Shown piece after piece: positions 1 through 64,000 of a stretch of DNA of 64,000 nucleotides. The stretch covers positions 20,001 to 84,000 of the forward strand of contig JAWQFJ010020122.1 in assembly GCA_034096865.1 (NCBI GenBank). The letters are read 5' to 3'. The DNA comes from Theodoxus fluviatilis. Taxonomy: Eukaryota; Mollusca; Gastropoda; Cycloneritida; Neritidae. Both the position numbers and the translations under genes were made by a program. Under the pieces are notes generated by a model. The model saw only the letters and a program-made list of their open reading frames with translations. It ran no database searches and was not told where the DNA came from. Each line of letters opens with the position of its first letter. Position 1 is the first letter of the stretch.

Positions 1-955
1 CACTGATGTGAAGAGATCATTACACTGATGTGAAGATATCATTACACTGATGTGAAGATATCATTACACTGATGTGAAGATATCATTACACTGATGTGAA
101 GATATCATTACACTGATGTGAAGAGATCATTACACTGATGTGAAGAGATCAATACACTGATGTGAAGAGATCAATACACTGATGTGAAGAGATCAATACA
201 CTGATGTGAAGAGATCAATACACTGATGTGAAGATATCATTACACTGATGTGAAGAGATCATTACACTGATGTGAAGATATCATTACACTGATGTGAAGA
301 GATCATTACACTGATGTGAAGATATCATTACACTGATGTGAAGAGATCATTACACTGATGTGAAGATATCATTACACTGATGTGAAGAGATCAATACACT
401 GATGTGAAGAGATCAATACACTGATGTGAAGAGATCAATACACTGATGTGAAGATATCATTACACTGATGTGAAGATATCATTACACTGATGTGAAGAGA
501 TCATTACACTGATGTGAAGAGATCATTACACTGATGTGAAGATATCATTACACTGATGTGAAGATATCATTACACTGATGTGAAGAGATCATTACACTGA
601 TGTGAAGAGATCATTACACTGATGTGAAGAGATCAATACACTGATGTGAAGATATCATTACACTGATGTGAAGAGATCAATACACTGATGTGAAGATATC
701 ATTACACTGATGTGAAGAGATCAATACACTGATGTGAAGAGATCAATACACTGATGTGAAGAGATCAATACACTGATGTGAAGATTTCATTACACTGATG
801 TGAAGAGATCAATACACTGATGTGAAGAGATCAATACACTGATGTGAAGAGATCAATACACTGATGTGAAGAGATCAATACACTGATGTGAAGAGATCAA
901 TACACTGATGTGAAGAGATCAATACACTGATGTGAAGAGATCAATACACTGATGT
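1..955. repeat. 22-bp satellite array
   Basis: A tandem array of about 43 copies of a 22-bp unit (core CACTGATGTGAAGAGATCAT). It runs off the left edge, so its full length is unknown. Units fall into a few variants (GAGATCATTA, GATATCATTA, GAGATCAATA) that alternate in blocks, as expected from unequal exchange. It lies in the MTMR-like gene intron just upstream of the first exon in the window. No coding potential is seen. Confidence 0.97.
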
Positions 956-1003
956 GGAAGTAGGAGACTGTCATGCCGACTGACCTATAGAGCCTGTGAA
1001 ATG

Positions 1004-1104
1004 TTTGTGGTCACTGTGTGTGGTCACTGTGTGTGGTCACTGTGTGTGGTCACTGTGTATGGTCACTGTGTGTGGTCACTGTGTGTGGTCACTGTGTGTG
1101 TGCT
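1004..1104. repeat. 13-bp minisatellite next to a splice acceptor
   Basis: About seven tandem copies of a 13-bp unit (TGTGTGGTCACTG). The array ends about 10 bases before the polypyrimidine tract and AG acceptor of the following MTMR-like exon. Changes in copy number here would move the branch point region, so splicing of that exon could vary. That last point is inference. Confidence 0.9.
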
Positions 1105-1115
1105 TCTGTCTTCAG

Positions 1116-1204
1116 ACGTGGTCCTATACCCACAGCAACGGATCGTGTCTTGTGCGAATGTCTGAAGTTGTGGCCACCACAGATCTCAAGCACATGGAGG
1201 ACAA
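1116..1204 (+). CDS. MTMR10-like: MTMR10/12-like, first exon in window
   Basis: This exon is 89 bp and is read from phase 0 (TWSYTHSNGSCLVRMSEV...). The acceptor is TTCTGTCTTCAG and the donor is ACAA|GTATGT. It ends two bases into a lysine codon that the next exon completes. The sequence resembles the strand-rich start of the myotubularin phosphatase-like domain (the W-S-x-x-x-N-G-x-x-L-x-R-M pattern). Confidence 0.8.
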
Positions 1205-4200
1205 GTATGTCTAGTTTGACCAATTCTTTTCACCAGAATTTGTATCATCCTTCTCAACTTTTCATGCTCTGTATGTCCCTTGCATTTATTTGTACTTTGA
1301 ATGACTTATTCTTATTCTGCATATCGGTCTGGACATAGTACAGAAACTGCTTTAGTGAAAATTGTAAACGACCTACTTTCTTTAGACCAAGGAAGGGTAT
1401 CTATTCTGACGCTACTCGACATCGGCAGCTTTTGACACCATTGATCATGGTCTCCTCCTCAGTCGTTTGGAACATGTGTTTGGCGTTAGTGATTCTGCCT
1501 TGCTCTGGCTTTCTTCCTACTTGTCCAACTGTACTCAGACTGTCTCCATCAACAACAGCACCTCCGATCCTGCTCTGCTGCGCTATTGGGTGCCCCAGGG
1601 TTCGGTCTTAGGACCGGTTTTGTTTGTTTTATATACCACTCCCCTTGCGGACGTTATGGCAGCGCACTCGGTTCTTCATCACTCCTATGCAGATGATACG
1701 CAGTTACAGAAATCTGCTGATCCTCAGGACTTCGATACTCTCATGCATTCAATGCAAGAATGTATCCTTGACATAAAATCATGGATGACATTTAATAAGT
1801 TAAAACTGAATGATGAAAAAACAGAGGTTATGGTCGTTGCTTCTCCACGCATATCTTCCTCCATGCAGTCCCCAGAATCCATCACCATTGGCAATGCTAC
1901 TGTCCCCTTCTCTGATTCAGTCAAAAACCTAGGCGTTACGCTGGACTCCCACCTGACTATGCATGCGCAGGTTCTAAGCATCATTCGTGCTGTCAACCAC
2001 GAACTCCGTCGCATTAGTTCCATACGGCATTATCTTTCTCAAGAAGCGACCCAAACTCTTGTCTCTGCGTTCATTCTATCCCGACTGGACTATTGTAATG
2101 CCCTGCTGTACGGCTGTCCCCAGTATCTCCTGAATAGGTTACAGAAACTGCAGAACAACGCTGCACGCCTGATCCTCAGAGTCCGCAAGTCTGATCACAT
2201 TTCCCAGCACCTTCAAGCACTGCACTGGCTTCCGGTCGAGTCACGCATCAAATATAAAATTGCATGCCTATCCTTTAGTGCATTCACGCATACAGGACCC
2301 GCATACCTCACAGACATGATTCAGACATACACACCAGCCAGGACACTCCGCTCCTCGGCAGACACCTCTATTCTCTGCACTCCAAGAGTCAACACCAAAT
2401 CTTTTGGCGAACGCTCTTTTTCTTTTTCTGCTCCTCTCGTCTGGAACTCTCTCCCTGTCAGCCTTCGTCACTCTACCTCGCCTGACTCTTTCCGCACAGG
2501 CCTGAAAACGCACCTCTTCTCAGTTTCATATACATAATACTCCCCCCCCCCCCCCCCTCCCCCCTTTGGACTGGGCTTCGGTGACTATTCCATGCCTGTA
2601 CGCTTACTGCAACTCATGTGCTAGTTTTGGGTGTCCACATACATGCTTTATGTACCGTCTTGCATGTTATTCAATTCTGTTTGTATGGACTTGCATTAAT
2701 TATTGTTTGTTTGTGTGCTGATGTCGTGCATTCTGCGGATCATGTTTATGTACTCTGCTTTATGTGTATAGTTATATGGTTAATCCTGTTGATATTGTTT
2801 CCGTTGAGAATGCTGACTGTGCGGTCATATATGCTGTTGATATAATTCATGTCTTCCATGCTCCTTTCGTATGTCGTTATATTGTTTGTCCTGCATCGGG
2901 TATTGTTTGCCTGTGTGCTATTGCCATGTTCGTTGCTGGTTGCTCGTGTGTATCGTGCCTTGTGTGTATGACTTCATTGTTTCAGTTACATCGTCTTGTA
3001 CGGAGTGTTCTCTTTCTGCGTATTTGTGCCATATGCGATGGGCTTTCATCCGTTCCGTGCTTTATATGGGGGCCCATGGTTGGTCCTGTTATTGTTTGGC
3101 TTGTGTGTTGAAGCCATGTACGTGTGCCGTGTCTTATTGGTTTATTGGTTTCGCCTGTGTCAAGTTGTTGCTGTGGTGTGTTGCTTTGGGCTTGGCCTGC
3201 TTGTGTGCTTATGCATTGTATGTGTACTGTGCCTGATTTTGCTTTACTTGTGTCTGGCATTATTTATGTTTCATGTCTTTCATGCCTGTAAAGCGCTTTG
3301 AGCATGTAAATGAAAATGCGCTGTATAAATAAACTTTATTATTATTATTATTATTATGCTAAATTGAATACTGTAGTATGAGCTAGAAACTGTTGCAGTG
3401 ATGTTTGTAACTAATCCACTGGACTGTTGTGCGTCAGTGTTTTTAAGATTTGCAGAAATTTGTCACTCCTATTTTTATTTTATTTTTATGAAAGCTCAAA
3501 TCACCAATTTTAAATGCAGTTGTGTGTAGTTTTTGTTGTTGGTTACACATTGTTCTGCTTCTCAACTTTGGGAAATTTTTTTTTAATGATGTGTGTGGGT
3601 GTGTTTGTGCATGTATGTGTGTGTAGTATTTGTTATGCACCAGTCATTTATTTACTATAAACTGCTGTCGTGCAAGCTAATCATTCACGGAAGTCATTTT
3701 TACTCAGTGTTCAGAATACCCGGCCTCTGCTCTAGATTTCATCTTTGCATTTTTGTAAATGAAGGGGATTTGTGATGGAGAAAACATTGCCCATTTGTAT
3801 GTTCAGAATGGTGGAGGCTGTGAAAGAAGCAGGCGACATTGCTGAACCAAAGCGTGTGGACCTGGGAAAGGCGTGCCCCAGCCTGATGGACATTCAAATC
3901 AGCTACACCAAGCTCAAGGACATCTGCATGACAGGTGCCGTCTGTTTCTGGCTTCGTTTTTTTACTTGTTTGGTTTGTTGTGCCTAGCAGCTCCTCATTC
4001 TCTCTCCCCCACCCCCTGCCCCCCAATCCTCTTAGAAAATAATTTGCCCTGTTGGGGGGTCTGTTTGGCAAGCATGTTGGTGTGGAAGTGGTGAATAGTG
4101 CACTTGATGCTAGTCAATCCCTATGTGCACTTTTTTGTGGTGATCATGTGGCCAAGGATAAAGATGCAGCATTGTCATAGGCCGAATGCAGGTGTTCAGA

Positions 4201-7200
4201 AATGTCGACTTGTGTAGGGATAAAGGTGTTTATACTGTCACAGAACAGTCATTTTTGTCTCTTTCTTCCATCCCTCCCTTTCTCATTCCCCCTGCACCTC
4301 CCCCACCCCCCCCACCCCAGCCCCCCCACCCCACCCCACCCCACCCCAGCCCCCCCACCCCACCTCTCCACCTGTAGCTTCAACACCATCACGACTTGTG
4401 TCACAATGTTGTTGAGTGCTAGCAGACATACTTGTAAATCTCAGGGCTGCCTACCCATCCGGAAATTCCGTATTTTGTCCGGAAATGAAAAAAAATTGGC
4501 GAGCGTTCCTGAAAATACGGGAGTTTATTTTGCGTTCCGGAAATATCAAAATAAAAACTATATTAAAATAATTTCCAAAATCGTTGGCCTGTGGCTGTGC
4601 GCGAATCGTTTTCCGAAGCGGTCTACCGATGATTGCCGAATGGGTTTGTTCTGTAGTGCGCAGGCGCAGCGCGCGAAAATATTTCCGAAGATTGCCGAGT
4701 GACTTCGTTTTCGTACAGTGCGCAAGCGCAACGCACGAAGTGTTTTTCCGGAGAGTGCCGAACTTCTTCGTTTCCGGTATGTGCAGTGTTCATGTGCAAC
4801 AATGGCGTCCAAACGAAAGCCAAGCGATTGTGTTTCTGAATCATCGAAGAAACAGCGGAGGTCGCAGGTCTACATTCCAGCGTACACAGAGAAGTATCCA
4901 TTTATAGTCCGCGGCACCACTGACTCCACTGTCAAATGTACGACTTGTGATAAGCAGTTCAGCATCTCCAGTGGTGGCGCCAACGATATCAAAAGGCATG
5001 TTGAAGGCCCAATGCATGTGAAGAAAATTGAGGAGAAGAAGGTCGCAGCAGCGCAAAAACCTATCAGTCAATATTTTACACCGCCTCCTTCGAAAGTGTC
5101 CCAAATCGACATCGACGTAATTCGAGCTGAGGCGATGATGGTAGACTTGACAGTAGAACTGAACCTCCCAATGGCGGCATTGGACAAACTAAGTGTAGGT
5201 GTCAAGAAAATGTTCCCTGACTCCAAGATTGCCAAACAGTTCAGCTGTGCCAGAAGCAAGGGAACTGCCATTGTGAAAGAAATGGCAGCCAAGACAACAT
5301 TGTCTCTCGCTGAAAGGATGAAGCTGCAACCCTTCACAATTTCAACGGATGGAAGCAATGACAAGGGTGGTGTCAAGTTATTTCCACTAATTGTGCGAAC
5401 CATCGACCCTGACACAATGGAAGTGCGTTCAGACGCTCTCTCTGTCCCATCGATTGAAGGCTCAGCCACTGGTGTGAAGATCTTTGGTCTCATCAATGCT
5501 GAGTTCGTGGCGCACAACATTCCTTGGGATAACTGCCTGGCTTTAGGCTGTGACAATGCCAACGTCATGGTTGGAAAGGAGGCAGGAGTCTATGGGTGCA
5601 TGACAAAGGAACACAAAAATCTGTACTTGTCAGGGTGTGTGTGTCATCTGATCCACATTGCAGCAGAGAAAGGTGCAGGTTGTTTTCCATTCAGCCCAAG
5701 TCAGCTTCTGATTGACGTGTATTACTACCTGGACAAGAGCAGCTGCCGCCAGTCGTCCTTGAAGATGTTCCAGATTCTGCTTGATCTGAAGGAGGAGAAG
5801 ATGCTGAAGCATGTGACAACAAGATGGCTCAGCATTGGAAAGTGCCTGCCTCGAGTCATCAATTCTTGGGATGCGCTGTTTGATTTCTTCAGTCAGGAAG
5901 AAAAGAAAGCTGCCAATTCTTCAGCAAAGAAGAAAACTGGGGATTTGAAGAAGGTGTTTGCCTCCCGCAATAAACAAGTTGATATGCCTCTTCCTTGTAG
6001 ACATAATCAAGGTGTTCGAGAAAATAAACACAATGCTGCAGGCTGAGAAACCCATGATCCATGTCCTCAAGAGTGAGCTGCACAAGTTCTACAAAGACTT
6101 GCTGATTAGATTCGTCAAGCCCACAGCTATGCTGAACAAGGAAGTCATGGATGTGGACTTCTCATCACAGGAGAACATCAAGAGCAAAGCAGATCTCCTC
6201 TATGGGGAAGAGGCCAGACTCCTTGTGACAAGGGAACAGGAGAGAAATCCGGGTAGTGAGCGGTATGAGGAGTTTCTGCAGTGTGTTGTCAAGTTCTACC
6301 AAGCCAGCTGCACCTACATCAAGGAGAAGCTTCCCCTCTCTGATGAACTGCTCAGCCATGCCTCAGTTGTGGATCCATCCAAGCAAGTAGAGAGCAGCTT
6401 TGAAGACTTGGGGTACTTTCTGAAGAGGTTCCCCAAGCTGAAACCCACTGGAGTGACAACCTCTGACATTCAGCTGGAGTTCGCAAGGTACCAGTGCACA
6501 GACATCAGCAAGTGCATCCAAGAAAGAGACGACTCAACATGGTTCGCCATCTCCAAGCTGAAAGAAGGGGAAGACCTCCTCTTCCCACACCTCCCCATGG
6601 TTATGCTTGCCATAATGACAATCCCTCATTCATCAGCTCACTGTGAACGCATTTTCTCAGTAGTGAGAAAGAACAAGACCCACTTCAGAGGCAGCATGGG
6701 ATCGGACACCTTGGAGGCCTTGGTGGTGGCCAAGTCCAGGCCTGGACAAGCCCTTGACAGACACTACAGTGTCAAAGACCTGAAAGACCTGAAAAGTGCA
6801 TACTACCAGTCTTTGCCACAGTAAACAAGCTGCAGAACTATTGTATATAGTGTAAATAAGATCAGGTATGTTTTTTATCTTTTGGTCCCTGGTTAATGAT
6901 TAAGGTTGCTTTCTTTTTTTGCGCTGTCGCACGGTTTAATACTGAAAGCGGAACTGAAATACTGAAATTGGAACTTGGTAATACTGAAATCGAAAAAGGA
7001 GGGTAGGCAGCCCTGAAATCTGAGAAAAGCAGGTAAAGTGACTGTAATGTTTTATATGATAGAGAGACAGAATACAACAAAGGTGACTGTTCTGGGCTTT
7101 AATTCACAAGACAAAACAGGTCATCAACATTTTGAGTACTAAACACTTACTCAGGACAGATAATACAAAGACACAATACTCTAAGATTGGTGACAGGTAT

Positions 7201-10200
7201 AGGCAGGAAGAAGTGAAGTTGTGAAATGTTAGAGGTTGGGGTTTTAGAGAAGTGAACGTATGTAACTTTCTTGAATGGAAAATCACGGCAGCACATGAAG
7301 GTGTAGTATTCATGAGTCAGGTTGCATGGAAGAGGGAAAGGGGGAGGTTGGAGTTTACCTTGAGGAACAGTGGGGGATGGGGGAGGGGGGTTTGGCTCCA
7401 GGTTGAGGCCATTCAGGTCTTTGGTGTTTAGAAGGGAGATAAAGTAATGTTTCGTTTGTTTCCTTTCCATTGAGTCACCCTTTGCTTGCCACAGGATATT
7501 CTTTTGGGGTTTTTTCCCTGCTTCTGTACAGACTCAACAGACTATCTGCTGTGCCAAGTTGGATGAAGAGGTCAATGCTTTCTGTTTTGGTTTGTATCCG
7601 TTGCATATTTCTTACATAGTGATTCCTTGCTGTGTTGCAGACTCAGAGAAGCAGTTCAGCCACCAGGATGTGACTTTCTACAAGGACCTGGAGGGCACAC
7701 AGTGGCTCCACCTTGTCTCCAGATGTCTCGGCATCACTGGAGTCATCGTCAGTTATATGGCACGGGAGAGAAGCACTGTCATTATCAGAGGTACACATTG
7801 CCAGGTTGTTGTTTTTTTAGACATTATTTTGCCAAGATGGGGTTTTTGACTCACATGCGAAGCAAAAGTGAGTCTATGTACTCACCCGCGTCCGGGCGTC
7901 CGGGCGTCCGGGCGTCCGTGAAAAACTTTAACGTTGGATTTTTCTCGGAGACTATTAAGTCTATCAACACCCAATTTGGCATGATGGTGTATGATGACAA
8001 GGCCTCAAAAAACATACACAGTGACTTGTCCTTGCTTCAAGGTCAAGGTCGCAGGGGCCATAAATGTTGTCTAAAAAACAGTCATTTTTCACATTTTCTC
8101 AATTTTCTCTAAAGTTTTTGAGATTGGATACCTGACCTATACATGGTACATAGGGCAAAGTAAGCCCTATCTTTTGATACCAGATTGGTTGACCTTGCTT
8201 CAAGGTCAAGGTCACAGGAGCTCTTTAAAGTTGGATTGTATACATATTTTGAAGTGACCTTGACCCTGAACTATGGAAGATAACTGTTTCAAACTTTATA
8301 ATTATGTGGGGCACATGTTATACTTTCATCATGAGACACATTTGGTCACATATCATCAAGGTCAAGGTCACTTTGACCCTTATGAAATGTGACCAAAATG
8401 GGGTAGTGAACCACTAAAAGTGACCATATCTCATGGTAGAAAGTGCCAATAAGCACCATTGTGCTTCCTATGTCTTGAATACATTTAAACGTGCATAAAC
8501 GATGTCTATGGCAAAGAAAACATTTTCTTAGCGTCTATCAACACAACATGGGGCGCAGAAGATTAACAAATGAAGCGCTGCACTACATCTGTAGGTGCTC
8601 GGAAGAGGCAAAGAGCGCTCAATTCTCACCCCAACCCTAGAAAGTTCCAGGTGGGAAAGAATACATCAATTTAGGCAAGTTGTCTAAACGCAGCCGCCAG
8701 GATCAGGGGCGGGGAAAACCCCTCGGCTTTGGGTCACGGGCAGCCTCACGCTTGGCCGACGATGTGATCGCGAACGCGTTGCCCCTCACAATTGACAGCG
8801 AGATTCTCTGGAAAAGGAACTGTGTCTGGCGTGGGTCATCTGTCGACAGTGCAATCCGTTGGCCGATCTCTCGGATGAGTTCCGTTGCTGCCGGTCCGAC
8901 TACTCCGGTTGTTTCAACAGCAAACGGGACGAAGTGGTACCTTTCCGAGATAGAGGCGTACTTCCTCCTCTTCGAACCTTCGGCTGTCCGGCAGGCGTTC
9001 CCTGGGTCGATAGCAGAATCTGTCATTGAAGACGGCGCGAAAGAGTCAGAGCAGGTGGCGTCCCAAACAAGTGACTTGCCGTTCTTAAATGGGAAGACAG
9101 TCATGCCGTCGGGGCGTCGCCCATCTCCTCTTGAATTAACAGCTTTGTGTTGCATGACCTTTGATGACCTTGACCTTGGGTCAAGGTCACATGTATTTTG
9201 ATAGGAAAAATGTGTAAAGCATTTCTTAGTGTATGATGTCATTGGTAGGTTTAGTTGTTTGACCTTGAAGGTCACCTGAAGGTCAAGGTCATGTAAAGGT
9301 CAAGGTCAAGCATGTGAGTCGTATGGGGTTTGCCCTTCTTGTTAGGCAGTGATAGTTGTAAAAAGAAAAGAAATTTGCCAAACAGTTACTTTATACAGTT
9401 ATGTGAAGTGAATATGAAGCTTCATTTACAATGGTTTGCGATTAGTCTAGTCATATCAAAATGAAAAGCTGTCAACCTGGATGGCTTCTGTGCAAGTGCT
9501 TGTTGGTACAACCCACCACCACCACCACCACACCCCAAATAGAATATCAATAACTTTCATAGGGAGGTCTGAGAATACATGCAATGGGAGTTTTTCCCAG
9601 CCTGGATTGTATCTGTGTAACATGGATGAGAAGCAAAGCTAACATGCTTTGGTGACAGCATGGTTTTCGTCTTTGCAGAGGAAACCAGCCATGACCTATG
9701 CCCCCTGGTCTCCTGTCTTGTCCAGCTCTGCCTTGATGACCACTGTCGCACACAGCAGGGTTTTGAGAAACTTGTCCAGCGTGAATGGGTAGCCCTGGGA
9801 CACCCTTTCCAGAAGCGACTGGGCCTGTGTACAGAGTCAGACATTGATCAGGTAATCTCCTTCGCAGTTCTTCTCTTCATGCGTTAGCTATTATTGGCAT
9901 TGGGGATGGGCTTTGACTGCAGTTTCCAGTATTTAGCTTCCTCCTACGTGGAGAAGATCTCGATAAATCCGATTCTCTATTTTCTGCTCCATGGGATAGC
10001 TATAGTGTTGTTTGACCTTCTCTCCTCATCCAGAACCAGTGAGTGAAGGCTTTTTGACTCACATGCGAAGCAAAAGTGAGTCTATGTACTGAGCCGTGTC
10101 GTCCGTCCGGGCGGGCGGGCGGGCGGGCGGGCGTCCGTCCGTAAAAAACTTAAACGTTGGATTTTTCTCGGAGACTATTAAGTCTATCAACACCAAATGT

Positions 10201-12266
10201 GGCATGATGGTGTATGATGACAAGGCCTCAAAAAACATACATAGTGACTTGACCTTCCTTCAAGGTCAAGGTCACAGGAGTCATAAATGTGGTCTCAAAA
10301 ACAGTCATTTTTCACATTTTCCCAATTTTCTCCCACGTTATTAAGAATGGCGACCTTAGCTACAAGTGGTATATAGGTCAAAGCAAGCCCTATCTTTTGA
10401 TACCAGTTTGGTTGACCTTGCTTCAAGGTCAAGGTCACAGGAGCTCTTCAAAGTTGGATTGTATACATATTTTGAAGTGACCTTGACCCTGAACTATGGA
10501 AGATAACTGTTTCAAACTTAATAATTATGTGGGGCACATGTTATACTTTCATCATGAGACACATTTGTTCACATATCATCAAGGTCAAGGTCACTTTGAT
10601 CCTTATGAAATGTGACCAAAATGGGGTAGTGAACCACTAAAAGTGACTATATCTCATGGTAGAAAGTGCCAATAAGCACCATTGTGCTTCCTATGTCTTG
10701 AATTAACAGCTTTGTGTTGCATGACCTTGGATGACCTTGACCTTGGGTCAAGGTCACATGTATTTTGGTAGGAAAAATGTGTAAAGCATTTCTTAGTGTA
10801 TGATGTCATTGGTAGGTTTAGTTGTTTGACCTTGACCTTGAAGGTCACCTGAAGTTCAAGGTCATATAAAGGTCAAGGTCAAGCATGTGAGTCGTATGGG
10901 CTTTGCCCTTCTTGTTCATACAATGTTCTTGGGAGGTTAGTGTGCAAAGTCAACTTGGCTGTAGAATCATGACAGTTTAAGTTATCCAAGGCCTATTCTT
11001 TCACTACATGCAATATTCTTTCTTTCATGTTCTTAGCATTCAGTCCCTGTGGAATGATATATGAACAGCTTTGCTTTGTTGATTTTAAAAATAAATATCT
11101 TATAGAAAATTGTTTGGCATGTAGATGAAAGATACAAAAACTTTTAAAATCTGTCCTATTCATGAAACTTTGACAGAGTCAAGATCCCATTGCTGATGGG
11201 ATGGACTGGTATGTCAGTCTTTTATTTGCCATGGTTGCTAATCAACATCAACTGTAAAGAGTGATCAATGTATGCTGAACTGGCAAAGCACAGGGCAAGT
11301 ATGAAAGATGGCCTGGTTCATTCAGTTAAATCATTTGCAAAAAAGTTGAAGTAGTAATAGTGCAAAATGAACATAACAGAAGGATTTTAGTCTGCTGTCA
11401 TCAGAAAAATGTCCACATTTACCAATTACTGCTCCATGACTGGTGTGCTTGTTTCTCCTTTCCAGTCTCCAGTGTTCCTCCTGTTCCTGGACTGCGTGTG
11501 GCAACTGCTGCAGCAGTTTCCTGCCAGCTTCGCCTTCACAGAGACCTATCTGACCCGCCTGTGGGATGCTGCCATTTGCGGTCTCTTCAAGACCTTTGTC
11601 TTCAACAACTACCACCAGCGCCCCTTCAACTGCCAGCTCCTGGTGGCCTGGGAATGGCACCAGCAGTTTTCACAGGAGGACATTCTCCTCTTCAACAACC
11701 CACTGTACCTGCAGAACCCCAAGTTCAACCTGGCCAGCTCTATCAAGGAGGTACGGAGTTCACTGAGGCGGGCCCAACGCCACCAGCACCAGAAGAAATC
11801 ATACGCCCTCAAGCTGACCGAGTACTATGATGCAGAGCACCAACCACTGTTTGCGGACGATGGCCCCAAAGTTCTGAATCCAAGCTCTTTGGTGCCTATG
11901 CTTCGGCTGTACACTCAGTGCTACCTTCGCTGGTGCATGCCTGCACAGATCGTGGGGGGTGGGTCACCATGTGAGTACCTGCAGCACTGCTTGATGGTGG
12001 AGCAGATCATGGGCTTGCAGCACAGACTGACCTCCCTGCAGAGCCAGCTGCAGAACCAGGGCAGCCTTGGGCGCCTCCCTCGGCCAAAGTCGGACCTCAT
12101 CTTCAGCTTTGATGGGGTGACCTCCCAGACTCAGCTCACCGAGAGCCAGGTGACTTCTTCCTACCCCTTCACCCCTGGACCCGACTCCACCACACCAAGG
12201 CCCTCACTCCTCACCTACTTTGAGTACAGCGAGATCAACTTTGACTACACCGATGCGGAGGATTGA
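1116..12266 (+). CDS. MTMR10-like: Myotubularin-related protein 10/12-like pseudophosphatase (3' five exons)
   Basis: Five exons join in frame: 1116-1204, 3807-3934, 7641-7790, 9679-9851 and 11466-12266. All have AG acceptors and the internal ones have GT donors. Together they give 1341 nt, or 446 codons plus TGA. The product matches the myotubularin phosphatase-like domain of the MTMR10/11/12 branch. Diagnostic stretches are HCRTQQGFEKL, followed by an EW...GHPF block, and SPVFLLFLDCVWQLL, followed by the MTMR12-type C-terminal region. Active family members carry a CX5R loop (CSDGWDR). Here the equivalent stretch across exons 3 and 4 reads VIIREETSHDL with no cysteine, so the protein should not dephosphorylate phosphoinositides. 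MTMR10/12 relatives act as adaptors for active myotubularins. The N-terminus (PH-GRAM region) lies left of the window. Orthology to MTMR10 versus MTMR12 is not settled here. Confidence 0.9.
1290..3357 (+). mobile_element. 5'-truncated CR1/L2-like LINE
   Basis: A non-LTR retrotransposon fragment sits in the MTMR-like intron. Reverse transcriptase homology starts around 1319 (SAYRSGHSTETAL) and continues through the ORF at 1467-2537. A non-coding tail follows. It ends in a conserved GTAAAGCGCTTTGAGC...GCGCTGTATAAATAA motif and an (ATT)n tract at 3338-3357. The long 5' truncation and short 3' microsatellite tail are typical of CR1/L2-group LINEs. The superfamily call rests on general resemblance, not on a search. 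Confidence 0.85.
1467..2537 (+). pseudogene. LINE reverse transcriptase (C-terminal two thirds)
   Basis: The 356-aa open frame carries reverse transcriptase landmarks: a VPQGSVLGPVLF block and the YADDTQ catalytic box. A thumb-like C-terminal region with LDYCNALLYG and VWNSLPVSLR follows. The upstream part of the domain is in another frame. At about 1420-1430 the usual D-x-S-A-A-F-D-T-I-D-H motif is broken by a small deletion and runs into TGA, so the RT is not intact. The residue before VPQGS is Trp instead of the usual Gly. It is a dead fragment inside a host intron. Confidence 0.9.
3807..3934 (+). CDS. MTMR10-like: MTMR10/12-like, second exon in window
   Basis: A 128-bp exon coding MVEAVKEAGDIAEPKRVDLG..., which ends SYTKLKDICMT. 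The acceptor is TTTGTATGTTCAG and the donor is ACAG|GTGCCG. Phase matches on both sides: two bases from the previous exon complete Lys, and the last G joins AC of the next exon to make Asp. SYxKLxxxCM is a feature of the MTMR10/12 phosphatase-like domain. Confidence 0.88.
3935..4441. other. Intron with C-rich tract
   Basis: Intron sequence up to the hAT insertion. It includes a strand-biased C-rich stretch at about 4277-4372 made of CCCCA and CCCCC runs. No exon or other element is seen. Confidence 0.7.
4442..7015 (+). mobile_element. hAT-superfamily DNA transposon, nearly complete
   Basis: The 2574-bp element has perfect 15-bp terminal inverted repeats (CAGGGCTGCCTACCC at 4442-4456 and its complement at 7001-7015). 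A 6-bp direct repeat, AAATCT, sits immediately outside both ends. It carries one transposase gene, 4802-6824, in the same direction as the host MTMR-like gene. hAT elements usually make 8-bp duplications. Here only 6 bp match, as also in three other elements of this window. Confidence 0.92.
4802..6824 (+). pseudogene. hAT transposase, one frameshift
   Basis: Reading starts best at the ATG at 4802 (MASKRKPSDC). A C-x2-C...H-x-n-H zinc finger of BED type follows at about residues 50-75 (CTTCDKQ...DIKRHVEGPMH). Next come the hAT core with FTISTDGSNDKGG and LGCDNANVMVG, a CVCHLIHIAAEKG block, and the C-terminal dimerisation region (PHSSAHCERIFSVVRKNKT). The first frame runs to 6046. The rest is read in the next frame from about 5990-6010, so a single-base indel near 6000 breaks an otherwise intact gene of roughly 670 codons. 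The mutation looks recent because no other stop is present. Confidence 0.9.
7016..7640. other. Intron sequence, nothing recognised
   Basis: Remainder of the MTMR-like intron after the hAT insertion. It ends in a T-rich tract and the CTGTGTTGCAG acceptor. I see no exon or repeat. Confidence 0.6.
7641..7790 (+). CDS. MTMR10-like: MTMR10/12-like, third exon in window
   Basis: A 150-bp exon coding DSEKQFSHQDVTFYKDLEG..., which ends SYMARERSTVIIR. The acceptor is TGCTGTGTTGCAG and the donor is CAGAG|GTACAC. Its end corresponds to the strand that leads into the P-loop in active myotubularins. Confidence 0.9.
8481..9136 (-). mobile_element. 5'-truncated retroelement fragment nested in the repeat
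   Basis: Alignment with copy 2 defines this insertion exactly. It is flanked by the 8-bp direct repeat TCTTGAAT (8473-8480 and 9129-9136). The insert reads on the minus strand with a coding 5' part and a non-coding 3' tail without poly(A). The size and target duplication fit target-primed integration of a truncated retroelement. The family was not identified. Confidence 0.75.
8703..9128 (-). pseudogene. C-terminal module of a retroelement-type ORF
   Basis: The minus-strand frame encodes GRRPDGMTVFPF...LVWDATCSDSFAP, then RRKYASISERYHFVPFAVETTG and FLFQRISLSIVRGNAFAI, with a stop at 8703. The PD-x(13)-D spacing in RPDG...WDAT is compatible with a PD-(D/E)XK nuclease-like fold such as the endonucleases of R2/CRE LINEs. 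I have seen similar conserved tails in unnamed invertebrate retroelement ORFs. The start is missing because the element is truncated. The reading frame upstream of 9128 lies in the host repeat and is not part of the gene. Confidence 0.55.
9679..9851 (+). CDS. MTMR10-like: MTMR10/12-like, fourth exon in window
   Basis: A 173-bp exon coding EETSHDLCPLVSCLVQLCLD, then the HCRTQQGFEKL and EWVALGHPFQKR blocks. The acceptor is CGTCTTTGCAG and the donor is ATCAG|GTAATC. The HCRT..GF..L...EW...GH block is the best-conserved signature of the family. The missing P-loop cysteine is at the start of this exon. Confidence 0.93.
10051..10916. repeat. AGGTCA-rich dispersed repeat, copy 2 (unbroken)
   Basis: An 866-bp copy in the next MTMR-like intron, in the same orientation as copy 1. 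It starts TTTTTGACTCACATGCGAAG, has a (GGGC)n stretch near 10108-10135, and ends ...GTATGGGCTTTGCCCTTCTTGTT. It holds over a dozen AGGTCA or TGACCT motifs. Several read TCAAGGTCA, the extended half-site bound by NR5A/ERR-type nuclear receptors. Confidence 0.9.
10917..11465. other. Intron sequence, nothing recognised
   Basis: AT-rich end of the last MTMR-like intron, closing with TTTCTCCTTTCCAG. No repeat or exon was recognised. Confidence 0.6.
11466..12266 (+). CDS. MTMR10-like: MTMR10/12-like, terminal coding exon
   Basis: An 801-bp exon that starts SPVFLLFLDCVWQLLQQFPA and ends at TGA 12264-12266. It covers the last helices of the phosphatase-like domain (FTETYLTRLWD) and the C-terminal tail typical of MTMR10/12 (myotubularin-associated region), including LYTQCYLRWCMPAQI. 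Hydrophilic Gln-rich helices (MGLQHRLTSLQSQLQNQG) follow, and the end is acidic (YSEINFDYTDAED). The reading frame is continuous with the previous exon. Confidence 0.93.
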   Translation, partial: SPVFLLFLDCVWQLLQQFPASFAFTETYLTRLWDAAICGLFKTFVFNNYHQRPFNCQLLVAWEWHQQFSQEDILLFNNPLYLQNPKFNLASSIKEVRSSLRRAQRHQHQKKSYALKLTEYYDAEHQPLFADDGPKVLNPSSLVPMLRLYTQCYLRWCMPAQIVGGGSPCEYLQHCLMVEQIMGLQHRLTSLQSQLQNQGSLGRLPRPKSDLIFSFDGVTSQTQLTESQVTSSYPFTPGPDSTTPRPSLLTYFEYSEINFDYTDAED

Positions 12267-14929
12267 GCTTCCGAATTGACGGCTTGAGGCTGGGGTTGGT
12301 GTGGCTTGAAGTTCTGACAAAGAGGTGTGGTCATGAAAAGACCCTCTTGGAGGAGGGAAAGGGATGAAGGGGAAGTGTGTCATTTCTTTGGGGGCATTTT
12401 GGACATTAACCAGAAGTGTTTATCAGCTTGCTTGTTACAGGTGGGTGAGGAACAAAATTTCTGGTGCCTGAAAGTGAACATTACTCGGTTTGAGACAATC
12501 TTTAGAGAGAGAAACAATCTTAGTGCTATGTGTGTGTGTGTGGACTCATGGATCAGCTGAGAACTTTGTTGAGATTTCAGTCCTGCGCTCTCCTTTTGCA
12601 GCATCTTGTGTTGGCCTTTGTTGACCTCTCCAAGTTTTTTTTTCTCTTTACATCAGAGACATATCAAGAACACTGCAAGTTGGCGAGGGCAGACATTTGA
12701 TGTTATTCTTTGGATCAGATGATGTGAGGCAGAGGCCAGCTTATGGCAGGAGGAGGAATGACAAACCTCCTGTCTTGGAGAAGTCTTTGAGGATATGGCA
12801 GCAGTTGTCTCTCATGCATACGCCCAACTTTAGCCCAGTAGAAGCATGAGGAAATTTGTATTTACAGCTTCATCTTTTGTATTTTAGCACTATGTAGCAA
12901 TATCATGCACCTCATCTCCCATTTGGACAGTAAAAAATCATGACTACCTCCTAATTTTTTCAGTGAATTTTGCTTGGTTCCGATGCAGACACATGAAAAG
13001 AAAAAAAGATGTGCACATTTTGAGGGAAGATTGGTGTGACAAACTTGAGAAGTTCATTGATGCTTTGCCTGTGGTTCACACAACACTTGGGTGCAATATA
13101 GTGCAATTGCAGATGGTACGGGGAGCTGAGCAGGAGTGACAGTGTGCATTATTAGGTCAGCGATTTCTGTGGGGATCGTTGTGCCAAGCTATGGAGAAAT
13201 GCAGGAGGAATTAATGGTTTTCAACCATGGGAAGTAGTGTGGGACAGAGTGACATTGTAATGACAGAAATCTGATGTTACTTCACTGATTTACTTTATTT
13301 CAGTGCAACTCTTTAATGCATTTTGCCCATGGATTAAGATGTAGTTTGAATCTAAATTGACTTAAGATCCCAGTGCATGAGATTTCTGTGTTGATGCTGA
13401 TATAATAATGGGTGTCAGACCGTAGTGTGAGAAATGTGATGGTCAGTTTGAGCAATTATCAGTGATGATACTTGCATCTTGTATTCCAATCCCGTCAAAC
13501 CACATCTCTAAGCCTCTTTTTAGATCATCTCAAAGTGAGCAGGAAATGCAGGTATTTGGACCACAGGGTTATTTTACGACCCCAACTCATGCTTCTGTCC
13601 CTCACACATGTGAACATGGCTCAGACTTTGAAATAAGCCTGGAAACCATAACCAGATTTTATGAAGTTGATTTGTAAACCACAAAATCTGGACCAAAGGA
13701 TGACTCTAGTACCCCAAGTACTTTACCAGTAACACTCCTGTCCTTCAAAAAAGAACATGGCTCAAACTTTGAAACAAGCCTGGAAATCATAACCACATTT
13801 CATGAAGTTGATGTGTAAACCACAATATGTTACCTCATGCCAGTGTGTAGAGGGGAAATTTTTTATGTCAGCATCTAATGTACTTATTGCAATATTTTCA
13901 TGGAGTAACAAAGTTTTTGTTCATTAATATGCTTTTCTCCTCTCTCTCCTCTTTTTTCTCCTATTTGTCTTTAATCTAGATGGTTCAAAATAGAGTTTTG
14001 TTGCTGAATTAGATATGGAGTAAGGATAATGTCAGTCCGTGCATGAACACCAGGGGTCTTATTTTTGCAATTAGTTTGTCCTCTCAGACTGAAGCAGTGT
14101 GGTGTAGTGTACAAGCATCAGTAGAATGTAACTCCCAAAGGTGAAAGAGGTGGAGGTGGTAAAGGCAGCTGAAAAGTTGAGAAGAGAAGCCCATGTACAG
14201 AAAGGTTTTCACCTTTTGACCTTCACATTTGCATAGAGCTGCTGTGGCTTGGTGTGCTCAGTAGCTGATTTGAGTAGCAAAACCAGATGTAGATTGAGTA
14301 TTGTAGAAAGACTGCACTCTAAGCTTTGACCTGCAGTAGAACAGATGAGTAAAGAACCAGAATGATAGAGTGGCAAGGTATTAGCAGTGGATCACACAGC
14401 TTTGGCCATGCTTATTTCCTCATCCTTCACCTGTTGGCTGCTCTGAGCTTCAAAGCTGATGTGGTTGTGTCAACACTAAACAGAGCATGCAGTATGCTGG
14501 CCCTAGAGGAGATGTTGCCTGTCTGCACTGCCTGGCTGATGCGGCTTCATCACATCACCACATGTGGCTCACTGGCTTTGGACCAGACAGCAATGCTGTC
14601 TCTATCTGCACTGCTTGGGTGATGTGGCACAAACACTGCAAAACTTGGCATACTGCAGACTGGTGTCGGAACAGAGAGCACTAGCTTATATAAATGTTTG
14701 TTGCACTGCAAGGCTGGTGTAGCACATACACAATCTCCACAGATCAATGCATGAAGAGGCTGACTTGGATTGGAAAGCACTATCATGCAAACATAGATCT
14801 GTCATAGTGATATATCAACCCCAGGTGATGCAAGGGTGATTTACATAAGACCCAACTGATTCAGCAATAGCAGTGATAGTAAGTAGTGGTCTCTGTACAC
14901 TGAGGCCTCCATCTCATCTGGGCACATCA
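12267..14929. other. MTMR-like 3' UTR and downstream sequence
   Basis: No ORF with family resemblance is seen on either strand. It presumably starts with the 3' UTR. I see no convincing AATAAA near the stop. Short imperfect duplications occur around 13590-13830 (TTTGAAATAAGCCTGGAAACCATAACC-like blocks). Confidence 0.55.
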
Positions 14930-14934
14930 AGTCA

Positions 14935-16355
14935 AGGGCAGACTTGTACACTGATGGTACTCCAATGTGGACAGCTGTAGCCAGTGTACAGAGGAATCGC
15001 CCTTAGTTGACTTCTTAGTACAGTGACACCACATCAATGTAGACAGCCGCAGCTTGTGTACAGAAGTATCACCAGTAGTTGACTGATTTGTACAGTGATG
15101 ATACACCAATGTCCAGAGGGATCACCAGTAGTTGACTGATTTGTATAGTGATGGTACATCAATGTAGACAGCCGCAGCTTGTGTACAGAAGTATCACCAG
15201 TAGTTGACTGATTTGTATAGTGATGATACACCAATGTAGACAGCTGTAGCCAATGTCCAGAGGGATCACCAGTAGTTGACTAATTTGTACAGTGATGGTA
15301 CATCAATGTAGACAGCTGTAGCCAATGTCCAGAGGGATCACCAGTAGTTGACTAATTTGTACAGTGATGGTACATCAATGTAGGCAGCTGTAGCCAATGT
15401 CCAGAGGGATCACCAGTAGTTGACTAATTTGTACAGTGATGATACACCAATGTAGGCAGCTGTAGCCAATGTCCAGAGGGATCACCAGTAGTTGACTGAT
15501 TTGTACAGTGATGATACACCAATGTAGGCAGCTGTAGCCAATGTCCAGAGGGATCACCAGTAGTTGACTAATTTGTACAGTGATGGTACATCAATGTAGG
15601 CAGCTGTAGCCAATGTCCAGAGGGATCACCAGTAGTTGACTAATTTGTACAGTGATGGTACATCAATGTAGACAGCTGTAGCCAATGTCCAGAGGGATCA
15701 CCAGTAGTTGACTAATTTGTACAGTGATGGTACACCAATGTAGAGGGCTGTAGCCAATGTCCAGAGGGATCACCAGTAGTTGACTAATTTGTACAGTGAT
15801 GATACACCAATGTAGGCAGCTGTAGCCAATGTCCAGAGGGATCACCAGTAGTTGACTAATTTGTACAGTGATGGTACATCAATGTAGACAGCTGTAGCCA
15901 ATGTCCAGAGGGATCACCAGTAGTTGACTAATTTGTACAGTGATGGTACACCAATGTAGGCAGCTGTAGCCAATGTCCAGAGGGATCACCAGTAGTTGAC
16001 TAATTTGTACAGTGATGGTACATCAATGTAGACAGCTGTAGCCAATGTCCAGAGGGATCACCAGTAGTTGACTAATTTGTACAATGATGGTACACCAATG
16101 TAGAGGGATCACCAGTAGTTGACTGATTTGTACAGTGATGGTACACCAATGTAGGCAGCTGTAGCCAATGTCCAGAGGGATCACCAGTAGTTGACTAATT
16201 TGTACAATGATGGTACACCAATGTAGAGGGATCACCAGTAGTTGACTAATTTGTACAGTGATGGTACACCAATGTAGAGGGATCACCAGTAGTGACTTAT
16301 TTAGCAGAGTGATGAAACACCAGTGCACACAGCTGTAGCCAGTGTACAGAGGTAT
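14935..16355. repeat. 72-bp satellite array
   Basis: About 20 tandem copies of a 72-bp unit (GTAGTTGACTAATTTGTACA...AGAGGGATCACCA). Some units are shortened to about 47 bp, and the outer copies are more diverged. Because 72 is a multiple of 3, the minus strand shows a repeated 24-residue open frame (LVIPLDIGYSCLHW...). The truncated units shift the frame and there is no start or stop context, so I treat it as non-coding. Confidence 0.95.
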
Positions 16356-19300
16356 CACCAGTAGTTGCCTTCTGCAAGGCAGAGAGACTGTACTGGGGTT
16401 GCGGTTCAAGTTCATTGTCAAAAGCATGTGTGCACATCATTTCAAGATTTCAGAGAATTATATGGTTGACCTCTTGGATGAAGAGTGCACATACAAATGA
16501 AGGGGTGCGTTGGTTCATTTGTTTTCAGGCACATTTTGAAAGAACCTGTAAAAGAGAGATATCTACCTTTTTTAAAAATGACCCATTCTAATTGTTATGC
16601 TTATCTGTGACGTGGACCAGGTGGAGTTTTTGCCAGTTTTTCCAGACACGCTCCACAGTCCTGATGGATTTTGGCTCCAAACACCGTCTTTGTGATATTA
16701 CTTAGGTGTGCTTTTATGCTGTTGCAAAGAGATATTTTTGTTTTTCTTGGGGAAAAGTGATGTGGTGGAGGAGTTCTCCATTTTGGGGTGTGATGCGTGG
16801 AAATTTGTTTACATGAGACCCAGTTGTTTGAAACTTGATTTAGAAATAAGAAACTTATTTGCTATGTGTAATGTGCAAAATAGTTGCCGTGGCTGAAGAT
16901 AAGCATGAGTGCACAAAATATGATGATATCCTTTTGGGGAAAAATCCACTATTTTGTATGATCGATGGTCAGATGGTATCAAGATAAGTGTGTTTAGAAA
17001 CTACTCTTGTCAAGTTTGCGAATTTTGAAGTAGTGCAGTAGTCTTTAAGTATTTATTTTAGAGTACAAATCAGAACTGTGCTGTAGAAGAAGAGGAAGAA
17101 CAATCTGGAGAACAGAGCTAGCTTATGTCGTCTCCACAGGGCTCCGACAGATTTCTCATGCAGTAGCCAACTGTTAATACATATTACCAGAATATCATTG
17201 TACTGTGTCAACCAAAGCCTTTCTTTAAAACTTTGTTGGCTTACTGTCCCAAATGGAATAGCAATCTTGAAAGTGTGAAAACTGTTATAACCTTTTCTTA
17301 CACCAATAGTTTATGGGAAATGTTAATGCCATTAATGTATGGCAGTCTCCCGAGTAGAGTGAGTGACGTGTGGTGTATGTTGCTGTGTGAAGCTGTAACC
17401 TGGTGATTTGTTCCCGATTCCTATTCGCGTCTTGCTGTCTGATGTGGAGAACACTGCACAGATAACCCAGATATCACTGTCATATGTATCTGTGCTAATG
17501 ACCACTATATGCTTGTGATAAAACAATAGTATTAATTAATCATGTTTAATTACATGTAGTCCTATATTTTTTATGATTCAGCACAAAAAAGTGGTTTTTC
17601 TGCTGTTGCTGTGATTCATATGAAAATGACTGCTTCAACCACTTAAATGTTATAATTATATACTTGAAACATGCACAAATGACAGTTCTTTTTGAAAAAG
17701 CAAAAAACTTTGGGTTTAGCCTCTTGAGTTAAGTAAATTGGTTTGCATTTGTAATACATAGCATTTTTATCATTGTTTTGATCCTACATAAACTCCTCAA
17801 ATGCCTGCTTCATATCATATTTAAAGTACAGAAGTGTGTTTTGTTGGAAGGGAATCAGTAGTAATTTCATCATCTTCTTTTTCTAAGGGCTGTGCACTTG
17901 GGGCAGACACGTCTTGGTGAAAATCCCACACCCTCTCGGGTCACTCCAGTTAGCATTCCAGGCAAATTTGAGTTGGTGAAAGTTAGCTTTAGAAGCTGCA
18001 CCTCGTTTTGAAAATGCCATTGTGGAGAGAAGCCACCACAGCTTCGAGAGATGTGGTTCTTGGAACACCGGTCTAAACTCTCAAGCTGAAAATCTTCTCC
18101 TCTACTCTTGCTGGTGCTTGCCCAAGAGACGTGGTACAACTTACTAGGAGTGACCATGCTGTGCCAATTATGTGCTTGAAATGGTGCCGAATCCATCAGA
18201 AAAGGGGAATTTTCTTCTGTCCCCACTGAAGATGTGTGTTCCCTTGTTTGAAGAGCATAAATATTGATACAGACTGTGCCCCACACAAATGCAGTGCATG
18301 GAAAATGGTAACGTTCCACGATTGTCAGAAGTGCACATATCCTCATTATGTCTTGAGTCTTGTTCGAATTGGTTGCACTCTTCACAGTAAAGTTGCCATC
18401 TTATTATGTTGAACATTCCAATAAACTTCCTTTCCATCCTTATAACTGCTTCATTTTGTCCTTATCTTTAGGAATTGCACTACAAGTTTAAGTATGAATA
18501 TGTCCTTGTTTTATTTTATGCATGGAAACTGTCCCAGAAAAATTACAGAAAATGCCTCTGGGCACATCTTTCTCTGAGGAAACAAAGCGCTATTTACTGA
18601 TATGACAGATCTCTTACTTCGTTTGAAAATGTATGTGTGACCAATTTGCTTGCAAAAGTGAGCCACAGAACAAACGGTGTAGTTCCAGGTGAATGCCTTT
18701 GTAGCCTTTCCCTTGCTTGCATCACAACAGAAACAAAGTTATTTTTATTTTTAAAAATAGGAATATGGTGGAGGAAGAATTGTCTGATGCTTAAATCTCT
18801 TCCATTCATCCCCTATCAAGCTGTTCTTTATGGAACGATGTAAAATCTGTATTGTTTGTGTGTTAGTTAATTTCACAGAAAATTGCTAGGTCTGTAGATA
18901 GAGGGTAGGTGCATGCCAATGATTAAAAACTAGTTCAACAAGGGATTTCTTTCACCAGCAACCTGTACATCTGGCAAGGAAATGGGAAAAATCAGAATGG
19001 AAGAGAGTGCAGATGTACCTTCTAAGTTTGCTGTGGGGACTTTCACTGGTCACCACAAGAGCAGTGTGAGGCAAACAGTAGTGGAAATGGGCTGCAGTTT
19101 TGTGAGGTACTCCATAGTGGCATTTCTCACTCATGGGGTCATGCCAGAAATGATGGGGCAGGTTGTCCAGAGGCTGCAAAGCTCAGCCACCAGATTCCTC
19201 CTCAGTGTGGTGGACAAGGCACTAGATGGGGAAGCTCAGAGGAGTTCCTGTTCCTGCCATTGAGCCACAGGGGACATTGAGAGGGGGGAAGGGGGGGGGG

Positions 19301-19861
19301 GGGGGGGAACTGCAGCCCAGACCAGGTAAAGTCAAGCAAGCAGCTTGTACAACATGAGGGAGAAGTTGGCAACAGCCATCACTGGAAAGCACTTGGTGCT
19401 GCTGGGGTCCCATGGTGGAGCTACTAGTAAAGGCCCCAAATGCGAAACCAAAGGTTCCAGCTGACTGAGGGGAGGTATGGTGTCTAGCAGCTACTGCCTT
19501 ATGGAGAACTCACAAGAGCAGTGCGTGGCAAGTAGAAGTGGATCAAACCCCAGGTTCTCACTCAGCAATTCAGAGCACAAACCACTGGACCTAAGCAGAT
19601 GCTGGCCAAAGCCCAAGGTTTATTTATTTACTCTTCACACCATGTTCGTCCACGTCTGTGTTCATACTTGTAATCATCATTCTCATGCCTTTCTTGCATG
19701 ATCAAGCCACCTACCAAGTTTCTTCATCTCAAAAGGGTGCAATTTCAGGCTATCTGTGATCTGTTTGCAATTTGCATTTGGCTGCATGGAGCACTGCAAT
19801 GCAGAAATTTACCCATTCTATGTCAATCAGAATACAACAAAATGTGGGGAGAAAGAGATCT
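16356..19861. other. Intergenic or 3' UTR sequence without recognised genes
   Basis: Mostly AT-rich single-copy-looking DNA. Only short unsupported open frames are present. An AATAAA occurs at 18420-18425 on the plus strand. A run of 17 G lies at 19291-19307. I recognise no exon or element. Confidence 0.55.
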
Positions 19862-20028
19862 GGGCCCGTATGCACGTTGGTCCGTTTAGTGGACTAATCG
19901 CGTTTATCCCCTATACGGGCGGATAGGCGGGAACAATCGGTATGCACGTCAATCTGGTTAGCCTATCCTATACGGATTTTCGCGTATAAAGTTATCGCAC
20001 CTCCGAGGGCCTAAACGCGTGTAAATAT

Positions 20029-20263
20029 ATGGCGACCGTTTTGTTTTTCCGAGCACGGCAGCGGCGTCTTCTGCGAAGAAACAGGATTTTCCGGGACCGA
20101 ACTAATCCCTTCGACACCTACGATGACCAAGAAGTATTTCGTAAGTTTAGATTTCGTCGGCCAGACATTCTGGAACTGACACCAAAGATTATAGGTACCT
20201 ATAATCTTTGCTGACACCGCGAACTCAATCGATTTTCATTACGCGAAGCGGGGTCAGAATTTA
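20029..20263 (+). pseudogene. HARBI1-like transposase N-terminal fragment
   Basis: ATG at 20029, followed by MATVLFFRARQRRLLRRNRI and DTYDDQEVFRKFRF, ending in ILELT. This is the Arg-rich start plus the D-x-x-D-x-E-x...-F-R-F-x-x-x-x-I-x-x-L pattern of PIF/Harbinger transposases. A tiny palindromic insertion at 20183-20210 breaks the frame right after LELTP. The gene sequence resumes after it (about 20211-20263) and then decays. A second, inverted copy of the same start is at about 22290-22357 on the minus strand. Confidence 0.75.
20176..20217. repeat. 28-bp perfect palindrome flanked by CTGACAC
   Basis: Positions 20183-20210 form a perfect inverted repeat centred on GGTACC. It is bordered on both sides by the 7-bp direct repeat CTGACAC. 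Removing the palindrome plus one CTGACAC restores the transposase reading frame context (ELTPRTQS). This looks like a minimal insertion made of two short terminal repeats, with a target duplication. Confidence 0.8.
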
Positions 20264-21136
20264 GAGTTACGTCCCTTTGCTCCGCGCCTCGTTCTCGTGC
20301 CAAGCCATGGCAATGGACGCTTCTTGTGTAGATAAGATATCGATATCGCGTCGACCTGCATTTGCAATTTTAAATCGTGGGAGCTTTCACGAGCTGTTGA
20401 TGCGTTCAACATACAGCTTTGATAAATTAATGCTGTTCATGGCTTACATTTTCTTTGGATGGGGTTTTAGTATCCCCCAAATACAGCGATTTCTGTGCGA
20501 ACACGCAATGTAAGCAGTGGAGCCGTCGCCACGGATTCTTCGCCGTGTCGACCTGCATTGCGAATTGTAACATGTACCAGCTTTTCCGACCTACTGATGC
20601 ATTCAACATACAGCTTTGATAAATTAATGCTGTTCATGGCTTACATTTTCTTTGGATGGGGTTTCTAGTATCCCAATATACAGCTTTTTATGTGCGAACC
20701 GTAGACAGCGTGTGTGTGTTTAGCTATACGGGCCCTAACCACGTATAAGCCCTAACTGGATTTGGTATGCACATCGCGCTAAACGGAGACGTATAGCTAA
20801 ACACACACACGCTGTCTACAGTTCGAACAGAAAAAGCTGTATATTGGGACACTAGAAACCCATCCAAAGAAAATGTAAGCCATGAACAGCATTAATTTAT
20901 CAAATCTGTATGTTGATTGCATCAATAGGTCGTTAAAGCGCTTATCTTTTACAAATGGAAATGCAGGTCATCTACACGCCGATCTTCCAAGTTCGCGCAC
21001 GTCTATTTATAGCTGACGCGCGGAATACATTGTTGTTATATCGCAACGAAATCCATTGACAGGTGCTTTCGCGTGAAGGTGCATTGACCCGCATTTCCAA
21101 TTTTGCAATGCACGACCTATTCATGCATTCAACATT

Positions 21137-22285
21137 TCTCCTCCTCCTCCTCCCCTCCCCCTCCTCTCCCTCTTTCTCCTCCCCCTCCTCCCCCCCGTCC
21201 TCCTCCCCCTCTTCCCCTCCCCCTCCTTCACCTCCTCCCCCTTCTGACCCTCCCCCTCCCCCTCCCCTCCCCGTCCTCCTCCCCTCCCCCCCCCCCGTCC
21301 TCCTCCCCCTCCTCCCCTCTTCCTCCCCCTCCCCGTCCTCCTCCCCCCCCTCCCCCCCGTCCTCCTCCCCCTCCTCCCCTCTCCTCCCCCTCCTCCCCCC
21401 CTCCTCCTCCTCCTCCTCCCCTCCTCCTCCCCCTCCCCCTCCTCCCTCTCCTCCTCTCCCTCCTCCTCCCCCTCCTCCCCTCCCCCACCCCTCCCCCTCC
21501 CCCTCCTGCCCCTCCCCCTTCCCGTCCCTCCTCCCCCTTCCCCCCCCCCCGTCCTCCTCCCCCTCTTCCCCTCCCCCTCCCCGTCCTCCTCCCCCTCCCC
21601 ATCCTCCTCCCCCTCCTCCCCTCTTCCTCCCCCTCCTCCCCCCCGTCCTCCTCCTCCTCCTCCCCCTCTCCCTCTCCTCCTCCTCCCCCTCCTCCTCCCC
21701 CTTCTCCTCCCCCTCTTCCCCTCCTCCTCCCCCTCCTCCCCTCCTCCTCCCCCTCCTCCTCCCCCTCTTCCCCTCTTCCTCCTCCTCCTCCTCCTCCTCT
21801 TCCCCTCCCCCTCCTCCACCTCCTCCCCCTCCTCCCCCCCCTCCTCCCCCTCCCCCCCCGTCCTCCTCCCCCTCCTCCCCTCTTCCTCCCCCTCCCCGTC
21901 CTCCTCCCCCTCCTCCCTCCCGTCCTCCTCCCCTCTTCCTCCCCCTCCCCCTCCTCCCCCCCTGTCATCCTTCTCTTCCTCCTCCCTCCTCCTCCCCTCC
22001 CCCTCTTCTCTCTCCTCCTCCCCCTCCTCCTCCCCCTCTTCCCCTCCTCCTCCCCCTCCTCCCCTCCTCCGCCCCCCCTCCTCCCCTCTTCCTCCTCCTC
22101 CCCCTCTTCCCCTCCTCCTCCTCCTCCTCCCCCTCCCCCTCCTCCTCCTCCCCCTCCTCCTCCCCCCCCCCATCCCCATCCTCCATCCCCACCCTCCATC
22201 CCCACCCTGCATCCCCACCCACCCCATCCCCACCCGCCATCCCCACCTCCCATCCCCACCCACTATCCTCACCCTCCATCCCCAC
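21137..22285. repeat. 1.1-kb pure pyrimidine (CCT/CCCCT) tract
   Basis: The plus strand is almost only C and T for over 1 kb: CTCCTCCTCC and CCCCTCC variants with G interruptions in CCCGTCC, ending in CCATCCCCACC repeats from about 22170. The long Pro/Ser and Gly/Arg open frames across it on both strands are composition artefacts. It sits inside the palindromic Harbinger derivative. Confidence 0.95.
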
Positions 22286-22892
22286 CCGGTTCCGGAAAAT
22301 CCTGTTTCTTCGCAGAAGACGCCGCTGTCGTGCTCGGAAAAACGCGTTTAGGCCCACTATTGGACCTCGGAGGTGCGATAAGTTTATACTCGAAAATCCG
22401 TATAGGATAGGCTAACCAGATTGACGTGCATACCGATAACGCGATTAGTAAACTAAACGGACCGACGTTTGCAGGCCCAGGCTGTAGGGCCCGTGTAGCT
22501 AACCGCGTTTAAGCTCTAAACGCGTTTATGCTAACCGCTTCTGACGTGCATACAGGCCCTGATCAATGTCAGTCTCAGATTTGAAGACTCCTGTGCAGGT
22601 GCTCTGTAGAAAACCAAACATTCCCAATTTACAAGCCTCAACTGGCATGCATGCACATGACACGCATGCTAGTTTTGTAACTCAGCTGTAATCCCAACAG
22701 ATTTCCTTACAAAACATTCACAGATCATATCAGATTGTTTTTCCAATGCGGATTTTAAGGCAAAAGCCATGACAGCAAACATCTGAATTATCATTTGTTT
22801 CAACTCCCAATTCATTCTGCCAAAGGACAATTTTGTGCCATTTCAAAGTCTTCACACTGGTCAACTATAAAATCTGCTTGAGAGCATGATTA

Positions 22893-23330
22893 TCCCTCCA
22901 GGTTTACTGGAGGTCCTACAGACTTTATTAGTCTGTCTGTCTGTCTGTGTGTGTGTGTGTCTGTCTGTCTGTCCCGTCTCCACGGCTTATATCTCAAAAA
23001 CTACTAGACGGATTTCCTTGAGATTTTGCACACTAACTGGAAGTTAGGTCCGATTGAATGTATCAAATTTTCAGAATCGAGGCTTGAAGAGAAAATGGTT
23101 TTTTTAAGGTCGTATAATCGAAGCACCTCTCTAAAAATTATTGAAATGACAATTGACGGAAAAGCCAAATTTGACGTCATTAATAACGTTACGTCATTTG
23201 CAAGTACAATTTCGATCCTATATGCCAGGACACGAATTTCGAAACACCTGGGGATGGCGAAATTCCAACATGTGCAACGTCATCAATAACGTGACGTCAT
23301 TTGCGAGGACAGTTTATAGGAGAATTACTT
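22893..23330 (+). repeat. Dispersed repeat (CCTCCAGGTTTACTGGAGG family), copy 1
   Basis: Starts TCCCTCCAGGTTTACTGGAG, runs through a TCTG/TG microsatellite, then CCCGTCTCCACGGCTTATAT and a block ending in several TGACGTCA-like sites. Related copies are at 24895-25200 (plus) and 60163-60760 (minus). The minus copy shows that the family includes a degraded coding segment. Confidence 0.85.
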
Positions 23331-23402
23331 TAGATAGATAGATATATGTCCTCAGATGTCTTAGGCTGCGAGGCCTTTATCTGATCTTTTGATCAGTACT
23401 TA

Positions 23403-23632
23403 TGGCTACTCTCACTCTCTCTCTGTCTCTCTCTCTCTCTCTGTCTCTCTCTCTCGATCTCTCTCTTGATCTCTCTCCCACCCACCCTCTACTCTCATTC
23501 TCTCTTCCCTTCCTCCCCTTTTCCCAGCTCCCCCCCCCCCTCTCTCTCTCTGTCTCTCTCTCTGTCTCTGTCTCTCTCTCTCTGTCTCTCTCTGTCTCTC
23601 TCTGTCTCTCTCTCTGTCTCTCTCTCTCTCTT
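23403..23632. repeat. (CT)n low-complexity tract
   Basis: CTCTCT/CTGTCTCT microsatellite interrupted by CCCACCCACC and a short C run. Confidence 0.95.
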
Positions 23633-23868
23633 ACCACATTTGAATATTTTGCCTCAAGGGCTGAATGTAAGTAAGAAAGGCAATACTGCCTAATTCACTA
23701 CCCTTGTAAAATAAAGTTCGTTCGTTCGTTCTGTCTGTCCTGACTTAAGCGCAACAACTTGGTACTGGTAGTCTGTTGGCTTGGCCTAATGGCAGTGAAT
23801 CGATAATAAAAAGGGGGGAAAACATTTCGTTTGTTTTGTTTTGTTCTTGCAGCACTTCAAAGATGGTG

Positions 23869-23976
23869 TGTAGGTCTGTGACTGTCTGTCTCCATGTGTT
23901 TTGTGGTGTGTAGGTCTGTGACTGTCTCCATGTGTTGTGGTGTGTAGGTCTGTGTCTGTCTCTCTCCATGTGTTGG
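23869..23976. repeat. Short minisatellite, three copies
   Basis: Three imperfect tandem copies of GTGTGTAGGTCTGTGACTGT...CCATGTGTT, 34-40 bp each. Confidence 0.85.
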
Positions 23977-24059
23977 ACCTTTTACTGGTGAACGTATTTC
24001 ATAGCATCAGACAATACTAGCATTGTACACGATGTCAACAGCAGGCAGGTTCGAGGACA

Positions 24060-24215
24060 ACAATGTATTTATAATCTATCCTGGTGCCGCTGAGGTCCGC
24101 GCGTCAGCTATAAATAGAAGTACGAGAAGCTTGGATTTGTAAAATGTATTTCACGACCTATTGACGCAATCAACATACAGCTTTGATAAATTAAGACAGC
24201 CCAGGGTTATATTAG
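24060..24215 (-). repeat. Fragment related to the Harbinger derivative
   Basis: Shares TCCGCGCGTCAGCTATAAATAGAAGT (inverted at about 20990-21020) and AACATACAGCTTTGATAAATTAA with the element at 19862-22560. It is a decayed partial copy. The adjacent region 24216-24890 shows nothing else I recognise. Confidence 0.65.
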
Positions 24216-24894
24216 CGTTATAAATTAACATATAGGCTTACTGACCTTATTTCAAGAAACACCATTCATAATGATCAACACTACGAACCAAGCAGACGAA
24301 CACGATCGAACCGTAGCCACTACGCCAGCAGACGATCGAGATAACTAAATGTTTCATGTAAAATTCGAATGAGTTGTTTTATAATCTTAGCAGAGGGGTA
24401 AAACATCAACTGGTATCGGATAAGATCACTCGTAGTGTAATACTGTAATGAAGGTCACGTTTTACATCACAAACATGTGCGCTGCTCCTCGTGAGGCACT
24501 ATCTGAAGCCTTAAGAGTTAAGTCGCTTTTATTCGTATCTCAAGTTGTAGAAATTACTTTATTTCGTAAGAAGTGTAGTTGAGTTAATGAAAAGATATGA
24601 CAAATATGTTGTTTTTATGAGGATCTTGAATGTTTTGGTTAGATGATTTAACTTTTTTTTTGCTTTTACAAGACCTAAATCTAAGCTCTTGTTGCCTTGA
24701 ATTTTTTGCCAGGATCAAGCCGAATCTTCCAGATCCATAGTTTCTTCTGCTTCTTGTCTGTGGGGAATGTGAAAAAGGACAGTCTGGCGTTCTCGTCATG
24801 TCTATCATTGTTCTCGCAATAAGGAACACATCAGTGTCTATGTGATGATGAAGCCTTCGCCTTCGGTTTCGCCATAGACGCTGGACGCCATCAA

Positions 24895-25200
24895 ATAAAT
24901 TTGCAACAGAGTCTCGTTAGTCTGTCTGTGTGTCTGTCTGTCCCGTCTCCACGGCTTATAGGCCTATCTCAAAAACTACTGGACGGATTTCCTTGAGATT
25001 TTGCACACTGACTGGAAGTTAGGTCCGATTCAATATTATCAAATTTTCAGAATCGAGGTTTTAAAAGAAAGTGACTTTTTTACATTTTGGTGTTGCAATG
25101 AAAACGATACAACAGACTCCATTTGCAAAATGTGTGACGTCATCATTTGACGTCGAATAACGTGACGTCATTTGCGAGGAGATTTTTGAGAAGGGTGAAT
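24895..25200 (+). repeat. Dispersed repeat (GTTTACTGGAGG family), copy 2
   Basis: Matches copy 1 from GTCTGTCTGTCCCGTCTCCACGG through the TTAGGTCCGATT block, and ends with two TGACGTCA motifs around 25136 and 25163. The GTTTACTGGAGG start is missing. It is instead joined to GCCTTCGCCTTCGGTTTCGCC. Confidence 0.8.
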
Positions 25201-25217
25201 TTGCAAAACATTGGTGA

Positions 25218-25380
25218 AGGAGAAAGAAATATTTTTTACGATGCGGGTCGTTTTTGTACCTAGTCGTTTCGTACCCTAACAGGTTAGAGTTAGGGTTAGG
25301 GTTAGAGTTAGGGTTAGAGTAGAAAAGGTACGAATCGACTAAATGAGGTGCACAACGACTAGGGTACGAAACGTCCTGTA
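25218..25380. repeat. Small foldback element with telomere-like TTAGGG repeats
   Basis: CCTAGTCGTTTCGTACCCTAAC on the left is mirrored by ACGACTAGGGTACGAAACGT on the right. Between them lies a short tract of GGGTTA/GAGTTA hexamers (about 25283-25322). It looks like a foldback with an internal TTAGGG tract, not a true chromosome end. Confidence 0.7.
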
Positions 25381-25384
25381 TTAG

Positions 25385-25490
25385 ATTTTTTTCCCTCCAG
25401 GTTTACTGAAGGCCCTCGCAGCTGTATTGGGGGGTTTTTAATGCCAAAACCTGGAGGTTCAGCGCCAGCGGTTTTTATATTCAAGGCTTC
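25385..25490 (+). repeat. SINE-like fragment
   Basis: The segment AAACCTGGAGGTTCAGCGCC through AGCGGTTTTTATA is shared, in opposite orientation, with the 3' part of the tRNA-derived SINE at 57660-57912. Confidence 0.6.
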
Positions 25491-25620
25491 ACTAACTTCG
25501 CACATTTCAGTCCTGCAGAAGAAAGAGCGGATGGGAGGTATGAAATCATCTATCTCTGCAAGGAAACATCTTATATAACATACCAAAACAATACATCAAA
25601 ATTCATGACATTTTCACATG

Positions 25621-25626
25621 TTTATT
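25621..25626 (-). terminator. SUB1: SUB1 polyadenylation signal
   Basis: TTTATT on the plus strand is AATAAA for the minus-strand SUB1 transcript, 600 bp after its stop codon. Cleavage would fall near 25600. It is the first such hexamer I see downstream, so it is the likely signal but unproven. Confidence 0.6.
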
Positions 25627-26226
25627 CTGAGAAACCAAGCTTTTTACTTTTAGTACATAGATCGTTTACATAATAATTCTTCAACTTAAACTGGCTTCAA
25701 CAAATTAATGGCACAGTCCAAAGGGTGATTGGAAAGAAACATACAAAAACTGAAAAAGTTTTTAATGTGAGATTTTTTTAGTCAACCAATCACTCTGCTT
25801 TGTCTGACAATAACATGGACATGACAACATACTTGCACACCTAGAATGAAATCATCAAAGACAATTACACAACTATAGAGAAAACATCTGTAAATAAAAT
25901 GATTGGGGATTATTTTTCAAACAAATTAAAACAGAAAATCCTCTGTGGCACTCTGTAATCAAGCTACTGAGGCTGGCCTGGCAAGGACTGCAAACCTGGC
26001 TCCAGCTGGAAAGAGGAGCATCTATCAGCAGCATGCATGTCTTCAAAGGCATCTTTCACTAACTGTCACTTACACTAACTGTCCAATGATCTCACTCTGA
26101 GTGCCCTGCTGGCAAGAACACCAGTCACCGCTCCCAAGGGTCACATCCATCTTTCACTCTGTTGAGAAGAAGTTAATGACAAAAATGAAGTGGACAGGGC
26201 TGTCTGGTCAGTCTGACCAAGTGGGC

Positions 26227-26312
26227 TCAGGCCTGCAGGTCCTTGACTGCTTTGTCTATGTCCTCAATCTGGTCCTTGAGTCGTGTCCACTGGTCCATGG
26301 GCAGAGTGATGC
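26227..26312 (-). CDS. SUB1: SUB1 exon 4
   Basis: Acceptor GTGCTGCAG, then GC that completes Gly, then ITLPMDQWTRLKDQIEDIDK and AVKDLQA, stop TGA at 26229-26227. This is the C-terminal helix of the PC4 fold. The 3' UTR extends to about 25600. Confidence 0.95.
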
Positions 26313-29300
26313 CTGCAGCACAGAACAAGGGTAATTCCATCAATCTCCACTTGGGATGATTTTGGCTTCAACTCAAAATAGGTGAAGAAGGTGTAAGTTG
26401 TCAGTGTTGCAGATTTACAATCCAGCTGTTCAACAAATCATCCATCTCTGCATTGCTTTGACAGCAAACCTCCAAGTATTACCATAAAGCTAAAAAGCGC
26501 TTTGAAAGAAAATTTCCAAGTGTTACCATAAAGCTAAAAAGTGCTTTGAAAGAAAATTTCCAAGTGTTACCATAAAGCTAAAAAGTGCTTTGAAATAAAA
26601 TTTCCAAGTGTTACCATAAAGCTAAAAAAAGCTTTGAAAGCTAAAAAAAAGCTTTGAAAGCAAATTTCAAGTGTTACCATAGAGCTAAAAAGTCCTTTGA
26701 AAGCAAATTTCCAAGTGTTACCATAGAGCTAAAAACACTACTTTGAAAGCAAAAAAACCCCTGTCTGGTAACAATGGAGAAAAGTCCCAAAATTGGGTAT
26801 TTGAAGAAATTTAAACTAATTTAGCTATGTTTTCCTGACATACTTACCAGTAGACAACCAGGGATATATGACCTTTCAACCTCGAAAACAGAATTTGCAT
26901 AATTCTTACCCACATGTGGCTGCCTGCATCGGCCAATCCGATTGCTTGAGACATAGCTAGGAAGCCCGTGGGCAAAGGGAGGTAACTCCCAATGCCTCGT
27001 GCCTGCAATGTCTATAAAGCTAGCAGACAGCCACGTTTCACCCTCTTTGACACTGCTGAGATAACCCGAGCAAATGCACCAACAGGGAGGTGGGTGGGAC
27101 AGTAAGTTGTCTACTGGTATGTCAGGAAAACATAGAAATTAGTTTAAGGGGGGACACGGTGTTGAAAATTAATAAAATATGATCAAAAATCGAGTTTTGG
27201 GTTTATCATCGATTCCGAGTCTACCATGTCTCGGGAACGTCTGTGTACAACCGATTGTGCGACTGAAGTTTCTAAATATTTAAAATCTTTTTTTTAATGA
27301 GGTACCCATCACGAGAATTGAGAAAAAACACTAACTAATCAGCCGAAATGCGCCTGTTGTAGTCCTAGGTTACGCCATCTTTCTTGCAAAGAAACGCCAC
27401 ATGCTTGGTACCGACGCGTAGCGCCATTTCTAGACTTCGCGCCACTCCAACTACCGGAACGAAAGGCTAGCTGCCGAAAGCACACGAAGCAGAAATCGGA
27501 AACTAGTCTGAACCAATGAAACGCTTCAAAAGAGAAGCCTCTGTCTATCCTTTGCTCTGATTGGTCGCTTAATCCGTGCACAGTGCGTGATCAGGGCGGA
27601 AGTGATGAACGGAAACAGCCGAAGCTAGCGGAAGTGATGAACGGAAACACCCGAAGCTAGCTTCGGCTGTTTTCGACATAGGAACGCGCAGCGTCTTTTG
27701 TATCAATCAACCAAGCGCAAGAATGCCGAGGAGGGATGCAAAGAAGTTTGCTACGCTGCATAGATTTGGGAAAAAGCCGAAGAAGAAAAGGAAGACAAAG
27801 GTAGACTTGTCAACAGTCTCCGGAGCGGGGAATTCGACAGCGATCGCTTCTATTTCGATCGACACCGCACCACGTGCGAGCGGCGATTCAGCGGTTACCA
27901 CACTCGAGTCGATCGAAACTACGCCTGGCGCAGCTGTTTCAAGGTTGCTCGCCTCCTCATCGTCCGCTCAAAAACGAAGACATGGAGTGGAAACCGACTT
28001 ATGTCCTGACTCCGGAGCTCGAGAATCGACAGCGCTTGCTTCTAGTTCTACTTCGACCGAAGATGCACCTCTCGCTAGTAGCGATTCGGCAACCTCCGCA
28101 CTAGCGTTTATCGAATCTGCTTCTGGCGCAGCTGATGTTGCAAAAGCAATCGCCTCCTCATCGTCAGAATCTGTCCCTACCAGTGCCAAGAAACTTCGTC
28201 TTTTCGAGAGCGAGACAAGAGAGCCAGTGTGTGATGATGAGAACGTGATCGTCAGCATGAGCATGATGAACAAGCTCGTCTCTGTGTTCCGCTGCCGAGA
28301 TTGTGACCAGCCGTTAACAGTGACCAAAAATCAGTCGGCGATGTTTGGATCAGCGAGCAAGCTGAAAGTGTTCTGCTCAGCATGTGGGAACACCATTACG
28401 GCGGTCAGGACCTCACCAAAGACAGGCACTCTGCACAATGGCTATGACATCAACCGTCGTCTCGTTGTTGCTGCCACCTCCATTGGGATTGGGTTCACCC
28501 AACTGAGACGATTTTTCGCTCTCATGAACATGCCCCCACCCATGCATCTGAAGACATGGCAGCTCTACCAGAAGACGCTGCATTCAGGAGTTCATCGGGC
28601 TGCTGATAGGCACCTTCAGGAGGCAGCTGAACAGGTTCGACTGATGTACTTGCAGTTGAAAATTAGTCAGCCAACTCCAGAAGGACGCCTAGATATTGCA
28701 GTTTCGTTCGATGGGAGCTGGCAGAAGCGTGGGCGAACATCTCACAATGGCATTGCAGCTGTCATCGAGATCTACAGTGGACTTGTTGTAGACTTTGTGA
28801 CCCTATCAAACTACTGCCATGGCTGTGAACTAGGGCCTGAGCCAGATACAGCACAATTCGAAGAGTGGCACAGAAACCATAAAAAGGATTGCCAGAAGAA
28901 TGTGCACTGTTCTTCCCAGGCTATGGAAGTGGAAGCTGCACTGATTTTGTGGAGAAGATCAGAGGCACTCCACAATTTCAGGTACATGGAGATGCTGGGG
29001 GATGGAGATGGGAAGGCCCATGCCAGAGTGAATGCTGCAAAAGTCTATGGTGAGGGGGTGCTTGTCAGCAAAATGGATTGTGTGAATCATGTGACAAAGA
29101 GAATGGGAACAGCTCTACGAAATCTTGTGGAAAAGAGAAAGGCCCAACATGCTCCAATTGGTGGCCGGGGTAAATTGACCGACCAACGAATTGCCAAGCT
29201 CACAAGCTACTATGGCAAGGCCATCAAGGAGCACCCAGGAGACCTAGATGGCATGGTGAATGCAGTCTGGGCTTCCTTCTTCCACACCCTGTCCACAGAT

Positions 29301-32300
29301 GATGACCCTCACCATGACAGGTGTCCTGCATCCAGTCCTGACCGAAGATCATGGTGCTTCCACAAGCGAGCACAGGAAGACGACAGGCTGCCTCCAACTC
29401 ACCCCCACCCTCTTCCTCGAGACATAGCTGAGGCACTTGTGCCTCTCTACAAGAGACTGGGAGATCCCCAGTTACTTCAGAGATGCCTTGCAGGCAAAAC
29501 CCAGAACTCGAATGAATGCTTCCACTCGTTGGTTTGGAGACTATGCCCCAAAGAAAGATGGGCAGGTCTCCGCACAGTGGATACTGCCGTTGCAATCTGC
29601 ATCCAGCGGTTTAACAAGGGCTCATCAGCACATCAGGATGTACTGGATGAACTAGAGTTGTTGGGGGAGTTGGCTGTGCAGAATGCAAGGAAGGAGGATG
29701 AAGAAAGGGTGAAGAAGGCAGTCAGGAAATCCACGAAGCAAGCCCAAGCAAGACGGGCAAGACTGGAGGAAGCGCATCGAGCAGAGCGCCAGCGACTCAT
29801 GAACCAGGAGGGAGTCCTGTATTCACCTGGACTTGATTGAATACTGCCTTGTGACTCTCTCTGATTCCCTAAGGAGTAATTCATTGTGACAGAACAATGC
29901 CAAACAAGTATTGTATCTTCAATGAAAATGTGTTTGTCACAAATGCTTTGTTTTTCCGCAGGTGATGCTTCTGGACCTGATGTATTGATACTTTGAGTTA
30001 AAATGTCAAGCTGAAAGTTTGCTATCATGATTAGAAATGAATTCCAATTTAAATAAGTCATGTTAGAACATTGTACCTATTATGGTTCATTTGCAGTGCA
30101 AGTTTATTCGTTCTCAAACTTTGCAGCCATTTTTCTCAAAATGTTGTTTTCTTTCTACGGCAGTAGTTTTGCACAAGAAATTAAAGTGACTTATGATAAA
30201 GATAGCTTGTTGAAATTTTTACTGTACATTTCTGAATGTATGTAGCATACAATAGGACCAGTAAGAAAACTGTAGCTTGGTAACTTTTTTTATATATAAG
30301 TTTAATCTCATCATGCCGAGAGTGTGTTTTTGTGCTGATAGTGCCACTTGTCACCAGACAAATTTCTAATTGTTGATGATACATTTTTTACATCCTATTG
30401 TGTAATATAGACCTTCTTCTTTGTTTACAATGATAGGTAATCATTAAGAAAATTGAATACAGGTATTTGGTAGAGTGTGCAAGATCACTCCCGTGTTTTT
30501 TTTCCCAGTGATTTTGTTATAACACACTAACAAATTAATCTGGAACAATAAAATTTGGTCTGAATATGCCTTACATTGTGTATGTTTTATGTACAAAATT
30601 TCATGAACATAGCTTTCATACTTGCTGAATAAATAATTTTTTTCTATAATCCCATTTTTCAACGTAGTGTCCCCCCTTAAATTTCTTCAAGTTTTCCCTC
30701 CATACTGACCAGTAGACAACCAGGGATATGATTGCCCAGCAATGGGTGGCGGTTGTGCATGAACACCTGACAACAACATTAAAACCACTCATCATCAAAC
30801 ACGGATAGCCGAACCCGCAACAACCAACTTGTTGATGCCAAAGGTGTCATTGAGACGACGAACTCAAACATCACGCAAGTAATGGCAAGTGAAAACACAG
30901 TCACTGCGCCAGAAGGCCGCCCTCATAAGGTGAGCCAAAGAGACATTCTTGGCAAATGTTACAGAGGTGGCAACCTTGCGGATTTCATGAGTCCTAGAGG
31001 CACCAGCAGGAGGATCAAGCAACGCATGCAATGCGTATCTAGCCAGACACCTCGGCGTGACTAAGTGTCAGGGGCAGAAACAGTCTCTGTTGCCGAAGAC
31101 GACAGGACTGAATTCGAGCCAGGTAACATTGAGTGCACGCACCGAGCAGTTCACCAGTCAGCTTCACCAGAATCGAGATGAGCCAGAGTACCGAAATCTC
31201 GACGCTCGGACAGTCGGAAAGTGAATCTTGAGTGTGACACCGAAACTCCTGCAGAAAAGACAGAGTACACAAGGCCAGCCTACCGTGAAAATGACAACCG
31301 AAGGTAAACCACGCAAAGCGTGGATATCCCCGATCCGACGCGCACTAGCTAGTGTCACTAAAACATTGTCCCCTGAGGGAGATGCTGGAAAACACAAGAT
31401 TCCAGTGATGCGAACCTGAACCAGAGAGAAAACGGAGAAGCAGAAAACCCATCCCACAGTGGAAGAGAGATCTGACGACGTGGGAACTAGCGTGAAACGG
31501 AATTAGCCATGTGAACCTGTGTTAGAAAGAAGCCAAGCAGAAAGTTTCAACAAGTAAACATTCGGATGGCCAATTCCCGAACGAGGCTGCACGAGAGTGC
31601 ACTCAGAGAGCCAGCAGATCAGGGAACCATGAAGCTCCAGGCCAGAATGGCGTGACCAAGATCATGCGAGGACGCTCCAGGGCGACTTGGCCAACACCCT
31701 CGGAAGAAGCCGCGTGGGAGGGAAAGCATAGACTTCCATGCCCGACCACGACCTAGCAAAGGCATCTCGGCCGAGAGCCTGTGGAACGTGCATAGGCGAG
31801 AAGTAACACGGCAAACGCATGTTGAACCTGGTGGCAAACAGATCCACCATGGGCTTGTCCCAGCAAAGCCACACCCGCTCTAGCGCCTGATGCGCTACAG
31901 TCCACTCTGTAGGCAGAACCTGATCCCTCCGGCTCAGGTGATCTGCCAGCACATTCAAATGGAAATGCCATGAGAATCAGCCCAAACCAGAATCTCCTCA
32001 GCTTTGAGAGACAGAGTCGTAGAGACTGCGCCTCCTTGGTGCCTGAGATAACTCAGGCATGTGACATTGTCACCCGAGATTGTCACGTGCCGATCACTCA
32101 ACATTGACACAATCCCTGGAGAGAGCGAAAAATCGCTTTCATCTCCAGAAAGTTGATGTGCAGCCGTGACTCGCTCGCAGACGGGAGACCGGACACCGAG
32201 GCCGTGTCTGTGTGCCCACGCCAACCGGTCCTCGAGGCGTCTGTGAACAGATAGACGATAGGACCCCTGGGTCGGCTAGGGACAGACGAAAGGAGCCACG

Positions 32301-35300
32301 TCACGTCCGTCCAGTGCAAAGTGGCTTCCCGGAACCACTCCCCCAGAGCTACCACCTGATCAAAATCTGAGCAGTCGAAGACCCGGCTGGCAAGTTGCCT
32401 CTGAAGGGGTCTTTTGGCGGCCCGTGCCAAAGGCAACAGGGTAGCCATCGACTCCATCTTGCCAAGCAAGGAGAGAAGAGTACGATAGGGAGCACTCTCC
32501 ACACCACGTAAGTGAGAGAGTAGATCTACCAACGATTGCAACCTGTCCTGTGCATCACGTACCGATCTGGAAGACTCCATCTTAAAAAGGCATCTCGCAA
32601 ACAGACCTGTTTAACCGAGATAGGTCTAGAACCGGGCGAAACCCACCAGAATGTTTCGCAACCGCGAAAATTCTGGAGTAAAACCCTGGTGAACCAAGAG
32701 ACACCTCCTGAACAACTTGCTTGTCTAGAAGAGAAGCGACCTCCTCTTCCAACACCTTTACGTTCTCAGGGTTAAAGGGTTCAGGAAAAGCAAGAGGCTC
32801 ACGTGACAGGCTCGGGGTGGTGGTGTGTGTGTGTGTGTGTGTGGTGAACGGAATTTTATACCCATCCCTCACCATCCTCAGACTAGCGCTGTCATGGATA
32901 TGCTGACGCCAAACAGCAAAAGCCCGTTTCAGAGCGTCTGCGCGCGTAGGAGTGGAACGAAGTCAGCGATGCAGAACACAGTGAAGCCGGAGGGCCGAGC
33001 TTCCCGACCGCCGGGGTAGACCGGAATTGGTCGACCGCCGGGGTTGGAAAGCAGTACGCTGACCGGTACGTACAGGCAAGCCTGCCTCGTGACCCATTGC
33101 AATGCCCTGCTTGCCGTACCGCCTCGCTCAACCTCCCGGGAGCCCTGAGAAGATGCACATCGGAGAGCCCACGAAGACAGACGGCTCGCTGACTGGACCC
33201 CTCGGACATTCCTGCCGAGCGTCCCGTCGCAAAGCTCTGCCTCAGTCTAGCCGCATCGCTCAACCTCTCGGGAGCACGGAGAATGTGCCGTCGCGCCCCG
33301 CCCACCCTTGCGGGAGCTCTCAGACTGCACACATGAAAAGGCCGACCCGCAGCCGAGCCAAGCGGTTCCTCACAGAGAGTGTTCACAGACAGAGAGCGAT
33401 AGGAGCGTTGGTCGGCCGACCCAACGTCCCATCCCTCTTCCGCAGCCGCATTGGAACCATGGCCCGAAAACCGAGCGTGCCAACTGGCTGGGCTCTGACT
33501 CGGTCATTCTAGACCCGCCTCCCCGCAGGGAGAAACACAGTCGACGACCACGGAGTCAGGGGAGAAAACAGACCCGGAGCGTGACCGACGCCCCTCCCCC
33601 CCCCGCCCGCGGGAGAACGTGGCCCACGATCCGTAGAACGATGGTGCCGACATTCAGGGGAGGTGCGCCGGCCCGAGGCCCCTGACCCCCGGAGAGAACC
33701 GCAACCGATCGACCGCTGGGGTCGGAAGGCAGAATGCTGACTAGCACGTACAGGCAAACCTGCCACGTGATCTGTCGCAACTACCTGCACGCGTTGTGCC
33801 GCCTGGCCACACAAACACACACACACACCCCGGAGCACGGAGATGGTGCACATGCCTGTGCCGCACTGCCCGACCTTGTGGAAGCGCAGGGACGGGTCAC
33901 ATGAGAATGCACAGGAAGGTAGGCTGCGTGCTGACCGGCCCGAACGGACATGTCTGCTGAGCGTCCGGTAGCAACGCTGTGGCGTTAGGAAACCGTAGGG
34001 CTCAAACGTGCGGGAACACGGTGAATGCACTGCACCGCCCCGCTCGACCTTTCGGAAGCGCAGGGGTGGGGCACATGGGATCGCACGGGAAGGAGGGCGG
34101 CGTGCGGACCGGCCCGAACGGATAATTCTGCTGAGCGTCCCGTAGCAACGCTGTGGCATTGGGAAACCGTAGGGCTCAAATGTTCGGGAACATGGGGAAT
34201 GTGCCGCACTGCCCCGCGCGACCTTTCGGAAGCGCAGGGGCGGGGCACATGGGATCGCAAGGAAAGGGAGGCGGCGTGCTGACCAGACCAAACAGTGTCT
34301 GCTGAACGGCCGGTAGCAATGCTCTGCCGTGGTCTAACCGCAGAGCTCGACCTTTCGGGAGCGCGGGACCACCTTCCGTATGTGTGTCGAACCGCATCAC
34401 CTTTTCGAGACCGCGGGAACTGGCCACCGCTGATCGCACGATACGTACCTGCCCGAGTCGACTGACTCGCGCACCCGCCCAGGAGAACGGGAATTAAAAC
34501 CAGAACTCCGTGCAAGGCAGGTCTCGACCCGCCGGAAGGGACGGGAGAGGAGATGTCAGAAAACTCCTGTCTCACTTGAACAGGGAGACAGTGCGAGAGG
34601 GGAGAGGCCGAGAGCCGAAGAACCCCGGGGCCTCACTCCTAGGTTCCGACCCCGACCAAAGCACAGAGGACGGTAGCTCCAAAGTCTCCCGAGAAGCGGA
34701 CGACGCGCAAAACGCAGTCGGTCGCCCCAAGGCAGACTGAGAAGCAGCAAGCAAAGACGCGGACGCCAATTCTAACCAAAACGACGGGTTAGAAAACCCG
34801 GCCGACCCTACCGCACCAGCAGAAAGAGCAAACGCTGGCCCAGCCGCAGGGTCCACCGTCGAAACAGACCAAGTGGTGGGAAGAGCAAAAGCAGCGTGTG
34901 AAGAACGTAATTCCGCAGCTCCGCCTGTGGTCACAGGTAAACAAGCAGGAGCATGCGAAAACGACCTACACGCGGACGACGAAGAAGGAGGCAGAGAAGA
35001 AGCACTCGTTCGTTGTGTGAGAACTCCCCTCTACCCCCGACCTCGCTGCACCGTCGTGTCGACGCCATTACCCCGAACGCCTCGAACACGAACAGCGTTG
35101 GAGAGGTCTGCCATTACAGGAGCACGGTCTAGCGACAGCGACCGACACCTAGTAAGGGCGAACCACACAGCTACAAAAGCGAATGCGAAGACAAGCAAAC
35201 AAGCAAAAAACACCAGCAAGTCGTCGCCAGTACCGACACGAGCAACAACCCGCCAACGCAACAGAAAACACCGGCGCGCGCACTCAATGTACCAAGCGAA

Positions 35301-38188
35301 CAATATTCTCAAACGCACAACAACAAGCGTCAGAAACTGACGCAAAAACAGCGGCACTGCCGCATACTTCCCTCAAGCTGTCAGCGAAGGGGAAACTGCA
35401 AACACTTTACAGCCACACGAAGTAGACTGGAGGTTAATCCAAGCACGAGTAATCCACGTGCCAGCGAAACGCGACAGCGGTTCGAAAAGAGTCAAAGAGG
35501 GTGAAACGTGGCTGTCTGCTAGCTTTATAGACATTGCAGGCACGAGGCATTAGGAGTTACCTCCCTTTGCCCACGGGCTTCCAAGCTATGTCTCAAGCAA
35601 TCGGATTGACCGATGCAGGCAGCCACGTGTGGGCAAGAATTATGCAAATTCTTTTTTCGAGGTTGAAAGGTCATATATATCTCTGGTTGTCTACTGGTCA
35701 GTATGGAGGGAAAACAATTAATTTTAACATACAACTTTTCCTCCTTCTTCAGTCTTGCACTATGAAAGCTTGTCTTTTCTTCACTGCGAATGTTTGTGGA
35801 GTTTCATAGGTGAGACTGAAATAGATTCCCCATGAGAAGCTACATGTGACCAGGCTGCTGGGTAAATCTTGCAGGACATTTTTCAAACATGCTGACGTCA
35901 TTTTTTGTATACATGATTACATCAATCCCAGTGAGTAGGGCCTAAAACAACCTATACCAAACCTAATGTTTGATTTTACAGTTGTTCTAGATTTTGCAAC
36001 CTCATGACAGCTTTGGCACCAATGGCTGTTTTCTCCATTCAGAACAATGAGCTTGACTTAGAAATGTCAAGAGAGCCCACACAATCACTCAGACCTGCCA
36101 ACCCACCATCATGCCAAAGAGTAGCATCCAGAGCTATTTGGAGTAGCATTGAAGGAATAGGCGTAGCGGGGGTGGGGGGTGGGGAGAGATAAAGCTGTGA
36201 GGTTGGCGTGATAAGCTGACCCGGTGGCATGAAAGCGGGGGGGGGGGGGGGGAGATAAGGCTGTGAAGGCGGCGTGATAAGCTGCACTGGCGGCGTGAAA
36301 GCGGGGGGGGGGGGGATTCTCCATCGCGGTCAAAAGTTCAAGAACGCGGGAAAAGCGTAGTTTTTATGGACAAGCGTAGCAGCGTAGCAAGCATGTCGAA
36401 AGCGTAGCAGGTCTGATCACTGGTGGCAAGGGGTGGTATGGGAAACTTTGAACACCCCTGATAAGGCCATTTATCATGAAAAATCTCGAGTTGGTCAAAG
36501 TGAGAGAAAGTCAAGTTTCCATCTCCCAAGTTATTTGCCTTTTCCAAATCGATAGAAAGAAGCTGTGCGTCTATTCTAATGAGTATCCTGAATCCCCAGG
36601 GGGTTGGTGAATGGAATTTTTTTGGAGATATGAAATAAAGCAGCCCACCTTTTTTACCAGGCTTGAGGTCCCCACCAGCATCATAGTATTCTCTGATGCT
36701 GACCATCACTTTTCCACGAAACTCACTGACGGTAGCATAGCGATTTCGTGACAGCTGGAACAGACAACCAACAGTGAAAACATTCCATTTTTCTCCAGAA
36801 AAAGTAGATATCCGAGTATGTATCCTCATTTTCATTTTCAACGAATGTGATAGAACGGTAAGAAATTATAAGCAGGAATCTTTAGGTTGTCCAAACTTTG
36901 TTCCCACATCCTCTAAAATTAATCAGTGACAACAAAAGCAAATTAAAAGGAGTTGTGCCTGAATTAAAATAATCAAACAATCAACACAGCAACCAACTGT
37001 ATTCCTCATGCATTACATTTCTCCTTACACTGTTGCAAACTAGTTACAGCTCAGTATCACTCTTCACCTTTGCTGTGGATGAGAAATAGACACAGCCTGA
37101 ACCACACAGAGTGCATAGTTCCAACAACAAACAACACATTAATTCAGCACCGTCGTGTACCAGTATTACATAACTGCTGGGTTGTGGAGTTTACCCCTAG
37201 ACAATAACGACCCATAATTGGAAATAAGTCGCTGGTAGCTAACTCGTAACAATGATGATGATGATGATGATGATGATAATGATGATGATGATGATAATGA
37301 TGATAATAATGATGACAAGAAAGTTGTGGTTAGAGTAACCTGACATACCCTCTTTTTTTCCCTGCCGATCCTGAACTTTTAAAAAATCACATTAAAAAGG
37401 AAGGAAAAGAAAAGAAAAGACAGAAATTGACGGTAAAGAATGAACTGCATACTATTCCATCTTCCCTGCCCGATGAGCATACAGGGAATCACTATTTAAG
37501 TTTTTCTTTTAGGGTTCTCGGCACACTACAAATGAGGAGGCTTGACCTTGCACGTGCCCACCATGCATTTTGCCTGATGAGATGTTGAGAAGTGAATTTC
37601 TCTCATCGCCGACCTGTTATCTTCACCCACCAGTCTCTCCTCACTACGGCCAGATGAGGGAGTGTTACTCCGAAAGCTTGCCAGCCAAACAACTTTCTTC
37701 CCAGCCACAGCTCTTGCAGCCGCTCTCAGCAGCCACAGCCCCCGCTGTCTGCGCCACAGCCACCACTTGGAACCACTACCCGCAGTCGCTAGTCACAGAC
37801 CTGCTGCAGCAGCCAGTCCCGCCAGGCATGACGACTCCAACCAGGAGCTCACACCTGACGGCCAATGCTCACGAGACATGAAAATCAAACGGCCCTTTTC
37901 AGGGCCAAAAGATTTAAGAAAGAAAGAATACAATTAGTCGGAATCATTGTCCTGACTTGGCTTTCACTTTTGTCAGTCCAACCCTGGCAACCACCCTCTT
38001 TTTAAGTTTTGTAATGGGTTTTCTGTGAAAGGAAGTTTGGCTGGTGTTCAATCTGGCCTCTTTTACTAAAGAAATTACTCATTAAAAAAATTAACAAAAA
38101 GGACTAATTTAAAAGTTCAGGCTGTCCTACTGACCCTATTTTGGGGGGCCATGTTATCTTAACCACAACTATTTTGGGGGGGAGGGCC

Positions 38189-38255
<67 letters not shown>

Positions 38256-38256
38256 A

Positions 38257-38292
<36 letters not shown>

Positions 38293-38986
38293 GGGCCAAA
38301 AAAAAAAATGGTGTGGTTACGTAACCCGACCTACCCTATTCTGGGGCGCCGACCCTACATCTTTTTATTGAAAATGTTGAAGTTTTTTTTAAATATCAAA
38401 GTTGTGGGTTGAGGGAGGATCGATCGTTCAGTCTCAGGAAACAACCTGTGTAGTTACAGACGACGCAGGGCGCAAAGGGAAGTAACTTACCACGTTCCTC
38501 AAGCCTCGTTCTGAAAACAAACAAAAATGGCGTGCCGCGATCGTTTGGTAGCGACTGTTACCTCAAAATGTGACCATCAAGACAGCAATAAGCAGATTTC
38601 CGCATATCCAGAGACGGCATCGATGATGGAAGTTTTTCTAAACATTCATCCCGAAATGAACATGAAAAAAATATGGGGTGGTCGCTCGTGGCTACGGTGA
38701 TGCAGAGCTGCCAACCCACCATCATGCCAAAGACTGAAAGAGTAGCAACTAGCATCCAGAGCTTTTTGGAGTAGCATTTAAGAAATAGGCGTAGCACACA
38801 CGCACAAGAAGGAAAATGGCGATGTTTGCGCGAGGGGGGGGGGGGGGGCTGTCAAGTCGCTGAGCGCTGAGCCGCCAACGTGAAGCGGGGGGGGGGGGGG
38901 GGGGGGGGGGGGGGGTGTTCTGCGTGACGGTCAAAAGTTCAGTTCGACGCTCAGCGCTGAACCGCCAGCATAAACTATGATAAAGC

Positions 38987-39067
<81 letters not shown>

Positions 39068-41961
39068 TTCTTCGTGACGGTCAAAAGTTCAGTTCCAGGC
39101 TTTGAAAAATCATAGTTTTTCCCTGACCATCGTAGCATCGTAGCAAGCACGGCGAAATCGTAGCATGCTACGCCTAAATCGTAGCACTTGGCAGCTCTGG
39201 TGATGTGACCACATGCAAAGCAGATGGGGATGGGTTTGAGTTGGCTTGGGGTTCGACTGTTGGAGAGGTCGGGGACACGTTTGAACTGAAGGCGATACAT
39301 TTCAAATGTGAAGATTTGCAAGCCGAGAGTGAGGAAGAAGAAGAGGATGATCAACATGCAGCACAAGTTTCTGATGCATTTCAATTACATCTGGTTCACG
39401 TTAGGGGCACCGATGGTTGGTCACATGATACTGACACTAGAAGGACAGACAATCTCATATCAGCCATATCTTCACTGGTAAGTCAATGCTTTTCTTTACC
39501 TAATTCCAAGAGAAGTTAAGTCAAAATTGTCCAAAGGGAATATCCGCTGTCTGTTCGCACACTTATTTCCAAGTCGAGTAGGTTTAATTTGGTTTCCACG
39601 AGAAATAAAAAGTTATAAAAAAAAAGTTATTGCCGACCTACCTACCCTATTTTTTTTTTTGCTATGTTACCTTAACCACACCAATTTTTTTTTTGGCCCG
39701 ATGATAATGATGATGATGATTACGACAATGATGATGAACAGCACTACTGATATTCTTCCCTCTAGAGCAATGGACATGAGTGCCTACTCACCTGGAACAT
39801 CTGTTCTCCGTCGGAGCCTTTCTGTGAGGAGCTGGAGGCTTTGGCCTTGGGCTTCTCCTCGTCCTGCTTCTTCTCCTGCTTCTTCTCCTGCTTCTCTGGC
39901 TTTCTCTTCTTTGCCTTGGGCTGCAGCACAGCGGTTGGTACTCAACTATCAACAAGACTGACAGAGCACAATGAAGTAAATAGATGTGCGTATCTGCCAC
40001 TTTCTTGATAGCAGCAGGGAGCAACAGTAGCAGTTTTCTGGCAGGATGAAGTTTTCAGACAAAACCAGTTTCTGGTGGGTAAATCTATAAAGCAATTTTG
40101 TAACAAAGTTAATACAGCTAGTGCAGTAACACTACAGTGTTTTTACAAAAGCAACCCATCATCTGTATGCTTTATGGTTGTACCCATTTTCAAGTTTGTC
40201 CTTTTTCAATGGCTCCAGTAACATGATGAATACTCTAATAACTACCTGAGAGTCCAACACTTTGCAGGTTGAACAGCCTACACAAACATGACATTGGCAC
40301 TATCAAAGGTGGATGTTTCTGGTGTAGATGTGCTCCCTGCTCTCTGCCACATGTACAGACTTGTACATACATGGATACACATTCCTGGCACATGTACAGA
40401 CTTGTACATACATGGATACACATCCCTGGCACATGTACAGACTTGTACATACATGGATACACATCCCTGGCACATGTACAGGATACACATCCCTGGCACA
40501 TGTACAGACTTGTACATACATGGATACACATCTCTGACACATGTACAGACTTGTACATACATGGATACACATCCCTGGCACATGTACAGACTTGTACATA
40601 CATGGATACACATCCCTGGCACATGTACAGACTTGTACATACATTGATACACATCTCTGACACATGTACAGACAAGTTTGTACATGTATACATGGATACA
40701 CATCCCTGGCACATGTACAGACTTGTACGGATACACATCCCTGGCACATGTACAGGATACACATCCCTGGCACATGTACAGACTTGTACGGATACACATC
40801 CCTGGCACATGTACAGGATACACATCCCTGGCACATGTACAGACTTGTACATACATGGATACACATCTCTGACACATGTACAGACTTGTACATACATGGA
40901 TACACATCTCTGACACATGTACAGACTTGTACATACATGGATACACATCTCTGACACATGTACAGACTTGTGTATATACATGAATGCACATCTCTGACAC
41001 ATGTACAGACTTGTACATACATGGATACACATCTCTGACACTTGTACAGACTTGTACATACATGAATACACATTCCTGACACATGTACAGACTTGTACAT
41101 ACATGGATACACATCCCTGACACATGTATAGACTTGTACATGTATGTATACATGGATACACATTCCTGACACATGTTCAGACTTGTACATACATGGATAC
41201 ACATCTCTGACACATGTACAGACTTGTACATACATGGATACACATCTCTGACACATGTACAGACTTGTATACATGGATACACATTCCTGGCACATGTACA
41301 GACTTGTACATACATGGATACACATTCCTGGCACATGTACAGACTTGTACATACATGGATATACATCTCTGACACATGTACAGACTTGTACATACATGAA
41401 TACACATCTCTGACACTTGTACAGACTTGTACATATACATGAATACACATCTCTGACACATGTACAGACTTGTACATACATGGATACACATTCCTGGCAC
41501 ATGTACAGACTTGTACATACATGGATACACATTCCTGACACATGTACAGACTTGTACATACATGGATACACATCTCTGACACATGTACAGACTTGTACAT
41601 ACATGGATACACATCTCTGACACATGTACAGACTTGTACATACATGGATACACATCTCTGACACTTGTACAGACTTGTACATACATGAATACCTATCTCT
41701 GACACATGTACAGACTTGTACATACATGGATACACATTCCTGGCACATGTACAGACTTATACATACATGGATACACATTCCTGACACATGTACAGACTTG
41801 TACATACATGGATACACATCTCTGACACATGTACAGACTTGTACATACATGAATACCTATCTCTGGCACATGTACAGACTTGAACATTCAGACACACATA
41901 CCTCTGAGTCAGACCCCGATTCCTCAGATGAAGACGAGACGAATTCCTTGGACTTTGGCAT
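26227..41961 (-). CDS. SUB1: SUB1/PC4, RNA polymerase II coactivator p15 (complete)
   Basis: Four exons join exactly in frame on the minus strand: 41961-41902, 39920-39792, 36754-36649 and 26312-26227, giving 381 nt, 126 aa plus TGA. Human PC4 is 127 aa. Layout: a Ser/acidic start MPKSKEFVSSSSEESGSDSE; a Lys-rich region (residues 21-60, with KKRKPEKQEKK); then the single-stranded DNA binding and dimerisation domain from about residue 61 (MFQ, then RYATVSEFRGKVMVSIREYY, KPGKKGITL, MDQWTRLKDQIEDIDKAV). PC4 binds melted or single-stranded DNA in the nucleus and bridges activators to the basal machinery. The N-terminal Ser cluster is the CK2-type regulatory segment in relatives. The ATG is fixed by the conserved MPKSKE start. 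A possible acceptor (CATAAAG) 15 bases upstream suggests a separate non-coding 5' exon. Confidence 0.96.
26470..26755. repeat. 44-bp tandem repeat
   Basis: About six copies of a unit around AGTGTTACCATAAAGCTAAA and AGTGCTTTGAAAG, with one partial duplication of AGCTAAAAAAAAGCTTTGAAAG. It lies in SUB1 intron 3 close to the last exon. Confidence 0.85.
26801..27147 (+). mobile_element. DIRS-related short element with inverted ends
   Basis: Left arm TTGAAGAAATTTAAACTAAT...ATGTTTTCCTGACATAC is mirrored at 27103-27147 and continues after the Kolobok insertion at 30681-30690. Positions 26847-27051 are nearly identical, inverted, to the right end of the DIRS element (35491-35697). They include a TATAAA (27013-27018). 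It is therefore a deletion derivative of the same family that kept only the promoter-bearing end. The Kolobok element landed in its right terminal repeat. Confidence 0.75.
27723..29840 (+). CDS. Kolobok / Mutator-like DDE transposase, intact
   Basis: A 705-codon ORF with no stop or frameshift. Layout: a basic N-terminus (MPRRDAKKF, KKPKKKRKTK); a Ser/Ala-rich linker with an internal duplication (GDSAVTTLESIETTPGAA / SDSATSALAFIESASGAA); a zinc ribbon C191-x2-C194 ... C218-x2-C221; a conserved GYDINRRLVVA block; then the catalytic core. Likely acidic triad: D330 (SFDGSWQKRG), D452 (SKMDCVNHVTK) and E598 (NSNECFHSLVW). This resembles the Pfam Mutator-like transposase domain of uncharacterised animal proteins. 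The role would be cut-and-paste transposition at TTAA. Start chosen at ATG 27723, with the basic MPRR...K start typical of the family. The C-terminus is a Lys/Arg-rich coiled coil (about residues 640-690). Confidence 0.85.
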   Translation: MPRRDAKKFATLHRFGKKPKKKRKTKVDLSTVSGAGNSTAIASISIDTAPRASGDSAVTTLESIETTPGAAVSRLLASSSSAQKRRHGVETDLCPDSGARESTALASSSTSTEDAPLASSDSATSALAFIESASGAADVAKAIASSSSESVPTSAKKLRLFESETREPVCDDENVIVSMSMMNKLVSVFRCRDCDQPLTVTKNQSAMFGSASKLKVFCSACGNTITAVRTSPKTGTLHNGYDINRRLVVAATSIGIGFTQLRRFFALMNMPPPMHLKTWQLYQKTLHSGVHRAADRHLQEAAEQVRLMYLQLKISQPTPEGRLDIAVSFDGSWQKRGRTSHNGIAAVIEIYSGLVVDFVTLSNYCHGCELGPEPDTAQFEEWHRNHKKDCQKNVHCSSQAMEVEAALILWRRSEALHNFRYMEMLGDGDGKAHARVNAAKVYGEGVLVSKMDCVNHVTKRMGTALRNLVEKRKAQHAPIGGRGKLTDQRIAKLTSYYGKAIKEHPGDLDGMVNAVWASFFHTLSTDDDPHHDRCPASSPDRRSWCFHKRAQEDDRLPPTHPHPLPRDIAEALVPLYKRLGDPQLLQRCLAGKTQNSNECFHSLVWRLCPKERWAGLRTVDTAVAICIQRFNKGSSAHQDVLDELELLGELAVQNARKEDEERVKKAVRKSTKQAQARRARLEEAHRAERQRLMNQEGVLYSPGLD
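29841..30676. other. Kolobok 3' non-coding region
   Basis: AT-rich sequence between the transposase stop and the right terminal repeat. No second gene is seen. Confidence 0.6.
30864..31457 (-). pseudogene. DIRS tyrosine recombinase
   Basis: Read on the minus strand. The upstream piece has VLVTLASARRIGDIHALRG, the region around the first catalytic Arg. The last piece, near 31020-30864, reads ASRTHEIRKVATSV, then LMRAAFWRSDCVF and the CHYLRDV stop. H-E-I-R, the W and the final Y are the expected catalytic residues of the C-terminal half. Stops and frame changes between about 31160 and 31040 show decay. The YR would integrate circular cDNA in this retroelement class. Confidence 0.8.
31662..32330 (-). 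pseudogene. DIRS RNase H and connection region
   Basis: The minus strand encodes YLFTDASRTGWRGH and INFLEMKAIFRSLQ, both RNase H-like. GDNVTCLSYLRHQGG and NVLADHLSRRDQVLPTEW follow, then VDLFATRFNMRLPCYFSPM. This order is characteristic of DIRS pol. At least two frame changes (near 32100 and 31960) split it. Confidence 0.85.
32331..32875 (-). pseudogene. DIRS reverse transcriptase with palm domain deleted
   Basis: The minus strand has the N-terminal finger region (PFNPENVKVLEEEVASLL, GSPGFYSRIFAVAKHSGGFR, LDLSRLNRSV). It then jumps, after EMPFKMESSRSVRDAQDR, straight to the thumb-like segment (LQSLVDLLSHLRG, YRTLLSLLGKMESMATLLPL). The catalytic YxDD part of about 150 residues that normally lies between is absent. 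One extra T near 32583 also shifts the frame. A (GT)n run at 32823-32842 lies upstream. Confidence 0.82.
33080..34440. repeat. GC-rich imperfect tandem repeat of about 174 bp
   Basis: GACCGGCCCGAACGG-type blocks recur at 33933, 34107 and 34281 with 174-bp spacing. More diverged relatives lie around 33080-33330 and 33700-33800. The unit includes GCGTCCCGTAGCAACGCTGT and CTTTCGGAAGCGCAGGGG. It fills the gag-like region of the DIRS element. Open frames across it are Pro/Arg-rich and not conserved in phase. Confidence 0.75.
34441..35400 (-). pseudogene. DIRS gag-like region, degraded
   Basis: The minus strand shows a possible start MADLSNAVRVRGVRGNGVDT near 35115. It is soon followed by a stop and then Ser/Ala-rich open segments (PAAGPAFALSAGAVGSAGFS). 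By position it should be the gag-like ORF. I find no diagnostic motif. Confidence 0.4.
36090..36415. mobile_element. hAT-like MITE, copy 1
   Basis: A 326-bp element starting CAGACCTGCCAACCC and ending GTAGCAGGTCTG. It is flanked by the 6-bp direct repeat ATCACT (36084-36089, 36416-36421). It contains GCGTAGCAGCGTAGCAAGCA-type repeats and G-runs. Ends and internal parts match copy 2 at 38703-39199. Confidence 0.85.
36649..36754 (-). CDS. SUB1: SUB1 exon 3
   Basis: Acceptor TCTGTTCCAG, then LSRNRYATVSEFRGKVMVSI and REYYDAGGDLKPGKKG. The donor, G|GTGGGC, is in phase 1. It encodes the beta-sheet core of the PC4 single-stranded DNA binding domain, with the conserved Arg, Lys and aromatic residues. 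Confidence 0.96.
37249..37322. repeat. (ATG)n microsatellite
   Basis: ATGATG/ATAATG repeats directly abutting GTTGTGGTTAGAGTAACC, the end of a MITE family seen elsewhere in this window. The sequence from 37330 to 38100 in SUB1 intron 2 shows no convincing gene. Confidence 0.85.
38110..38410. mobile_element. GTTGTGGTTAC-type MITE ends around an (ATG)n microsatellite
   Basis: CATGTTATCTTAACCACAAC, then a G-run and about 34 ATG units at 38189-38292. GGGGCCAAAAAA...GTGTGGTTACGTAACCC and CCTACCCTATTCTGGGGCG follow. These are facing ends of the same MITE family as at 42179-42522 and 57154-57548, with a microsatellite grown between them. Confidence 0.65.
38527..39486 (+). pseudogene. Unidentified split ORF interrupted by a MITE
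   Basis: The plus strand has ATG at 38527 (MACRDRLVATVTSKC, then NKQISAYPETASMMEVF). After removing the MITE at 38703-39199, the sequence resumes GYGDVTTCKADGDGFELAW, then VGDTFELKAIHFKCEDLQAE and an acidic EEEEEDD stretch, up to TCACTG|GTAAGT. One frameshift lies near the AAAAAAA at 38665. It could be an exon of a gene fragment or a transposon ORF on the strand opposite SUB1, in SUB1 intron 2. I do not recognise the family. Confidence 0.4.
38703..39199. mobile_element. hAT-like MITE, copy 2
   Basis: A 497-bp element starting CAGAGCTGCCAACCC and ending TTGGCAGCTCTG. It is flanked by the 6-bp direct repeat GTGATG (38697-38702, 39200-39205). It contains two G homopolymers (about 38825-38838 and 38887-38915) and a (GT)n run at 38993-39063. 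It interrupts the split ORF at 38527-39486. Confidence 0.88.
39792..39920 (-). CDS. SUB1: SUB1 exon 2
   Basis: Acceptor GTGCTGCAG, then PKAKKRKPEKQEKKQEKKQD, KASSSSQKGSDGEQMFQ, donor CAG|GTGAGT. A 129-bp phase 0/0 exon carrying the Lys-rich regulatory region of PC4. The EKQEKKQEKK repetition is a small in-frame duplication. Confidence 0.95.
40345..41885. repeat. 41-bp satellite array in SUB1 intron 1
   Basis: About 37 copies of a 41-bp unit (ACATGTACAGACTTGTACAT...). Some copies carry an extra 12-20 bp or are shortened. The unit contains the palindromes ACATGT and TTGTACAT. The 41-bp length makes all three frames pass through a 41-residue repeat. This explains the very long Cys/Met-rich open frames on the minus strand, which are not genes. 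The array ends about 15 bases from the SUB1 exon 1 donor. Confidence 0.96.
41902..41961 (-). CDS. SUB1: SUB1 exon 1 (coding start)
   Basis: ATG at 41961-41959 codes MPKSKEFVSSSSEESGSDSE, with donor GAG|GTATGT. The MPKSKE start and the Ser cluster followed by acidic residues are conserved in animal PC4. The stretch 41962-42178 upstream would be 5' UTR or promoter. I see no clear TATA box there. Confidence 0.95.
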
Positions 41962-42178
41962 ATTTGGGTGATTTTCCTTTATGAAACAAAGAACAAACAT
42001 ACACTAAAGGTGCTGCTGGCTGAATGCATAAAATCCTGGAGTCTGGTTAACTTTGTTCCCTTAATTGAGGTACAGTGCATAAAACAGAACAAAACTAAGC
42101 AGACAAATATCCATAACCTAGAAAAAAAGGCACTTCCATCTGCTTAAGATGATGAAGATGAAGGTAAAATACAGTATG

Positions 42179-42522
42179 CCAAAACAAAAAATAGTTGTGA
42201 CCGGGGTAACATGGCTAAATAAGAAGGGGCAGAGGTTGGGGAGGGTCACATGGTAGGTCAGCCTGAACTTTTCCCCCCCTCTTTTTTCTTCTTATTTTTA
42301 GAAGAGGCAATATTCAATAAAAACCAAACTTTCTTTCACTGAAAACACTTTTTAAAACTTAGTGGATTTCTTGAGTGCTCATATGGCATGGAAGATGGGA
42401 CAGCACACGTTCTTTTAGTTACCATCAATTTTTCTTTAGGCATGATTAAAAAAAATAGTTAAGGATCAGCAGAAAAAGATAGGATTGGTTGGGTTACCAT
42501 AACTACAACTTTTATTGTTGGT
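42179..42522. mobile_element. GTTGTGGTTAC-type MITE
   Basis: Ends CCAAAACAAAAAATAGTTGT and ACTACAACTTTTATTGTTGG form an imperfect inverted repeat of about 35 bp, including GGGTAACATGG / GGGTTACCAT. It lies just upstream of SUB1 exon 1. The following 42523-42825 shows nothing recognised. Confidence 0.75.
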
Positions 42523-42825
42523 TGCCTTATTTCTTCATCATACAGATTACAGTCCTCTGTACCTTAAGTCAAAGACAAGCTGTTTAAGAATGACAGGTAT
42601 GAACATACTAAGGGTCTACAGGTGCCGCAAGCTGAAGAGCACTGTGCCTAGACTGCACAGCATTTCTTTTAGAAATCTCTTGTGTTACGAAGACAAAGAA
42701 GAATAGAATGACAGCTCAGATTTCCTATTAAAGTCTTTGTCAGATGAAATCCTCACAGGTGATGAACATGGAAAGAATGAAATGGATGGAGAAAGGGTGA
42801 ATGTTGATTTTACTAATTTTACTGA

Positions 42826-42978
42826 CTACACTAGCAGTAGCATGCCTGCATTTTTCTCCCTACACTAGCAGTAGCATGCATACATGTATTTTATTCACTA
42901 CACTAGCAGTAGCATGCATGTATTTTATTCACTACACTAGTAGTAGCATGCATGTATTTTACTCACTACACTAGCAGT
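42826..42978. repeat. 34-bp satellite, left block
   Basis: Four to five copies of CACTACACTAGCAGTAGCAT followed by GCATGTATTTTATT. The same satellite continues at 53428, after a 10-kb stack of insertions. Confidence 0.9.
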
Positions 42979-43494
42979 ACATTCCGATTTTTTGAGCGGA
43001 CTGCACACTGCTGACGTTGAAGGCTGGACAGGGGCTTCTTCAGCTTTCTTGGTGGCTCTCTTATCCTTCTTTCTGTCTCTGTCCTTTTTCCGCCGCCACC
43101 AACTTTTCTTGGGTGTCTCTCGCTTTCTTGATTCTTGACGCAGGAGCCTGCTGTGCTCCCGCCTCTCCTCCTCGGTCATGTCCTTTGGACGTTTCCGTGG
43201 AATGAGACTGTCACCACTGATGCTGGTATTCTGGCTGGTACGGGTTCTGCGAGTTGTAGCATTGGATTTTTTCCTCGCGTGGAAAGCTTTGGCTCTTTGT
43301 CTCTCTTTCTCTTTGAAGTTTTGTATTTCCTGACGGAGGATCCGAGTCTGTGGTTCTGTCGCCCATCTTGACTTTCTTTGATCCCGATTCTTCTGTGCCC
43401 GCTCGCGTGCTTTTCTCAGGTACTCTTCATACTTTTCAGGGTCATTTTCCTTCAATGACTGGCGATATTTTTTGTATTTGGAGGGGTTGGACAT
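42979..43494 (-). pseudogene. Basic coiled-coil ORF start, element-associated, 3' truncated
   Basis: ATG at 43494-43492. It encodes [40 protein letters not shown] and several more Lys/Arg-rich helical segments ([35 protein letters not shown]) up to the satellite at 42978, where the frame runs into repeat DNA. The [24 protein letters not shown] module recurs in uncharacterised mobile-element proteins of invertebrates (family recall, not searched). No catalytic domain is left. Function unknown. Confidence 0.55.
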
Positions 43495-43532
43495 TTTTAA
43501 CACACTGAGGAATCCATCTTTGAGACCGCAGA

Positions 43533-43830
43533 GTTGGATGGATGGATGGATGGATGGATGGATGGATGGATGGGCGAATAGGTGGATGGACGAGTGGATG
43601 GATGGATGGATGGATGGATGGATGGATGGATGGATGGATGGATGGATGGATGGATGGATGGATGGATAGATGGATGGGTGAATGGATGAATGGATGGATG
43701 GATGGGCGAATAGGTGGATGGACGAGTGGATGGATGGATGGATGGATGGATGGATAGATGACTGGAGGGAGGGAGGGACGGACGGACGGACGGACGGGTG
43801 GATGGATGGGTGGATGGGTGGGTAGGTGGA
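43533..43830. repeat. (TGGA)n microsatellite
   Basis: TGGATGGA tetranucleotide array with TGGGCGAATAGGTGGATGGA interruptions that are duplicated, followed by GGGAGGGA and CGGACGGA runs. It lies directly upstream of the basic ORF. Confidence 0.97.
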
Positions 43831-44989
43831 TGCAACTTTAAAATCGCTGGAGATTCTGAAAACGAGCAAATCACGCTTGGCAGGTTTCACAATCTGATAG
43901 TGTTGAGAACATGGCTGAGAAAAGTCGGGAATTTTTGACAAACTGTACCAATTTTGACTTCTTTTTGTCAACCAAATGGAAAAAGCAGCTATTCTAAATT
44001 AAGAATTATACATGGTTTGTTCATCAATGTTGTTTTTGTTGACTTTTTGAGCGTGTGATTGGTGGTGAACGTTAAAATCCGGACAGACGCAATTTCCTTC
44101 CTGGCCTGCAAATGCCTCGAGTCAATGTAATAAAAACAGAAGTCAGGACCTTTAACGTAATATCGGATGGTCAAGTCGTTTGAATAACGGTTCCACCTAC
44201 ATATCAATGTCACAAAACACGAAGGGACGGGCTTAAGTTTGGTAGAAATCGAAGAAAAAGAAGAAAATAAGAAGTACCGGAAGCTGTCTGTCCGCTAAAT
44301 CGCGCCACTCTGAGGATAAATAAATGGCTATTTTCTCCACCTAAAATGCCATTCTTGATTTTTGGGGGGGATGAAATCGATGTTTGGTGGTGTGTAGTTT
44401 TGATAAAAGCCGGCAAGCACACCACTTGAAGGTAAAATACGGCTCTGGAGTCTTTCTTACAGATTGCCGACTCGCTTCTGTCCGCGTGATCAACATTCGC
44501 AACTTCGCTTTTCTTGTGTATAATACATCTTTCCAAACCGAATGTGACGTTTTACACGCTCTACACAGGTTAGAATGGCGCCATAGAACATGCGGGATAG
44601 CTTAGTTCACGAAGTTTCGATCTCTTTGTTCTCGAGCCAAGGCGATTTCATCTGTCTGTCCGTAGTGTTCGCAACCCTAACGTTCGCAACCCTAAACTAA
44701 GCTTAAAATTGGGCTAGTCCACTGTTGCGGCACCCCTCTCGCTCAAGCTATTTTTAGAATGCCGTTGTCTCTCAACCGCTGCTCAGCAGTTTGGAATGCT
44801 CTCGCAGGGGGTGTTGGGTCAAGAGTACGCAGGTGCTGAGTACGCCGATTTCACTACCCTACCTCAAAACAGAGCATCGCAGAAACACGTTTCACCGTTT
44901 TTAGTGCCTTTTGGTCGAGTTTTGCTGTATCTGTCAGCAATGTTCAACCACCACACGATCGACACAGCGACGCACGCTAACAGATTTCC

Positions 44990-45184
<195 letters not shown>

Positions 45185-46950
45185 ACACACGCATGCACGC
45201 ACACACACACTTTTGGTAAATTAGTTGTAGATGTTCGTTTTTTAAATGTACAATGCAAATGTGTTGTGGAGACTCTCCAGACATCATTTGTGTTAAACTC
45301 AAAACTTGATTTTTGAAGATTTTTTTACGAAGTAGCAAAGGCTGTGTGCCCCCTTAAAGCCTGCATATATGCATTTCTGATTGCTTTTCTATGGCCATAA
45401 GTTAGGTTGTACTGAAATTGAAGAAGTTTGGGATTGTTTTCCTTGAAGCAAGTAACTGCGAGTTTGACCCCGTTTTTGAATTGGGGGGGGGGGGGGGGGG
45501 GGGTTCGTTTGAGTCCACCCATGTCATTGTGATTGAGTCAAATATCTATCTGTTGTGTGGATATGATTTATAGATGTTTGGTTTTCAATTTTAGAATGAT
45601 TTCTTTATCTAGTGATGACTCCTGAGGTATACAGGAAACGGTAAAGACAGAATTATTCTAAATTTAGCGTCATTTATCTGTCAACCATCCTTCTGATCAA
45701 TGTTGTCACTTTTATTGCAAGTTTACTACTTTTCTTAAGGTGTACATAGTGTATGTTAAAGATGATTGTCATTGGTTGCTTCCAAACAACATTTTGTAGC
45801 AGTTATGATGCACTGAAGTTGTAAAAGCATTTTTTGTGGTTTCAGGATATAGCGTCTTTGAACATCAATAACTTTGGAAATAAGTATGTTCATATACATT
45901 TTTTTACTGTTTTAGGTAGAAAAAAAGTTGAACTCTTTGTGCAAACTGTTTTTGGGCCCCTGGTTGACTTTTTATTTTTTATGAATCATTGGGTGTAGAG
46001 GAAAACTGCAGTATGCAATACCGTGAAACCTGCTGCTTCCGATTCCTGAGTCATTTGTGTTTATTGAATCTCTTGCGAGACACAGTGTGTCTATTTTTGT
46101 CCCGACTCAAAGCGGGAACTCGTACGCCTTGAACGTTCGCAACGCTGTCTGTCCACGTTTCAACATTCGCAACGCCGTCTGTGTTGCGAACGTTGAGGTT
46201 GCGAACTCTACGGACAGACAGATGAAATCGCCTTGGCTCGAGAACAAAGATATCGAAACTAAGTGAACTAAGCTATCCCGCATGTTCTATGGTGCCATTC
46301 TAACCTGTGTAGAGTGAGTAAAACGTCACATCCCGTTTGGAAAGATGTGTATTAACACAAGAAAAGCGAAGTTGCGAATGTTGATCACGCGGACAGAAGC
46401 GAATCGGCAATCTGTAAGAAAGACTCCAGAGCCGTATTTTACCTTCAAGTGGTGTGCTTGCCGGCTTTTATCAAAACTACACACCAACAAACATCATTTT
46501 CATCCCCCCCCAAAATCAAGAATGGCATTTTAGGTGGAGAAAATAGCCATTTATTAATCCTCAGAGTAGCGCGCTTTAGCGGACAGACAACTTCCGGTAC
46601 TTCTTATTTTCTTCTTTTTCTTCAATTTCTACCAAACTTAAGCCCGCCCCTTCGTGTTTCGTGACATTGATATGTAGGTGGAACCGTTATTCAAACAACT
46701 TGATCATCCGATATTACGTTAAAGGTCCTGACTTCTGTTTTTATTACATTGACTCCATAGGTGTCAAGTACTTTTAGTGTTTTGTCATGAGATTTTGCAT
46801 GATTTGTCATGAGATTGATCACTTTGTCATGAGATTCGCGCGGCAATGAAACAAAACTCGTGAAAACGGCAAAATATGTGGGGGGTTTTCTTTATTACAC
46901 AAGCACATGTATACTGCTAATATAAAATAGTACTGTACATCACTCATTAA

Positions 46951-48941
46951 GGCAAGACACTACTAGGAAGCATGAAATTTTTAAATATGCTTATTGAATT
47001 TTTTTTGTTTCATTGGCATGAAAGAACTTATAACAGTTAATCAAAACATCAAAGTTTGACAGTAATTAGAATTATGGGTAATCCAAAATGGCCGCCTAAC
47101 ATGCAAAAATATGCAAATTTCTGTATCTTTTTAAATTTCTATAACTTCTTAACTACTTGATATTTCTTAAAAATTCTTTTTGCATTAAAATTGTACACTC
47201 TTTATCTTTAAATGTACAGAAGATTATGTTTGTAATGCAAAAAGTAAAAAAATTGTACTTATTGCTTCCACATCAATATCCGAATTGCAGATAAAGTAGG
47301 TTCAACATCAAAGAAAAAAAATCATATCTGGCCAAATAATCAGTTTACAGCAAAAAGTGTCTGTATGTTCATAAATTATTATACATGTAACATACCTGCA
47401 AAATTACAAGTCATCATCATCATCCTGTGATGAGTTTTAGTAATTAATTGATTTGTACTCTATGAAAAAAACACATTTTGAGAAAATGGCAAAAACAACT
47501 TTTAGTCATGCATAAGTCCTTCTAAAACTATCCATCATGGCTAAAACTTGTTTCATTTATTCATACATTCATCCAGCAGGACTACACATGCTAAAAAAAT
47601 GAAACTGAACTTACAGTTTCCAGTTTTTAGTGTTTTTGTGCAGTGAGTACAAAAAAATGCAGGGATGGAAAAGTTCATGCTCAAGAGGAAAGGATCAGCC
47701 CTACTACTACACAGGAAATGCCAAGGTCAATAAAGGCAACTTCAGAGACACATGCTGTGAATGAGTCAACAACAAGTCAGTTTGCCATTCCAGCACCATA
47801 GGTTTCCCCTTCTTCTTCCTCCTGAAGCCTCCTCTTCTGATGCCTTGAGTTGAAGGCATGAAGCCACATACTGACATAGTGTAGGCGCTGTTGCTATGCC
47901 TGAACAGAGGCTGCCACATTAGCTTTCTTCATTCTTCTGGCATCACAGGCTCCACATTTCAAGCAAAGTTTTCTGGCTAAGCCATTGTCTTCATCGTATA
48001 GTGTGCTGAAGGTGAGACCAGACCGAAAACAGTTCGGGCAAAGAACATCGTTCATTAGTTCACTCAGCTGATCTAAGTGCACGTTGACCCACTTATGATC
48101 GGTTTCAATCGGCTGCTTCGCTTCTGCCTGCATCATCTGTATCTTCCTCCTTGATGCCGATGTGTTTGAAGTTTCTTCCGGAATCGAGGCAGTTGAGATG
48201 GAGGGACGAGGAGGCAGCGATCGCGATGGCACTGTCAACGCAGGCGTTGACGAAGTAGAACTAGACTTTCGACCTTGACCGCGAAGTATTTTCGAGGTGC
48301 GTGCAGCCGAAAGCTGCTCTCTTCGCCCACTATTTTTCGGTCGCGGCATAATGTTGAGTTTATTCACTCATGGGCATTCTCTGATTGTTTGATTGAAGTC
48401 GAATTTATTCGATTTGGTGCAAAACATAAACTAACTGAGAGAATTAGCGTTGAAGCGGCAGCCATGTTTACGATGCATTGTGGGCCAGGGAATCCTCGCT
48501 TTGGAGTCTCTGATTGGTTGAAACAAGTGGAATTCCCTCTCTAAGCTCAATGATTGGCTAGTGAGTTTGCAAACAACCCTGTGTACGCTGTTTGAAATCA
48601 TCAACTAAAAATAGACCACTATAGTTGGCGGAGTGATTTCCCTTGCTGTGCTCGATCGAAAAGACGAGCTTTCCAACGGTACCGGGCGTGAACCTCTTCG
48701 TAGAATAGATCGAAAGTTACAATTTTTCCAAAAGTCATAAAATACGATGCATCAATGACGTTTTTAACGTTTTTTACGAGGAGTGATGTTTTTAAAAGCC
48801 ATTTTATTCAACTAATTATCGAATGACAGGTCGAAAAAAACACGTGGGGGCATTTGCAAGTGTTTGAACTACTCAAAACTGATGTTATCTCAAAAACGTC
48901 CAGATGTGAAATTTTCCCAACTTTTCGACCCGTGTCTTGCC
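46951..48941 (-). mobile_element. Kolobok-type deletion derivative
   Basis: A 1991-bp element with 10-bp inverted ends GGCAAGACAC / GTGTCTTGCC. It is bounded by TTAA at 46947-46950 and 48942-48945. It keeps only the N-terminal part of a transposase gene (48349-47894, minus). The TTAA duplication and the protein start link it to the intact element at 27148-30676, though the terminal sequence differs. Confidence 0.85.
47894..48349 (-). pseudogene. Kolobok-like transposase N-terminal fragment
   Basis: ATG at 48349 (MPRPKNSGRREQLSAARTSK), a Ser/Pro linker, then LSELMNDVLCPNCFRSGLTF and LCLKCGACDARRMKKANV, stop at 47894. The layout, a basic MPR start, Ser-rich linker and CPxC...CxxC zinc ribbon, parallels residues 1-225 of the intact transposase at 27723. 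The catalytic domain is missing. Confidence 0.7.
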
Positions 48942-48954
48942 TTAAGTCATTTGG

Positions 48955-49770
48955 TTTACATCCACTGCTCCACATTAGGCTTTCTCATTAGTTGTGTGTT
49001 CAGTTCTCTATTTACATCCACTGCTTCTTTTCACTCACATATTCAGTTCTCTATTTACATCCACAGCACTGCTCCCCCTCACTCACAAGTTCAGTTCTGA
49101 CAGTTCTTTATTTGCATCCACTGCTCCCCCTCACTCACAAGTTCAGTTCTGACAGTTCTCTATTTACATCCACTGCTCCCCCTCACTCACAAGTTCAGTT
49201 CTGACAGTTCTCTATTTACATCCTCTGATCCTTCTCACTCACATGTTCAGTTCTCTATTTACATCCACAGCACTGCTCCCCCTCACTCACAAGTTCAGTT
49301 CTGACAGTTCTTTATTTACATCCTCTGCTTCCCCTCACTCACAAGTTCAGTTCTGACAGTTCTCTATTTACATCCACTGCTCCCCCTCACTCACAAGTTC
49401 AGTTCTGACAGTTCTTTATTTACATCCATTGATCCTTCTCACTCACATGTTCAGTTCTCTATTATACATCCACAGCTTTGCTCCCCCTCACTCACAAGTT
49501 CAGTTCTGACAGTTCTTTATTTACATCCACTGCTCCCCATCACTCACAAGTTCAGTTCTGACAGTTCTCTATTTACATCCACTGACCCTTCTCACTCACA
49601 TGTTCAGTTCTGACAGTTCTTTATTTACATCCACTGCTCCCCCTCACTCACAAGTTCAGTTCTGACAGTTCTCTATTTACATCCACTGATCCTTCTCACT
49701 CACATGTTCAGTTCTGACAGTTCTCTCCACTGCTCCCCCTCACTCACATGTTGAGTTTTCTATTTACATC
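48955..49770. repeat. 52-bp tandem repeat
   Basis: About 16 copies of CACTGCTCCCCCTCACTCAC followed by AAGTTCAGTTCTGACAGTTC and a TATTTACATC block. Some copies lack the CTGACAGTT segment. It lies between the Kolobok derivative and the hAT C-terminal coding piece. Confidence 0.93.
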
Positions 49771-49773
49771 CTT

Positions 49774-50420
49774 CTACAGTACCTCACAGTCACTGATGTT
49801 CTTTGTTGTACTCATCAGTACAAGCCTTTGCTCTCTTGTGCATTGTGGAAGTACCCGGAAATCATGACAACACTCATCAGAGTTCATCTTCACTTGCAAG
49901 AAAGCTGCCAGGGTGTCAAGAGCCAGACTGCTTCTGGCATCTGTGTGGATCTTTCTCACCATTGAGAACACTCTCTCACTGTCAGCATTGCTGTGGGGCA
50001 GACACAGAAGAGAAGGCAACACTTTGCCAAGCAGAGGGAACCTAACTTCTCCAAAAGGTGTTTTCATTGTGAGGATCTCCTTCCAGACAACATCCATTTT
50101 TTTGGCTTTTCCATTCTGATCCAAAAGTACCAGCTCACCCTCACCCAGGAGTTGAAAGTCTTCCCACTCCTCTTTCAGGTCTTCCTGGTCAACATTATCA
50201 GCAAATTGCATTGCCAGTGTCACAATGTCAGTGTATGGCAGCTGCTCTCTCTTGCTGGGGTCCAGGACCTGAAGATGTTCCAGGATCTCATCTCCAAATG
50301 GGAACTTGTTCAACATTTTCTGGACACAGGCTGTGTAGAACTATCGAACATCATGCAAGAACTTGTGTTCTGTGGCTAGTGGGCTGTCAATTCTGTAGCC
50401 AGGCATCGTTTGATGATTTG
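49774..50420 (-). pseudogene. hAT transposase, C-terminal part
   Basis: The minus strand encodes MPGYRIDSPLATEHKFLHDV, a TAG stop, then FYTACVQKMLNKFPFGDEIL, and the hAT dimerisation region LPHSNADSERVFSMVRKIHT. It ends at a stop at 49774. It belongs with the N-terminal piece at 52504-53056. The middle of the protein, including the catalytic core, is absent. Confidence 0.85.
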
Positions 50421-50444
50421 TGTTGCCTTCCCCGGCGAAATGAC

Positions 50445-50593
50445 ATTCTAGAAATTTCTAAAATTCTAGAACATTCTAGAACATTCTAGAATGTTCTGGA
50501 ATAAATTTGATGGAATAATTCTAGAATTCTTTAATTCCAGAATAATTCTAGAAAATTCTAGAACATTACTTTTTCTTAGAATATTATTCTAGA
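50445..50593. promoter_or_regulatory. Left HSE-like array (TTCTAGAA)
   Basis: About eight TTCTAGAA or TTCTGGAA palindromes. From about 50463, four follow each other at exact 10-bp steps: TTCTAGAACATTCTAGAACA, then TTCTAGAATGTTCTGGAA. This equals the heat shock element pattern of alternating nGAAn units (TTCnnGAAnnTTC). Whether HSF binds is untested. Confidence 0.7.
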
Positions 50594-51205
50594 ACAAGAC
50601 CATTCAAAGAATATTATAGAAAATTGTAAATAAAACGATATTTAAAAAAAGAAGTGAACAATAAAGCATTTCAACACACACGCAAGACACTTTAGTGATC
50701 ACACACAGAATATAAGATTTAGTGTTAAATCACCTAAAGTTCATTCACAGTTCTTAATTGTCCACAATTTTCATTTTCTCAGATCACAGAACAGTTCTAA
50801 TCATAACTCGCTGAGTCGCTCACAGTTGCAGTGTGCACATTTCTTTGCAATACACAATAGTGATCTTGATTAAAACTCAGAATTTAATAATAGAGCAACT
50901 AGTGTTTGTCACGGCCCGAGTGGATGACTACTGATGGGAATTGTAGTCCCGTGCGATCATGGATCCAATATACAATGTCCATGGGAGCGACAATTACGCG
51001 TCTGATCGTACCCTTGCCTTGTTTACGTCAAGATCTAAAAATAGCATTAGCAAACGGAAGTGGCCGACTTATCGCAATGCCTGCTGGGAAGCAGAGAGAC
51101 CGCGCACTTCTATCGCTTTCAAACTTGTGCGAAATCGGACCAGTTTTAGCTGTGTTGTGGTGATTTTTGTCGAGATTTCGACTGACGTTCTGATTTTTTC
51201 GCGTC

Positions 51206-51811
51206 ATGGCTGACTCCGCATCGGATGAAGGCGAAGGAAGCGACATTGATGCTGATTTTGACGATGTCTGATCAGACTGATGCGAGAGATGTTGGAAGAG
51301 GAATCGTCGGAGGAAGAGTTTCTAGGCTTCCAAGGATCGTGGCAGACAGAAAATTTTCGTTCTCGTATGCGACACGCCTTTCGACGCGCTCAAGGAGTAA
51401 AGATTGACATCACCTCGGACGCAAAACCTCTTCATGTCTTCTCTGATCTTCACAGACGCGATCATGCGCGATGTGGGAACGCTTGTGACAGAGACACATC
51501 GGTATGCTGAGAGAGAGAGAGAGAGTGAATCCACCTCCTACCAGCTCCAAGTGGGCACTTGTGACAGTTCCTGAGATTAAAACTTTCATCGGTCTCTCCA
51601 TCGCAATGGGTGTGCATCGCTTGCCTGAGATTCGTGAGAAGCAAGATTTTTGCCGACAGAACGTCAGAAGTGGCTTTTCCGTCGACGTAGTTTTCGAGAC
51701 TAAGTTCCCCAAGGCAATCGAGAGACAGATTCCTTTCTCTGTGGCGGTACCTGCATCTACAATTAGGTCCCCAATAACTTTCTTCACTGCTCACAAGAAT
51801 TGCAAGGTATG
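51206..51811 (+). pseudogene. piggyBac transposase N-terminal fragment
   Basis: ATG at 51206 (MADSASDEGEGSDIDADFDD, then a stop). In other frames follow MLEEESSEEEFLGFQGSW, GVKIDITSDAKPLHVFSDL and SKWALVTVPEIKTFIGLSIA with MGVHRLPEI. Acidic start, then a FxGF/W segment, then P-L-x-x-F-S-D-L and V-T-V-P-E-I-K-x-F-I-G-L are standard piggyBac landmarks. At least two frameshifts are present and the DDD catalytic domain is missing, so the element needs a helper. Confidence 0.8.
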
Positions 51812-52080
51812 AGGTACAATTATGAAAGGGATTTGATTGATAAAATCAGTTGGATGGAAATTGGTGATTCAGATATTATCTGAATCTCTGATGTGTGCAG
51901 CTGTTTCAAACACCATCTGATGAGTACCATTTCAAAATCTGTATTAAATAATCTACATTTAACAGAGATTGGTTTGTTGTTTTTTAACTAAATATTCTGT
52001 TTGAATGTTTTTGCTAAACAATTCCAAAATACTCTCATACCTAATTATTCTTCTCAATAATATAATTATTGTTCTTGAAT

Positions 52081-52490
52081 TGTTCCAGAATGTGCAGTCA
52101 GTTTTCTGGAATTTCATCTTGAATTGTTCCAGAAGTATCTGTCAGTATTCTAGAATATTCTGGAATAACATTCCAGAATATTCTGGAATACGTACTAAAA
52201 TCTTCTAAACTTAGAAGATATAATGGTGTTCTGGAATAATTCCAGAATTATTCTAGAACTGTGTTTCCTTCTTCATCTGTAAGTATTCAAGAACATTCAT
52301 TACCATTCTAGAATATTCTAGAATATTCTAGAATTATTTTCTAGAATATTCTAGAAAATATTCTAGAATATTTCCTTGAATTCTCATTTAAGCTTCTGTC
52401 ATTATTCTAGAACATTGGACTCTGGTTCCAGAAGTCACATTCTAGAATCTTCTGGAACATTTCTAGAATTGTTCTGGAACGATTCCAGAC
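52081..52490. promoter_or_regulatory. Right HSE-like array
   Basis: Some 20 or more TTCTAGAA, TTCTGGAA and TTCCAGAA palindromes. There are several runs in perfect 10-bp phase, for example around 52145-52190, 52310-52370 and 52438-52485. The array runs almost to the terminal CCGTTTCGCCGGGG. Array density is higher than on the left. Confidence 0.7.
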
Positions 52491-52503
52491 CGTTTCGCCG
52501 GGG

Positions 52504-53056
52504 TAATGGTCCTCTTACAGGAGAAGGCTTGGGCCGCTTTCGAGTCAGGGAACATCTTTTTCATGAGAATGGTGAAATGGTCGGCGGTTGTCGCTGGCAG
52601 GTTGTGTTTTGCAAGGAATTGGCAGAAGAGAATCTCTGACTGAGACACGGTCTTTCCTTGGTCCAAGTTGTTAGCCTGCCTCCGGAATGTAACATCGAGA
52701 GGGATGTGCTGTTTTGCTTTTTTAAAAGCTTCTTTGTGCTTTGAAGATGCAAAGTGGCGAACTATGTCAAATCGCCCCGACGCCGATACCTTTACCGACC
52801 GTTTGCATGACTTGCAGTAAGCAAAATCAGAGCCTGCATCCGAATTGCTGATCTGCCCCTGAAACTCTTTGTCCGTTTCCCACTCACACTGGTATTTCGA
52901 AGAATACCGAGCCCTTTTCGCAGGCGGTTTCAAAGAAGACGCCATAATTGCGCTTTGAATCTCTTTGTTGTAGCACACTACGCATGCGCGAGAAGCGACT
53001 TCCGGCCCCTGACTTTCGCAAATCGCGCACTTACCGCGAGGCTTGTACACTTTCAC
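52504..53056 (-). pseudogene. hAT transposase, N-terminal part
   Basis: The minus strand reads MKVYKPRGKCAICESQGPEV, with a better start at MASSLKPPAKRARYSSKYQC. A C-x2-C...H finger follows (FAYCKSCKRSVKV, IVRHFASSKHKEAF), then MKKMFPDSKAAQAFSCKRT up to the piggyBac-like insertion. It shares the MFPDSKxAxxFSC motif with the hAT transposase at 4802. It belongs to the same clade. Confidence 0.85.
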
Positions 53057-53427
53057 ACTGTCCTCAGACGAACCTTTAAAAAAAAATCAGTCCGACTAAA
53101 ACGCAAAAAGCCGTGAGACTTGAAAATCACTGAAATTGCGTGAGACTCACGCAAAATACGTGAGACTTGACACCTATGTGACTCGAGGCATTTGCAGGCC
53201 AGGAAGGAAATTGCGTCTGTCCGGATTTTAACGTTCACCACCAATCACACGCTCAAAAAGTCAACAAAAACAACATTGATGAACAAACCATGTATAAAAT
53301 TTCTTAATTTAGAATAGCTGCTTCTTCCATTTGGTTCACAAAAAGAAGTCAAAATTGGTACAATTTGTAAAAAATTCCCGACTTTTCTCAGCCATGTTCT
53401 CAACACTACCTGATTGTGAAACCTGCC

Positions 53428-53645
53428 AGTAGCATGCATGTATTTTATTCACTATTACACTAGTAGTAGCATGCATGTATTTCACTCACTACACTAGCAG
53501 TAGCATGCATGTATTTCACTCACTACACTAGCAGTAGCATGCATGCATTTTATTCACTACACTAGCAGTAAAATACACCTGCATTTTTCTCCCTACATTA
53601 GCAGTAGCATGCATGTATTTTACTCACTTCACTAACAGTAGCACA
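53428..53645. repeat. 34-bp satellite, right block 1
   Basis: Continuation of the satellite at 42826-42978, starting CAGTAGCATGCATGTATTTTATTCAC directly after the foldback end. Confidence 0.9.
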
Positions 53646-54282
53646 CATGTTACAAGAGCCACAGTATGTCAAAGTAAAGTATCTGGTCGATGGACAGGGT
53701 GTAAATTGTAATGAAAATGTGTGACATTGCAATGTACATGTATATTTCATGCTTTTAAACTCTGTTGTGAACAGTTGGAGTTCTCCTAGTTCTCAAGTAT
53801 AGGCGTGATTGAACCAATGTGTGAGGCTGTATAATGTATTACCATTAGGATCTGCAATGAAGGCAATTTTTAATTGTGACTATAACGTTTATGCTATACA
53901 CTCTGGAGATTTTGTAACATGATATTGGGCCTACATTACATTCTTGTAAGATGATGCAGACAATTTTAAATTTTAACATTTAAATATGCCACAATTTTGA
54001 TGCAATGTATGACAGGGTTTCTAACAATATAATTTTGATTGCAATATAAGGAACGAGCAAACAAACAAGTCTTACTCAGCTTCAAATTTTCGGCTTTACT
54101 TGCCTTCCTCAGGAGTACACTGAAGGGTTTGACAATTCTAACTACCGGTTCCACATCACACATGACGACATACGTGGGCGTGGCCTGTCACACTGTTCGA
54201 CTCCTATTTGTAACACTTCCCATGATTATACGTTATCTGTTATGTAAGATGGGTCATCAGCCTTAATAAAGTAATCAATCAG
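53646..54282. other. Insertion-like stretch inside the satellite
   Basis: About 640 bp without satellite units. It ends TTAATAAAGTAATCAATCAGTCAG, a tail that resembles the 3' end of a retroelement. An AG-rich block with CTTCCTCAGGAGTACACTGA is in it. No coding match was recognised. Confidence 0.4.
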
Positions 54283-54715
54283 TCAGTAGCATGCACATAC
54301 TATTATGTTACTCACTACACTAGCAGTAGCATGCAGGTATTTTACTCACTTCACTTAGGAATGAACAAATACTTTATTGTTAGACCTACTCACTACACTA
54401 GCAGTACACACCTGCATTATACGAGCAGTAGCAGTAGCATGAATTTTACTCACTACACTCGTAGCATGCATTTTTTTACTCACTACACTCATAGCATGCA
54501 TTTTATTCACTACACTAGCAGTAGCATGTATTTTATTCATTACACTTACAAATAAACAAATATTTTATTGTTAAGCCCATGCCGCTACAATACCAGTAGC
54601 ATTCCTGTGTTATACTCACTACACTACTCACTAGCACTAGCAGTAGCAATGCTAGCATGCCTGCATTTTACTCACTACACTACCGTGCATGTATTCTATC
54701 TCTTCAGTCTACAGT
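54283..54715. repeat. 34-bp satellite, right block 2
   Basis: More diverged and shortened copies (CTCACTACACTAGCAGTAGC...), interleaved with ATGAACAAATACTTTATTGTTA-type duplications at 54360 and 54548. Confidence 0.85.
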
Positions 54716-54721
54716 AGTGCC

Positions 54722-54723
<2 letters not shown>

Positions 54724-54813
<90 letters not shown>

Positions 54814-54840
54814 CACATGAGAGAGCACATGAGAGAGAGA

Positions 54841-54938
<98 letters not shown>

Positions 54939-54970
54939 GAGGAGAGAGGGAGGGGGGGGGGGGGGGGGGA
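54724..54970. repeat. (GA)n microsatellite and G-run
   Basis: GAGAGA repeats from 54724 to about 54934 with small interruptions (AGCACATGAGAGAGCACATG), then GAGGAGAGAGGG and a long G homopolymer near 54950-54969. Confidence 0.97.
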
Positions 54971-56007
54971 GGGGGATGAAAAATACATACACTCTGTGAC
55001 TGTTGTCAAAGCTACTCTTCTCATGATTTTTATTAAAACTAAATTATATAAAAGCAGTTGAATGTTCTATGAAGAAATGATCAGAGCAGCGGTATTCAAC
55101 ATACGTTCCGTCACATGGCCATAGCCACAATGATGATTGATAGTGCAAATATTTAACAACCAAGTAACTACGGTCAAAACAAAAATTGAATAGTACTGAT
55201 AACTAAGTCATTTGTTCATTGAAGACGACAGCACTCATCAGATATTTGGAAGGGTTACAAGTGAGCAACAACTTGAACAAGCAAGCAGCAAATATGTATT
55301 TTAAGTGTAACTTTTTGTAAGAGCTGTTTCTTCTCTTCTCTGAGGTAATATAACAACAACAAAAAAGGTGACGCGTGCACAATATCACTGCAATGTAGAT
55401 GAGAAATTAACACTTCGACACGTTGGGAGCCGTGAAAATTTTAGGCTGCAAATGCAATGCAGTGTGGATTACTTCTAATCATCTCAGTTCAGTTTCTGCA
55501 GGACCTTCGTCTTCGACTTCGTAGTAATCACCCCTTGTAATGGCATCACTGCTTTTAACAGCTAAACTACGGAGATAAAAGATACATCAGCACTGCATCA
55601 TTTGAAGAACATGTGTAATCGAACGCTGAAAGTACGACGCATTACTACATTTTTTTTGTTTTTGGTAACGAAACAGCTTTCACTTGTCTGCCCCTGTCTA
55701 CAATTTTCGCGGAGTTTCGCACAGAGTGGTGTAAGACGCCGAAAGAAAATAAATCAACTTGACTGGGAGTTGTCAATGAAGTCAAACATTCCCAAACAGG
55801 TAAATGTCGAGACGTAAGCTTACTGTAGGTTTCGCACAGACGATGGGTAGTCCTTCAAGATCTCGCGCCAAATTGTCTCAACCCGGGAAATTACGACAGT
55901 CACCAACGCATACGCATGCGCACACAAAGCACGGAGGAAGGACTTCAGTGGACAGGACGATCTCGCCCAGAATTTTGTGTGTGTGTCGTACTGGTCACAG
56001 ATTCATC
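54971..56007. other. SERF upstream region, promoter and 5' UTR
   Basis: No gene is recognised. From about 55800 the sequence is richer in CpG (GTCGAGACG, TCTCGCGCCAA) and leads to the SERF start codon, so it probably holds promoter and 5' UTR. Short open frames here are not supported. Confidence 0.5.
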
Positions 56008-56014
56008 ATGACGC
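56008..56014 (+). CDS. SERF: SERF exon 1 coding part
   Basis: Seven coding bases (ATGACGC) at the end of exon 1, followed by GTAAGTG. Too short to be called alone. It is supported by the exact completion of MTRGNQRE with exon 2. Confidence 0.82.
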
Positions 56015-59000
56015 GTAAGTGAATGTGATATTCTTTCTTTTATGTAAAGTTTGCAGCGCTGTGAGATGGTGTTCAATACTTCTTTTGGTGAATTTTTCAA
56101 CCAAATGTAACGTCAGGGCTAATTCGGGGAAAGTTCGTAGGTGTTTATTTTACTGTGCGGAGAATGAAGTTATTTTTTATTCAGCGATGTCTTTCGGAAT
56201 TATCACCGTCATTTGGTTGCTACAAGAATGTGAATTCACGAGGAAACGAGTAAATGTTTTAACCATAGATCACGACTGGTGCGTACTCAGTCAGTTGACT
56301 GACGTGTTGCTGACCTGGCTCCTTGCGGACGATTGTGCCAGAAACTTGACGTGGTTGTAACTCTAGTGGTAGTCTGTGACTCTACTAGTACTACACATGT
56401 CACGTTATTGATGTAAACCACCACTCGTTTTATTCTTGGACAAACAAATACTTTCAATGTTTATGTTGTTGTTTGTTTAAATGTGTGTTAATGTTAGTGC
56501 ACTGGATTTCTTCTATGATAACTTATATGGCTGACGATAGCTTCCCGCTGACGCTGTGTCGGTTTACCAGAGGCTTGCTGAGAGCCCGAGGAACTAGGTA
56601 TAACGAAAATTTAATTTATTTCCCCATAACTGATTTGAGCTAACAGCCATTTAGGAAGTAGCTAACCTCTATGCCCTAAGGTGAGAAACTGCCCTTATGG
56701 CTTGTCGGTGTCATGCGCAACTTTTTGCAGTCAACAACCAGCTATGACCGGCTGCCTTGACTTGAATGGAAAGCTCTAAGGTCGTATCGTATGGCTTGAC
56801 ACAGTAGTGAGAAGACGCAATTTTCTTGTAGTTGTAACGAGCGTCTATGCTGCACTAACGGGTCGCAAAGTTGTGTAATGAATGTTTCTTCCGAAGTAAA
56901 CTTTGAGAAAGAGATTTTGATGATAGGAAGGAAATACTGTCTTGTCGTGCAGGGCGTAAACAACCTCGGTGTGCTGTTGTTGATGTAGCCTGTTCAGCTG
57001 TTGCGAACAAAGAATCGTGAATAGCCCACGTGTCAGCAGTTAGAAACTACCTTTTGCTAGCCAATTTGAGGAAATCGTCATGGTTTGGTCTTGTGCAAGT
57101 AAAGATTTCATTTGTATTTGCCATTATTTTGGTTCAAATACTGATTTTAGTTAGACCAAAAGAAAAAAGATGTTATTGCGGAAACATGGCCAGAAAAAAT
57201 AGGGTTGGTAGGTCGACCTGAACTGTTTTAAAATGATTATTTTTCCCCAGTAGAAGATTCGAAATGAACATAAATCACAATTTCTCTTTCGTAGAAAAAC
57301 TATTTTTTTAACCCTGAAATAGTGGCATCCCAAGTGCTCATAACTAGGCCTAAACGGCGGGGAAGATGGACAGCACTCGTCATTGATTACTATTAATTAT
57401 TATTGATTTCTCCCGCATGCCCCCCCCCCTCCCCCCCAATGAAATTTTTTTCTCTCACTATTGTAAAAAAAAGTTTGCAGTCGATAGGAAAAAATAGGGT
57501 TAATCAGGTTACTGTAACCACAACTATTGTATTCTTTGGCCTTAAGATCCTTTGTTTGCATAGTCAGTATCATAGTGCAGTCTGTTTGATGTGGCATTTG
57601 TAAAGAACGTGAGAATGCAACTGACTACTTTTCTCAAGGATTTTCCCCAGTGACTTGATGATTCATGCATTATAAAAACCGCTGGCGCTGAACCTCCAGG
57701 TTTTGGAGAAAAAAAAGATTGGGTTCGAACCCGCAGCCTCCGAGAAAAGAGGAGGAAAAAACGCACACACACACACAAACACAAAAAACCAGGTCTGGTT
57801 CGAACCCACAACCCCTCGAAAAGAGAGAGAATAAAAAAGGTTCAGCGCAGAATCGAACCTGGTCATGCATGACCAAGAGCCCAATGCTCTACTAACTGTG
57901 CCATTGAAAACTTGTATGTATATGAAGCATTTATAACGACCTTGTCATAAACCCCCGTGGTTCGTATTTTGCACTGTAAATTGTAGAAAAATGGATGATA
58001 GCATGAACTGTTTGGTATTTCATACGGATCTAACCCATCAACGTCAATATTCTTCTCGTAGTATCGCATTTTGGCGTCTGCTGGTAGAGGTTCAACATAT
58101 ATCGAAGCGTTTTGCTGAAATAGGAAAGATAACTCTGTTTGACTCGATGTCATTACGCTGAAATGGTCGTCGACTCGTTGTCCCCAACATTTCCGGGTCA
58201 GGGATTGATTAAATCATCATATTTTTGTGACACTGAGACCAGACCATCAAAACAATTAGCACTAGGCCTTGAATCAAATCGTCGTACGAGATCTTACGTT
58301 GACTGCAAATGTACAACAGTGCCGCGTGATTGTGTCGACATTCAGTTAGTTCGCTGGGCGATTCCAGGCTTTTAACCAGCAAAGGCAACGATCTAGATGG
58401 TACATGAGCAATTCCAGAAAGGTGGCAAGATAAGTGCGACAGTAGACCTAATTAGTAAAAATCATCAGATTTGACTGAAATCAGCATATAATGTTAGAAC
58501 AAACTGTATTTTATCATAAATTATGAATAAAAAGATAGTTTGCTATTTTGTGTGTGTGTATGTGAGCGTTAAACTTAAAGTGGAAAAAGTTGAATGTTGA
58601 CTAGTCACCGATGACATAATAAAACCACAAATATCTGTTATTACCAAAAATGTCACGCTAACTATTCTTACTATATTAGATGTCATTCCTAATGCAATAA
58701 CATCCTGTAAAACAATTATATAAATAACAATTGAATTTGGTAAAAGCATTTTTAATGTCATCGGTGACTAGTCAACATATCCGTTTGTACACTTTCTCAG
58801 TAATTACAATAAACAAGCAATACAGACACCAACTACTGTTTGTGTACTAAAAATGACAACATTTATTCACTGTAGCAAAGGTACAGCTTCAAATTCTCGT
58901 TTTGCAGCAATTTAAATGAAGAAATCAATTTTGTGTCATCAGTGACAAGTCAACACAGGAAACAGACTGGTCATCCTTAAACATAGAAAATGAACAGTGC

Positions 59001-60614
59001 AAGCAAAAAGCACAATGATGTTCAGTTTTTCATTTCATTTCACTGTTGTTTAACATCTAGCTGACTGCAAGGAGCCATATCAAGACAGGTGATGTTCCTT
59101 TGAAATCAACTGAATGGCAAGGAAACTAAAGTTTGCATCGTCACTCTGACAGAGAGCGAACTTCCGGACTAAAGCATGCCTCGTCACTGACACAAAATTG
59201 TTTCATGTCATAACAAACCATCGTTCTAACCTTCCGCATGTTATATGAAGACACGTGTTGTCAAACAGAGGTCAGAAATTATGAAGTGGTTTCAAACCCG
59301 CTCATCCATCATCATTTAACGAAATCTGCATCTTTAAACCATGAACTTGATCAATAAAATCATCCACCAGCTGTTGACTCGTCACACTTTGTTGTCTCGG
59401 CACTCATCCACAAATGATGACACAAAATACAAAAACTCTTACCTCTTCGTTTGCGCTCCATTTTACCTCGTGTTGTTCGGTCAGCACTTCCGGCATATGT
59501 GTTAGATCGAAATAATGGATCAGGAACAGAAAAGTTTCGAAGAAAATTAATCTTTTTTCGCTTTTGTTGATTCGGCACATTATGACGGAAATTTGACGCT
59601 AAACTTTCCACATCCTACAACTCCTTAAAAAACGCATTGATTAATTTTCTGAGAATTGTGACGATATTATCCATAACTTTACACCAATCCTGGATCCAAT
59701 CCAATAAACCACGCCGAAAATAGTTGATCTTATCGTACACTGAAAAATTTGTCTGCAATGACACGACGCCGTGACGAGGCAAAAGTGGATTTTGAAGCCA
59801 AATAAAATCAGAATAGGTTGGTAACATTCAGTTCTAGTTGCTGGCAGTTGAGCATTAACTATTTTCTTGTCTAAAAACCACCAGATGTTAGGAAAAAAAT
59901 GTGGGGTTCAAGAGAAAACGGAATCCTTTTCCTCTTGGTGAAAAGTGTTACGTTTGGTAATGGCGGTTTTTCACGTTTCTCTTTAAATACATGCGGACCA
60001 TTCACACACAAAAGCAACAATCGGAACAGATTTATTATATGTATATCTTTAATCTTTTCTCTACAATATGATATAAACGTAACATCATAAAAAGTTTGTA
60101 GTTTTTGTGTTATTTACACTCTACTGGACAACCATGCACCATTGTCACCTATCTGGAATTGCTCACATATACTTTACCGGTTTCACAAAAAGTGAATTTG
60201 ACGCCAACACAGCGTAGTATCGCTTTTTTGCATCTGCTGGTAGACGTTCATAATACAAAGAAGCCAAATGTTGTTTTGTGAACGTAGGAAAAGAGTTTGA
60301 CTCGATTAGGCTCTTACATCTATTGACTATCGAGGGAGGTGCTTCCGAGTGTACGAAATCCATTATCCTCAAAATTCTACTTGCAAATGACGTAACATTA
60401 TTAATGACGTCAAACATTACGCAATTTCGCCATTCCATGAACCGCTTATTTGGGGACGCGCTCTGGAATGTACGACCTTAAAAAACCACTTTCTCTTCAA
60501 GCCTCGATTCAGAAAATTTGATACATTCAATCGGACCTAACTTCCAGTTAATGTGCAAAATCTCAAGGAAATCCGTCCAGTAGTTTTTGAGATATAAGCC
60601 GTGGAGTCGGGACA

Positions 60615-60713
<99 letters not shown>

Positions 60714-61003
60714 ATAAAGTCTGTAGGACCTCCAGTAAACCTGGAGGGAAAATTTTAATGTATTGAAATAGAGATTTGACCCACTTACAGAATTGTAATA
60801 AGAGTATCTATTAACTTTGAGTTGACCTAATTTAAAAAATCCACATTGGAGTATTTAATTAGCAGGAAGCTGAATTGAGGTGACAAGGGTTTAAGTGTAT
60901 GGTTGCAAACAATGGGAAGTAATTTTTATGAAATAAAATTAAAAATTGAACTGTATAATTAAAAATTGTCAAGTGTTATATAGAAAAGTTTCAGTGTTGA
61001 TTT

Positions 61004-61090
<87 letters not shown>

Positions 61091-63311
61091 CGAACACCAA
61101 TGGATCATTTCTGCAAGACTTACCATATTCACTTTTATTTAAGAGAAGAAAAAAACAGACAGAGAATATTGCAGCCAATTCCTACAACTTTGCCAGGTGG
61201 AGAGCATAGTGTTTAAAAAATCTTCATGAACAGATCAGACTTGTTGGTCTGCTTGAAATAACATGGATCAACAATTCTATTTTTAATCAAGCCTGTCTGG
61301 TGGTGGTCCTGTGTCATGAAAAATTCAATTATCTGATATGCAAGATAGGGAGAGGTGCATATTGGAAGTGGGTTGATGGGAAGCTGTGCACACAGTGGTA
61401 TTTGTGTGCGTTTCAGCTTGCAGCACACCTGATTCGGAGAGTGAGAGACTCAGCACAGGCCTCACCCCAGGTGCTTGAGCACAAGGGTTTGAAATGGAGA
61501 ACAGTGTATGCTGATGATTGCAATCAAAGGCTGCCTGTTTGAGGAGGCTGATGAGATTGTTGTTGTTGTTGGTTGTGGTGGTGCTGCTGTAATGTTACTG
61601 TTGTTTGCCGGGCTGTTCAAGAATGTCAATGGGAATGACTGTGTGCATCAGGAGATGATTCTGCAGCCCCAGCAGAGATCTGCACAACTGATTAAAAGAA
61701 AGCTAGCAGTCTTGTGCATATGCTCCTTTATTGTGTTTGCCTTAAAAATTTTGAAAGAAAAATTACTTTGATTTAAATCAGTTTTATCTAATTTATGTTA
61801 TTACATTATATGTGCACGTCCATGATATTGCCTAACACTAGGTGGGACATACCTACTGCAATGGCGCCGAGCAGTGTTTGGTTTCTTTGTAACCAGCGTG
61901 GCGATCACATGCGTATATCTTTATAAAAGGTATTATTATGATATCTAGCATGAGGGAACATCAATTTAGTTCTATGAAAACAAACATGATGTGATTCTGA
62001 CCAAATCAATCGATGTGATAAGCTCCTCCGCGACGATTGAGTTTCGTAAGGAAGACCAGAAACCAAAACCAGAATGGCCAGAGAAAAACTAGTCATAAAG
62101 TATTTATTCATGACCCATGAACGAAACTATTGAATTGTATTAATAAAAAAACTAATGTAGAATGCCTTACTTAACCCAAATTGGATGAAGATGGTTGATC
62201 GAACGGATCAAACGAACTGAAAGCTTCGCACATGTGTAGCAAAATGACGTACGTTACAGAAGGAAACGAAGCCTTCTCATTGGTCAAAAATCGCGTGTAC
62301 TATGACATATCCTTCCATAAACGTGTTCATTCACTGCAGGATGACAAAAGCTTCCTTTGTAGCCGTTTCGAGTGCGGAAAAATATAGCAACACGTTTTGG
62401 TACACGCGTACCTTCCGTAAGTAACGCATGGAAACGACCGACGCTGACCATCAAAATAGTCCCAAGAAATTGGTTAATACCAAAAGAAGAATAAAACTAT
62501 GCAGTTGTATGAGTAAACTAATGAAAGGAAAAGTAATTTGAACCTTCTCTTCAACACATTTATGTATTATACATGTTTGGTTTCGATTTTTTTCCTCTGA
62601 GCAAGGGTGGTGGAAACGAGAGTAACGAATGCATAGGTCTTTTTAATTTCGGTAGAACTACCTCTGTTTTTATTTTGTGGCGACTTTCCACTGAAATATG
62701 ACTAAATTAATAATTGAACTTGAATTATTTCACACAATCTATACTTTGAAGGGTGAATTTGCACAAGATAACAAGCATTCAAAAGTGGCGTCGCAAAATG
62801 TCCCGTTTTTCGGCGCCATTTTTCCGCTTCATACGAGTTTAACTATTTTTTTGTGAATCTCTGCAAAGCAAAACTATAAAAACTATTGGTCATAGCATTA
62901 CAAAAACATTTAAAGAACCCATATAAATTTGAAATATATGCATGCTGACTGTGTTAGATAGTTTTATTCAAGTGTCTTTACCCAGACCCCCAGTTTTTGA
63001 TAGTGTTAGGCAATATCGTGGACGTGCACATATATTTTGACCTAGAGACTGAAAGAAGCTTCAGCTATTGGTCTTGTGCGGGACAACTGCTGAGTAACCT
63101 GCATGCCACTACTTACTCTTCTGGTTCTTGGTTCTACCATTTCAAGACAGTGGAATTAGAGGAGTGATTTGTTCTCTGTATATGGTGCTGCAGGAGGCAA
63201 CCAGCGTGAGAAGGCCAGGGAGAAGGCTGCCAAGAAGGGCAAGGGCTCGCACAAGTCGTCGGACCAGCAGGACGGCAACAAGGGTCTCTCTCTGGAGGAG
63301 AGGAGAGCCAG
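56008..63311 (+). CDS. SERF: SERF family (small EDRK-rich factor) protein, first two exons
   Basis: ATG ACG C at 56008-56014 is followed by a strong donor GTAAGT. The acceptor GGTGCTGCAG at 63193 opens with GA, so the joined start reads MTRGNQREKAREKAAKKGKG, then SHKSSDQQDGNKGLSLEERR A. SERF proteins start MTRGNQRE(L/K)AR and are small, very basic and disordered, with a G-L-S/T-x-x-x-R segment at this point. They bind nucleic acids and change the aggregation of amyloid-forming proteins. Intron 1 (7.2 kb) is packed with repeats. The gene goes on beyond 63311 (donor GCCAG|GTAAGA, phase 2). The last exon is outside the window. Confidence 0.88.
56015..57153. other. SERF intron 1, first part
   Basis: Intron sequence with short open frames only. 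No repeat recognised before the MITE at 57154. Confidence 0.5.
57154..57548. mobile_element. GTTGTGGTTAC-type MITE
   Basis: Left end GACCAAAAGAAAAAAGATGT...CATGGCCAGAAAAAATAGGG. The right end complements it: GGCCAAAGAATACAATAGTT...AACCCTATTTTTTCC. An AACTATTAATTATTATTG-like AT-rich centre and C-runs lie in between. Same family as 42179-42522. Confidence 0.75.
57660..57912 (-). mobile_element. tRNA-derived SINE
   Basis: Read on the minus strand, it begins ATGGCACAGTTAGTAGAGCA (A box), then GGGCTCTTGGTCATGC and GGTTCGATTC (B box) in a tRNA-Lys-like arrangement. The anticodon stem no longer pairs. The body holds two more GGTTCGAACC motifs (near 57800 and 57727), and the 3' part AACCTGGAGGTTCAGCGCCA matches 25385-25490. 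Confidence 0.7.
57940..58153 (-). pseudogene. Fragment of an unnamed element-associated ORF (LPADAK motif)
   Basis: The minus strand encodes TELSFLFQQNASIYVEPLPA, DAKMRYYEKNIDVDGLDPYE, IP. The same LPADAKxRYY motif is in the repeat at 60163-60438. I recall similar R-Y-x-x-K-I...G-x-D-P-Y modules in large uncharacterised mollusc and fish proteins. Only fragments remain here. Confidence 0.5.
58537..58965. repeat. Inverted and direct TGACTAGTCACCGATGAC motifs
   Basis: TTGACTAGTCACCGATGACA at 58597-58618 is mirrored by TGTCATCGGTGACTAGTCAA at 58755-58776. A related GTCATCAGTGACAAGTCAAC lies at 58936-58956. The inner 190 bp are AT-rich. It looks like a small foldback element with a third partial copy. 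Confidence 0.6.
58966..60162. other. SERF intron 1, unassigned
   Basis: AT-rich intron DNA with GTTGACTCGTCACAC (near 59374) and TCGTCACTGACACAAAA (near 59190), both faint relatives of the motif at 58597. No supported ORF. Confidence 0.45.
60163..60760 (-). repeat. Dispersed repeat (GTTTACTGGAGG family), longest copy
   Basis: On the minus strand, starts CCCTCCAGGTTTACTGGAGG, then a (TG)n run (60616-60709), then GACTCCACGGCTTATATCTC and the TTAGGTCCGATTGAATG block. It continues into a coding remnant, MEWRNCVMFDVINNVTSFAS...SLIESNSFPTFTKQHLASLY, YERLPADAKKRYYAVLA. This shows the family once included an ORF segment. Confidence 0.85.
61006..61088. repeat. (GA)n microsatellite
   Basis: About 41 GA units. 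Confidence 0.97.
61089..61807. other. SERF intron 1, unassigned
   Basis: Only short open frames without family resemblance. No repeat recognised. Confidence 0.45.
61808..63033. mobile_element. 1.2-kb element with 33-bp inverted ends, class unknown
   Basis: ATATGTGCACGTCCATGATA and the following TTGCCTAACACTA at 61808-61840 are mirrored with one mismatch at 63001-63033. The interior is AT-rich and has no ORF. A possible ATT direct repeat at the borders is too short to trust. It lies 160 bp upstream of SERF exon 2. Confidence 0.65.
63194..63311 (+). CDS. SERF: SERF exon 2
   Basis: A 118-bp exon, phase 1 in and phase 2 out. Codes RGNQREKAREKAAKKGKGSH, KSSDQQDGNKGLSLEERRA. High Lys/Arg/Glu/Gln with no hydrophobic core, as expected for SERF. 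Acceptor TGGTGCTGCAG, donor CCAG|GTAAGA. Confidence 0.9.
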
Positions 63312-63634
63312 GTAAGACCCTCCCAGCCTGGAGCATTCCAAAAGTGTTGTTACTGTATGGCTGTGAGATGACACTGTTTGCCTAAATGTATTTTCAATAG
63401 CCATACATACCATTTTATACATTAATTAGAACTTGCATGTAGAAATAAGCAGCAGTTTGCTCCAGAGGCTGCACACAGCCTGCAAATTCGTTGCTGGGTT
63501 GTCTCCCTCTTGCAGTGCATAGAGTAAACGTAGACTGTTCAGTCCTCCTTTTTCTCAGTGCCCATGGGAGACAAAAATGAGACCTTGTAACAATTGTGTT
63601 GGGGTTATGCTGGGTTTCAATTTAGTTTCTCACC

Positions 63635-63707
<73 letters not shown>

Positions 63708-64000
63708 CAACAGCATGAAAGATGGACAAAAAAAAGGATTGTTCTGTCAGTCGAATTTCGCTCAAAACATTGAAATTGAGATCTGCAATTTCTGAATTCT
63801 CAATGTCTGTACAACATATTCCTCAAGCTAGATTTCTTATTTTCATCATCTAAGTATTTATTTTGACATATTTTATAACAATGGGGTGGATACTGTGCAC
63901 AGCAGAATTTCCAAAAACAATCACCTTTCGCCCTTTCTTTGAGGCAGACATTTTCTATCAACCCCCATATGGTCAAGAGTACAGAGGTGGTGAGTATTGG
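63312..64000. other. SERF intron 2 (start), with (CA)n
   Basis: Intron sequence to the window edge with a (CA)n microsatellite at 63638-63706. No third exon seen. Confidence 0.7.

Follow-up and report, generated by a model that had tools for sequence, protein, structure and literature searches.

TTCnnGAA arrays at both ends of a transposon

The element at 50430–52503 probably belongs to a non-autonomous CACTA/TRC transposon family, in which conserved arrays of the palindrome TTCnnGAA likely serve as sites for the transposition machinery and are predicted to bind heat shock factor (HSF) as well. It is one copy of a multi-copy family, likely of the CACTA type (TRC, animal En/Spm), without a working transposase gene of its own. 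The element lies in a stretch of 64,000 nucleotides from Theodoxus fluviatilis, the window, to which all positions without a further label refer. The features of the element and its insertion site are the following:

50430..50440, plus strand: left terminal inverted repeat (TIR) CCCCGGCGAAA, a perfect match to the right end; in 22/22 elements, which were chosen by that word
52493..52503, minus strand: right TIR TTTCGCCGGGG, the perfect 11-bp partner of the left TIR
50446..50594, no strand: left subterminal array of 10 TTCnnGAA sites (heat shock element (HSE)-like), containing an unbroken 8-unit run from 50464
52072..52479, no strand: right subterminal array of 24 TTCnnGAA sites (HSE-like)
50983..51762, plus strand: relic of a piggyBac, nested, truncated and frameshifted; it covers the 5' region and the N-terminus of the transposase
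50428..50429, no strand: left flanking dinucleotide TT
52504..52505, no strand: right flanking dinucleotide TA
52504..53056, minus strand: open reading frame, N-terminal part of a deleted hAT-like gene, the insertion target
49774..50316, minus strand: C-terminal hAT part with the dimerisation domain (PF05699, E 4.4e-8), likely from that deleted gene

With TT on the left and TA on the right, the window copy is without a clean 2-bp duplication. The hAT frame read by eye across the insertion is KATQIIKRCLATELTA, and this frame suggests a 1-bp duplication at the window copy. The open reading frame at 52504..53056 gave no hAT domain match of its own but resembles, by eye, a second hAT open reading frame at 4718–6046; this second hAT occupies 4718–6824 of the window. 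Elsewhere in the window we noted an exon of a myotubularin-related host gene (11409–12266, PF06602) and, at 27723–29840, an uninterrupted 705-aa frame of a Mutator-like transposase (PF20700, E 5e-65). The latter shares 53–60% identity with proteins of Babylonia areolata and Batillaria attramentaria, and 63–69% with others.

A preliminary description of this DNA had reported HSE-like arrays in both subterminal regions, and the counts bear this out. TTCnnGAA occurs 34 times in the two arms, i.e., 10 times in the left (counted over 50430–50640) and 24 times in the right (52060–52503), and not once in the 1,419 bp between them. By comparison, 2,000 dinucleotide shuffles gave a mean of 0.22 sites for the left arm (maximum 3) and 0.36 for the right (maximum 4). 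All 19 exact occurrences of TTCTAGAA in the window are inside the element, and words with at most one mismatch number 36 inside the element compared with 27 in the remaining window. Among the arm words that are one mismatch off TTCTAGAA, 15 of 17 differ in the two centre positions only (p = 7e-8). The centres of the 34 sites are TA (19), TG (7), CA (6), TT (1) and AA (1).

The alternation of GAA and TTC units, described earlier as HSE grammar, was also found. Nine runs of 3–8 units consist of at least three alternating nGAAn units with 2-bp gaps, which is the HSE criterion, and the longest unbroken TTC/GAA alternations in 5-bp steps comprise 8 units at 50464 and 6 units at 52306. Moreover, 156 of 167 sites from five subfamily representatives, which are related and not independent, have a pyrimidine-purine (Y-R) centre.

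Of the exact 10-bp phase that had been proposed, the excess of 10-bp steps stands, but the strict phase holds only in part. Nearest neighbours are exactly 10 bp apart in 10 of 32 cases, the commonest step, and 11 bp apart in 6 of 32, the next; steps of 8 or 9 bp are absent. Under random placement, 10-bp steps averaged 3.0 and steps of 10 or 11 bp together 5.7, and 0 of 5000 placements matched the observed 10 and 16, respectively. Over long range, the right-arm sites of the window copy have a period near 11.1 bp, not 10, and their peak in the range of 9–12 bp was reached by 0 of 3000 random placements. For the left arm, no period reached significance (p = 0.16; p = 0.13 when sites were kept at least 10 bp apart). 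A 10-bp helical period common to both arms was tried and discarded, not being significant between 9.75 and 11 bp (p = 0.26). The arms give tandem-repeat matches; an Rfam search of the window returned 0 matches, as did a search for the array in public viral and prokaryote contigs.

The arrays are conserved among genomic copies

We searched 965 Mb of the genome in 19,668 contigs. The exact word CCCCGGCGAAA occurs 399 times compared with 152 times for the reversed control word, which suggests a copy number of the order of at least 100. Among the TIR matches listed, 19 stretches contain facing pairs 1.9–3.1 kb apart, and one of these stretches has two elements. Together with one further stretch with a 0.7-kb pair and the window copy, this gave 22 TIR-bounded elements, selected by TIR pairing irrespective of arrays. 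The matches listed also include facing pairs at C1253, C1310, C1317, C1328 (two) and C1369, which are outside the 22.

The check on conservation that had been suggested for other copies gave a uniform outcome: all 22 TIR-bounded elements have arrays at both ends, with 20–39 TTCnnGAA each. Sites at 16, 34, 44, 54, 64, 89, 105, 116, 126 and 157 from the left end recur at the same or nearly the same positions in other copies. When 20 more stretches were added, the set comprised 65 distinct CCCCGGCGAAA ends. For 61 of them the inner 200 bp contain no fewer than 5 sites; on the outer side this applies to 3 of 65. The four ends with fewer inside sites are L005 (0), L008 (3), L039 (0) and L041 (2).

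Flanking dinucleotides are identical in 12 of 22 copies, where shuffled pairs gave a mean of 2.6 and a maximum of 10 (20,000 shuffles). A matching 2-bp duplication is absent in the other 10, the window copy included; two of these 10 share one junction, that of L018 (C491:43556–48269), where two array elements follow one another head to tail, separated by one base. The left arms of L013, L017, L019 and L020 have 10- or 20-bp unit deletions, i.e., the site number drifts and the motif stays. At L029/L030 (C210:20337–30600), an array element is split by a large insert, and there is a second insert too. This 10.26-kb C210 copy was considered as an autonomous candidate and rejected: it is non-autonomous and contains a large insert, whose 856-aa frame is reverse transcriptase-like by eye.

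We compared the variability of the core letters TTC/GAA with that of the remaining array letters. For the left arm of the 22 copies (first 170 bp), core cells mismatch in 1 of 1290 cases versus 104 of 1970 for other cells. For the right arm (last 160 bp) the figures are 9 of 1056 versus 94 of 2104, with the poorly aligned row L012 adding to the right-arm mismatches. The copies are related, and columns are therefore the safer unit. Counted in this way, 1 of 60 core columns is variable in the left arm versus 18 of 90 others (p = 4e-4), and the right arm, over its last 160 bp, gives no significant difference (9/48 versus 21/96, p = 0.42). Across the five subfamily representatives, variable core columns number 4/66 versus 14/88 over the left array span (p = 0.049) and 4/144 versus 25/209 over the right (p = 0.0012). 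Comparison with C1386 alone gives 1/66 versus 16/201 (p = 0.047) and 2/66 versus 23/158 (p = 0.007). Earlier figures for the other columns (60/204 and 40/278) were too high, since they included divergent sequence outside the arrays, and were dropped. The TTC/GAA letters are less variable between subfamilies than their neighbours, and the constraint is moderate.

Assignment to CACTA/TRC and a candidate transposase

SmTRC1, an animal relative of CACTA, has according to PMC1636069 a TIR starting with CCC, and 7 of 14 copies show a 2-bp duplication; PMC4298943 describes such TRC elements as well. Since the present family likewise has a CCC-starting TIR and a 2-bp duplication in about half of its copies, we searched the genome for Transposase_21 (PF02992). 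Nine candidates were scored and at least three places found in the 965 Mb, with the control genomes silent for this family. The best place, C1386:83007–83486, lies in a 640-aa frame between stops (E 9.3e-13); the other two are C9750:21986–22459 and C6384:20417–20743.

The C1386 gene sits inside a CCCCGGCGAAA end (C1386:79552) with 11 array sites. This array is in register with the left arm of the window copy; over 296 bp the two share 93% identity. No far end of the C1386 element appeared within 8.4 kb; the TIR word at L052:6638 has two mismatches and lacks a neighbouring array. The link between transposase and array thus comes from one end, at one of three Transposase_21 places; by a rough estimate, 3 genes × 399 TIR words × about 7 kb / 965 Mb, about 0.01 such coincidences would arise by chance. 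None of the three PF02992 places, and none of the piggyBac-type PF13843 places listed, lies within the 22 elements. Open frames were listed for the window copy, L011 and L021; a DNA-binding protein belonging to the element was not found.

The family has several marks by which CACTA/TRC elements are recognized: a TIR starting with CCC (22/22, selected by that word), a 2-bp target site duplication (12/22, the window copy being among the 10 without) and a partner encoding Transposase_21 (C1386, one end seen). Its subterminal repeats are asymmetric, with 10 sites on the left versus 24 on the right. According to PMC2613891, CACTA subterminal repeats are asymmetric cis sites bound by TNPA; in En/Spm the TNPA-recognised repeats are cis-determinants for excision, and defective copies that keep them move in trans. 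Against the CACTA assignment stand the 10 of 22 copies without the 2-bp duplication and the second C1386 end, not seen in 8.4 kb.

We propose that the Transposase_21 gene at C1386, or a relative of it, would supply the transposase in trans. A TNPA-like protein, or the transposase itself, may be loaded onto the palindromes at intervals of about one helical turn, and the loaded proteins would then pair the two transposon ends. The match to consensus HSEs would be secondary. The motif is kept in copies without a transposase gene, and its selection hence most likely comes from transposition and not from heat induction, as far as the moderate constraint allows this to be read. The right-arm period of 11.1 bp suits a helically phased protein array better than the 5-bp grammar of HSF. 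Three uses had originally been offered for the arrays, namely heat induction, the scattering of heat-responsive enhancers and binding by the transposition machinery; of these, we favour the last.

Could the arrays be working heat shock elements?

The rule for HSEs given in PMC8379338 is that TTC and GAA are fixed, often with pyrimidine-purine between them, and that the GAA-TTC linker is free. The arrays agree with it in their alternating TTC/GAA units, their Y-R centres and their varied linkers. They could hence be working HSEs, i.e., trimers of the host HSF would bind them on heat, open chromatin, raise transcription or transposition and spread heat-responsive enhancers. Judged from the DNA letters, we regard this as a real possibility but a doubtful one; it is compatible with the role in transposition proposed above. 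The textbook sequence with its runs of 3–8 units argues for it, as do the Y-R centres and varied linkers described for HSF in PMC8379338. There is also a precedent: Helitrons of C. elegans carry HSEs bound by HSF-1, and Helitron1_CE is heat-induced, as reported in PMC6927752 and PMC6765114. However, steps of 11 bp (6/32) are out of phase with the 5-bp units of an HSE, the overall period of the right arm is near 11.1 bp, and the arrays stand at both ends, with their motif letters kept in copies that have no gene to induce. A profile search of the genome for HSF (PF00447) found 0 places, and the control genomes were likewise silent.

The HSE match could be a coincidence of the taste of a palindromic protein, or real double use. 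The Y-R centre is the exact preference of HSF as given in PMC8379338, and a role in transposition alone does not predict it. A CACTA transposon might have adopted the host HSE as its transposition site, an idea that we hold to be rather unlikely. The arrays would then be read by an end-pairing protein as well as by HSF, heat-activated HSF would act as end-binding factor or competitor, jumping would be tied to heat, and at least 100 copies would scatter super-HSEs. Among the open-licence papers listed we noticed no precedent for HSE arrays at CACTA or piggyBac ends. With a copy number of this order, there would be many strong HSF-like arrays in one animal genome. Its cis-acting ends match consensus HSEs, which makes the family a clean test case for whether transposon subterminal repeats are ever host transcription-factor sites, and whether the spread of a transposon also spreads a stress response.

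A local expansion of palindromes or satellites without function would account for some gains and losses of 10- and 20-bp units among the copies and for the tandem-repeat matches in the arms. We consider such an origin very improbable, as arrays are found at both ends of all 22 copies, their core letters are less changeable than the rest of the array, and the one-mismatch variants are confined to the two centre positions in 15 of 17 cases.

A piggyBac relic nested in the element

The preliminary description had taken the whole element for piggyBac-like. This identity was not upheld: TTAA, the piggyBac target site, flanks 0 of 22 copies, and it is the internal relic alone that is piggyBac. A read-through fragment of the relic matches a piggyBac-derived protein of the fish Coilia grayii (E 9e-29); the relic reaches E 3.9e-4 against PF13843, under the family cut-off, and the relic fragment gave no match by sequence against PDB. 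A DDE catalytic domain was not found in 50983..51762.

PF13843 matches in the genome number at least 119. At four places (C3086, C4612, C2916 and C16645) 564-aa open frames match the relic fragment at 86%, and at a fifth, C15281 (641 aa), the match is 85%. The first four have one PF13843 score in common, and C3086 and C4612 were read in sequence. The C3086 protein comprises 557 aa from the first ATG (PF13843, E 7e-96). Both copies, 99.5% identical to each other, define an intact piggyBac of 2.66 kb that starts with TTAACCCATTCG and ends with AATGGG; TTAA stands at either end of C4612 and to the left of C3086. In the copies read, the ends are TTAA|CCCATT without arrays, and the C3086 stretch contains neither CCCCGGCGAAA nor an array. 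This piggyBac (L050, L051) is young and has the form TTAA|CCCATTCG...AATGGG|TTAA. Nuclear-receptor-like TCAAGGTCA repeats near the intact piggyBac were considered and rejected, being located in the flanks of one copy and absent from the other.

The relic is 83–84% identical in nucleotides to positions 53–823 of the intact piggyBac. Array elements match positions 2–823 at most, and the match ends at 823 in 21 of 22. L011 and L014 contain the left tip of piggyBac about 655 bp inside the array element, and the 737-bp copy L023 has the arrays and lacks the piggyBac piece. The element hence has a piggyBac relic and no piggyBac transposase gene of its own, with the left end of piggyBac nested in two copies. 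From this nested end we infer that a piggyBac likely jumped into an ancestor of the array family, was deprived of its right-hand portion and has been passed on with the family ever since. Such a relic can mislead the classification of the surrounding element. An alternative reading, in which the element is a diverged piggyBac that has unusual ends and has lost its transposase by deletion, is scarcely credible: the N-terminal fragment is clearly piggyBac, and PMC10813416 reports non-TTAA target sites for some piggyBacs, but as 4-bp variants, and the absence of TTAA from all copies, the array-free TTAA|CCCATT ends of intact relatives 85–86% identical over the fragment (copies read), the nested left end in L011 and L014, and L023 all speak against it.

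Comparison with known systems

The C. elegans Helitrons are alike in being a transposon family with clustered HSEs. They differ in that they are rolling-circle elements, and in that HSF-1 binding and heat induction are shown there; here, HSF binding is predicted. Terminal arrays are not mentioned in the available text of PMC6927752 and PMC6765114. The transposases of piggyBac and piggyBat likewise bind palindromes near their ends, as described in PMC11707139. The intact piggyBac of this genome, in contrast, is unlike the array element in its ends, its target site and its lack of arrays.

Plant CACTA elements (En/Spm, Tgmt*) resemble the family in their asymmetric repeated motifs at both ends beside a short TIR and, according to PMC2613891, in that defective copies are mobile if the motifs are retained. 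Their motifs, as given there, have a GC-rich and an AT-rich part, unlike the motif found here, and Tgmt* makes a 3-bp duplication, again unlike here. With the TRC or animal CACTA elements of the En/Spm type (SmTRC1, Spongebob), the family shares the CCC start of the TIR, the 2-bp duplication and a Transposase_21 partner (PMC1636069, PMC4298943, as far as the elements are described there). The present family differs from them in its TIR CCCCGGCGAAA, in its long arrays, whose 8-bp palindrome is identical to the HSE, and in the piggyBac relic carried by 21 of its 22 copies.
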